DNA of 41,490 nucleotides from Tepidanaerobacter sp. DTU063 (lineage in GTDB: Bacteria > Bacillota > Thermosediminibacteria > Thermosediminibacterales > Tepidanaerobacteraceae), in the NCBI GenBank assembly GCA_001512695.1, contig LFSJ01000174.1, positions 1-41,490 on the forward strand. Direction: 5' to 3'. The translations under genes were made by a program, and so were the position numbers. Positions 1 to 41,490 of this stretch are shown in pieces (position 1 is the stretch's first letter; each line of letters opens with the position of its first letter). The notes beneath the pieces were generated by a model. That model had not been told where the DNA came from. It ran no database searches and worked only from the letters and a program-made list of their open reading frames with translations.

Positions 1-854
1 CGCTCGAAATTCCACGAAGTCTGCAATAAGAAGGTTCTCCTAAAGAGAGTTAGTAAATCTTGACGTGTAAGAATCCGTTGATAGTCTTCCGCCTCCGCCT
101 GAGGAGTATCAACCTCGTCATAATCCATTGACCTACGGCAAAAATAATCATGTAAGAAGGCTGCAGATGCGCCGATTACCGCCACTCCAATCAGGCTGAC
201 ATCTAAAAAAGTGGCCAAAGCAAACCCGATGAAAAAATACGGAAGTAAAAATGAAGCCCCTATCATGTTAAGCAACATTCCAAAACCCAGAGCAGGCAGC
301 ATACCGCCGGCAACTTCCAGCCCATGAATTACCACTTGCGGAATTGTCGAAATGAAGGCTTTCACCGAATCAACTCCGAAATAGATTGCCGGAAAAACAA
401 CAATAAATGAGCGCAAAAACGTAATCGGAAGGCCGAGCAAGTGAACCCGTTCTATCGCTTTGTAATTTCCGCGCTCGGTTAACCTGTCTGCCCAGTGAAT
501 TAACCCTGTTTGGAGCGTTCTAACAAAAATGTCCAGGGTCTGGGCGGCGATGGCAACAGGTACCGCTATGGCCAGTGCAATTTCAGCACCTTCACCTGTT
601 AAAATTGCAAAGGCCGATGCCAAAATCGCACCTGTTACTACATCAGGAGGAACCGCTGCGCCTATTCCCACGATACCCATCCATATCAACTGTAGTGTTA
701 TACCTACAGTAATGCCGGTCTGCAAGTCACCAAGCACTAATCCGACAAGTGAGGCAGATACTAAAGGGTTGCTAAATCCAAATTGACCGAATGCTATGTA
801 TTCTATAGTAATAAAACCTGCCAAGATAGCTACTATTAAAGCAGTGCCTAACAT
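1..854 (-). CDS. PTS mannose/fructose/sorbose-family IIC-IID fusion (partial)
   Basis: Membrane part of a mannose-family phosphotransferase permease, which carries a sugar inward while it is phosphorylated by the IIB protein encoded just upstream. Translation from the ATG at 854 stays open for 284 codons to the window edge, so the gene is cut here. Residues 1-255 form a multi-span EIIC domain with the signature GIVGIGAAVPPD at about residues 60-71. After a polar linker rich in D, E and Q, the same frame continues at about residue 262 into LTRQDLLTLFRRTF and then LLQTSWNFE. That is how separate EIID proteins normally begin, so IIC and IID appear fused. The ATG lies one base after the IIB stop, with AAAGGGGG upstream, so the two are translated as an operon. 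The sugar cannot be read from sequence, and no IIA gene is visible. Confidence 0.88.
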   Translation of the reverse strand, partial: MLGTALIVAILAGFITIEYIAFGQFGFSNPLVSASLVGLVLGDLQTGITVGITLQLIWMGIVGIGAAVPPDVVTGAILASAFAILTGEGAEIALAIAVPVAIAAQTLDIFVRTLQTGLIHWADRLTERGNYKAIERVHLLGLPITFLRSFIVVFPAIYFGVDSVKAFISTIPQVVIHGLEVAGGMLPALGFGMLLNMIGASFLLPYFFIGFALATFLDVSLIGVAVIGASAAFLHDYFCRRSMDYDEVDTPQAEAEDYQRILTRQDLLTLFRRTFLLQTSWNFE

Positions 855-855
855 T

Positions 856-1344
856 TTACTTTACCCCCTTTGATAATAAGCTTTCAATTTTCACCTTCGG
901 TTCGGAGGGCATCATTCTACACTCAACTTCAATATTCATTTCAAGCAGCTTTCGGAAATTTTGTATGTTCTCTTCGTCAACAGATATGGCCTTGCTAATT
1001 CTGTTTTTGCCCGGGCTAAACCGCATTCCACCGGCATTCACGCTTGAAATTGTCACCCCGCTTTCGACTACTTTTACGATGCCTGAAGGATTAGTAAATA
1101 TAAGCATTGTCCTGGCTTTGTCATAATGAGCTTTTTTATACCGGTCGATGAATTCATCAACGGTCAGAGCCGTCACCTTGATGCCCGGCGGAGCAGTCAT
1201 TTGTAAGATTGACCTTTGTATTGGGTCTGTCGCTATTTCGTCGTCCACGACAACTATAGTATTGATATTGTAAGCCCGCGTCCAACCTACCGTTACCTGC
1301 CCATGAACCAATCGATCATCAATGCGTGTGAGAACAATAGGCAA
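856..1344 (-). CDS. PTS mannose/fructose/sorbose-family IIB subunit
   Basis: Cytoplasmic IIB component that takes a phosphoryl group from IIA and passes it to the sugar bound by the IIC/IID membrane unit. The start chosen is TTG at 1344, giving MPIVLTRIDDRLVHGQV, the usual N-terminus of this family, with AAAGGGG about 8 bases upstream. An in-frame ATG at 1419 would add 25 residues that resemble no IIB. His14 in RLVHGQV is the expected phosphorylated residue. The length (162 aa) is typical for a free IIB. The gene follows two intrinsic terminators and is the first gene of this operon in the window. No promoter is obvious between the terminator at 1459-1490 and the start. Confidence 0.9.
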   Translation of the reverse strand: MPIVLTRIDDRLVHGQVTVGWTRAYNINTIVVVDDEIATDPIQRSILQMTAPPGIKVTALTVDEFIDRYKKAHYDKARTMLIFTNPSGIVKVVESGVTISSVNAGGMRFSPGKNRISKAISVDEENIQNFRKLLEMNIEVECRMMPSEPKVKIESLLSKGVK

Positions 1345-1458
1345 AAGCTCAACCCCTTTCTCTTTCCTATGTTTTCGACAGCCTTCGTCACATGAGCCAT
1401 CACCCCCAATGCCTGTCATTTAGATTTATTTGCTTAGTATATGTTATTGATAATGAGC

Positions 1459-1490
1459 AAAAAAAATGCCGAGTAGAGCAACTACTCGGC
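1459..1490 (-). terminator. Intrinsic terminator upstream of the PTS operon
   Basis: Perfect 9-bp stem (GCCGAGTAG paired with CTACTCGGC) with a 5-base loop, followed in minus orientation by eight T. It is the second of two terminators between the YtxH-like gene and PTS IIB. It may insulate the PTS operon or act as an attenuator for it. Confidence 0.75.
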
Positions 1491-1552
1491 AGAAAAATCT
1501 ATATCCCGACATGGCAAAGGGAACTCTTTTCCCCAAGAACCTTGCCCTTAGC

Positions 1553-1593
1553 AAAAAAGCCGCCTGGAGAGGTAGGCTATGTCCCCAGGCGGC
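1553..1593 (-). terminator. Intrinsic terminator of the YtxH-like gene
   Basis: Perfect 9-bp stem (GCCGCCTGG with CCAGGCGGC) around a 17-base loop, followed in minus orientation by six T. It begins 7 bases after the stop of the YtxH-like gene. Confidence 0.8.
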
Positions 1594-1599
1594 TTAGTG

Positions 1600-1962
1600 T
1601 TACAGTTTGTTTCTAAGCTCCATTATTTCATTTTTGAGTCTGTCGATGGTCTCCTGCAGGGCATTAATTTTGCCGGATATTGCATCTTTTTGGACTTCCA
1701 CTTGTTCCATGGAAGCATCCTTGATCATGTCCACTGCGTCTTCCTTTTGTGCCCTGTATTCTTCAATGGTCTGCCTTCCCCGTTCCGCCAGCTCTTTGAC
1801 GCTGCTAACACCTTTTTCAATAGCCGGTTTAGCCATGCGGCGCATTTTGGGCACTACTACGTAAGTAAGGACTGCCGCACCCAAGCCCCAGAAGAAACGC
1901 CTCAGCATGGAACCGGTCATGCTTCCCGCGTGTTTGCTGCCTTTAATGTTAAATCTATTCAT
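1600..1962 (-). CDS. YtxH-like coiled-coil small membrane protein
   Basis: Small protein (120 aa) with a single hydrophobic segment (FFWGLGAAVLTYVVVP, about residues 21-37). A long charged helix follows and ends in a coiled coil (about residues 85-120, rich in E, K and I). This matches the general layout of YtxH-type general-stress proteins, whose biochemical role is unknown. ATG 1962 was chosen because GGAG lies about 10 bases upstream. The frame is open farther upstream, but only by running through a palindromic repeat (1996-2045). Paired T-rich terminators lie downstream, so the gene is probably transcribed alone. Family assignment is moderate because this type of sequence is low in information. 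Confidence 0.6.
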   Translation of the reverse strand: MNRFNIKGSKHAGSMTGSMLRRFFWGLGAAVLTYVVVPKMRRMAKPAIEKGVSSVKELAERGRQTIEEYRAQKEDAVDMIKDASMEQVEVQKDAISGKINALQETIDRLKNEIMELRNKL

Positions 1963-1995
1963 CCTTTCACCGCTCCTAATTAAGTAGAGTAAATA

Positions 1996-2045
1996 ATGAA
2001 TATTTGGGGACTGTCCCCAAATATTCATTCATGGGGACCGTCCCC
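1996..2045. repeat. REP-like palindrome, GGGGACnGTCCCC family
   Basis: Two copies of GGGGACnGTCCCC lie 14 bases apart. The first sits inside a larger perfect hairpin with 15-base arms (1996-2010 with 2014-2028, loop CTG). The second is the short palindrome at 2033-2045. It lies in the 5' untranslated region of the YtxH-like gene. There is no transposase here. The form resembles REP elements mobilised in trans by RAYT-type transposases. Confidence 0.7.
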
Positions 2046-2144
2046 GCTTGGTTGAATAGAAGGGGTAATTTGACCTGTTTATATTTTTCTCCCTTTTTGA
2101 CTTTATTATGTATCTGAAATCTGCAATTGAAAACTGCAGCAAAC

Positions 2145-2176
2145 GATAAAAAATAAAAGAGTGCTATGCACTCTTT
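2145..2176 (-). terminator. Intrinsic terminator of pth
   Basis: Perfect 9-bp stem (AAAGAGTGC with GCACTCTTT) and a 3-base loop, followed in minus orientation by a T-rich run. It overlaps the pth stop codon. Confidence 0.75.
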
Positions 2177-2744
2177 AAGCTTCGAAGCCGTTGTATTTGT
2201 TCATGGCCCGGTCCACGCCTTCGGCCACTATCATAAGGGCCGCCTCGGCCGCTGCCCGGATGGCAGCTCTTATTTTATCTATTTCCTCCCCGTAAAATCT
2301 TCCCAGGACGTGGCCCGCCGCATCCCTTTCCCCTTCGGGGCGGCCTATGCCTATGCGGACCCGGGGAAATTTGTCGGAGGCCAGCTGGTAGATAATGGAT
2401 TCCATACCCCGGTGGCCGCCGGCGCTTCCTTCTGGCCGGATCCTGATGCGGCCCAGGGGAAGGTCCATGTCATCGTATATCACTATCAGCTTTTCCGGGG
2501 GGATTTTATAAAAGTTTAGGGCATCTTTTACGCTTTCGCCGGACAGGTTCATATAGGTCTGGGGCTTTAAAAGCAGCAGCTTGCGCCCTTCATGGCTGCC
2601 TTCTCCCAGTAACCCCTTAAACTTTACCTTGTTTATTTTAAGGTCCAAACTGTGGGCTATCAGGTCAAGGGTCGTAAAGCCCACGTTGTGACGAGTGTCT
2701 TCATATTCCCTTCCCGGGTTTCCTAAGCCTGCAATCAAGTACAC
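2175..2744 (-). CDS. pth: Peptidyl-tRNA hydrolase
   Basis: Releases tRNA from peptidyl-tRNA that has dropped off the ribosome (cytoplasmic, essential in most bacteria). The length, 189 aa, is standard. Visible motifs are GLGNPG at the N-terminus (Asn9), the catalytic His19 in DTRHNVGF, Asn66 in YMNLSG, and Asp91 in YDDMDLP. The position of E. coli Asn114 (GGHNG) is Arg112 here (GGHRG), a substitution at a substrate-contact site. The start is GTG at 2744 with a GGGGG ribosome site. The gene follows ctc as in other Firmicutes but is separated from it by a terminator at 2764-2790, so expression probably depends partly on read-through. Confidence 0.97.
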   Translation of the reverse strand: MYLIAGLGNPGREYEDTRHNVGFTTLDLIAHSLDLKINKVKFKGLLGEGSHEGRKLLLLKPQTYMNLSGESVKDALNFYKIPPEKLIVIYDDMDLPLGRIRIRPEGSAGGHRGMESIIYQLASDKFPRVRIGIGRPEGERDAAGHVLGRFYGEEIDKIRAAIRAAAEAALMIVAEGVDRAMNKYNGFEA

Positions 2745-2763
2745 GCCAATCCCCCATTAATGG

Positions 2764-2790
2764 AAAAAATAAGGGCCCTTCGCCCTTATT
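2764..2790 (-). terminator. Intrinsic terminator between ctc and pth
   Basis: 9-bp stem (AATAAGGGC with GCCCTTATT) followed in minus orientation by a T-run. It overlaps the last codons of ctc and lies 20 bases before the pth start. Confidence 0.75.
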
Positions 2791-3409
2791 CTTCCTCGTC
2801 TTTGTCCTCTTCTACCAGTTCAGGTTCTTCTCCCTCTTCGGGAGCTTCTACTTCTTCAGCAAGTCTAGGTGGCACGATCGTGACCACGACTTCATCTGCA
2901 TCATCCAGGACGGTATTTTTGCCGTCCACCTTCAAATCGGCCACCGCAATTGTGTCACCGATGTTCATTTCCGAGATGTCCACCTCGACGCTCTCGAGCA
3001 TGTCGGCGGGCAGTGCCTTTAAGGTAATTTCCCTCTTCTGGTGCTGCAGTATGCCGCCCATCTTGACGCCTTCCGCATCTCCAACCAGGACGATGGGTGC
3101 ATGGTATTCAACTTCTTCGTCCATAGAAACTTTGAAAAAGTCAACATGGTCGATTGCGTTTTTCAAGGTGTTGCGCTGAACTTCCTTTATCAGCACCGGA
3201 AAGCTGTCTCCTTCAACTTGAAGGTCTATAAGGGCAACTTCTCCGTGGGTTTTTAAAAGTTTTCTAAACTCCTTTTCATCAACGGCAATGAGTTTGTTTT
3301 CAAATTCCTTGCCATAAACCACAGCAGGTATTTTATTTTCCCTTTTTAGCCTCTTGTTCTCGCCTTTTTTGGCAATGCGGGTAGTCGCTGTCAATACCGG
3401 TTGTTCCAT
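2786..3409 (-). CDS. rplY: Ribosomal protein L25, general stress protein Ctc family
   Basis: Binds 5S rRNA in the large ribosomal subunit. The 207-aa protein is the long, two-domain (TL5/CTC) form. The N-terminal L25 beta-barrel covers about residues 1-90, a C-terminal beta domain covers about 95-180, and a strongly acidic tail (E/D-rich, last 25 residues) closes it. ATG 3409 was chosen because AAGGAGGAG lies 6 bases upstream. An in-frame GTG at 3427 lies just upstream of that ribosome site and is less likely. A sigma-A promoter lies at 3490-3518. Neighbours prs and pth match the conserved glmU-prs-ctc-pth order. Confidence 0.95.
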   Translation of the reverse strand: MEQPVLTATTRIAKKGENKRLKRENKIPAVVYGKEFENKLIAVDEKEFRKLLKTHGEVALIDLQVEGDSFPVLIKEVQRNTLKNAIDHVDFFKVSMDEEVEYHAPIVLVGDAEGVKMGGILQHQKREITLKALPADMLESVEVDISEMNIGDTIAVADLKVDGKNTVLDDADEVVVTIVPPRLAEEVEAPEEGEEPELVEEDKDEEE

Positions 3410-3489
3410 GATGTACTCCTCCTTCACTGTTTTGCTTCATTCCATCACTAACTGAATTTTAGTCATGGCCATCCCGGGTACTCTTATAT

Positions 3490-3518
3490 ATTATACTAGT
3501 CCTTCATGCAGAAGGCAA
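3490..3518 (-). promoter_or_regulatory. Sigma-A promoter for ctc
   Basis: -35 TTGCCT, 17-base spacer and -10 TATAAT in minus orientation, about 80 bases before the ctc start. It lies just after the prs stop codon, so ctc can be expressed independently of glmU-prs. Confidence 0.6.
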
Positions 3519-3520
3519 GT

Positions 3521-4468
3521 TTATACATCAAACAAGCTGCTAAGGGACCTGTTCTCATGGATTCTCCGGATTGCTTCGGCGAAAAGGGTCGCCACTGAAA
3601 GGACTTTTATCTTGTCTAGTTTCTGGCTTTCCCTGAGGGGGATGGTGTTTGTCACTACCACTTCTTGAATGGGCGCCGCTTTAAGTCGTTCAATTGCGGG
3701 ACCCGAGAGGACCGGGTGAGTGCAGCAGGCGTATATGGCCTTGGCGCCGCGGTCTAAAAGGGCCTGGGCCCCGAGGGTTATCGTGCCTGCCGTGTCTATC
3801 ATGTCATCTACTATGATGGCGGTCTTGCCCACCACCTTTCCTATGACATTCATTACTTCCGCCACGTTGGGTTCAGGCCGGCGCTTATCTATGATGGCTA
3901 GGGGTGCCGCCAGCCTATCCGCCAGTTCACGGGCCCTGGTCACTCCGCCCACGTCAGGGGATATGACGACTATCTCTCCCAGTTCCTTTGCCTTAAAGTA
4001 ATCGGCTATGATAGGCATCGCCTTCAGGTGGTCTACCGGGATGTTGAAGAAGCCCTGAATCTGGCCCGCATGCAGGTCCATGGTAAGTATGCGGTCCGCT
4101 CCCACGGCAGTGAGTATGTCTGCCAGCATTTTGGCCGTGATGGGATCCCGGGAGCGGGCCTTGCGGTCCTGGCGGGCATAGCCGTAATAGGGTATCACAG
4201 CCGTTATGCGGCCGGCCGATGCCCTGCTGAAGGCGTCAATCATTATGAGCAATTCCATTATATGTTCATTGATGGGATAAGAAAATGGCTGCACCACAAA
4301 GACATCAGCGCCCCTCACCGTTTCCTTTATCCTCACCTGGATTTCACCATCGCTAAAGGTGCCGACCCAAGAATCCCCCAGCGGTATCCCCAGGTGCCTG
4401 ACGATTTCTTGGGCCAGTTTGGGGTTAGCGTTGCCGGTAAAAACCTCCAGCCTACTTTCCATTGCCAT
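3521..4468 (-). CDS. prs: Ribose-phosphate pyrophosphokinase
   Basis: Makes PRPP from ribose-5-phosphate and ATP for purine, pyrimidine, histidine and tryptophan synthesis. The protein is 315 aa, normal for class I enzymes. It shows the FSDGE motif near residue 40, the catalytic flexible-loop region [18 protein letters not shown], and the PRPP-binding loop [15 protein letters not shown] 4468 is preceded by AAAGGAGG at ideal spacing; the frame is open upstream of this but lacks another good start. The first 17 bases overlap the end of glmU, so the two are translationally coupled. Confidence 0.97.
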
Positions 4469-5849
4469 TTGTTCCTCCTTTAAATTTGTTCCTTCTCTTT
4501 TTAGCCCATTCAAGCTTGTTTTCCTGTCTAGCTCGGGCTATGGCCAGAGCATCCTCCGGCACTTCCTTAGTGATGGTGGAGCCTGCTGCCACAAACGAAC
4601 CCGCCCTTACCGTGACCGGTGCTACCAGGTTGGAATTGCAGCCCACGAACGCGTTGTCTTCCACCAGGGTCTGGTGTTTATTGTATCCATCGTAATTAAC
4701 AAAAATTACTCCGGCGCCGATGTTTATATTCTTGCCCAAAACCGCATCTCCCACGTAGGATAGGTGGGGTATTTTGGTGCCTTCATCAACTTTGGCGTTC
4801 TTCAGCTCTACAAAATCTCCTACTTTTACTTTATTGGCAAGGATGCAGCCGGGTCTCAGGTTTGAATAGGGGCCCACCTTTACCCCTTCTCCCAGCATGC
4901 ATTCATCTATCTGGCTCATTATTATCTCGCAGGAGTCTCCCAGCTCCGAGTCCTTAATACGGCAGGGACCTATGATGGTGCAACCCCGGCCTATCTTGGT
5001 ACTTCCTTCCAGGATGACGCCCGGATAAATTACGGTATCCCTTCCTATTCGGACGCCGTGGTCCACGGTGCAGGTATCCGGGTTTATAAAAGTTACCCCC
5101 TCTACCATCAGGCCTTCTATGATCCTCTGCTGCATGATTTGCTGCGCCTGGGCCAGCTGCCTGCGGTCATTTATGCCCTGAAGTTCCGTCGGGTCTTCGA
5201 GCCGGTAAGCTATGACTTCCTTACCTTCCTGGTATAGTATTTTAACTACATCCGTAAGGTAGTATTCACCCTGGATGTTGTCGTCTTTCACCTTGGCAAG
5301 GGCTGAAAATACCGATGCTGTATCAAAGCAGTAAATACCTGCGTTTATCTCATTAATCTTTCTTTCTTCGGGACTGGCGTCTTTGTGCTCCCGAATGTCG
5401 ACGACATTGTCGCCCTTCCTTATTATCCTGCCGTAACCCGTGGGGTCATCCACCTTTGCCGTCATTACCGTGGCAAAAGCCTTTTGCTCTTGCTGAAGCC
5501 GGACCATTTCCCGGATGCTTTCCGCGGTAACCAGGGGCATGTCTCCGCAGAGCACCACGATGCGGGAACTTCCCTTGACGGCTTCTTCTGCCTGCATGAG
5601 GGCGTGGCCAGTCCCCTTTTGCTCCTCCTGCAGTACGAACTCTACGTCTTCACGGTCAAAGGCCTCTTTTACCCTGTCGGCAGCCTTGCCAACTATTACT
5701 ACGACTTGTTGGGCCCCTGCCCCCCTCGCGGCTTCTATCACATATGCCAGCATGGGCTTTCCGCAAATTTTATGCAGGACCTTGGGAGTATCCGATTTCA
5801 TGCGGGTCCCTTCGCCAGCCGCTAAAATTACAGCTGTAAAACTCTCCAT
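4452..5849 (-). CDS. glmU: Bifunctional UDP-GlcNAc pyrophosphorylase / glucosamine-1-phosphate acetyltransferase
   Basis: Carries out the last two steps to UDP-GlcNAc, the precursor of peptidoglycan. The N-terminal uridyltransferase domain (about 1-230) shows [18 protein letters not shown] and the metal-binding CGDMPL. The C-terminal half (about 250-455) is a left-handed beta-helix of hexapeptide repeats, including [19 protein letters not shown] and the catalytic-region motif [10 protein letters not shown]. The length of 465 aa is typical. Two adjacent ATGs exist (5852 and 5849). The second has the better spacing from GGAGGG. It overlaps prs by 17 bases. An inverted repeat lies upstream at 5876-5908. 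Confidence 0.97.
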
Positions 5850-5875
5850 CATAGCCCTCCTCTAACGAATCTGTC

Positions 5876-5908
5876 GGGAATATATGCATGTATGTTCCAG
5901 ATATTCCC
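5876..5908. repeat. Inverted repeat upstream of glmU
   Basis: GGGAATAT and ATATTCCC are separated by 17 bases in the spoVG-glmU gap. It could be an operator or a leader hairpin; nothing in the sequence decides between these. Confidence 0.35.
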
Positions 5909-5915
5909 AACTTTG

Positions 5916-5942
5916 AAAAATATAGGACATCCTATGATGTCC
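5916..5942 (-). terminator. Intrinsic terminator of spoVG
   Basis: 7-bp stem (GGACATC with GATGTCC) and a 4-base loop, followed in minus orientation by TATATTTTT. It overlaps the spoVG stop codon. It is short and probably leaky, allowing read-through into glmU-prs. Confidence 0.6.
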
Positions 5943-6210
5943 CCTCATTTTCTCCTAGGTCTATGTCGTTGTAATGACTTAATACCACGTCCTGTATTTT
6001 TGCCCTTGTCTCGGAGTTGATTGGATGCACGATGTCCTTAAACTTTCCGCTTGCAGTTCGTCGGCTGGGCATGGCTATAAAGAGCCCGTTTTTCCCCTCT
6101 ATAATGCGTATATCGTGTACCACAAATTCATTGTCAAAGGTAACGGATACTATCGCCTTCATCTTGCCTTCATCTTCTACCTTGCGTATGCGGACCTCCG
6201 TGATATTCAT
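5932..6210 (-). CDS. spoVG: Septation regulator SpoVG
   Basis: Small nucleic-acid-binding regulator (92 aa) that affects septation, sporulation and virulence-type functions in Firmicutes. It is recognised over its full length: [10 protein letters not shown], the central beta segment [18 protein letters not shown], and the diagnostic [11 protein letters not shown] motif (about residues 43-53), with an acidic C-terminal end. ATG 6210 follows GGGAGGT. Its neighbours (purR upstream, glmU downstream) match the B. subtilis order. The gap to purR carries a very good sigma-H promoter, in line with the known sigma-H control of spoVG. Confidence 0.98.
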
Positions 6211-6294
6211 GAGAATACCTCCCGGGAATTTATTTAGCTTGAGCCGATGCTTCGAACTATGTCGGTCTGTGTTAGCATATGGTTGTTGTTAAAA

Positions 6295-6321
6295 ATTCTA
6301 TAAAAAATTAAAAATTCCTGC
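6295..6321 (-). promoter_or_regulatory. Sigma-H promoter of spoVG
   Basis: GCAGGAATT (-35), 11-base spacer and ATAGAAT (-10). This fits the known sigma-H consensus RnAGGAwWW-N11-12-RnnGAAT at every fixed position. The expected transcript start is near 6288, about 78 bases before spoVG. Confidence 0.75.
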
Positions 6322-6347
6322 CGTAAAAACTATAGGAAGTAAATTTT

Positions 6348-7157
6348 TTACATGAGCTGCTCGTTGATGCTGATGTTGATTTCGCCCTTCTGGGCATCAA
6401 TGCCTTCCAGGACCAGTAGTGTAGTGAAGTCACTCACCAGCTTTTCCTTGGGCACCGCCGTGGCAATCACCATGGCGACTCCCACGACCTGGGCTTTAAA
6501 TTCGCCCACGAGTTCGGTCATGCCCTGGGCCGTCCCGCCGCCCTTCATGAAATCGTCAATTATCAGGACCCGGGAGTTCTCCGGCAAGGCCCGCTTGGCC
6601 AGGGACATGTTGTGAATCTTCTGGCCCGAACCGGACACGTAGCTGATGCCCACCGAAGGCCCCTCCGTCACCCGGCTGTCCCTGCGGGCTACCACCATGG
6701 GGACGTTTAGGGCCCTAGCCGTCATAAGGGCAATGGGAATGCCCTTTGTTTCCACAGTCAGAACATGACTCGGCCCTTTGTCTATAAAGATCTGCGCAAA
6801 AATTTCTCCTATGGTGCTGGAATACTCGGGGGAAAACATGATATCCGTCATGTACAGGTAGCCTCCGGGAATGATCCGCTTTTGGTCCCGCAACACCTCG
6901 CTGAGGTCATGTAAAAAAGCATTGATATCATCCAAAGACCTCTTGGCTCGATAGCGCACGCCTCCTGCAGCTCCAGGAATCGTGGCGATATCACCCTGCC
7001 CTGAATTCTTGTAGGCTTTTTTTATGATATCTATATCTTCACTTATGGACGATTTGGCCGCCCCCAGCCACTGGCTGAAGTGATTCAGGGAAATTATTTT
7101 ATTCGGGTTCCTCGACAGCGTGTTCGAAATCAGGGCAATTCTCTCACTGCGCCTCAT
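6348..7157 (-). CDS. purR: Purine operon repressor PurR
   Basis: PRPP-sensing repressor of purine synthesis genes in Firmicutes. It has an N-terminal winged helix (about residues 1-72) and a C-terminal phosphoribosyltransferase-like domain (about 80-269). The PRPP loop is VLIIDDFMKGGGTAQGM, with a hydrophobic flank and two acidic residues as in the family. The length of 269 aa is normal. ATG 7157 lies 11 bases after the stop of the NTP transferase gene, with GGGGG upstream, so purR is the last gene of the ispE operon. PRPP, its effector, is made by the nearby prs product. Confidence 0.97.
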   Translation of the reverse strand: MRRSERIALISNTLSRNPNKIISLNHFSQWLGAAKSSISEDIDIIKKAYKNSGQGDIATIPGAAGGVRYRAKRSLDDINAFLHDLSEVLRDQKRIIPGGYLYMTDIMFSPEYSSTIGEIFAQIFIDKGPSHVLTVETKGIPIALMTARALNVPMVVARRDSRVTEGPSVGISYVSGSGQKIHNMSLAKRALPENSRVLIIDDFMKGGGTAQGMTELVGEFKAQVVGVAMVIATAVPKEKLVSDFTTLLVLEGIDAQKGEINISINEQLM

Positions 7158-7168
7158 AAAAAATCCCC

Positions 7169-7906
7169 CTAAGTTAATGCTCTGGCCGCAAGCTCAAGGT
7201 CACTGTCCTTGTCCACGTCGGTTGCTATTTCGGGATAAGAACTTATGATCGCCCGAGCTTTTACGCCAAAAAGTTCCTCAACACGCTCCTGCAGCTCATC
7301 TATGGTCAGTGTACCCATCAGGAACTTAAGAATAAATTTAAGGCCCAGGATCCTGGCCAGCATCCATGGCTTTTTCCGGTAGGTCATGAAGGCTTCCGCA
7401 TTTTTTATGCACTCCTTGACCTTGCCGGCCCTGACCATGACGATATTGCCTCCGGTAAATGTCCCATCTTTTATTTTAACATATGTGCGCTTTATTCCGG
7501 GATACTTTTTTTCGTTTTCTTCTCTTGAAACGATGGGATAATAAAAATCCGCATCCATCGAAAGGGACTTTTCCACAAAATCCCTAACAGCTTCCGGGGT
7601 AATCATGGGAATGTCCGAAGTGGCAATCAAGACCATTTCATCGTCCGAGAAAATATTGACACCGCACAGGACGTTGTCGGCCAGGGAAGCTGCGCTGTCT
7701 ACGATGACATCCACCTGCCCTTTGATGGGCTCCAGGCTCTCCTTCGGCCCGACAACAGCGATGCTGTCTATGAAGTCAAGGCCCTTGAAGGCATCGATGA
7801 TGTATCGTATCATTTCCTTGCCGTGGATCTTTATCAGGGCTTTGTTAGGGCCGTATTGTGCCAGGGGACCTTCTTTTTCGGCTCCTGCCAGTATAAGGGC
7901 CTTCAT
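7169..7906 (-). CDS. MobA-like nucleotidyltransferase of unknown substrate
   Basis: Member of the NTP-transferase fold (GT-A like) that joins a nucleotide to a sugar-phosphate or similar acceptor. The N-terminal glycine loop is MKALILAGAEKEG, with the lysine motif GPNKALIKI (about 19-27). A metal-binding ATSDIPMIT motif lies near residue 97, GGNIVMVRAG near 152, and DVDKDSDLELA at the C-terminus. The acceptor is unknown; it differs from GlmU and IspD in the first loop. The gene overlaps the GntR gene by 4 bases (ATGA) and is followed 11 bases later by purR, so it is tightly embedded in the ispE operon. A role in cofactor or envelope precursor synthesis is only a guess. Confidence 0.75.
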   Translation of the reverse strand: MKALILAGAEKEGPLAQYGPNKALIKIHGKEMIRYIIDAFKGLDFIDSIAVVGPKESLEPIKGQVDVIVDSAASLADNVLCGVNIFSDDEMVLIATSDIPMITPEAVRDFVEKSLSMDADFYYPIVSREENEKKYPGIKRTYVKIKDGTFTGGNIVMVRAGKVKECIKNAEAFMTYRKKPWMLARILGLKFILKFLMGTLTIDELQERVEELFGVKARAIISSYPEIATDVDKDSDLELAARALT

Positions 7907-8604
7907 GAAAGTTCCTCCTCAAAAGACATTCGTTTTCTAAGCATCTCCATTACATTATATTCTACTTCATATATGTGGGCTTTTGCAAGCTTTTCTGCAC
8001 TTTCCGAATCACCCTGCTTTATAGCATCTATGATAGCCTTATGTTCAGATACCACGTTTTTCACCCTGAGGGGATTGCTGAAGGACTGGATGCGAAACCT
8101 GTCTATCTGCTCCTTCAGGTTGTTTACAATTTGGGCCAGCCTTTCGTTCCTGGAAGCATTGAAGAGAATCTGGTGAAATTCAACGTCCTTTTTGATGACC
8201 GTTTCGGCATCGCCCTTTTCGCTGGCCTTTGTAATCTCCGATAGGATTTTATCCAGCATTTTGATTTCGTCATCGGTTATGCGCTCTGCTGCCAGTGCTG
8301 CAGCCAGGCCTTCAAGACTGCTGCGAATTTCGAAGACCTCCGCAGCGTCTTTCATGGTGAGGCCCGATACGTAAGCACCTTTCCGGGGAACCATCACCAC
8401 CAAGCCCTCAAGTTCCAGTTTCCTTATGGCCTCCCGCACCGGGGTCCTGGAAACTCCCATTTCTTCGGCCAGTTGAACTTCCATGAGCCTTTCGCCGGGT
8501 TTTAGGCGGCCTTTCAAAATTGCTTCCTTTATGGCTTCAAAGACTATGTCTCTGAGGGGTTTGTAGTTGTCAAGCTTTAAAGAGGGAAATCTGTTGTTTT
8601 CCAC
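7903..8604 (-). CDS. GntR-family (FadR/FCD subfamily) transcription regulator
   Basis: DNA-binding regulator with an N-terminal winged helix-turn-helix (about residues 20-82, including LAEEMGVSRTPVREAI). The C-terminal all-helical FCD effector domain spans about 90-220 and has Asp and His residues (EFHQILF, EHKAIIDAI) of the kind that bind metal or carboxylic ligands. GTG 8604 was chosen because AGGAGGTGA lies 4 bases before it. The frame is open for 13 codons upstream without a ribosome site. It sits 23 bases after ispE and overlaps the NTP transferase by 4 bases. The ligand and targets are unknown; control of its own operon is plausible. Confidence 0.85.
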   Translation of the reverse strand: MENNRFPSLKLDNYKPLRDIVFEAIKEAILKGRLKPGERLMEVQLAEEMGVSRTPVREAIRKLELEGLVVMVPRKGAYVSGLTMKDAAEVFEIRSSLEGLAAALAAERITDDEIKMLDKILSEITKASEKGDAETVIKKDVEFHQILFNASRNERLAQIVNNLKEQIDRFRIQSFSNPLRVKNVVSEHKAIIDAIKQGDSESAEKLAKAHIYEVEYNVMEMLRKRMSFEEELS

Positions 8605-8627
8605 AAAATCACCTCCTGCTAAAAATT

Positions 8628-9482
8628 CTACTGCATTTTGCACACAAAAATTTCATTTCCATCAAGCCCTATCTTCTCCGCAGCTCTTTCGGCATCCCGA
8701 GCACTTTCAAATAGGCCGAAGACGGTGGGTCCGCTGCCCGACATAAGGCTGCCCAAGGCTCCATGGGAGATGAGATGCTGTTTTATCAGTTCCAGCTCCG
8801 GGTAAAGTTTCAAGGTCACTTCTTCCAAGACATTGCACAGGCCAGAGGCTATTTCCCCTATATCCCGCTGCTCGATATGTTCCATCATGGCAGGGGTATC
8901 GGGCCGCTTTTGTATGGTTTTTACATCCAGTCTACTGTATACTTCCTGAGTTGAAACATAGTAAGGGGGTTTTGCCAGCACCAGGCCAAAATTGGACAGG
9001 GGCTTGAGGGGCAGAATCTTTTCGCCGATGCCCCTGGCCAGGGCAGTCTTGCCGGCTATGCAAAAGGGCACATCGGCACCTATTTTTTTGCCCAGGGCCA
9101 TCAGCTCTTCCCGGGGCCTGTTTAGCTGAAACATCTCGTTGATGCCCAGGATCACCGCTGCCGCATCGGCACTTCCTCCTGCCAGGCCCGCCCCTATCGG
9201 TATGTTCTTGTCTATGTGAATTGCCATGCCGGCATCCAGCTGGTATTCCTCCATCATCAGCCTGGCGGCCTTGTAGGCCAGGTTCCTCTCATCCCGGGGA
9301 AGCTCTTGGCAGTTTGAACTAAGCTCAATAGCCGGGCCCGGAATGAGTTTTAGGAAAATCCAGTCCTTTAAAGAAACGGTCTGCATTATGCTTTCCACTT
9401 CGTGATAGCCGTCGGGCCTTTTGTAGAGCACGTCCAGGGTTAGGTTTATTTTTGCCTTTGCTTCTATGGTTATCTTTTTCAA
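8628..9482 (-). CDS. ispE: 4-(cytidine 5'-diphospho)-2-C-methyl-D-erythritol kinase
   Basis: Phosphorylates CDP-ME in the non-mevalonate (MEP) isoprenoid pathway. It is a GHMP kinase: KAKINLTLDVLYKRPDGYHEV at the N-terminus (substrate site), the ATP loop PIGAGLAGGSADAAA (about residues 96-110), and the C-terminal motif MSGSGPTVFGLF (about 255-266). The length of 284 aa is typical. The start is TTG 9482 with GAGAGGAG 7 bases upstream. It is the first gene of a four-gene operon ending in purR. A possible sigma-H-like promoter lies at 9519-9545. Confidence 0.97.
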   Translation of the reverse strand: MKKITIEAKAKINLTLDVLYKRPDGYHEVESIMQTVSLKDWIFLKLIPGPAIELSSNCQELPRDERNLAYKAARLMMEEYQLDAGMAIHIDKNIPIGAGLAGGSADAAAVILGINEMFQLNRPREELMALGKKIGADVPFCIAGKTALARGIGEKILPLKPLSNFGLVLAKPPYYVSTQEVYSRLDVKTIQKRPDTPAMMEHIEQRDIGEIASGLCNVLEEVTLKLYPELELIKQHLISHGALGSLMSGSGPTVFGLFESARDAERAAEKIGLDGNEIFVCKMQ

Positions 9483-9518
9483 GCTGTTCTCCTCTCATAT
9501 ATTATACTCTAATTATAT

Positions 9519-9545
9519 ATTTCACAAAAAAACTTAAAATCCTGC
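9519..9545 (-). promoter_or_regulatory. Candidate sigma-H-like promoter for the ispE operon
   Basis: GCAGGATTT, 11-base spacer and GTGAAAT. The -35 is a full match to the sigma-H consensus and the -10 has one mismatch (AAAT for GAAT). The start site it predicts, near 9512, leaves the ispE ribosome site intact. A TATAAT at 9501-9506 would instead start transcription within that ribosome site. Confidence 0.35.
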
Positions 9546-9631
9546 CGGTCTGCAAAAATAACGTACTTTTTTGGCCCTTTTTGCCAAAATATCCGCCTCT
9601 CAGCATTATTATTTCCAGAGCCAGGCAAAAC

Positions 9632-9654
9632 AAAAATCCCGCAGCTTGCGGGAT
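9632..9654 (-). terminator. Intrinsic terminator of the SipL-like gene
   Basis: Perfect 8-bp stem (ATCCCGCA with TGCGGGAT) and a 3-base loop, followed in minus orientation by T-run TTTTG. It lies 8 bases after the stop codon at 9662. Confidence 0.8.
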
Positions 9655-9661
9655 ATAAGGA

Positions 9662-11308
9662 TTACATTCTAGGTATCACCAGTTGTTGGCCCGGCATTAT
9701 GGAATCGGGATTGGCTATGTTGTTAGCTCTAACTATGGCTTCCACGGTGACATTGTACCTCTTGGCTATATTCCAGAGAGTGTCCCCCCTCTGAACGATA
9801 TAGATGGTCATGGCCGGCTTATCGTCCTTCTTCTCCTTTTTCTCCTTCTTTTCCTCTTTTTCTTCTTCTTCCTCTTCTACATACTCTTCTTCCACGTGTA
9901 CAACTATGTCAAGCTCAACCATTTGAGTTACCTTGGCAAAGAGGCCTAGCACCGCCCTGACCTCGAAGCGCCTCGGATCATTGGGTATTGCCGATGAAGA
10001 GCAGTGCTCCACTATCACATCAAAGTCCAGCATCATGTCTTCTTCGGCACCGGGTATTTCCACAAAGGTAGTAAAGTCTATCTCGTGCTCCATGAAGTGC
10101 AGGGGCTGCTGCGGCTCTCCCTCCGGCACATCGGCTACGTAGAGGGTCTCTAATGTCAGGACCCCTTCCACGATAACCTTGCCGTCGATTATCCTGGACT
10201 CGGTCACCCTGGCCTTGCAGCTGGTCTTGTATATCTGCTCGATGTCCGGCTTTTCATCGGGCACCGTCAGCGTGTCTTTGATGACGATCTCGTTTTCATC
10301 TTCGCCGATGACCTGGTCGAGTTTTAAGCGTTTCTTTTCTACGTGCAGTTCCTTGGAGGGGCTGAAGATATCTATGACTACCTGGATAATCTTGGTCTCG
10401 AAGACCTTGGCCCTGATCTTGAGTATTGCCTCTACGGTGACGGTCCTATCGTCCTTGCGGCGGCCCTTTATGTGCTCCACTTCCACCCGGATAAACCTGG
10501 CCATACCCTCATCGGCGCCGTGAATCTCCACAAATTGGGTAAAGGGTATCTCGGCTTCCATGAAGTGCACCGGCTGCAGGGGTTGACCTTCTGGAGCTAT
10601 GGCCACGTAGAGGATACCCACTTCCAGTACGCCTTCGATGATTATCTTGTTTTTAATAATCTTGCTGGTTACATCCCTGACTTCCGCCTTTACCTTCAGT
10701 ATTTGCTCGATGCTGGGCTTTTCCTCCGGCACACCTACATCGCTTTTTACTATGTTCTGGGCCCTGGCTTCACCTATGACATCCTCGATGCGCAGGGTTT
10801 TCTTGAGCACCTGGAGATCTTTTGGCCCCGTAGCATCGATGACGATCTCGATTTCAACCCGCCTGGTGACCTTCACGAAGAACATGACGACAAGTCTAAC
10901 CTTGATTTCCCTCGGCCTGTTGGGGTCGAAGCTGTGCTGGATGTGTTCGATCTTGGCCCTAACCCTGACGTCCATATCTTTTTTGACACCGGGAATTTTT
11001 ACAAAAAAGCTAAAGTCAATTTTACCTTCTACAAAATGAACCGGCTGCTGTGGCTGGCCTTCCGGAACATCCGCCACGTAAATGGCATTGACATCCACTT
11101 CGCCTTCAACTATCACCTTGCCTATTTTAGAATCCAGGATGTCGGTCTCCAAGCTTTCTGTGTCCAGGGTTGCGTCAATGGAAATGACCCGCTCTATGTC
11201 CGGCTTCCCATCAGGTAGCGTGATGGTTCCTTCTACTATGGCCTGGGTCTTGTCTTCGCCGACTACCTTATCTACCCTTACCAGTTCCTTTGTCAAATAG
11301 ACACCCAT
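9662..11308 (-). CDS. sipL: SPOCS-domain (DUF3794) x3 plus LysM spore coat protein, SipL-like
   Basis: Likely spore morphogenetic protein that anchors the coat through SpoIVA, as SipL does in C. difficile. Three tandem SPOCS (DUF3794) domains lie at about residues 8-155, 165-320 and 322-470. Each begins with a pattern like VGEDKTQ...LPDGKPDIE and contains YVADVPEGQPQQPVHF or a close variant. A charged E/K linker (about 472-500) leads to a C-terminal LysM motif (501-548, YIVQRGDTLWNIAKRYNV). ATG 11308 has AAAGGAGG at good spacing. The length (548 aa) and layout agree with SipL. In C. difficile sipL lies near yabG, as here, and its product is processed by YabG. The paralogous possibility is another SPOCS/LysM protein. 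A mother-cell-type promoter precedes it (11349-11377). Confidence 0.8.
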   Translation of the reverse strand: MGVYLTKELVRVDKVVGEDKTQAIVEGTITLPDGKPDIERVISIDATLDTESLETDILDSKIGKVIVEGEVDVNAIYVADVPEGQPQQPVHFVEGKIDFSFFVKIPGVKKDMDVRVRAKIEHIQHSFDPNRPREIKVRLVVMFFVKVTRRVEIEIVIDATGPKDLQVLKKTLRIEDVIGEARAQNIVKSDVGVPEEKPSIEQILKVKAEVRDVTSKIIKNKIIIEGVLEVGILYVAIAPEGQPLQPVHFMEAEIPFTQFVEIHGADEGMARFIRVEVEHIKGRRKDDRTVTVEAILKIRAKVFETKIIQVVIDIFSPSKELHVEKKRLKLDQVIGEDENEIVIKDTLTVPDEKPDIEQIYKTSCKARVTESRIIDGKVIVEGVLTLETLYVADVPEGEPQQPLHFMEHEIDFTTFVEIPGAEEDMMLDFDVIVEHCSSSAIPNDPRRFEVRAVLGLFAKVTQMVELDIVVHVEEEYVEEEEEEKEEKKEKKEKKDDKPAMTIYIVQRGDTLWNIAKRYNVTVEAIVRANNIANPDSIMPGQQLVIPRM

Positions 11309-11348
11309 TAAAATCCTCCTTTCCCTAAAATTCACCACCTTACTCCTA

Positions 11349-11377
11349 TAATATATGTGAAGCTTGACAAATATGTT
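11349..11377 (-). promoter_or_regulatory. Mother-cell (sigma-K/E type) promoter of the SipL-like gene
   Basis: AACA (-35), 16-base spacer and CATATATTA (-10). This matches the sigma-K consensus mACm-N16-CATAnnnTA at all fixed positions. The -10 also suits sigma-E, but no well-placed sigma-E -35 is seen. The transcript would start near 11342, about 34 bases before the gene. Confidence 0.55.
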
Positions 11378-11389
11378 ACAGCTAAAAAA

Positions 11390-11680
11390 CTATTCTTGGA
11401 TTTGTGTCATTTCTTCCTCGTCTCGCTGCCGGCAAGCGGTGGCTGCTTTGCAGCAGCCATCTTCAGCTTTAGGCTGGGGCTGCTGCGATACTTCTTCTTC
11501 ATAAGTACCTTGCTTTAAGCTTTCATCCCTTTTGACTTCCTCCGACCCTACTGGTTTGATTTTAACCTGGCCGGAGTTGCCCTTGGTCTGGTCCAAAGGC
11601 ATATCAAAGGCCTTCCGTATGAACAAGTAGAAGACCCATGAGGCAATGGCTAGGACGACAATAAATATGAGGACTTTCAT
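11390..11680 (-). CDS. Small single-span membrane protein of unknown function
   Basis: Hypothetical protein of 96 aa. An N-terminal hydrophobic helix (VLIFIVVLAIASWVFYLFI, about residues 3-21) is followed by a soluble, polar tail. The tail ends in a cysteine-containing stretch (GCCKAATAC) between acidic segments, so metal or redox binding is possible but unproven. ATG 11680 follows AAGGGGG. The upstream frame lacks a comparable ribosome site. It is 81 bases upstream of the SipL-like gene and shares its strand. I do not recognise a family. Confidence 0.6.
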   Translation of the reverse strand: MKVLIFIVVLAIASWVFYLFIRKAFDMPLDQTKGNSGQVKIKPVGSEEVKRDESLKQGTYEEEVSQQPQPKAEDGCCKAATACRQRDEEEMTQIQE

Positions 11681-11804
11681 TTTCCCCCTTCCCTTCTGGC
11701 AAAATGGAGAATACACTCAATATATTATATGTAGGCGGATTTAAATGGTGAGGGGGAGAAAAAATTATATACATAACGGGTTAAAATTATTGTACCGACT
11801 AGGT

Positions 11805-11858
11805 TTATCCACATTGTCAACAAGTTATCCACAAAAAATCAACAGAACATGTGAATAA
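11805..11858. other. DnaA-box cluster A
   Basis: Two perfect DnaA boxes TTATCCACA on the plus strand (11805-11813, 11825-11833), 20 bases apart. A third site, TTATTCACA, lies on the minus strand (11850-11858) and fits TTWTNCACA. They sit in an AT-rich intergenic stretch (11681-11940) and are not linked to dnaA. Confidence 0.65.
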
Positions 11859-11872
11859 TTTCTCATCATTAC

Positions 11873-11913
11873 AAAAAAAGAGCCGCTCGCTGATTGCGAG
11901 GCAGCTCTTTTTG
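11873..11913 (-). terminator. Intrinsic terminator of the CAP-domain gene
   Basis: Two stacked helices (AAAGAGC with GCTCTTT, and CTCGC with GCGAG) separated by a small internal loop. They are followed in minus orientation by a run of T. It begins 28 bases after the stop codon at 11941 and could also work from the other strand. Confidence 0.7.
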
Positions 11914-11940
11914 CACTATTTATGCCAGTTATGACCTGCT

Positions 11941-12690
11941 TTAATTTACCCCGATGAAGGTCTGGGTGAACATCTTGCCGTAGGGGCCGCCTTCCACGAC
12001 GCCTATGCCGATGTGGGTGAAGTTGGGGTTTAGTATATTGGCGCGATGGCCCGGGCTGTTCATGAGGCCGCTGTGGGCCCGCTCGACGGTGGGTGCCCCC
12101 GCCAGGTTCTCACCTGCATACCTATAGGAAACACCGTTGTTTTTCAATGCATCAAAGGGAGTTCCGTATGTAGGAGATGTATGGCCGAAATAATTGTTGT
12201 CTATCATGTCCTTGCTCTTTTTGCGGGAAATGTCAACTAGCCGCATATCGATTGTGAGGGGCTTTAGGCCCAGTTTTTGCCTCTCCTGGTTCACCAATTC
12301 CAGCATCTTGCTCTCATCGGCAGTCAGGCCTTTAACATCCGGCGTGCTGGGAGCCGGTGTCTCGGGCTTTGGCTGTGATGGAGAGGGAGCCGGCGTTTGG
12401 GGCTGAGGCTTTGAAGGCACGGTAGGAAGGCTGGGCTTTGCCTGGCCCTGGCCAGCATCTTCCTTAGACGTTAGTATCCATTTGCCATCTTTGTAAGTGT
12501 AGACAAACCTGTAAGTCGTGCTGTAGTTTTTGCTGATGGATTCTAAATCAATTGGAAGCTCAAGTACTTGGGTTCTGCCGTTTAGGGTTACTTTCACATT
12601 AATTTGCGTTGCTGCAGTGGCAATTCCCGGTAGTGTCAGCATAAAAGTTAAAAGAAGAGCCACACATATTTTTTTGTAAATCTGCTTCAT
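11941..12690 (-). CDS. Secreted CAP-domain (SCP/PR1, YkwD-like) protein
   Basis: Exported protein of 249 aa. A signal peptide (about residues 1-26, KKIC then a hydrophobic core, ending ATA-A) is followed by a small beta segment and a Pro-rich spacer (about 85-118). The C-terminal CAP domain spans about 122-249. Hallmarks are MLELVNQERQKLGL, FGHTSPTYGTPFD, AGENLAGA, and SPGHRANILNPNFTHIGIG, which carries one of the conserved histidines. The molecular role of bacterial CAP proteins is not settled, but several are found on spores or the cell surface. ATG 12690 has AAAAGGAGG upstream. A sigma-A-type promoter lies at 12739-12768. Confidence 0.9.
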   Translation of the reverse strand: MKQIYKKICVALLLTFMLTLPGIATAATQINVKVTLNGRTQVLELPIDLESISKNYSTTYRFVYTYKDGKWILTSKEDAGQGQAKPSLPTVPSKPQPQTPAPSPSQPKPETPAPSTPDVKGLTADESKMLELVNQERQKLGLKPLTIDMRLVDISRKKSKDMIDNNYFGHTSPTYGTPFDALKNNGVSYRYAGENLAGAPTVERAHSGLMNSPGHRANILNPNFTHIGIGVVEGGPYGKMFTQTFIGVN

Positions 12691-12738
12691 TTTGTATTGC
12701 CTCCTTTTAAGATTTGCTGCAGATTATATGTTGTAAAC

Positions 12739-12768
12739 ATTATATAGTTTTTCTGCTTTTTTCGACAA
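12739..12768 (-). promoter_or_regulatory. Possible sigma-A promoter for the CAP-domain gene
   Basis: -35 TTGTCG, 18-base spacer and -10 TATAAT in minus orientation, about 45 bases before the start codon. The -35 is only a partial match. Confidence 0.45.
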
Positions 12769-12950
12769 ACAGCAAATATCTTTATAATCGGTCAGGGGCC
12801 CTTCTGAGATGCAACAAATTACATATGATGAAGATATTATTAAAATTGTTCAATAAAAGCCTATTATGGTTAATTTAACCACGAAAATCTCTTGTTTTTA
12901 CCATATTGCTCAACTTTTGGCACTTAATCGTATGCCTTGTTTGGAGTTTT

Positions 12951-13001
12951 CAATAAGTTAGGTGCCAGGCACCAAATATTAACTTATTAGTGCATGGCAC
13001 C
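12951..13001. repeat. REP-like palindrome, GGTGCCnGGCACC family (copy A)
   Basis: GGTGCC-A-GGCACC (12961-12973) is flanked by the inverted pair AATAAGTTA / TAACTTATT, followed by a degenerate second half, TGCATGGCACC. The repeat overlaps the last codons and the stop of the protease gene, so the residues GAMH and the TAA come from the repeat. A related copy lies at 26915-26946. Confidence 0.65.
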
Positions 13002-14006
13002 GGGAAGTTCTACTTGGAGGGTCTTTAGCACGTTTACTATGGGATTGATGAGGGTTGCCTGGTCGGAGCCGGCAAATAAAAGGCCTACCGCCCTCAGGTT
13101 CTCATCGACTACAATGGAACCGCTGTCGCCGGGCTGGGCCATGGGACCCGTGAGGATCTGGTCGTAAAAGGTAGCTTCCTCGGTCGGCCCTAGCATGACC
13201 TTTATCACCACATTTAAGGCCTGTATTTGGCTGGAGGTGATTCCCGTGGTGCGGCCGCTCTTTTGGACGGTCATGCCGATCTTGGGCTCCTGGATGCCCG
13301 AAATTTTACCCAGGCCCATTATTTCCCCGCTCACATACTCATCCCTCACTGGCCTTGCTACCGCCGCATCTACCAGGTTCCTGGCCGTGCTTTTTTTGAT
13401 AAAATTGATTTCGTAGTCAGGCTTTATCACTTTTAAAAGGCTGTTGATGGCCTTTTCTAGGCCTTGGGCTATCGGGCAGGAGCTTTCTGCAGCGTTTTTT
13501 GCGATCGGAACAAATCTTTCCAAATGGGCGATTACATCCGACGATGTCCCCCCGTCGTGGCCTCCCGGCTGGAGTATCGCGTCACCGATCACGGCTTTCC
13601 CGTCACCGCCGTCGGTGGCATTGGCCAGGACGTGATTGTTGGACAGGATCAGGAGTCGGCCCGTCTTTACATCTTTCACCAGGGCCCCAAAGGTGCCTGC
13701 CGTGATCTTGTAATGGCCTATGCTCATGCCGGGCTTGGCGGGCCTTGCCCTCTCGATTCGGGCATTCAATAGTTTCACATCACCTACTTCCACCACATCG
13801 GTCGGGGTATTGCTCAAAACCTTGGGCACGCAATTTCGGCCCAGCAGTTTTTCATCGGCAATCTTTTCTCTCACAAGGACCATGATGGCGGGCTTGTTGG
13901 TCATTTTGTCCTTTATTATTTTATATCCTAAGCCCACGCCCACCACATTTTCCAGGCATAAGAGTTTCTTCTCATGCTGCCGCAAAATTCGGGAAATCCT
14001 TTCCAC
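12987..14006 (-). CDS. Trypsin-like serine protease
   Basis: Chymotrypsin-fold peptidase of 339 aa without a clear signal peptide, so probably cytoplasmic or spore-associated. The catalytic triad is visible: His125 in LSNNHVLA, Asp213 in VDAAVARP and Ser295 in PGDSGS. The first 90 residues are a family-typical leader region (VVGVGLGYKI). The substrate is unknown. The start is GTG 14006 with AAAGGGGG 9 bases upstream, but that ribosome site lies in the 3' arm of a perfect hairpin (14014-14058) followed by T7. This suggests control of transcription or translation by the RNA structure. The C-terminal four residues and stop lie in a palindromic repeat. The position next to veg, yabG and coat genes makes a sporulation role plausible. 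Confidence 0.85.
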   Translation of the reverse strand: MERISRILRQHEKKLLCLENVVGVGLGYKIIKDKMTNKPAIMVLVREKIADEKLLGRNCVPKVLSNTPTDVVEVGDVKLLNARIERARPAKPGMSIGHYKITAGTFGALVKDVKTGRLLILSNNHVLANATDGGDGKAVIGDAILQPGGHDGGTSSDVIAHLERFVPIAKNAAESSCPIAQGLEKAINSLLKVIKPDYEINFIKKSTARNLVDAAVARPVRDEYVSGEIMGLGKISGIQEPKIGMTVQKSGRTTGITSSQIQALNVVIKVMLGPTEEATFYDQILTGPMAQPGDSGSIVVDENLRAVGLLFAGSDQATLINPIVNVLKTLQVELPGAMH

Positions 14007-14058
14007 AAAAAAACCCCCTTTCGACGCTTATATATCTATATATATTGGCGAAAGGGGG
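14007..14058 (-). promoter_or_regulatory. Leader hairpin that buries the protease ribosome site
   Basis: In minus orientation CCCCCTTTCG (14049-14058) pairs perfectly with CGAAAGGGGG (14014-14023). The 25-base loop holds a second TATATA/TATATA stem. The 3' arm contains the Shine-Dalgarno sequence, and T7 plus the GTG start follow directly. It has the form of an intrinsic terminator, an attenuator or an RNA thermometer. Confidence 0.6.
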
Positions 14059-14076
14059 CAATTGTGTATAAGGGAC

Positions 14077-14107
14077 AAAAAAATAATCCCGAAAGAATCG
14101 GGATTAT
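14077..14107 (-). terminator. Intrinsic terminator of veg
   Basis: Perfect 10-bp stem (ATAATCCCGA with TCGGGATTAT) and a 5-base loop, followed in minus orientation by seven T. It overlaps the veg stop codon. Confidence 0.85.
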
Positions 14108-14379
14108 GCTGAGCCGCATTTTGACTGTGGTTTATCATTTTGCAAAACCGTTAGTTCAACGGTATCGGTCAATATATCGGAGTAGCTATAGGAAATCCGC
14201 CTTACGTAATCCGGCGACTCGGTTACTTTCACGACAAATATGTTGGGGTAAACCTGTTCTAAAACGCCTTCTTTTTCAAAGGTCTTTTTACGGCCGCGGT
14301 TTGCTCTGAGTTTAACCATCTTCCCAAGGTGTGACTGGACGTCTCTGCGAATCTTCTTGATAGCATCTGCCGAAGCCAT
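14104..14379 (-). CDS. veg: Veg family protein
   Basis: Small (91 aa), highly expressed protein linked in B. subtilis to biofilm gene control and spore outgrowth. The whole sequence fits the family: IKKIRRDVQSHLGK at the N-terminus, RANRGRKKTFEKEGVLEQ in the middle, and NIFVVKV...RRISYSYSDILT at the C-terminus. ATG 14379 follows GAGGTGA. The promoter is an exact consensus sigma-A promoter, as expected for a gene whose promoter is among the strongest in Bacillus. It lies between the protease and the SpoIID-type gene, near yabG as in Bacillus. Confidence 0.95.
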   Translation of the reverse strand: MASADAIKKIRRDVQSHLGKMVKLRANRGRKKTFEKEGVLEQVYPNIFVVKVTESPDYVRRISYSYSDILTDTVELTVLQNDKPQSKCGSA

Positions 14380-14413
14380 AACATCACCTCACAAAAATGC
14401 AAAATACAGTATA

Positions 14414-14442
14414 ATTATACCACCCTTTTGTCCGAATGTCAA
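14414..14442 (-). promoter_or_regulatory. Consensus sigma-A promoter of veg
   Basis: TTGACA, exactly 17 bases, then TATAAT: an exact match to the full consensus. The transcript would begin near 14407, about 28 bases before the veg start. Confidence 0.85.
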
Positions 14443-14535
14443 ATATTATAATAGTTTATCAACATTAGTCATTTTTGTCAATAAGTCTAGGTACAAAAAA
14501 AAATGATTAATAGTAAAAGGCGAAATTTATCTTGT

Positions 14536-15963
14536 TTATTCGTGATAATAGGCTTTAATTCCATTGATTATCGCCACAGCAGCTTTCTGCCTGAACTGGG
14601 GTTCGGATAGTAGACGTTCCTCCTCCGGATTGCTGATTGCTGCGATATGCACCATGACGGAAGGATTGTTGGTCTCCCGGAGCACAAATAGGTCTGCCGG
14701 CTTTGCCCCCAAATCCCTCAGCTGTAAAATGGTCACCAGTTCCCGGTGTATGATGCAGGCTAATTTCTTGCCTTCCACATCGCCGGGATAATAAAAGCTT
14801 TCCGTTCCACCCGAGTCTTCCTCGGGAAAAAAGTTCTGCTGAATGCTTAAAGTTATGTCGGGCTTGTTTTCATTGGAAATGCGGACCCTTTCCGAAAGGC
14901 TCACAAATTCATTTTTGTCGCGGGTCAGTATCACCTTGGCCCCGCACTGCACAAGGCCCTCCGCCGCGACCCTTGCTATTTCGAGATTTACATAGCCCTC
15001 CGACAGCCCCATGGGGCCGGAATTGCCGCTATCGCCGCCATGGCCCGGGTCGATGACTATGGTCTTGCCTATGAGGGGCTTGGCATAAGTGGGCCTTTCC
15101 AAGCCCTTTAGCTCCACGCCCGTGAAGTAAAACTTTAATATCTCATCCACGGGAAAGCCCAAAAGGGCCATGCCCCTGGCTCCGTACTGGCAAAGGCCCA
15201 GGCCGTTGCCCTGGCCCATCACCTGGAAGGAGAGTGCTGAAACCTTCCATGAAAACTTGGTGGAGGAAAGGCCCAGGAGGTTCTTTATATCTTCAGCCTG
15301 AAAGACCATGTCCCCTATCTTTAGTTTCTTTATGCGGCCGGAGGCTGTGGAATGAATGTTTTCCAGCAGCCCCGGAATCTCCCTCTTATCGGAAAAGCCG
15401 TCATCAAAGTTGATGGCCAGCCTACGCTTTAACTCCCTTATCGAAAAATTTTTGGTAGTATTCCAGTAGGGCGAATCCTTGCAGTATATGCATTCCACCC
15501 GTCTCAGGTAACTGACCTTATTTCCCCAGACATTTTCTGAATCCTCCGTGCAGCCCCCGCAGGCTTCATGGTATACCGCCTCTATGGGATTGTTGTTATA
15601 GGTCAGTATTATTTCCGCAGTGTCCTCCACGGCAGTTGCAATCTTCTCCGTAAATTCTTCGTAGCGGCTGCCCCAGGCTTTCTGCCTTTCCTCAATGCCC
15701 ATAAAGCCCTGGCAGTGCACGGGATCGTTGCAAAGGTCAAAGCCGGGATGGCGCTTGCAGCCGCCTCCTCCGAAAATACCCATGCGCTTTACGGCCAGGG
15801 TCCTGCAGCATATGGCCTGGGCTTTTAGGGCTTCCACGGGGAATTCGGGAGGCATGCTGGCAGCCACCGCCCCTATCACATATTCCCTTATGCCGACTAT
15901 CCGCGCCTCCTGCTGGTCGGTGTGATAGAGTTTTACCGTGAGTTCCTCATTGTCAAAGTCCAT
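14536..15963 (-). CDS. SpoIID/LytB-domain protein fused to a degenerate N-acetylmuramoyl-L-alanine amidase domain
   Basis: Probable sporulation peptidoglycan protein, 475 aa. Residues 1-290 form a SpoIID-type lytic transglycosylase domain: VEALKAQAICCRTLAV, the cysteine pair in HEACGGCTEDSENVW, and GQGNGLGLCQYGARGMA, where the family usually has a His for the Asn. Residues 298-475 form an Amidase_3 domain. Its first two zinc ligands are present (His308 in DPGHGG, Glu322 in SEGYVNLE). The third (His in ISIHxN of CwlD) is Gln375 in LSIQQN, and the catalytic Glu (IEVGFLSN) is His439 in VHIAAISN. The amidase half is therefore probably inactive and may bind glycan. There is no signal peptide. ATG 15963 has GGTGGTGA upstream. 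It lies 21 bases after yabG, so it is presumably cotranscribed from the sigma-K-type promoter. Confidence 0.85.
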   Translation of the reverse strand: MDFDNEELTVKLYHTDQQEARIVGIREYVIGAVAASMPPEFPVEALKAQAICCRTLAVKRMGIFGGGGCKRHPGFDLCNDPVHCQGFMGIEERQKAWGSRYEEFTEKIATAVEDTAEIILTYNNNPIEAVYHEACGGCTEDSENVWGNKVSYLRRVECIYCKDSPYWNTTKNFSIRELKRRLAINFDDGFSDKREIPGLLENIHSTASGRIKKLKIGDMVFQAEDIKNLLGLSSTKFSWKVSALSFQVMGQGNGLGLCQYGARGMALLGFPVDEILKFYFTGVELKGLERPTYAKPLIGKTIVIDPGHGGDSGNSGPMGLSEGYVNLEIARVAAEGLVQCGAKVILTRDKNEFVSLSERVRISNENKPDITLSIQQNFFPEEDSGGTESFYYPGDVEGKKLACIIHRELVTILQLRDLGAKPADLFVLRETNNPSVMVHIAAISNPEEERLLSEPQFRQKAAVAIINGIKAYYHE

Positions 15964-15984
15964 TAGATTCACCACCAATGCCGA

Positions 15985-16848
15985 TTACTCGTAGGGCGAT
16001 CGGGGAAGACCCTCCCTAAACTTGCCTCGGGTCTCAACGCCTCCTATACCTTTGATACCGGTTATGGTGGCGTCTATCACGTCCCGGGCAGATATGATTT
16101 TATTAATAGGGGTGTATGCCACCTTCTCTATTATGAACACCGGGTCCAGTGCGTGTATGAAGACCCGGTGGGGAGAGCTGGCAAAGTTTGCTCCCGCTCT
16201 GAGCAGCCCCTCGTAGTGGGACTGGCATGCTCCCGCAAATATCACCAGATCATCCAGGGATGGCTCAAAGCGCCTGGCATTTCGCACCGCTTCAATAAAG
16301 TACTTGGAGTTCCGGTAATTGTCCACCCTGTTAAAGTCCCTCTTTTCTTTAAGCAGACCGTCATGGCCGGTAATGACCAGGATATCGGGATTGTATTTGA
16401 CCAAGAGGCTGTTGATTCTCTTGGGCTGATTTTTTTCGGCTATGCATTCGCCATAGGCTTCAATGTCCAGTTGCCTATAGGTGGTGAGACACAGGTCCAG
16501 ATACTCTTCATCACCGTCGATGTGTAGAACCATCCCCGGTAAAACAAAAAAACCGTTGCTCCCCTCAGCGTTGTTCCGCGTCATGCGCCGCTGTTTTTCC
16601 AGTTCCCGCCGGTAGAAGATCCGCTCCATGGACTCGTTGCTCTTTTTGATGTAATCCCTCTTGTATTCCCTCACTTCGGTCGAGCTGGGTAAAATCAAGT
16701 CATCGATGGGAGCATCGGCAAGCACTCTCACGTTGAGACCTTTTAAAGTGCAGCAGCCCTTATCCTCCATGATGTCAACCACTTTGAAAAAAACATCTTT
16801 ATTGTATGATACACGGGCTACCACATCCCCTATTTTGACTTTAGCCAC
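15985..16848 (-). CDS. yabG: Sporulation-specific protease YabG
   Basis: Cysteine-type protease that trims spore coat proteins late in sporulation (SafA and others in B. subtilis, SpoIVA and SipL in C. difficile). The family motifs are clear: ITGHDG (about residue 165) and FAGACQSHYEG (about 207-217), holding the proposed catalytic His and Cys, then SPHRVFIHALDP. GTG 16848 was chosen because GGGGG lies 6 bases upstream, and the result, MAKVKIGDVVARVSY, matches how YabG proteins begin. An in-frame ATG at 16866 is possible. The length is 287 aa. It is the first gene of a two-gene unit with the SpoIID-amidase fusion, diverging from a glycosyltransferase. Confidence 0.95.
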   Translation of the reverse strand: MAKVKIGDVVARVSYNKDVFFKVVDIMEDKGCCTLKGLNVRVLADAPIDDLILPSSTEVREYKRDYIKKSNESMERIFYRRELEKQRRMTRNNAEGSNGFFVLPGMVLHIDGDEEYLDLCLTTYRQLDIEAYGECIAEKNQPKRINSLLVKYNPDILVITGHDGLLKEKRDFNRVDNYRNSKYFIEAVRNARRFEPSLDDLVIFAGACQSHYEGLLRAGANFASSPHRVFIHALDPVFIIEKVAYTPINKIISARDVIDATITGIKGIGGVETRGKFREGLPRSPYE

Positions 16849-16873
16849 ACGTATCCCCCATTTCATTATATTT

Positions 16874-16902
16874 CACCATTATTCGGTTTATTACATAATA
16901 TG
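16874..16902 (+). promoter_or_regulatory. Sigma-K-type promoter for the glycosyltransferase
   Basis: CACC (-35, 16874-16877), 16-base spacer and CATAATATG (-10, 16894-16902). This fits mACm-N16-CATAnnnTA except for the last base. The same nine bases, read on the other strand, serve as -10 for yabG. Confidence 0.5.
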
Positions 16903-16922
16903 ATGCTAGCAGGGGGGATGTG
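16894..16922 (-). promoter_or_regulatory. Sigma-K-type promoter for yabG
   Basis: CACA (-35, 16919-16922), 16-base spacer and CATATTATG (-10, 16894-16902). It fits the sigma-K consensus except for the last base; yabG is a known sigma-K gene in B. subtilis. The -10 is shared with the opposing promoter. Confidence 0.6.
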
Positions 16923-16950
16923 AGCAGATAGACACCACGAGGTGAGAAAA

Positions 16951-17739
16951 ATGAACATGGCCGTTGTTCCTGCAAAAAATGAGCAGGGAAGAATCGGCAG
17001 GGTTCTCAGTTTGCTGAAACAAACTCCTGTAGATAGAATCGTCGTAGTGGTAAACGGTTCCTCGGACGATACCATGAAAGAAGTAAAGGGGCTGAGACTG
17101 GAAAACTTGGAAATCCTGTACTTTACTCCCGAGCTTGGCATAGATATTCCCAGGGCCATCGGGGCCTATTACGCTTACAGGGAGGGGGCGGGCTGCGTGG
17201 TCTTCGTCGACGGGGATTTGATCGGCAATATTCGGACACTCGTTGATGAACTGGTCCATTCGGTGACCTGTCAGGGAGCGGACCTGGCCATGACCGATTG
17301 CTACCCCAGCTTGGAGTACAAGAGCGAGCTTACCGAACAGATACTCCTCTTTCGGAGTTTACTCAATCTCAAGCTGGACCTTTACGACGAAATCGGCGTG
17401 GCCACCCCCTCCCACGGCCCCCATGCGGTTTCCCGCAAATTAATGGAAGGCATCGATTTTAGGTACTTTGCGGTGCCGCCCATGGTCCTGGCCTTTGCCA
17501 GAAAGCAGGGCCTTTCCGTACAGGTGCCCTCAAAACTGCCGCAAAAATACCTCGGCTCAAAGATAAGGGACTACTTTCACGCCAAGAGAATTGCCGATAC
17601 CATTATCGGCGACACCCTCGAGGCCATCAATTATTTCAGTGGGAGGCCCCGAAGCCGCTGTTACCTGTATAAGGAATACCAGGGATACAATCCCTTCAGG
17701 CGCTTTGACATACTGGAAAGCTTTCTGTCAAAGGCTTGA
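16951..17739 (+). CDS. Family 2 glycosyltransferase, probably sporulation-linked
   Basis: Cytoplasmic GT-A glycosyltransferase of 262 aa that would transfer a sugar from a nucleotide donor; the acceptor is unknown. Visible are VVPAKNEQGRIGRVL at the N-terminus, VVVNGSSDDT (about residue 34) and the metal-binding VFVDGDL motif (about 87), followed by an acceptor region. No membrane segment is seen. ATG 16951 follows GAGGTGA; an in-frame GTG at 16942 overlaps the ribosome site. It is one of the few plus-strand genes. It diverges from yabG with overlapping sigma-K-type promoters, which suggests expression in the mother cell and a role in spore coat or surface sugar, as for SpsA-type enzymes. Convergent with ykuK across a shared terminator. 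Confidence 0.8.
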   Translation: MNMAVVPAKNEQGRIGRVLSLLKQTPVDRIVVVVNGSSDDTMKEVKGLRLENLEILYFTPELGIDIPRAIGAYYAYREGAGCVVFVDGDLIGNIRTLVDELVHSVTCQGADLAMTDCYPSLEYKSELTEQILLFRSLLNLKLDLYDEIGVATPSHGPHAVSRKLMEGIDFRYFAVPPMVLAFARKQGLSVQVPSKLPQKYLGSKIRDYFHAKRIADTIIGDTLEAINYFSGRPRSRCYLYKEYQGYNPFRRFDILESFLSKA

Positions 17740-17752
17740 TGGAAGCTAAGTC

Positions 17753-17788
17753 AAAAAGGGCATTTCCTAACTAAAGGAAATGCCCTTT
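17753..17788. terminator. Shared terminator between the glycosyltransferase and ykuK
   Basis: Perfect 14-bp stem (17755-17768 with 17775-17788) and a 6-base loop. It is followed by TTTTT-GA in minus orientation and flanked by short T-runs on the plus strand. It lies between two convergent genes. Confidence 0.8.
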
Positions 17789-17791
17789 GCC

Positions 17792-18271
17792 TTACTTGGT
17801 GTGTCTGTCGGCCACCTTGGTGGCGCCGCAGGCATTCGGCTTAATCTTAACCTTGTATCCCACGCCCATGACCCAGCCCACCACTTCCCGGATGAGCTCC
17901 TTGGTGTCGCCGTTTTGACCGATATCCACGTGAATTTCCACGTCCATGTCCTTATAGCGGGTCTTGGCCAGCTCTTCTTTCAATCGGGTCACGGCGTCCA
18001 GGGACATGGATGTTTCCGTAAATATCTTGTGCCTCAGGTTCTTTACGCTGGACACGTATTTCCTGTAGTAATAGTAGCGGGCTCCCTTTCCCACCCGATG
18101 GACAATTACAGCAGTAACGAAGCAAGAGTTGTCCCTGGATTGAGAGTCGGTGCCGATTATTAACTTGTACGAAGCCGAAGGTACTTCCTCCATAAAAGCT
18201 ATGATGTCTCTGACTACTTCTTTAATGGACATCCTGCCCCTTGTTGGATTTACAAAAATCATGGTGATCAT
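17792..18271 (-). CDS. ykuK: YkuK family protein (DUF458, ribonuclease H-like fold)
   Basis: Conserved Firmicute protein of about 159 aa with an RNase H-like fold; no activity is established. Family motifs are IIGTDSQS (about residues 39-46, carrying the acidic cluster), VTAVIVHRVGKGARYYYY, FTETSMSLDA, IHVDIGQNGDTK, and KIKPNACGATKVADRHT at the C-terminus. ATG 18271 lies 5 bases after GGAGATGGG. An in-frame ATG at 18322 would add 17 unconserved residues. It is between rsmA and the shared terminator, so it may be cotranscribed with rsmA (gap of about 94 bases). Confidence 0.88.
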   Translation of the reverse strand: MITMIFVNPTRGRMSIKEVVRDIIAFMEEVPSASYKLIIGTDSQSRDNSCFVTAVIVHRVGKGARYYYYRKYVSSVKNLRHKIFTETSMSLDAVTRLKEELAKTRYKDMDVEIHVDIGQNGDTKELIREVVGWVMGVGYKVKIKPNACGATKVADRHTK

Positions 18272-18365
18272 CCCATCTCCAAAATGACAAAAGTGTATGT
18301 ACTGCCTTGTATTTAGCATCACTGCTTGAAACAGTCCTGGGCCAAATATGGGCTTTCACAGAAAG

Positions 18366-19199
18366 TTAAGTCTCGCCTGCGTACTTTTTCAGCGCTTCCA
18401 GCAGTTGGGCATATTCCTCGATGGAAAGGGTTTCGCCCCGGCGCATCGGATCGATGCCGGTCACCTCCAAGGCCTTGGCTATTACTTCAGGGTCAATGCC
18501 CGGAATATCGAGCCGCCTGCTGAGGGAGTTTTTTAAGGTCTTTCGCCGCTCGCCAAAAGCCGCTTCCACCACTTTAAAGAAAAGTTCTTCGTCGACTTCA
18601 ACCCTCGGCTTTTGCCTAAGCAAGATCTTCACCACCGCCGATTCCACCTTGGGCGGCGGCAGGAAAGAGCTCTTGCCTACATTGCAAACCAGCTTCACTT
18701 CGGCGTACATATTAACCGCGATGGTGAGAATGCCGTAATCCTTGCTGCCCGGCGAGGCGACAAGCCTCTGGGCTACCTCCTTTTGGACCATTAAGACCGC
18801 AAGGGGAATTAAGTGGCGATTTTCTATGATCTTCATAATAATGGGACTGGTGATGTAGTAAGGAAGATTTGCCACAACTTTAAAGCTGCCGCCAAAGTGT
18901 TCTTCTCTAAGCTCCTCCATATCTAATTTTAGCACATCTGCATCTAATATACAAATATTTTTGAAATCTTTGGTCAAATCCTCCAGTATAGGTATGAGTT
19001 GCCTGTCCTTTTCCACGGCAACCACCTTCCCGGCCCTTGAGCAAAGCTCCCTGGTGAGCACTCCGAGGCCTGGGCCGATTTCCAGGACCCCATCTTCGGG
19101 CAAAAGTTCTGCCGCCTGCAGCATGGCGTAAAGGGGCCGGCTGTCCACCAGGAAATGCTGGCCCAGCCGCTTGTTGGGCCTAAGGTTGTACCTTCGCAT
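18366..19199 (-). CDS. rsmA: 16S rRNA (adenine1518/1519-N6)-dimethyltransferase
   Basis: KsgA/RsmA enzyme that dimethylates two adenines in helix 45 of 16S rRNA using S-adenosylmethionine. Motifs: KRLGQHFLVD at the N-terminus, VLEIGPGLGVLT (SAM loop, about 38-49), the catalytic NLPYYI (about 112-117), and FLPPPKVESAV. The 277 aa from the ATG at 19199 are slightly shorter at the N-terminus than usual. No ribosome site lies near that ATG. A perfect AAGGAGG (19226-19232) sits 26 bases upstream and is ideally placed for an in-frame ATT at 19217, which would add INIRQI, similar to the usual N-terminus. The true start may therefore be ATT 19217. A hairpin (19235-19270) directly precedes that ribosome site. 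Confidence 0.96.
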   Translation of the reverse strand: MRRYNLRPNKRLGQHFLVDSRPLYAMLQAAELLPEDGVLEIGPGLGVLTRELCSRAGKVVAVEKDRQLIPILEDLTKDFKNICILDADVLKLDMEELREEHFGGSFKVVANLPYYITSPIIMKIIENRHLIPLAVLMVQKEVAQRLVASPGSKDYGILTIAVNMYAEVKLVCNVGKSSFLPPPKVESAVVKILLRQKPRVEVDEELFFKVVEAAFGERRKTLKNSLSRRLDIPGIDPEVIAKALEVTGIDPMRRGETLSIEEYAQLLEALKKYAGET

Positions 19200-19234
19200 T
19201 ATTTGCCTGATATTAATGACGCTTTCCTCCTTGG

Positions 19235-19270
19235 CAAGTTAAGCCCGTGCAAAGATAAGGCCTTAACTTG
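19235..19270 (-). promoter_or_regulatory. Leader hairpin before the rsmA ribosome site
   Basis: CAAGTTAAG (19235-19243) and CTTAACTTG (19262-19270) are inverted repeats. The stem can extend two more pairs past a bulge. It ends 2 bases before AAGGAGG. No T-run follows, so a translational role is more likely than termination. Confidence 0.4.
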
Positions 19271-19447
19271 TTAATCTTTTCTATCCACAATTAGTTTTAT
19301 ATTTTTTAAGAAATATTAATAATGAGCTTTGATTTTCTGACGCATAACTCCCTAAAAATTTTTGCAGTTGGCTCGAAAACGTTAATCCAAGCTTGCCAAT
19401 AAGGATGTTGTTTGTAAACTTACTCATAATGGCGTTGTCCATATGTT

Positions 19448-19476
19448 AAAAAAAGATAGGATAAAAACCTATCTTT
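19448..19476 (-). terminator. Intrinsic terminator of the radical SAM gene
   Basis: Perfect 9-bp stem (AAAGATAGG with CCTATCTTT) and a 7-base loop, followed in minus orientation by TTTT. It overlaps the stop codon at 19469. Confidence 0.75.
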
Positions 19477-20059
19477 TATCAAGACTTCGAAGCCTGAATT
19501 CCACGCCCAGCTCCTCGGCAAGTCTTTTGCATTTTGCAATATCTATGCCGGGAATATCGACAACCGTCACGATAACCCGTGGAATGTGGCTTTTACATTT
19601 TCGGGTAAATTCTAAAATGCTGAAAAAGGCATCTTCGCCGTACTCCGGATGGCATATCTCACTGTACTTTTCTGCATTTTCCGCGTTGAGGCTTATGGAA
19701 ATCACATCTATGTTCCCCTCCAGCTGAGGGGTCACATCCTCGCCGTAAATCATGTTTGCCTGGCCGTTGGTGTTGACCCTGACGGGAACATTGGGATATG
19801 TCTTTTTGAGGTGCTTTGCCACATCGATAACCACCTGAAGCCGCATCAGGGGCTCGCCGTATCCGCAAAACACCACTTCCTTGTAGCCTGTGGGATCTCC
19901 TATTGCTTCAATGATTTCCTTGGTCGTCGGCTCTTCCTCGAGCCAGAGGTTGTATCCTCCTACCCCCGGTGCCTGCTGCCGTATGCAAAATTCGCAGTCG
20001 TTGGTGCACCGGTTGGTAATATTCAGATACAAAGAATCTCCTAGTTTATACGCTATCAT
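19469..20059 (-). CDS. TatD-associated radical SAM protein
   Basis: Radical S-adenosylmethionine enzyme of 196 aa. The [4Fe-4S] motif CTNDCEFC (about residues 18-25, CxxxCxxC) is followed by FCGYGEPLMR (the GGE-like SAM motif, about 63-72), RVNTNGQAN and VISISLNAENAEKY. The length and sequence fit the family named for its frequent occurrence next to tatD. Here tatD is about 7 kb away on the same strand, separated by the arginine operon. The substrate is unknown. ATG 20059 has a modest GGTG ribosome site. It stands alone between rsmA and argF. Confidence 0.88.
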   Translation of the reverse strand: MIAYKLGDSLYLNITNRCTNDCEFCIRQQAPGVGGYNLWLEEEPTTKEIIEAIGDPTGYKEVVFCGYGEPLMRLQVVIDVAKHLKKTYPNVPVRVNTNGQANMIYGEDVTPQLEGNIDVISISLNAENAEKYSEICHPEYGEDAFFSILEFTRKCKSHIPRVIVTVVDIPGIDIAKCKRLAEELGVEFRLRSLDKR

Positions 20060-20161
20060 TTATTCTGCACCGTCCATTAAATTTTAGGTACAACGTAATT
20101 TTAGCACAGAGAGGGAAAAATTACAAGGAATTTGGAATAATTTAACAGAATATGAATGCTT

Positions 20162-21094
20162 TTAAAGGAGTGCCGCCAGGATCGCCTTGTGGGCGTGGAG
20201 CCTGTTTTCCGCCTCGTCAAACACCACCGATTGGGGCCCTTCCATCACTTCATCCGTTATTTCCTCTCCCCGGTGGGCAGGCAGGCAGTGCATGACGATT
20301 GCCTCACTGTCGGCAAGTTCCAGTATCTTTTTGTTGATTTGAAAGCCTTTAAAGCGCTTTTTCCGCTCTTTTGCTTCCTGCTCCTGGCCCATGCTGGCCC
20401 AGACATCGGTGTACAGCACATCCGCTCCATGGCTTATCTCTTCTGGGTCATTTCCCAAAATGAGCTTGCCGCCGCTTTCCCTGGCGAAGGCCTCGCTCAT
20501 TTCGACTACCTCCGGCAATGGCTCGTATCCCTTGGGAGTGGCCACCCTGACTTCCAGGCCAAGCTTAGTTCCACCGATCATCAGGGAATGGACCATGTTG
20601 TTGCCATCGCCTATGTAGGCCAGCTTGATGCCTGAGAGCTTCTTTTTGTACTCTAAAATCGTAAGCATGTCTGCCAGAGCCTGGGTGGGATGGTACAGGT
20701 CCGTTAAGCCGTTGATGACGGGCACATCGGCGTACTCGGCCAGTTCCTCCACTTCGGCCTGGGCATAGGTCCTAATCAGGATCCCGTCCACGTACCTGGA
20801 TAGCACCCTGGCTGTATCGCTGATGGGCTCGCCCCGGCCTATCTGGAGATCCTGGGTGCTCAGGAAGTGGGCCATTCCACCAAGCTGAAACATCCCCACT
20901 TCAAAGGACACCCGGGTCCTGGTAGAGGCCTTTTGAAAGATCATGGCCAGGGTCTTGCCCTTTAAGATATCATGGCACACCCCCTGCTTGTGTTCGGCTT
21001 TAAGCTTTGCCGCAAGGTCCAATAAGAACTTTATCTCCTCTGCACTAAAGTCTTTTAAGCTGAGAAAATCTCTGCCTTTAAGTCCTGTGTCCAT
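20162..21094 (-). CDS. argF: Ornithine carbamoyltransferase
   Basis: Makes citrulline from ornithine and carbamoyl phosphate, the sixth step of arginine synthesis. The 310-aa protein has the carbamoyl-phosphate motif STRTR (about residues 57-61), HPTQ (about 137-140), the ornithine loop region and the C-terminal HCLPAHRGEE. ATG 21094 lies 19 bases after argD. It is the last gene of argCJBDF. No convincing terminator hairpin is seen in the 100 bases that follow. Confidence 0.97.
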   Translation of the reverse strand: MDTGLKGRDFLSLKDFSAEEIKFLLDLAAKLKAEHKQGVCHDILKGKTLAMIFQKASTRTRVSFEVGMFQLGGMAHFLSTQDLQIGRGEPISDTARVLSRYVDGILIRTYAQAEVEELAEYADVPVINGLTDLYHPTQALADMLTILEYKKKLSGIKLAYIGDGNNMVHSLMIGGTKLGLEVRVATPKGYEPLPEVVEMSEAFARESGGKLILGNDPEEISHGADVLYTDVWASMGQEQEAKERKKRFKGFQINKKILELADSEAIVMHCLPAHRGEEITDEVMEGPQSVVFDEAENRLHAHKAILAALL

Positions 21095-21113
21095 GCTTTT
21101 CCTCCCCGTTTTT

Positions 21114-22289
21114 TTATTTGCCGCTTTCCGAAAGGGCCTCTTTTAATGTGCTTACTAGCTGGTCTATTTCTGCTTTCGTCACGGTTAGAGCTGGCACAAA
21201 GCGCAAAATGTTGCCTCCCACGGCATTGATAAGTACTCCTTTTTGCATGCAAGATTCAACGATGGGCAGGGCATCCGTATTGAGCTCGCAGCCCACCATG
21301 AGGCCTAATCCCTTTACCTTGATGATCTGGGGAAATTCCGCCTTTAGCTTTTCAAGTTCCCCCTTCAGGTACTCGCCCTTTTTTGCAACTTCCACTATGA
21401 ATTCTTCATCCAAAAGGACCGAGCAGGCTGCCAGAGCCGCCGCCGTTGCCAGGGGATTTCCGCCAAAGGTAGCAGCATGGTCTCCCGGCTGGAAGGCCTT
21501 GGCCACTTCGTCCTTGGCCAGCATGGCCCCGATGGGGACTCCCCCTCCTAAGGCCTTGGCCAGGGTAATGATATCGGGACTTAAATTAAAGTGCTGATAT
21601 GCAAAAGCCTTGCCGGTCCTGCCCAGACCCGTTTGGACTTCATCCAGGATTAAGAGCAGATTGTTTTTCCGGCAGATTTCCTGGACGCCCTCCAAGTATC
21701 CTGGTTCGGGGACATTTACTCCTCCTTCCCCCTGGATGCACTCCAGCATAACGGCACAGGTCTCGGGAGTAATGGCCGCCTCCAAGGCCTCCAAATCATT
21801 AAATGGCACGTACTTAAAGCCTGCCGGAAGGGGCTTAAAGGCCTCCTGGTACTTGGCCTGGCCAGTTGCGGCAAGGGACCCTAGGGTCCGGCCGTGAAAG
21901 GATTTTTCCATGCTGATGATTTCATAGCGGCCCTGGCCCCACTTCCGGGCAAGTTTAATTGCCGCCTCATTGGCTTCCGTGCCGCTGTTGCAGAAAAAGG
22001 CCTTGTCACAGCAGGATTTTTCTACTAACAATTTTGCCAGTTTAATCTGTGGCTCGATCCAGTATAGGTTCGAGCAGTGGATGAGTTTTTCCGCCTGCTC
22101 CTTGATGGCCTCAGTCACCACCTGGGGACAGTGGCCAAGGGAATTGACGGCTATACCGCTGACAAAGTCCAGGAACTTTCTGCCCTCGCTGTCCCAGACA
22201 TAGGAGCCGGAGCCCTTGACCAGGACATGGGGCAAGCGCTTATAGGTGTTCATGACGTACTTCTCGCCTAAGGCAATTAAATTTTCCAT
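21114..22289 (-). CDS. argD: Acetylornithine aminotransferase
   Basis: PLP-dependent class III aminotransferase that converts N-acetylglutamate semialdehyde to N-acetylornithine. It shows FCNSGTEANEAAIKLAR (about residues 98-114), LILDEVQTGLGRTGK (PLP Asp region, about 214-228) and the Schiff-base lysine in TLAKALGGGVPIGA (about 244-257). ATG 22289 was chosen because AAAGGAG lies 7 bases upstream; the in-frame GTG at 22298 overlaps the argB stop codon and has no ribosome site. Length is 391 aa. It is the fourth gene of the arginine operon. Confidence 0.97.
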   Translation of the reverse strand: MENLIALGEKYVMNTYKRLPHVLVKGSGSYVWDSEGRKFLDFVSGIAVNSLGHCPQVVTEAIKEQAEKLIHCSNLYWIEPQIKLAKLLVEKSCCDKAFFCNSGTEANEAAIKLARKWGQGRYEIISMEKSFHGRTLGSLAATGQAKYQEAFKPLPAGFKYVPFNDLEALEAAITPETCAVMLECIQGEGGVNVPEPGYLEGVQEICRKNNLLLILDEVQTGLGRTGKAFAYQHFNLSPDIITLAKALGGGVPIGAMLAKDEVAKAFQPGDHAATFGGNPLATAAALAACSVLLDEEFIVEVAKKGEYLKGELEKLKAEFPQIIKVKGLGLMVGCELNTDALPIVESCMQKGVLINAVGGNILRFVPALTVTKAEIDQLVSTLKEALSESGK

Positions 22290-22294
22290 CAAAG

Positions 22295-23155
22295 TCACTC
22301 CTTTACTACCATGGTGCCTACACCCTGGTCAGTGAAGATTTCCAGGAGCAGGGCGTGAGGTAGGCGCCCATCTATAATGTGGACCCGCTCTACTCCCCTT
22401 GACAGGACTTCCATGCAGCACTCGATTTTAGGTATCATGCCGCCTTCAATAACGCCTGCTTCTATCATGTTGCGGGCTTCCCGGAAGTTTAAAGAGGATA
22501 TGAGCTTCTTTTCCTTGTCCAACACTCCTTCCACATCGGTAAGCAGCACCAGCTTATCAGCTTTTAAGCTCGCGGCGATGCTGCCCGCCACATAGTCCGC
22601 ATTTATATTGTAAACCTGGCCGTTGCCGGTACCTACGGGAGCGATGACCGGGATGAAATCGTTCCTTAAGGCCGTGTGTATCAGCTGGGGATCGATCTCC
22701 TCTATCTCCCCTACAAAACCCAGGTCCACTTCCGAGCCGTTAAGATACGCCCTCTTCTTCCGGGCCTTAATCATCTGGCCGTCAATGCCGCTGAGGCCCA
22801 TGGCCTTTCCCCCGTTTTTTTCCACCAGGCTGACGATTTCCTTGTTGACCTTCCCCACCAAGACCATCTGCACTATCTCCATGATCTTTTCATCGGTGAT
22901 CCGCATTCCGTTTACAAATTCAGAAGGGGTCTCGGTCTTTTTCAGCCACTGGTTTATTTCCGGCCCTCCGCCGTGGACGATTACCGGGTTTATCCCCACG
23001 TACTTCATCAGGACGATGTCGGTTATCACCTTATCCTTCAGCTCAGGGTCAGTCATGGCATGGCCGCCGTACTTGATGACGACGGTCTTGCCGTAAAACT
23101 TCTTTATATATGGTAAGGCTTCGATGAGAATCTCCGCCTTTTCCAAAGGTCCCAT
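22295..23155 (-). CDS. argB: Acetylglutamate kinase
   Basis: Phosphorylates N-acetylglutamate, the second step of arginine synthesis. An amino acid kinase fold of 286 aa shows VIKYGGHAM (about residues 26-34), VIVHGGGPEIN (about 58-68) and the C-terminal GGMIPKIECC. The N-terminal helix KAEILIEALPYIKKF is the kind found in arginine-inhibited enzymes, so feedback control by arginine is likely. ATG 23155 has AAAGGATGAG upstream. It lies 24 bases after argJ. Confidence 0.97.
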   Translation of the reverse strand: MGPLEKAEILIEALPYIKKFYGKTVVIKYGGHAMTDPELKDKVITDIVLMKYVGINPVIVHGGGPEINQWLKKTETPSEFVNGMRITDEKIMEIVQMVLVGKVNKEIVSLVEKNGGKAMGLSGIDGQMIKARKKRAYLNGSEVDLGFVGEIEEIDPQLIHTALRNDFIPVIAPVGTGNGQVYNINADYVAGSIAASLKADKLVLLTDVEGVLDKEKKLISSLNFREARNMIEAGVIEGGMIPKIECCMEVLSRGVERVHIIDGRLPHALLLEIFTDQGVGTMVVKE

Positions 23156-23179
23156 TTAACTCATCCTTTCAAAGCTTTT

Positions 23180-24382
23180 CTAGGATCTGTAATCGGCATT
23201 GATCTTCACGTAGTCGTAAGACAGGTCGCAGCCCCAGGCCGTGGCCTCTTCCGAGCCCAAGTTTAAGTCTACTTTGAGCTTGATTTCCTTTTGTTTTAGT
23301 ATCTGGCTGGCCTTTTCTTCATCAAATTTAAGGCCAGTGCCCTTTTCGGCCACCAAGAGCTCCCCTATATATACATCCACTATTGATGGGTCAACTTCGG
23401 CGCCGGAATATCCCATGGCGGTAACGATGCGGCCCCAGTTGGCGTCCTCGCCGAAGATGGCTGCTTTCACGAGATTGGAAGAGCAGATGGCCCTGGCCCC
23501 CTTCCGGGCATCCTCCAGGGATTTCGCCCCTACCACTTCCACCTCAATGAGCTTCGTCGCCCCTTCTCCGTCCTGGGCGATCATCTTGGCCAGGCGGATG
23601 CAAACTTCGGTAACCGCCGCTTCAAAGTCCTTTAAGTATTCGCTTTCCATGGTAATCTTGGGGTTCTCGGCAAGGCCGTTGGCCAATATCGCCACCATGT
23701 CGTTGGTGCTGGTGTCGCCATCTACCGAAACCATGTTAAAGCTGGCGTCGGTGGCCTTTTTCAACACATGCTGCAAGCAATCACTTTCTATGCTGGCATC
23801 CGTGGTGATAAAGCCCAGCATGGTGGCCATGTTCGGGTGAATCATCCCCGAGCCCTTTGCCATGGCCCCGATAGTCACGGTTTTCCCGCCTATTTCCAAC
23901 TGGCAGGCAACTTCCTTCTTCACCAGGTCCGTTGTCATTATGGCTTCTGCCGCATCGGCCCCTCCGTCATAGCTCAAGGCCTTGGAAGCATCCTTTATTC
24001 CTTTAGTGATGAGCTCCATGGGCAGGGGCACGCCGATGACCCCCGTTGAAGCCACCACCACGTCTTCCGCCTTTATCAGCAGGCAGTCCGCAGTTATTTG
24101 GGCCATCTCCTTGGCGCTCATTAAGCCCTGCTGGCCCATGCAGGCATTGGCAACGCCGCTGTTTACCACGATGGCTTGGGCGATGCCATCCTTTAAGTGC
24201 TCTTTTGTAACCTGTAAGGGTGCTGCCTGGAACTTGTTGAGGGTATAGACGGCCGCAGCCTGGGCCGGCTGTTCCGAGTATACCAGGGCCACATCCTTTC
24301 TGCCCTTTTTTCTGATTCCAGAGGCTACACCCGCCGCCTTAAAGCCCTTGGGCGAAGTTATTCCGCCATCTATATATTTCAT
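23180..24382 (-). CDS. argJ: Bifunctional ornithine acetyltransferase / N-acetylglutamate synthase
   Basis: Recycles the acetyl group from acetylornithine to glutamate, and can also acetylate glutamate with acetyl-CoA when bifunctional. The precursor of about 400 aa carries the self-cleavage site in NMATMLGF (about residues 187-194), where the Thr becomes the N-terminal nucleophile of the beta chain. GAMAKGSGMIHPNMA precedes it. The C-terminal GRIVTAMGYSG is also typical. Of two in-frame ATGs (24388, 24382) the second is 9 bases from GGGAGG. No argA is seen, in keeping with a cyclic pathway. Confidence 0.97.
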   Translation of the reverse strand: MKYIDGGITSPKGFKAAGVASGIRKKGRKDVALVYSEQPAQAAAVYTLNKFQAAPLQVTKEHLKDGIAQAIVVNSGVANACMGQQGLMSAKEMAQITADCLLIKAEDVVVASTGVIGVPLPMELITKGIKDASKALSYDGGADAAEAIMTTDLVKKEVACQLEIGGKTVTIGAMAKGSGMIHPNMATMLGFITTDASIESDCLQHVLKKATDASFNMVSVDGDTSTNDMVAILANGLAENPKITMESEYLKDFEAAVTEVCIRLAKMIAQDGEGATKLIEVEVVGAKSLEDARKGARAICSSNLVKAAIFGEDANWGRIVTAMGYSGAEVDPSIVDVYIGELLVAEKGTGLKFDEEKASQILKQKEIKLKVDLNLGSEEATAWGCDLSYDYVKINADYRS

Positions 24383-24408
24383 TTGCATATTCCTCCCTTA
24401 AATTTAGT

Positions 24409-25452
24409 TTACGGATACATGCCGGCCAGCTTCAGACCCGTTGTTTCATCCAAGCCGAACATTATGTTCATGTTCTGTATGGCCTGGCCGGAGGCCCCTT
24501 TTACCAGATTGTCGATTGCGGAAAACACTATGATCCTTCCCGTCCTCTCATCTAGGATGGGAGCAATGTCGCAGTAGTTGGAACCCTGCACCCATTTGGT
24601 CTGGGGCAGGCTGTCCTTGTCTCTCAGCCTGATAAAGGGACAGTCCTTATAGAATTCATGATAGAGCTCATCCAGCTCCTTTTGCCTTAGTTTCACTACC
24701 GGTATCGCGTATACGGAGCTCAGAATGCCCCGGTTCATGGGGACCAGATGAGGCGTAAAGTTTATGAGCAGTTGGGACTGGCCCAATAGGCTTAGCTCCT
24801 GTTCTATCTCCCCGATATGCCGGTGATTGCCGACTTTGTATGCATGTAAATTCTCGTTGATATTGGCAAAGTGGCTTGTGTCCGTCAAGGTCTTCCCAGC
24901 TCCGCTGACCCCCGACTTGCTGTCGGCTATGATATTTTCACGGCTGATGACCTTATTCGCCAGGAGCGGGGCCAGGGCCAGAATTATGCTTGTGGGATAG
25001 CAGCCGGGATTTGCAACGATCATCGCCTTTTGTATTTCATCTTTATGAATTTCCGGCAGGCCGTAAACGCTTTCCTCCAGCAGCTCCGGACAGGCATGCT
25101 CCAACTCGTACCAGAGTTTGTAAGCCTCGGCATCCTTTATTCGAAAATCCGCACCCAGATCTATGATTTTAACGTCCCTATCGTAGATTTCCCTGGCCAG
25201 GGGTGCAGACTTGCCGTGAGGCAGGGCCAAAAAGACCAGGTCTATATCTTTTACAAAGGAATCTATTTCAAACTCATCCTCGATTAAGCTTATTTCGCCC
25301 TTCAAATTGGGATGTACCAGTGTGACATCATTGCCAGCATTACTCCTGGAAGTGGCTTTTTTGACTTCAGCTTGAGGGTGGTTGAGCAAAAGCCTGAGCA
25401 GCTCTCCTCCTGTATAACCGGTGACGCCGACAATTCCAACTCTAATTTTCAT
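24409..25452 (-). CDS. argC: N-acetyl-gamma-glutamyl-phosphate reductase
   Basis: NADPH-dependent reductase for the third step of arginine synthesis. Visible are KIRVGIVGVTGYTGGELLR (Rossmann loop, about 2-20), the catalytic Cys in NPGCYPTS (about residue 147), and GVSGAGK. The length is 347 aa from ATG 25452, which has GGAAGG upstream. The frame is open upstream but crosses the operator. It is the first gene of argCJBDF, with a promoter and two ArgR boxes directly upstream (25483-25517). Confidence 0.97.
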   Translation of the reverse strand: MKIRVGIVGVTGYTGGELLRLLLNHPQAEVKKATSRSNAGNDVTLVHPNLKGEISLIEDEFEIDSFVKDIDLVFLALPHGKSAPLAREIYDRDVKIIDLGADFRIKDAEAYKLWYELEHACPELLEESVYGLPEIHKDEIQKAMIVANPGCYPTSIILALAPLLANKVISRENIIADSKSGVSGAGKTLTDTSHFANINENLHAYKVGNHRHIGEIEQELSLLGQSQLLINFTPHLVPMNRGILSSVYAIPVVKLRQKELDELYHEFYKDCPFIRLRDKDSLPQTKWVQGSNYCDIAPILDERTGRIIVFSAIDNLVKGASGQAIQNMNIMFGLDETTGLKLAGMYP

Positions 25453-25482
25453 TTTCCTTCCCCCAAAACTAAAATAATATTG

Positions 25483-25517
25483 TTTATAATTATACACACA
25501 TATGTATAATTATGCAA
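25483..25517 (-). promoter_or_regulatory. argC promoter overlapped by tandem ArgR boxes
   Basis: Two ARG-box-like sites, TGCATAATTATACA (25503-25516) and TGTATAATTATAAA (25483-25496), are spaced 20 bases centre to centre as ArgR/AhrC hexamers require. The -10 TATAAT (25489-25494) lies inside the second box. The -35-like TTGCAT (25512-25517) lies at the first, with a 17-base spacer. Arginine-dependent repression of argCJBDF is expected. Confidence 0.7.
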
Positions 25518-25555
25518 CCGTTATTTTAAATTTTTATTGGGATTTTTTCATAGAT

Positions 25556-25677
25556 AAAAAAGCTGGCAGGGGGACGTTTCGTTTGCCAGGTTTGCAAAAG
25601 CAAACCTGGCAAACGAAACGTCCCCCTGCCAGCTTTAACGAAACGTCCCCCTGCCGGGTGAAACGAAACATGCCCGG
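25556..25677. repeat. Perfect 37-bp inverted repeat with AAAA loop, plus a third partial copy
   Basis: Arms 25559-25595 and 25600-25636 are exact reverse complements, giving one very long hairpin with a 4-base loop. A partial third copy containing ACGAAACGTCCCCCTGCC follows (25637-25677). In minus orientation the hairpin runs into T6, so it can also end the iorAB-tatD-HAD-cobO transcript. No transposase is present. It looks like a BIME/REP-type element. Confidence 0.8.
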
Positions 25678-25687
25678 ACCGGCCCTT

Positions 25688-26203
25688 TTATTTTTCAATG
25701 CCTTCCCGGGCAGGTACTCCTTTGTTGTAGTAGTGTTTTATCTCCTTCATTTCGGTGACCAGGTCCGCCCTATCTATCAGTTCCTGGGGGGCGTACCTGC
25801 CGGTCAGGACCACTTCGGTCTTCTCGTGGCGCTTGTCCAGCATGGATAAGACCCTATCTAAGGGAAACAGTTTGTAGTACAGGGCTATATTTATCTCGTC
25901 CAAGACCACCAGGTCGTATTCGCCGGAAGCAAGTATCCGCTCGCATTCTTCCAAGCCCTTGACCGCCGCCTCTATGTCTTCCTCCGTCGGCTCATCGTAA
26001 ATGAAACATTGTCTTCCGAACTGCTTGATGGTGAGGCCCGGAAGGTATTTTTCAGCATCCAGCTCGCTGTACCTCATGCCCTTCACAAATTGGGCAAAAA
26101 ACACCTTCTTGCCCGCACATACGGCTCTTAAGGAAAGGCCCAGCGCTGCTGTGGTCTTGCCCTTGCCGTTGCCCGTGTACACCTGAATGTAACCTTTTTC
26201 CAT
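25688..26203 (-). CDS. cobO: Cob(I)yrinic acid a,c-diamide adenosyltransferase
   Basis: CobO/BtuR-type (CobA) corrinoid adenosyltransferase that puts the 5'-deoxyadenosyl group on cob(I)alamin species. The protein has about 171 aa. A P-loop, TGNGKGKTTAALG (about residues 10-22), is followed by FAQFVKGMRYSE and LVVLDEINIALYY (Walker B-like, about 97-109), and VVLTGRYAPQELIDRADLVTEM near the C-terminus. ATG 26203 lies 6 bases after GGAG; the ATG at 26209 abuts it. It is the last gene of the iorAB-tatD-HAD-cobO group. No other cobalamin genes are in the window. Confidence 0.93.
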   Translation of the reverse strand: MEKGYIQVYTGNGKGKTTAALGLSLRAVCAGKKVFFAQFVKGMRYSELDAEKYLPGLTIKQFGRQCFIYDEPTEEDIEAAVKGLEECERILASGEYDLVVLDEINIALYYKLFPLDRVLSMLDKRHEKTEVVLTGRYAPQELIDRADLVTEMKEIKHYYNKGVPAREGIEK

Positions 26204-26229
26204 GGCCATCTCCTTTCACCGTCTTTTGC

Positions 26230-26883
26230 CTAGTTTTCCCCTAATAGCTTCTCTACAATATCTAAACTCAATTCGCCAAGGCTTTGCACTATCAAATCCG
26301 CATCGGACAAGTCCTGCCTTTTGGAAGTGGGGCTCTTGTAGCCTATGCACTTCATGCCTGCCGCCTTTGCCGCCTGCACCCCGGCAAAGGCATCTTCAAT
26401 TACCAGGCATTTTTCGGCCTTGACCCCCAGCATCTCGGCAGCTTTTAGAAATATTTCCGGGTCCGGCTTGCCCTTTACGACATCATCGCCGGATATGGCA
26501 ACCTTTAAGTACTTGGACAGCTCGAATCTCTCCAGCACCTTGTCCACAATGGCCCTGTTGTTGGACGAAGCTAGGGCCAGGGCGTAATTTGCCCTGTAGG
26601 CACTCATCATAAACTCATAGAAATGCTCCACCAGTTCAATCTTGTGGATATTTTGAAGGGATCGCTGTTTCTTTATTTCCATCAGTTCATCCACTGAAGG
26701 CTCCAGATTGAATTGTTCCTTTAGAGTGCTCCATATGTCATAATCGGTTTTACCTAAGAAAATTTCAAATTCCTCTCGACTTATTTTGCCTCCATATTCT
26801 TCAACCAAAGCAATGCTGATTTCCGCGTGAAATTGCTCGCTGTCGATTATTACTCCATCCATGTCAAAAATTATTGCCTTCAA
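26230..26883 (-). CDS. HAD-superfamily phosphatase / beta-phosphoglucomutase-like hydrolase
   Basis: Haloacid dehalogenase-type enzyme of 217 aa acting on phosphorylated small molecules. The nucleophile motif is FDMDGVIIDSE (about residues 6-16; Asp7 and Asp9), motif II is LASSNN, the motif III lysine is in KGKPDPEIF, and motif IV is VIEDAFAGV. A helical cap (about 17-85) places it in subfamily I with beta-phosphoglucomutase and phosphoglycolate phosphatase. The actual substrate cannot be told. The start is TTG 26883 with AAGGAG upstream. It lies between tatD and cobO on one transcript. Confidence 0.88.
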   Translation of the reverse strand: MKAIIFDMDGVIIDSEQFHAEISIALVEEYGGKISREEFEIFLGKTDYDIWSTLKEQFNLEPSVDELMEIKKQRSLQNIHKIELVEHFYEFMMSAYRANYALALASSNNRAIVDKVLERFELSKYLKVAISGDDVVKGKPDPEIFLKAAEMLGVKAEKCLVIEDAFAGVQAAKAAGMKCIGYKSPTSKRQDLSDADLIVQSLGELSLDIVEKLLGEN

Positions 26884-26914
26884 TTTAACACTCCTTCTCC
26901 CATTTTTGTGCTTG

Positions 26915-26946
26915 CAATAAGTTAATAACTTAGGCGCCTGGCATCG
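26915..26946. repeat. REP-like palindrome, GGTGCCnGGCACC family (copy B)
   Basis: CAATAAGTTAATAACTTA followed by GGCGCCTGGCATC, related to the copy at 12951-13001. It forms the end of tatD: the last codons (RRLSY) and the TAA stop lie inside the repeat. Confidence 0.55.
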
Positions 26947-27692
26947 AAGAGCTTTTTGAAGTTGGCATAAGTGATGTCCTCTACTTCTTGCGGGGAGACA
27001 TGATGAAGCTCTGCCAGCTTTGCCGCAATTATGGGAATTTTAGTGGGATCGTTTCGCTTGCCCCGGTAAGGCTCCGGCGTAAGATAGGGGCAATCGGTTT
27101 CGAGTATGATGTTCTCCAAGGGCAGCTCGGAAGCCACTTCCTTGGGCTTTTTGGCGTTCTTAAAGGTGATAACTCCCCCGAAGGAGAAATAAAAGCCGAG
27201 CTTTAAGAGTTCCCGGGCCGTTTCCAGGCTGCCGGAGTAGCAGTGCATCAAGCCCTTAATCGGGGCAGATTTTTTTAATATGCTCAAGGTATCCTGATGG
27301 GCGTCCCTGTTATGGATGACTACCGGTAGGTTTAGGCTCTTAGCCAGTTCAAGCTGCTCCAAGAAAACCCTTTGCTGCACCTTTCTGTCGGAAAACTCGT
27401 AGTAGTAATCAAGGCCGATTTCTCCTATGGCTATGACCTTCGGGTACCGGGCCAGCTCCTCCAGCTCCCTTAGGTAGTCCTTCGGGGCTTCTGCAGCTTC
27501 ATGGGGATGAATTCCCACACAGGCGTATACGAAATCATAGTTTGTTGCCAGCTCCACCGAAAAGCGGCTCGACTGTAGATCCGAACCGGCATTTACCACT
27601 GTCATGCCGGCCTTTTTTATATCTTCCAGCACTTGCTCCCTGTCATCATCAAAGGCTTTATCATCCAAATGGGCGTGGACATCCACAAACAC
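26922..27692 (-). CDS. tatD: TatD-family metal-dependent deoxyribonuclease
   Basis: Metal-dependent hydrolase of the TIM-barrel amidohydrolase fold, acting as a DNase in DNA repair or quality control. It is 256 aa, the normal size. Metal-site motifs are VDVHAHLDD (about 3-11), AIGEIGLDYYYEFSD (about 92-106), PVVIHNRDA (about 124-132), MHCYSG and the C-terminal LETDCPYLTPEPYRGKRNDP. The start is GTG 27692 with a perfect GGAGGTG. The last five residues and stop lie in a repeat. It follows iorB by 30 bases. A TatD-associated radical SAM gene lies about 7 kb away. Confidence 0.95.
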   Translation of the reverse strand: MFVDVHAHLDDKAFDDDREQVLEDIKKAGMTVVNAGSDLQSSRFSVELATNYDFVYACVGIHPHEAAEAPKDYLRELEELARYPKVIAIGEIGLDYYYEFSDRKVQQRVFLEQLELAKSLNLPVVIHNRDAHQDTLSILKKSAPIKGLMHCYSGSLETARELLKLGFYFSFGGVITFKNAKKPKEVASELPLENIILETDCPYLTPEPYRGKRNDPTKIPIIAAKLAELHHVSPQEVEDITYANFKKLFDARRLSY

Positions 27693-27722
27693 GGCAGCAC
27701 CTCCTTTAGCCGCTCGAATTCT

Positions 27723-28295
27723 TTAGACCTGTTTGATGCCCTCCCGGAAGGCCTTAATGTTTAGTTCGTGTAACTTTTCCGGCAGGTAAGCCTTAATTAT
27801 GTCCTGCCAGTTGGCATCCATTATACCGAGGCGCTTTACCGCTGCTCCCAAGAGCACCATGTTTTGTGCCCTGATATTGCCAAGACTGCTTGCGATTTTG
27901 GCCGCATCGATTACGAAATGATTTTCGATGCTTTCTTTGAGTTTATCGAGGACCTCCTCCGGGTACTTTTCCTGGCCCGTCAAAACCGTCGTTGAATATA
28001 TTTCATAATCGTTTACGATGAGGATGCCGCCCGGCTTCAGGTAATGCAAATACCTCACAGCTTCTATCTTTTCAAAGGCTAACAGCAAGTCTGCTTCCCC
28101 GGAAGCTATCATGGGTGAATACACCTTTTCGCCAAACCTGATCTGGGTGTTGACGCTGCCCCCTCGCTGGGCCATGCCGTGGATCTCAGACATCTTCACA
28201 TCGTAGCCGAGGCTAATCAGGCCTTCAGCCAGTATATTTGAAGCGAGGATGGTCCCCTGACCTCCTACGCCTGCCAGTATTAGGCTCCTTGTCAT
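27723..28295 (-). CDS. iorB: Indolepyruvate:ferredoxin oxidoreductase, beta subunit
   Basis: Gamma-type domain subunit (190 aa) that works with IorA to oxidise aryl pyruvates (from Trp, Phe and Tyr) to acyl-CoA with reduction of ferredoxin. Motifs: LILAGVGGQGTILASNIL (about 5-22), KMSEIHGMAQRGGSV and the C-terminal NMVLLGAAVKRLG. ATG 28295 was chosen because it starts the family N-terminus MTRSLILAG one base after the iorA stop; the open frame upstream reads through iorA in a different frame. IorA and IorB are translationally coupled. Confidence 0.95.
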   Translation of the reverse strand: MTRSLILAGVGGQGTILASNILAEGLISLGYDVKMSEIHGMAQRGGSVNTQIRFGEKVYSPMIASGEADLLLAFEKIEAVRYLHYLKPGGILIVNDYEIYSTTVLTGQEKYPEEVLDKLKESIENHFVIDAAKIASSLGNIRAQNMVLLGAAVKRLGIMDANWQDIIKAYLPEKLHELNIKAFREGIKQV

Positions 28296-28296
28296 G

Positions 28297-30057
28297 TTAC
28301 TTGCACTTCCTTTCAATTGCAGCAAATCTACATACCTGCATGCAGAGGGTGCAGCCGTTGCAGGCGGCCTCATCTATCGTCATCACACCGTCTTTAAAGG
28401 ATATGGCGGGACAGCCAAGTCTCAGGCACAGCTTGCACTTGGTACATTTTTCCTGGTTTATGGTGCACTTTTGATTTGCCCTCTGCCTTTGAACTTCCTT
28501 TAACAATGCACAAGGCCTCTTGGCGATGATGACGAAGGGCTCCTCTGCCTCATAGGCGTCCTTTACCGCTTCCTGGGTTTGGACCAGGTCATAGGGGTCG
28601 ATAACCCTGATATTATCAAGCTTTACCCCCACCGCCTTTACAATCTCCTTTATGTCTATCACCGGCGCCGCGTCGCAATCCAAGGTTTTGCCGGTACCGG
28701 GATTTTCCTGGTGACCCGTCATGGCCGTCGTCCTGTTGTCCAGGATGACAATGGCCAGCTTGCTCCTGTTGTAAACCGCGTCGATAAGGCTGGTTATCCC
28801 CGAGTGGAAAAAGGTGGAGTCGCCGATCACTCCGAAGACCTTGGTACCTTTTTCTCCCTGCATGAAGGCCTTTTCAAAACCGATACCTGCTGAAATGCCC
28901 GCCCCCATGCAGATCAAGGTGTCGGTGGCATTTAATGGGGGTAAAATCCCCAAGCTGTAGCAGCCGATATCACCCGTAATTGCGGCATCTTTGTATTTGC
29001 TCAGGGCGTAAAACACGCCCCTGTGGGGACAGCCGGCACACAGCACCGGGGGCCTTGCAGGCACCTCGACATCGACATTGTAGCTCTTTCGCGGCTTTTC
29101 GGGGGCCAGCACCTTCTGGACAATTTCGGGATTCAATTCCCCGCATATTGGAAAGGCGTCCTTGCCGATACAGCTGATTCCGAGGGATTTCACGAAGGTC
29201 TCTATATAGGGGTCGTTTTCTTCAATCACATAGAGGCTTTCCACACTTTGGGCAAATTCCCGGATTAATTTTTCCGGCAGCGGAAAGCTCATGCCAATCT
29301 TAAGATACGATGCATTGTCTCCCATCACTTCTCTTGCATGCTGATAGGATATGCCGGATGTTATGATTCCGACCCTTTTATCTCCCCAAATTATCTGATT
29401 TAAGGGGCTTTGATTGGAAAGCTCCTGAAGCTTTTTAAGCTTTTCTTCCAAAACAGGGTGCCTGAACTTGGCAAAGCCCGGAATCATGCAGTACTTTTTT
29501 ACATCCTTTTTGTATTCCTTTATGCCCACATCCTGGGGCGGGCCCAAGCTTACCAAGGACTTGCTGTGGCAAACCCTGGTGGTCACCCTGAAGAGCACCG
29601 GGATATCGTACTCTTCGCTGAGCTGGAAGGCGTATTTTATATAATCCAGGCACTCCTGGCTGTCAGAGGGTTCCAGCATGGGCACTTTGGCGTGAAGGGC
29701 ATAATAGCGGTTGTCCTGCTCGTTTTGCGAGCTGTGAAGGCCCGGGTCGTCTGCGGTGACCACTACCAAACCACCGTTTGTTCCCGTATATGCCAGGGTG
29801 AACAGCGGGTCCGCAGCTACATTTAATCCCACGTGCTTCATGGCGCAAAGGGCCCTGGCACCGGCAATGGCCGCTCCCCCTGCCACTTCCAGGGCCACCT
29901 TTTCATTTACCGACCACTGGGAATATATTTCTTTATAAGTTGCAATATTTTCTAATATTTCGGTGCTCGGCGTTCCCGGATAGGCAGCTGCCACCTTACA
30001 GCCGGCCTCATACGCACCTCTGGCAATGGCTTCATTGCCTGTCATTATCTTCTTCAA
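28297..30057 (-). CDS. iorA: Indolepyruvate:ferredoxin oxidoreductase, alpha subunit
   Basis: Catalytic subunit (586 aa) that holds thiamine pyrophosphate and two iron-sulfur clusters. The N-terminal pyrimidine-type domain begins GNEAIARGAYEAG and contains YPGTPSTE. The TPP-binding domain shows GDIGCYSLG (about 366-374), GAGISAGIGF and VIGDSTFFHSGIT. The C-terminal ferredoxin region has CTKCKLCLRLGCP and CNGCTLCMQVCRF; the last cluster has Arg where Pro is usual. The start is TTG 30057 with GAGGAGAAC upstream; ATG at the fifth codon is an alternative. It is the first gene of iorAB-tatD-HAD-cobO. It indicates amino-acid fermentation or aryl-acid metabolism. Confidence 0.96.
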   Translation of the reverse strand: MKKIMTGNEAIARGAYEAGCKVAAAYPGTPSTEILENIATYKEIYSQWSVNEKVALEVAGGAAIAGARALCAMKHVGLNVAADPLFTLAYTGTNGGLVVVTADDPGLHSSQNEQDNRYYALHAKVPMLEPSDSQECLDYIKYAFQLSEEYDIPVLFRVTTRVCHSKSLVSLGPPQDVGIKEYKKDVKKYCMIPGFAKFRHPVLEEKLKKLQELSNQSPLNQIIWGDKRVGIITSGISYQHAREVMGDNASYLKIGMSFPLPEKLIREFAQSVESLYVIEENDPYIETFVKSLGISCIGKDAFPICGELNPEIVQKVLAPEKPRKSYNVDVEVPARPPVLCAGCPHRGVFYALSKYKDAAITGDIGCYSLGILPPLNATDTLICMGAGISAGIGFEKAFMQGEKGTKVFGVIGDSTFFHSGITSLIDAVYNRSKLAIVILDNRTTAMTGHQENPGTGKTLDCDAAPVIDIKEIVKAVGVKLDNIRVIDPYDLVQTQEAVKDAYEAEEPFVIIAKRPCALLKEVQRQRANQKCTINQEKCTKCKLCLRLGCPAISFKDGVMTIDEAACNGCTLCMQVCRFAAIERKCK

Positions 30058-30167
30058 TTGTTCTCCTCTCCTCGTGTTCCAGTCATATAAAATAATTATA
30101 ACATTCTTTTAAAGCTTTTTTAACCTTAGGGCCAAAACATAATTGTATAAATGCTCCCTTGTCCGTC

Positions 30168-30250
30168 TGTGGATAACTTGTGTTTTTATCAACAAATTTC
30201 CCACAAGTTATCCACATATTCACAAGTTATCCCCACAAAAATGTGGATAA
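30168..30250. other. DnaA-box cluster B
   Basis: Three perfect DnaA boxes lie in 83 bases: TTATCCACA on the plus strand at 30208-30216, and on the minus strand at 30168-30176 and 30242-30250. One-mismatch sites lie at 30186-30194 and 30227-30235. They are in the AT-rich gap (30058-30349) between metG and iorA. No dnaA or dnaN is present. A weak hairpin at 30274-30308 in the same gap may end metG transcription. Confidence 0.7.
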
Positions 30251-30349
30251 ATGCAGGTCCTGTGCATAATTCAAAGGCGGAAGCCTGAAAATTTTCAGTT
30301 CCCGCCTTGTTAAAATAATTCATAAAAGATATTCAAAGCATTGATTTGC

Positions 30350-32299
<1,950 letters not shown>

Positions 32300-32326
32300 T
32301 TATCCTCCTTTAAAGTTTATCGAATT

Positions 32327-32610
32327 AAAAAACCCCGCCCCAAAGCAAGGGGCGAGGGTCTCTCGCGGTACCACCCAAATTCGCCTAAAAAGGCCTCAGC
32401 CAGGTGCGGGAAATCTTCATTGAAAATTTCCGATACCTGAAGAATTTTAACGGTCCTTAGCCGTAACTGCCTACATATCGACAGCTAGACTCCGAGGCCA
32501 TCTTCAGCAAAGTATTCGGCACCGGCTTTCACCTGACCCGGCTCTCTTTTAGCCTAGCCCTTTTGCCTACTCTCCCCTTCATAGTCTTTGCCTAGTGATT
32601 TTTTGAATTT
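32327..32610 (-). ncRNA. T-box riboswitch leader of metG
   Basis: The conserved T-box GGGTGGTACCGCGAGA lies at 32361-32376 (minus strand), pairing into an antiterminator. A terminator follows (32327-32357; CCTCGCCCC with GGGGCGGGG, then T6). Stem I begins with GACTATG near 32586 and closes with AGTC. It holds an AGTA motif and GGTGAAAGCC in the apical part. An ATG followed by a purine (in GAAGATGG) sits on the 3' side where the specifier lies, consistent with tRNA-Met. Confidence 0.93.
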
Positions 32611-32616
32611 ATAAAA

Positions 32617-32645
32617 TATATACCATATTTACCGTGGGAAGTCAA
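32617..32645 (-). promoter_or_regulatory. Sigma-A promoter of the metG leader
   Basis: TTGACT, 17-base spacer and TATATA in minus orientation. The expected transcript start near 32610 matches the 5' end of the T-box leader. Confidence 0.6.
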
Positions 32646-32728
32646 GCTGCAGGGCTAAGGCACTCTTTCTAACCTTGCTATCATCTCATACTGCTGATGT
32701 TTAGAAGATTTTTACTGATTGCGCCTTG

Positions 32729-32737
32729 TGTTATAAT
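32729..32737 (+). promoter_or_regulatory. Extended -10 promoter element of yjbQ
   Basis: TGTTATAAT fits the extended -10 form TGnTATAAT, 28 bases before the start codon. No good -35 is seen. Confidence 0.5.
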
Positions 32738-32764
32738 TAAGACAAAAGTCCGGAGGTGGCCATT

Positions 32765-33181
32765 GTGAAAAGCTATCGGAAGGAACTTTGGTTTGAAACC
32801 AAGAATCGAAGGGAATTTATAAATATCACCCCTCAAGTGGAAGAGTGCCTACGGGAAAGCCAAATAAAAGAGGGCCTGCTCTTGTGCAATGCCATGCACA
32901 TAACCGCTAGTGTATTCATAAATGACGATGAGAGCGGCCTTCATCACGACTTTGAAGTTTTCCTGGATAAACTGGCCCCCGAAAAGCCCTACAGCCAATA
33001 TCGGCACAACACCTACGAGGACAATGCCGATGCCCATCTTAAGCGTACTATAATGGGCAGGGAGGTAGTCGTTGCGGTAACCGAGGGCAAGCTGGACCTG
33101 GGGCCATGGGAGCAGATATTTTACGGCGAGTTTGACGGCAAAAGGCCAAAACGGGTCCTGGTAAAAATTATAGGGGAATAG
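32765..33181 (+). CDS. YjbQ-family (UPF0047) protein
   Basis: Small conserved protein of 138 aa. Members have been reported to have weak thiamine-phosphate synthase activity, but the main role is unsettled. Visible are [27 protein letters not shown] (centred near residue 48), with the conserved His residues, then [19 protein letters not shown] and the C-terminal [17 protein letters not shown] 32765 was chosen because GGAGG lies 8 bases upstream; an in-frame GTG at 32756 overlaps the ribosome site. It diverges from metG and is followed by an AT-rich stretch. Confidence 0.92.
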
Positions 33182-33289
33182 AAAACTTAGCTAACGGCTC
33201 AATAGTATTAGTTTTATATCAAACCCATTCTTCTAGCAGAATTGCCACTCTTTTTAATACCATTATCCTTCATTAGAATACAGAATAAT

Positions 33290-33316
33290 GCAGGAAATAC
33301 TGATAAGTCGTAGAAT
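33290..33316 (+). promoter_or_regulatory. Sigma-H-type promoter of the SLH-domain gene
   Basis: GCAGGAAAT, 11-base spacer and GTAGAAT. It matches the sigma-H consensus at every fixed position and has the same -35 core and spacing as the spoVG promoter in this window. The transcript would begin near 33323, about 43 bases before the gene. Confidence 0.65.
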
Positions 33317-33365
33317 AACTAAAAAAGATATGTTTCTTGTAACTATGAATCTTGGAGGAAATAAT

Positions 33366-34421
33366 ATGAAAAAAAGAATTTTACTATTTATCCTCATTCT
33401 AGCATTGATGTCAACACACGTTATTTCGTTCGCTTCTGATTCTGTGTTTACAGACATCAAGCCGACGGATTGGTTTTATAACGATGTTGTACAAGCACAA
33501 AAAGAAGGTTTAGTCCAGGGAATAGGCGCTGGCAAATACGCGCCAAACAAAACAATAAGCTATGCAGAATACATTACAGTTTTAGTAAGAGTATTGGGAT
33601 TGGATGTAACAGACGAACTCAAAGGGAATCACTGGGCCAGCCAGTATATGCACGCAGCCGTTAAAGCGGGAATCTTAACGCAAGAAGAGCTGATAGATTT
33701 AAACTACGACAAGGGAATAACAAGGCAGGACATGATTAAATACACCTGCAAAGCGCTAGGTGTAAAGCCCATAACAACCACAGAAACTATTTTTAATGAT
33801 CTAAAAGACAAAAATGATGAAGAGGTAGGCCTCATCAATACTGCGTTTGAAGAATACTTAACCGAAGGGGTAGGCAGAACACCTGAAGGATTAAGAATCT
33901 TTGGATATGATAGGCAATCAAATAGAGCGGAACTTGCAACAATGGCATTGAGGATAAAAGCGTATAAAGAGGACCCTGTAGAATATAAAAAGGAAAGAGC
34001 GGCAGCTAGAGAGGCGGCGGATAGGGAATGGGAACAAAAGTATGGAGCGCAAATTAAATGGGAGCAATTGAAGAAAACTGGAATAACGTCAGAAGACCAA
34101 ATAACACCTGAAATTGTAGATATTTTGAGAGAAAAGGCGGTTGGGGGTTATAAAAGGGATGATTGGAAAATATTGGATGATAAAGACTTTGAGGGATATA
34201 AGAAAGCTATTATAGATGATTTGAAAAATGTAGAAAAATTGGGAAGCGTACCAGTAGTAATTAGTAAATACTTATTTTATGAAACAAAAGACGAATTTAA
34301 GATAAAGACTTTTTTTGTTATCGTTAACGGAAGGGAATCTTGGATAGTTAGTGTTGGAAAATCTGGTAACAAATATAAAGTGCGTGATGCGGGAGTATTA
34401 ATAAAGGATATATTTTCGTAG
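33366..34421 (+). CDS. SLH-domain surface protein
   Basis: Exported protein of 351 aa. A signal peptide (KKRILLFILILALMSTHVISFA, cleaved near residue 24) is followed by S-layer homology repeats. The first repeat (about 28-78, FTDIKPTDWFYNDVVQA to VRVLGL) and the second (about 88-135, HWASQYMHAAVKAGIL) are clear; a third (about 142-200) is diverged. SLH repeats bind pyruvylated cell-wall polymers. The C-terminal part (about 215-351) has a charged helix and a domain I do not recognise. ATG 33366 follows TTGGAGG. Base composition is clearly more AT-rich than the core genes around it. It is followed 14 bases later by a small secreted protein gene. Confidence 0.88.
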   Translation: MKKRILLFILILALMSTHVISFASDSVFTDIKPTDWFYNDVVQAQKEGLVQGIGAGKYAPNKTISYAEYITVLVRVLGLDVTDELKGNHWASQYMHAAVKAGILTQEELIDLNYDKGITRQDMIKYTCKALGVKPITTTETIFNDLKDKNDEEVGLINTAFEEYLTEGVGRTPEGLRIFGYDRQSNRAELATMALRIKAYKEDPVEYKKERAAAREAADREWEQKYGAQIKWEQLKKTGITSEDQITPEIVDILREKAVGGYKRDDWKILDDKDFEGYKKAIIDDLKNVEKLGSVPVVISKYLFYETKDEFKIKTFFVIVNGRESWIVSVGKSGNKYKVRDAGVLIKDIFS

Positions 34422-34435
34422 GGGTGGGAAATTTA

Positions 34436-34810
34436 ATGGCTAAAAAGAGGATAGTAGCTATAATCTTAGTTTGTATGATGTGTTTTATTAATTGTTATAC
34501 GCATGCATATAATGACCCTAATATATTATATATGAATGACGGCATACGAATAGATTATAGACGGCCTGGAGAATTGGAGGATGGAAGATATAGAGCAGAC
34601 ATAGAACGCAGCGGAGGAGAAGACGACAAAGAACATCTAGATAGCGTTACAGTATTCGACCAATCCAAATACGCTCCAAAAATAGAAGGCGGTTTATACT
34701 ATAGAACAGTCGGATACCACTTTGCACTATTAGACGGTGACCTCATACCAGTTCAAGAGGATGGTATAATCCTAGAGAGTGAGACTGGGAAGACTGTTAG
34801 TGAACTTTGA
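34436..34810 (+). CDS. Small secreted protein of unknown function
   Basis: Hypothetical protein of 124 aa. An N-terminal signal peptide (KKRIVAIILVCMMCFINCYTHA) could be cleaved after THA. The Cys in FINC does not make a standard lipobox. The remainder is polar and acidic, with no recognised domain. ATG 34436 follows GGGGTGGG at 7 bases. It lies 14 bases after the SLH gene and probably shares its transcript, so the two may act together at the cell surface. AT-rich like its neighbour. Confidence 0.65.
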   Translation: MAKKRIVAIILVCMMCFINCYTHAYNDPNILYMNDGIRIDYRRPGELEDGRYRADIERSGGEDDKEHLDSVTVFDQSKYAPKIEGGLYYRTVGYHFALLDGDLIPVQEDGIILESETGKTVSEL

Positions 34811-35160
34811 AGATAACCAAGTAAACATAGGACTAGGATGTAATTAATATTTTTAGATACTTAATTGACCCTTTGCCAGATTTGCTAGTGAGAAAGATTC
34901 TTCACAATGTTTAGAGATAAAGACTTGCCGACATTAGCGTCATATAAAGAACCATCAAATCATCCATATTACATCTTAGACTAAAATATAAAAAAACGCC
35001 CCAAGATGTGAGACATACAACTGGGGCTTAAGTTATGGTATTTCAAGGTATAGCAGAACACTTGAAGTTATGCATGGAATATACTAAAAAATATAATTCC
35101 ATATAAAACTAAAATAGCTTTTAATGGCTCACAAGAAAACCCTAACAATGAAAGATAATA
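34811..35160. other. AT-rich intergenic stretch with a possible gene remnant
   Basis: No convincing gene. A 25-codon open frame (34907-34984, plus) ending in PSNHPYYILD reads like the tail of a decayed coding sequence but has no ribosome site. A terminator-like hairpin lies at 34991-35027. Otherwise nothing is seen. Confidence 0.4.
34991..35027 (-). terminator. Probable terminator downstream of the nucleoside phosphorylase gene
   Basis: GCCCCA and TGGGGC close a stem that also contains ATGT/ACAT inside. In minus orientation GTTTTTT follows. It lies about 135 bases after the phosphorylase stop codon. Confidence 0.5.
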
Positions 35161-35907
35161 TCATTCTCTTCCTTCTGCAGTGCTGAGAGCTTTTAGGGCT
35201 TCCAGGGCCAGTAAGATTTCCCGCCTTTCACCTTCCTTGGCAGGCCCTTCAATGGTTTGATACTGGGTTATTCCTGCTTTTATGCTGTCACCTTTAGGGA
35301 CGACCACGTTTAGAATACACGAGGCCCTTGCTCCCCGCAGGCGGGCCACGGTATATAGGGTGGCCGTTTCCATGTCCGAGGCCAAGATGCCTTTATTGCT
35401 CCAGTAACCTACTATCTCCTCCTGCCGGTCGCAGTAGAAACTGTCGTGACTCCTTATAATGCCCGACACATATGTATATTGTAATTTCTCGGCAGTGTCA
35501 ATTATACAGGAGGTCAGTTTAAAATCCGATACTGCCGGATAGTTTTCAGATACGTACATTTTAGAGGTGCCATCCTCCCTCACGGCAGCTATCGGGATTA
35601 CAAGGTCACCGATATTTATTCCGGGCTGTAAGGCGCCGGCGCTGCCTATCCTGAGAAAATTCCTGCCGCCGCAGGCTATCAGCTCTTCCACCGCTATGGC
35701 ACATGATGCGCCGCCTATACCTGTGGAAGTGATGGTTACGGGCACACCTTTGTACTTCCCAGTGACCGTCCTAAACTCCCTGTTAAAGGCCAGTTCCCTG
35801 GCCCCATCCAAGAATTCGGCGGCTCTCAGGACGCGCTGGGGATCTCCCGGTAAAATCACGTTTTCTGCTATATCGCCTTTTTTGCAGAGTATGTGTGGTT
35901 GAAGCAT
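35161..35907 (-). CDS. Nucleoside phosphorylase (uridine/purine nucleoside phosphorylase family)
   Basis: Cleaves nucleosides with phosphate to a base and ribose-1-phosphate. The PNP/UDP fold of 248 aa shows VILPGDPQRV (phosphate site, about residues 17-26), STGIGGASCAIAVEEL (about 61-76), LRIGSAGAL (about 85-93) and SDMETATLYTVARLRGA (about 178-194, with the ribose-binding Met-Glu). The N-terminal QPHILCKKGDIAENV resembles uridine phosphorylases, but purine specificity cannot be excluded. ATG 35907 has AAAGGGG upstream. The nucleoside ABC importer genes just upstream on the same strand support a salvage role. Confidence 0.88.
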   Translation of the reverse strand: MLQPHILCKKGDIAENVILPGDPQRVLRAAEFLDGARELAFNREFRTVTGKYKGVPVTITSTGIGGASCAIAVEELIACGGRNFLRIGSAGALQPGINIGDLVIPIAAVREDGTSKMYVSENYPAVSDFKLTSCIIDTAEKLQYTYVSGIIRSHDSFYCDRQEEIVGYWSNKGILASDMETATLYTVARLRGARASCILNVVVPKGDSIKAGITQYQTIEGPAKEGERREILLALEALKALSTAEGRE

Positions 35908-36100
35908 AATTATACCCCTTTCAATATTCAGGTGTTCTGATTTCTTAATAGCTTGCTGTAGAACAACAATGTCAAAAATATTTCTTTAAGAAATATAGGA
36001 GTTTCGGTTTTTTGTAAGGGTTGCATGTTGTAATCATTAAGCAAAACTCGCAAAGAAACATATTTTGAAAACTTATCAATTTAATTCCTTTAATGAGCAG

Positions 36101-37396
36101 TTATATTAGCCTTAATGAGGCGTCAAGTAAAGCCTCCGACAAGCTGGGATGAACAAAAAGGCTGCTTAAAATCTTATGGGCACAAAGTTCTTCTTTTAGT
36201 AAAATGCCATGCATGCCCACTAGTTCCGAAACATCCCTTCCCACCATCCATATGCCTTGCAGCTTGTTTTCTTTATCCGTCAGCACTTTTACAAAGCCAT
36301 CCTTGTATCTCCTTGATATGCCCCGCCAGGTCTTGGCAAGGTCGATTCTTGTGGCTTTATACTTTATGCCCTTTTCCTTGAGTTCCCATTCCTGCAGGCC
36401 CGCCCCGGCTATTTCCGGGATTGTAAATATGGCCCTGGGAATGCCTTCGTAGCTTATGTCTTCAAGGGAATCCTTCCTGCCCAGGATGTGCAGGGCAGCC
36501 GCTATGCCCTGATTTATGGCTGCGCTTCCCATAAGGCACATGCCGTTTACATCGCCAACGGCGTATATATTTTTCACCCCGGTTTGGAAGTTATGGTCAA
36601 CTTTAATCCCCACTTCGTCATATTCTATTCCTACATCGGCTGCACCCTTTGGGATATTCGGCAGCCTTGACAGGCAGACGAGGCATTTTTCTGCCTTTAG
36701 TTTTTCACCCGTCTCCAGCATGACCACAGCCCCGTCTTGGGATTCATCAACTTCTGATACCTTTATTCCCGTTACAAAATCCACATTGAGGGATTTTAAC
36801 CCATCTATTACAGGCTGTCTTAAATCCTCATCGTTGCCCTGCAGGATTTCATCCACCATATCCACTAGGGTGACTTTTACGCCGAAGTGGGCAAATATCG
36901 TGGCAAACTCGATACCTTCCACATTCGCCCCTAAAATGAGCATGTCTTTTGGAAGCCGCTCCATGGCAAGGGCTTCCTTATGGGTCAGGATACGGTTGCC
37001 GTAGGGCACTTTAGAGATGTTGACCGGCCTGCTGCCGGTGGCAATTACGATGTTTTTAGCTTTGATGACTTTATCCTGTACTTGAAAGGCGTCCTTCCCC
37101 ACAAAATGGCCCTCACCGAAGACTATGCTGACACCGGATTCCTTAAGGTCTGATTCTAGCTTCTTTTGAAGCTCTGCCATCTTTCCGCGATAATCTTCTA
37201 GGAGCTCATCGAAAGACATGTGAGGATCGTCCTTTATGCCGTCAAGGAGCATTTTCACCGGCAGGGCACCAAAGCGAAATCCGGTCCCTCCAAGGGCCTC
37301 CTTTTCCACCAGGGCCACGTCAAGGCCCTTTGACGCACACAAGAGAGCTGTATAGTAACCTGCACAGCCGCAGCCTAAAACCAGCACATCTTTCAT
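36101..37396 (-). CDS. Lipoamide-dehydrogenase-like FAD/NAD flavoprotein without redox cysteines
   Basis: FAD-dependent pyridine-nucleotide oxidoreductase of 431 aa. An N-terminal FAD loop (VLVLGCGCAGYYTA, about 4-17), a NAD-binding domain (MLILGANVEGIEFA, about 150-163), a second FAD contact (IYAVGDVNGM) and a C-terminal interface domain with FVHPSLSEAL are present. The disulfide motif of lipoamide dehydrogenase or mercuric reductase (GGTCLNVGCIPSK) reads GGTGFRFGALPVK: both Cys are replaced (Gly39 and Ala44). It therefore cannot do disulfide chemistry and is probably an NADH:acceptor oxidoreductase of unknown acceptor. ATG 37396 follows AAGGAGG at 7 bases. It starts 12 bases after the permease gene upstream. 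Confidence 0.85.
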   Translation of the reverse strand: MKDVLVLGCGCAGYYTALLCASKGLDVALVEKEALGGTGFRFGALPVKMLLDGIKDDPHMSFDELLEDYRGKMAELQKKLESDLKESGVSIVFGEGHFVGKDAFQVQDKVIKAKNIVIATGSRPVNISKVPYGNRILTHKEALAMERLPKDMLILGANVEGIEFATIFAHFGVKVTLVDMVDEILQGNDEDLRQPVIDGLKSLNVDFVTGIKVSEVDESQDGAVVMLETGEKLKAEKCLVCLSRLPNIPKGAADVGIEYDEVGIKVDHNFQTGVKNIYAVGDVNGMCLMGSAAINQGIAAALHILGRKDSLEDISYEGIPRAIFTIPEIAGAGLQEWELKEKGIKYKATRIDLAKTWRGISRRYKDGFVKVLTDKENKLQGIWMVGRDVSELVGMHGILLKEELCAHKILSSLFVHPSLSEALLDASLRLI

Positions 37397-37408
37397 AGCC
37401 AAGCCTCC

Positions 37409-38377
37409 TTATTTGGCCAAGTTATCGGCAGCCTTTATCTGGCTTTTATCTAGGCCTTTTTGCCTTGCCTGGTGAGCTCTCTTCTTGTCCCTTTCCCTCT
37501 TTACAACAAGGATTAGCACCAGCACCGTAACAATGTAGGGAAACATCTGGGTAAACTGGGAGGGAATGCCTACCCCCTGCAGCCTTATGCCCAGGGCATC
37601 GAAAAAGCCGAATATGAGTGCTGCCACGTACGTCATCAGGGGATTGGCAGCTCCGAATATGATGGCGGCCAAGGCTATGAAGCCCCGATTGGCGCTCATG
37701 TTTTCCGTAAAGAGGGTGAGATAGCCCAGGGACAGGTGCACTCCTGCGAAGCCGCAGAAGATACCGCACAAAATGCTGCTGATAAACTTTATCCTGTTTG
37801 AGCTAATTCCCACAGTGTCCAGGGCTTCCGGAAACTCCCCTGCCGCCCTGAACCACAGGCCGTATGGAGTCTTGTAGAGAAATATGTATATGGCAATGAC
37901 CAGTATCCAGCTCACGTACACGAAGAGGGAGTGGTCGTTCAGGAGCACATTGAGTACCGGGATATTTTCAAGAAAGGATATGGATATATCCGGAAGGGGT
38001 TGAATCCTAGGAGATGAAAAGGCTCCCTTTACCCCAAATATGCTCCTCAAGAGGAACATGGTAAGGCCACCGGCAAACATGTTTATGGCAATGCCCACGA
38101 TAAACTCGTCGGATTTTAATCTGATGACGAAGAGGGCAAAAATTAATCCGATAATGATTCCGGATGCCACGGCAAACAGGATGCCCATGAGGTAGCTTTC
38201 AAAAAAGTAACTGCCTGCTACGCCAAAAAAGGCTCCCAGCAGAATCATGCCTTCCATGCCGATGTTTAATATGCCCGTATGGGATGTGAGCAGACCCCCA
38301 AGCGCCGCTAAAATAAGGGGTGTGGCGGTCCTTATGGTGTTCTGAAGTAGAGTTATATTGAAGATTTCCCTATACAT
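37409..38377 (-). CDS. Nucleoside ABC transporter permease (NupQ/YufQ-like)
   Basis: Second inner-membrane subunit (about 322 aa) of a BMP-type nucleoside importer. It has eight or more hydrophobic segments and the family motif GILNIGMEGMILLGAFF (about residues 33-49), then LKSDEFIVGIAINMFAGGL. A charged, lysine-rich C-terminal tail follows the last helix. ATG 38377 was chosen because it gives the family N-terminus MYREIFNITLL and follows GGGGCAGG. It overlaps the end of the other permease by 8 bases, so the two are translationally coupled. Confidence 0.93.
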   Translation of the reverse strand: MYREIFNITLLQNTIRTATPLILAALGGLLTSHTGILNIGMEGMILLGAFFGVAGSYFFESYLMGILFAVASGIIIGLIFALFVIRLKSDEFIVGIAINMFAGGLTMFLLRSIFGVKGAFSSPRIQPLPDISISFLENIPVLNVLLNDHSLFVYVSWILVIAIYIFLYKTPYGLWFRAAGEFPEALDTVGISSNRIKFISSILCGIFCGFAGVHLSLGYLTLFTENMSANRGFIALAAIIFGAANPLMTYVAALIFGFFDALGIRLQGVGIPSQFTQMFPYIVTVLVLILVVKRERDKKRAHQARQKGLDKSQIKAADNLAK

Positions 38378-39437
38378 CCTGTCCTGCCCCCTCTTTTGCG
38401 TATATCCGCCGAAGGATATTTGCAAAGCCCTTTTCACCGGCGATAAATAGGATTATAATCGACTGTATCACAAGCACCAGTTCCGATGGAATGGCCGTTT
38501 CGTACTCCATGGCGATGGAGCCGGTCTTTAACATGCCAAAGAAAATTGACATGAGTATGACCCCTAGCACATTGTTTTTTACTATAAGGGAGACCAGCAT
38601 GCCGTCAAAGGCATAACCGGGAGAAATTGCCTGCAAAAATCGGTAGTGGTTGCCCAACACTTCGAAGGCCCCGGCTATGCCGCACAGGGCTCCGGATATA
38701 ATCATAGCAATTACCATGTTTCTTTCGGCATTGATTCCCCCGTACCTGGCAAAGATGGGATTTGAGCCTATCATTTTAAAGTCATAGCCCGCCGAAGTCT
38801 TTTCCATGAGGTAATATATGAACAGGGCTATAAGTGCCGTATAAAATATGCCGGTATGCAGCTTGGAGCGGGCTACCAGCCTCAGGAGCTTATAAGCAGG
38901 GGCTATCATCTCGGTAGCGCCCATCTTGCCTACAGAAGATGCAAAGGGGTAATTGGCAAGGTAGCTGGTAAACAGTGTGGCGATACTGTTAAACATGATA
39001 GTCGTGATGACTTCGTCAATTCCATATTTCACTTTTAGCAGTGCCGGTACCAGGGCATAAAAACCGCCGGCCAGGGCTGCAAAGATAAGGGCCAGTGGTA
39101 TGCCTGCTATGCCGGGCAGATTTGTAAAGGTAAATCCCACGTACGCTGCGGCAAAGGCCCCGAGGTACAGCTGCCCTTCGCCGCCGATGTTGAAAATCCC
39201 GCTGCTAAAGGCCACAGCCGTGGCCAGGCCCGTCAAGATCAGGGGCACGGTTTTGGCAAAGGTAGTGGCGATTTTATAGGGACTGCCTAAGGCGCCGTTT
39301 ATAAGGGCGGCGTACGCGGTAAAGGGACTTTTGCCGTTGGCAAGGATTATAATCGCACCGATTATTAGTGCGAGGATAACGGATAAGGCCAGCGAAAAGA
39401 TGTATTCCAGGTCCTGGGATAGCTTTAATTTCTTCAT
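38370..39437 (-). CDS. Nucleoside ABC transporter permease (NupP/YufP-like)
   Basis: First membrane subunit (355 aa) of the importer. It begins with a cytoplasmic segment and a long first helix (ALSVILALIIGAIIILA), then the family motif SGIFNIGGEGQLYLGAFAAA (about residues 79-98) and the coupling region VKYGIDEVITTIMFNSIA. The order nupO, nupP, nupQ is conserved in Firmicutes. ATG 39437 lies 4 bases after the stop of the ATPase gene. Together with NupQ it forms the channel for nucleosides or bases. Confidence 0.94.
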   Translation of the reverse strand: MKKLKLSQDLEYIFSLALSVILALIIGAIIILANGKSPFTAYAALINGALGSPYKIATTFAKTVPLILTGLATAVAFSSGIFNIGGEGQLYLGAFAAAYVGFTFTNLPGIAGIPLALIFAALAGGFYALVPALLKVKYGIDEVITTIMFNSIATLFTSYLANYPFASSVGKMGATEMIAPAYKLLRLVARSKLHTGIFYTALIALFIYYLMEKTSAGYDFKMIGSNPIFARYGGINAERNMVIAMIISGALCGIAGAFEVLGNHYRFLQAISPGYAFDGMLVSLIVKNNVLGVILMSIFFGMLKTGSIAMEYETAIPSELVLVIQSIIILFIAGEKGFANILRRIYAKEGAGQDV

Positions 39438-39441
39438 ACCA

Positions 39442-40974
39442 TCACCCCGCCGTGGATAAATTTTTGCCGGTCATGTAAAGGCCTATTTCTTGCTTCGTCA
39501 CATCAGCAGTTCTAAACTCTCCCGTCAGTTTCCCTTCGTATATGGTCACGATCCTGTCGGATAATCTAAAAATCTCATCCAGGTCCGCCGATACCAGTAG
39601 TATGGCCCTGCCCGCATCCCTCATGTCGATTATCAGGCGGTGGATAAACTCAATGGCTCCCACATCCAGGCCGCGGGTGGGCTGTGCAATTATGAGGATC
39701 GGGGAATCAAAGGAAAACTCCCTAGCAACGACAAGCTTTTGCATGTTGCCCCCGGAAAGGCTCTTCACCCTGGTCTGGCCGGAAGGTGTTCGGATGTCAA
39801 ACTGCCGGATGAGCTGAGCGGTCTTTTGGGATATGGCCTTTTTGTTTAATTTCATCCCAAGGCCCTCATAGGGCTTTTTGTGCTGATATCCCATCATCAA
39901 ATTCTCGTTTACCGAAGCTTCCGGTGCGAGACCGGTTTTAAGCCTATCTTCGGGAATGTGAGCGATGCCCATCCTGCGGAAGTCTGAAGGAGAGCCCTTT
40001 GCCATGTCCCTTCCCTTAACGAATATGCTCCCTTCCTCAAGCTTCCTGAGGCCCGTCAGGGCTTCCACCAGTTCCGTCTGACCATTCCCCTCCACTCCTG
40101 CAACGCCTAGGATTTCGCCGGCGGCAATGGAAAAGCTAACTCCGTCTACGGCAATAAAGCCCCGGTTGTCCCTTACCACCAAATCCCTTACTTCCAACAG
40201 CTTTTCGCCGATATTTTGGTTGGCATGAAATTTTTCAAAGACCACTTCCTTGCCCACCATCATTTCCGCTAGTATCTGTTCGGTGGCATCCCTGGTGTCC
40301 ATGGTGCCCACAAGTTTTCCCCTGCGCATGACGCTGACCCTGTGGGAAACCTCCAGCACCTCCTGGAGCTTGTGGGTGATTATGATGATGGTCTTGCCCA
40401 TGTCTTCTACCAGCCGCCGCATGATGGCAAAGAGTTCCTGGCTTTCCTGGGGGGTCAAGACCGCAGTAGGCTCATCCAAAATCAAAATATCGGCTCCCCT
40501 GTAAAGGACCTTCAATATTTCGATGCGCTGCTGTATGCCCACCGACAGGTCTTCCACCTTCTGGTAGGGGTCCACATAAAGGCCGTACTTTTCGGAGAGT
40601 TCCTTGGTTATTTTCACCGCTTTATCAAAGTCCATGAAAAGGCCATTTTTTTGAGGCTCGCTTCCCAGGACCAGGTTTTCCGCCGCAGTAAAAGAGGGGA
40701 CCAGCATAAAGTGTTGGTGGACCATGCCTATGCCGTTTTTTATGGCGACTTGGGGATTTGTGACATTCGTAAGTCGGCCTCTTATGTAAATTTGGCCATC
40801 AGTCGGCTGGTACAGGCCGTAAATAATTTTCATGAGGGTGGATTTGCCGGCGCCGTTTTCCCCGACTATGGCGTGTATTTCCCCTTCCCTTATTTCCAGG
40901 TTAACATTGTCATTTGCCACAACTCCCGGAAAGACCTTGGTGATTCCCACCAGCTTAATTATACTTTCTCCCAT
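39442..40974 (-). CDS. Nucleoside ABC transporter ATP-binding protein (NupO/YufO-like)
   Basis: ATPase with two fused nucleotide-binding domains, 510 aa. The first (about 1-240) has Walker A GENGAGKST, signature LSVGIQQRIEIL and Walker B ILILDEPTAVLT. The second (about 255-500) has the degenerate Walker A GVEGNGQTEL typical of this sugar/nucleoside family and the signature LSGGNMQKLVVARE. It drives import by the two permeases. ATG 40974 has GGCAGG upstream. It lies between the permeases and the binding-protein gene, from which it is separated by a terminator-like hairpin. Confidence 0.95.
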   Translation of the reverse strand: MGESIIKLVGITKVFPGVVANDNVNLEIREGEIHAIVGENGAGKSTLMKIIYGLYQPTDGQIYIRGRLTNVTNPQVAIKNGIGMVHQHFMLVPSFTAAENLVLGSEPQKNGLFMDFDKAVKITKELSEKYGLYVDPYQKVEDLSVGIQQRIEILKVLYRGADILILDEPTAVLTPQESQELFAIMRRLVEDMGKTIIIITHKLQEVLEVSHRVSVMRRGKLVGTMDTRDATEQILAEMMVGKEVVFEKFHANQNIGEKLLEVRDLVVRDNRGFIAVDGVSFSIAAGEILGVAGVEGNGQTELVEALTGLRKLEEGSIFVKGRDMAKGSPSDFRRMGIAHIPEDRLKTGLAPEASVNENLMMGYQHKKPYEGLGMKLNKKAISQKTAQLIRQFDIRTPSGQTRVKSLSGGNMQKLVVAREFSFDSPILIIAQPTRGLDVGAIEFIHRLIIDMRDAGRAILLVSADLDEIFRLSDRIVTIYEGKLTGEFRTADVTKQEIGLYMTGKNLSTAG

Positions 40975-41002
40975 ACTAGCACCTGCCTCAAAGCTTTTCT
41001 TT

Positions 41003-41033
41003 AAAAAAGGAGAAGTAAGGTTACTTCTCCTTT
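41003..41033 (-). terminator. Intrinsic terminator between the binding protein and ATPase genes
   Basis: Perfect 13-bp stem (41006-41018 with 41021-41033) and a 2-base loop, followed in minus orientation by TTT. It lies 16 bases after the binding protein stop and probably lets only part of the transcripts reach the ABC genes. Confidence 0.75.
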
Positions 41034-41049
41034 ATATGCGGGTTTTAGC

Positions 41050-41490
41050 TTATTTTGCTGTAGGCACTTCAATTTCGCCGCTCTTGACTTTTGCTTTTAT
41101 TTCCTCAACTTTCGCCTTGATTTCATCGGGGACAATCTGCTTCATGTCGGGAGTGCCGTAGCCGACATCCACGCCGCCCTCATTGATGCCGTAGTAGATG
41201 ACCTTGCCCGGCTCGAAGCTGCCTTCCTGGATTTTCTTTATGGTTTCGAAGACCGAGAGTCCTACGCCTTTAATCATGCTGGCCACTATGACATCGGGAT
41301 TTATATACCTCTGGTCCGAATCTACGCCTATGGCATAGGCCTTGACCTCTTTTGCGGCTTCAAAAACACCCTCCCCGGTCTTGCCGGCAGCATGGAAGAC
41401 TATGTCAGCGCCCTTGGAATAAAGGGCCAGTGCGCATTCCTTGCCCTTTGCCGGGTCTTCAAAGTCGCCTGCATAAATCGTCTCGACTCT
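41050..41490 (-). CDS. BMP-family nucleoside-binding lipoprotein (partial)
   Basis: C-terminal part (146 codons seen) of an extracellular Bmp/PnrA-type substrate-binding protein for the importer; the frame is open to the window edge, so the N-terminus with the lipobox is missing. Visible are VFHAAGKTGEGVFEAAKE, the AYAIGVDSDQ motif that contacts the ribose, and VIVASMIKGVG, all typical of the family. It belongs upstream of nupO as in the yufNOPQ order. The final residues are charged (EIKAKVKSGEIEVPTAK). Confidence 0.93.
   Translation of the reverse strand, partial: RVETIYAGDFEDPAKGKECALALYSKGADIVFHAAGKTGEGVFEAAKEVKAYAIGVDSDQRYINPDVIVASMIKGVGLSVFETIKKIQEGSFEPGKVIYYGINEGGVDVGYGTPDMKQIVPDEIKAKVEEIKAKVKSGEIEVPTAK

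Follow-up and report, generated by a model that had tools for sequence, protein, structure and literature searches.

Can one -10 element serve two sporulation promoters that face in opposite directions? The question is raised by positions 16874-16922 of the window analysed here, a 41-kb stretch comprising positions 1-41,490 of contig LFSJ01000174.1 from Tepidanaerobacter sp. DTU063 (family Tepidanaerobacteraceae, order Thermosediminibacterales, class Thermosediminibacteria, phylum Bacillota). The site lies between yabG and a divergent family-2 glycosyltransferase gene, called GT below. In B. subtilis and C. difficile yabG is controlled by sigma-K, and C. difficile cells without sigma-K no longer transcribe it (PMC3789822, PMC10681294); it is the sole dedicated sigma-K regulon gene within the genomic signature of sporulation (PMC10681294). 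The sigma-K consensus consists of AC in the -35 element and CATAnnnT at -10 (PMC3789822, PMC517825), the -10 elements of sigma-E and sigma-K being nearly identical (PMC3789822). We conclude that the site is probably a bidirectional sigma-K promoter that drives yabG-spoIID/amidase in one direction and the GpgS-like GT in the other.

Architecture of the intergenic site

On inspection, the segment reads CACC-N16-CATAATATG-N16-TGTG, with spacers of 16 nt at 16878-16893 and 16903-16918. The nine bases at 16894-16902 form a palindromic -10 that is legible on either strand, as CATAATATG on the plus strand and CATATTATG on the minus strand, as expected of a bidirectional promoter. For GT the -35 is CACC on the plus strand (16874-16877) and for yabG it is CACA on the minus strand (16919-16922, TGTG on the plus strand), both assigned from the window sequence and from relatives; the original prediction of a palindromic nine-base -10 with CACC and CACA exactly 16 bases away on either side was thus confirmed from the sequence. 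Both -10 elements conform to CATAnnnT and carry G at position 9, where the CATAnnnTA consensus has A, so that each has five of the six fixed bases and qualifies as a sigma-K -10. The yabG direction also has the AC-containing -35 at the 16-17 bp of a sigma-K promoter (CACA or AACA with a spacing of 16 throughout the 21 genomes of the order), as has the GT direction in the window (CACC) and in 13/21 genomes of the order. From the position of the -10, transcription is predicted to start at 16887 on the minus strand for the yabG operon, giving a leader of ~39 nt to the GTG at 16848, and at 16909 on the plus strand for GT, giving a leader of ~42 nt to the ATG at 16951; by this geometry the divergent starts would be 22 bp apart.

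The intergenic region measures 102 nt in the window (about 105 bp in the order) and holds no second plus-strand mACm-16-CATA site. The ATA of a sigma-E -35 is absent at sigma-E spacing on either side of the window site, the GGACA of a SpoIIID site was not seen by eye in the intergenic sequence, and a search of the region against Rfam at gathering cut-offs gave no known RNA element. A G run, AGGGGGGATGTGAGC, occupies 16912-16917, in the spacer that separates the shared -10 from the yabG -35; it is kept in 11/12 family genomes, reads GGGAGG in the twelfth and is missing from the sister family. The run exceeds what a sigma-K spacer requires.

Genes at the locus

The identity of the flanking genes, as originally proposed, is borne out by profile matches. 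The minus-strand gene at 15985-16848 matches the sporulation protease YabG at equivalog level (TIGR02855, 376.8 bits against a cut-off of 270.4; PF05582). Judged from relatives, some of which have ATG at the same place, its start is the GTG at 16848; an in-frame ATG upstream at 16866 is not conserved. A small upstream open reading frame in the yabG leader was considered and rejected, neither its frame nor its start being conserved among relatives. Immediately downstream of yabG, also on the minus strand, a gene at 14536-15963 encodes a SpoIID domain fused to Amidase_3. It follows yabG in 25/25 class genomes that carry yabG, four of which have additional sequence separating the two genes, and is likely to belong to the same operon. 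No obvious signal peptide was seen by eye at the N-terminus of the SpoIID-amidase, which may, as a guess, be an enzyme of late wall remodelling or mother-cell lysis.

GT (16951-17739, plus strand; PF00535) starts with ATG behind the ribosome-binding site GAGGTGAG and has a GpgS-like GT-A fold. Its predicted model (pLDDT 95.7) finds its best solved matches among glucosyl-3-phosphoglycerate synthases, at a TM of ~0.6 and 20% identity, and such matches settle the fold class and not the substrate. The enzyme could, again as a guess, modify a coat glycan or make a small glucoside. These genes had been proposed to form a three-gene spore-coat module; this is established for yabG, while the membership of SpoIID-amidase and GT amounts to a guess.

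The window's genome encodes sigma-K itself (360 bits). In one genome of the same family (G012, 99% complete) yabG, GT and any sigma-K match above background are jointly absent, and this is apparently an asporogenous lineage. That joint loss, the membership of yabG orthologues among sigma-K genes, the lack of the G of TTGACA on the GT side throughout the order, and a count of sigma-70-type sites in the region at chance level, three where 1.4 (sd 1.4) are expected, make it scarcely credible that both sites are weak sigma-70-type promoters read by vegetative sigma-A, even with 9/12 matches to TTGACA/TATAAT on both strands (TTCACC-16-CATAAT and CTCACA-18-TATTAT).

Elsewhere in the window, the minus-strand gene at 12987-14006, which lies within a spore gene cluster between veg and a YkwD-type CAP protein gene, encodes a protein with a weak match to the NAL1 N-terminal domain (PF25608).

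Rarity of the motif

Comparisons were made at three levels: 21 yabG-bearing genomes of the order, of which 12 belong to the window's family and nine to a sister family (the deep branch G014/L025 and eight others); 26 genomes of the class, 25 with yabG, including four yabG-bearing relatives outside the order; and, in the phylum, 387 genomes outside the order for the double motif and 200 for orthologues of GT (E < 1e-20). The window contains five copies of the half-motif MACM-N16-CATANNNT, where shuffles predict 1.05, and two of the five are the pair at 16874-16922. Another minus-strand site, AACA-16-CATATATT at 11350-11377, stands just upstream of a SPOCS/LysM (SafA/SipL-like) gene at 9662-11338, and from its sequence is likely to be a further sigma-K or sigma-E promoter.

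The double motif MACM-N16-CATANTATG-N16-KGTK is found once in the window's genome and not at all in the reversed control. It is present in 13 genomes, namely 12/12 yabG-bearing genomes of the family and G014, once in each and always at the yabG/GT locus; it was found nowhere else across the 26 class genomes, where controls also gave 0. Outside the order it was matched in 4/387 phylum genomes, with no clear divergent spore gene pair adjoining any of the four. This is ~0.01 per genome, the chance level, from which the probability of a chance occurrence in the 41-kb window is ~2e-4. The double motif at 16874-16922 is not due to chance. No shared -10 with a 10- or 11-bp symmetric core (CATANNTATG, CATANNNTATG) and both -35 elements was found in the 26 class genomes.

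Conservation within the order

The check on relatives that accompanied the original prediction came out in its favour: the divergent yabG/GT pair is kept in 21/21 yabG-bearing genomes of the order, and the double motif in the 13 described above. The segment TACATAATATG, which contains the shared -10, is invariant in all 21, as is ACA at 16 nt on the yabG side, minus strand (one family having CACA and the other AACA). Across the same genomes 0/83 fourfold-degenerate sites of yabG and GT are invariant and the longest invariant coding run in the two genes is 3 nt. On the GT side, TTTCAC lies exactly 16 nt before CATA in 12/12 family genomes, invariant within a leader that otherwise varies, and is followed by C or A only, both of them permitted by mACm; at this position the deep sister-family branch reads TTCACA. 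A weight matrix built solely from the yabG-direction promoters of genomes outside the order picked the palindrome as the top-scoring site for both directions in 21/21 order genomes, with GT-direction scores of 13.5-18.0, down to 9.9 in a subclade of eight genomes. Motif, spacing, uniqueness and conservation all support the proposal of two sigma-K-type promoters with one -10 in common.

The conservation of the palindrome is only partly independent evidence for GT, because yabG -10 elements outside the order already favour CATAnnAT[AG]TA, with G common at the position of the last A. Resemblance of this kind, and the presence of the yabG-direction elements in 21/21 order genomes against 13 for the GT-side -35, would fit a site that is the sigma-K promoter of yabG alone, its -10 symmetric by accident and GT transcribed from another or weaker promoter. 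We regard this as unlikely. The TTTCAC box at its exact distance and its counterpart in G014, the T and G needed for a full CATA on the GT strand, and the lack of any other plus-strand site are specific to GT, and among distant relatives most possess a clear sigma-K-like promoter for GT. Taken as a whole, the sequence evidence for a promoter in the GT direction is good but not conclusive.

The eight remaining sister-family genomes (L017-L024) are those in which the GT side departs from CAC[CA]. At the expected sigma-K -35 position of GT they have TGAAAT (AAAT, without AC) within an invariant GAAATCTTT, which may be a binding site for an activator or a -35 resembling that of sigma-E. On the tree of yabG and GT the loss is a single change in this subclade, with CAC[CA] reconstructed as ancestral. 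Co-control of GT by sigma-K may fail in these 8/21 genomes because their GT-side -35 lacks AC. The loose likeness of GAAATCTTT to a sigma-E -35 also lends something to a scheme in which sigma-K reads yabG and, in some or all of the order, GT is read by sigma-E, which acts earlier in the same mother cell, the shared -10 being used sequentially and without competition. Given the ancestral CAC[CA], and in the window a CACC at sigma-K spacing with no ATA at sigma-E spacing, we consider this scheme very improbable.

Origin of the shared -10

Orthologues of GT were detected in 34/200 phylum genomes and are divergent from yabG at every locus checked. Most of these relatives have the yabG-side mACm-16-CATA site, and many have a separate GT-side mACm-16-CATAnnnT[AG] site; by the weight matrix, GT has a clear sigma-K-like promoter to itself in most distant relatives. 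In other Firmicutes (L026-L030, L070-L092) the genes and their orientation are the same and a sigma-K-like site precedes most of them, but the -10 elements are about 50-70 bp apart, a distance at which, unlike in the window, two polymerases could avoid a clash over one -10. The four class relatives outside the order keep the yabG -10 CATATT and lack the plus-strand CATA (CAGAATATG, CTAGGATATG, CAATAATATG); they have an AACM-16/17-[CAT]ATATAAT site closer to GT.

With separate promoters in farther relatives that have the same gene pair, the shared -10 looks like an order-specific fusion. The sequences suggest that two separate sigma-K promoters merged in the ancestor of the order as the intergenic region shrank to its present length.

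The same 9-bp palindrome was also seen in another phylum relative (L091), whose GT promoter is TACA-16-CATAATATG, ~38 bp before GT. It arose separately from that genome's yabG promoter.

Discussion

In the mother cell, at a late stage of sporulation, RNA polymerase carrying sigma-K would take the palindromic -10 in either orientation, the orientation being set by whichever flanking mACm element is contacted by sigma region 4. Contact with CACA at 16919-16922 would lead to transcription of yabG and SpoIID-amidase, and contact with CACC at 16874-16877 to that of GT. Simultaneous occupancy would be excluded because polymerases facing opposite ways would open the same stretch of base pairs, so that binding of one bars the other at that moment. 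We infer the use of sigma-K in both directions, the starts near 16887 and 16909 and this mutual exclusion, which is to be expected from the geometry of the shared -10. Competition between the yabG and GT directions, as originally proposed, may occur and may amount to a form of regulation. That exclusion acts as an either/or switch throughout the order, each mother cell firing the locus towards yabG/SpoIID-amidase or towards GT, seems to us rather doubtful; were it true, the exclusion itself would set the ratio and timing of yabG/SpoIID-amidase relative to GT expression.

Descriptions of bidirectional promoters concern mainly those of housekeeping sigma factors, and with time such promoters are believed to disappear or change. 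Within the late mother-cell programme, the adjacent divergent sigma-K operons cgeAB and cgeCDE of B. subtilis, one of which includes a glycosyltransferase-like gene, resemble the yabG/GT pair, but are generally described as transcribed from separate promoters and as requiring GerE.

Work on bidirectional promoters (Warman et al. 2021, cited in PMC10268837; PMC12825309) describes a symmetric -10 read on both strands with flanking -35 elements, as here. Divergent starts there are 7-25 bp apart, a spacing of 18 bp being the commonest and 10 and 23 bp also common (PMC12825309, PMC10268837), and the predicted 22 bp would fall inside that range. The -10 described for those promoters is the TATAAT of sigma-70, whereas the window has a -10 of the CATA type that belongs to a sporulation sigma factor; here, too, conservation extends to both -35 elements, and the site persists throughout an order. 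Occupancy in both orientations at once is impossible at bidirectional promoters in general, and in E. coli basal ones are too weak to compete, interference appearing once one direction is strongly activated (PMC12825309). Single sigma-K promoters of B. subtilis (PMC517825) and C. difficile (PMC3789822) share with the window site the AC-containing -35, the CATAnnnT -10 and yabG as a regulon member, but here two are superimposed on one -10, with G and not A at position 9. A literature search, with subscription journals mostly outside it, found no overlapping divergent sigma-K promoters. Bidirectional promoters are already known as a kind and 16874-16922 is a developmental-sigma variant of it.

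The locus offers a probable bidirectional promoter of a sporulation sigma factor, apparently retained for as long as the order has existed, with its two-promoter precursor visible in relatives. As such it is a natural test of whether a shared -10 is selected or merely tolerated. It also ties to late sporulation an uncharacterised family of glycosyltransferases whose genes point away from yabG at each of the loci checked.
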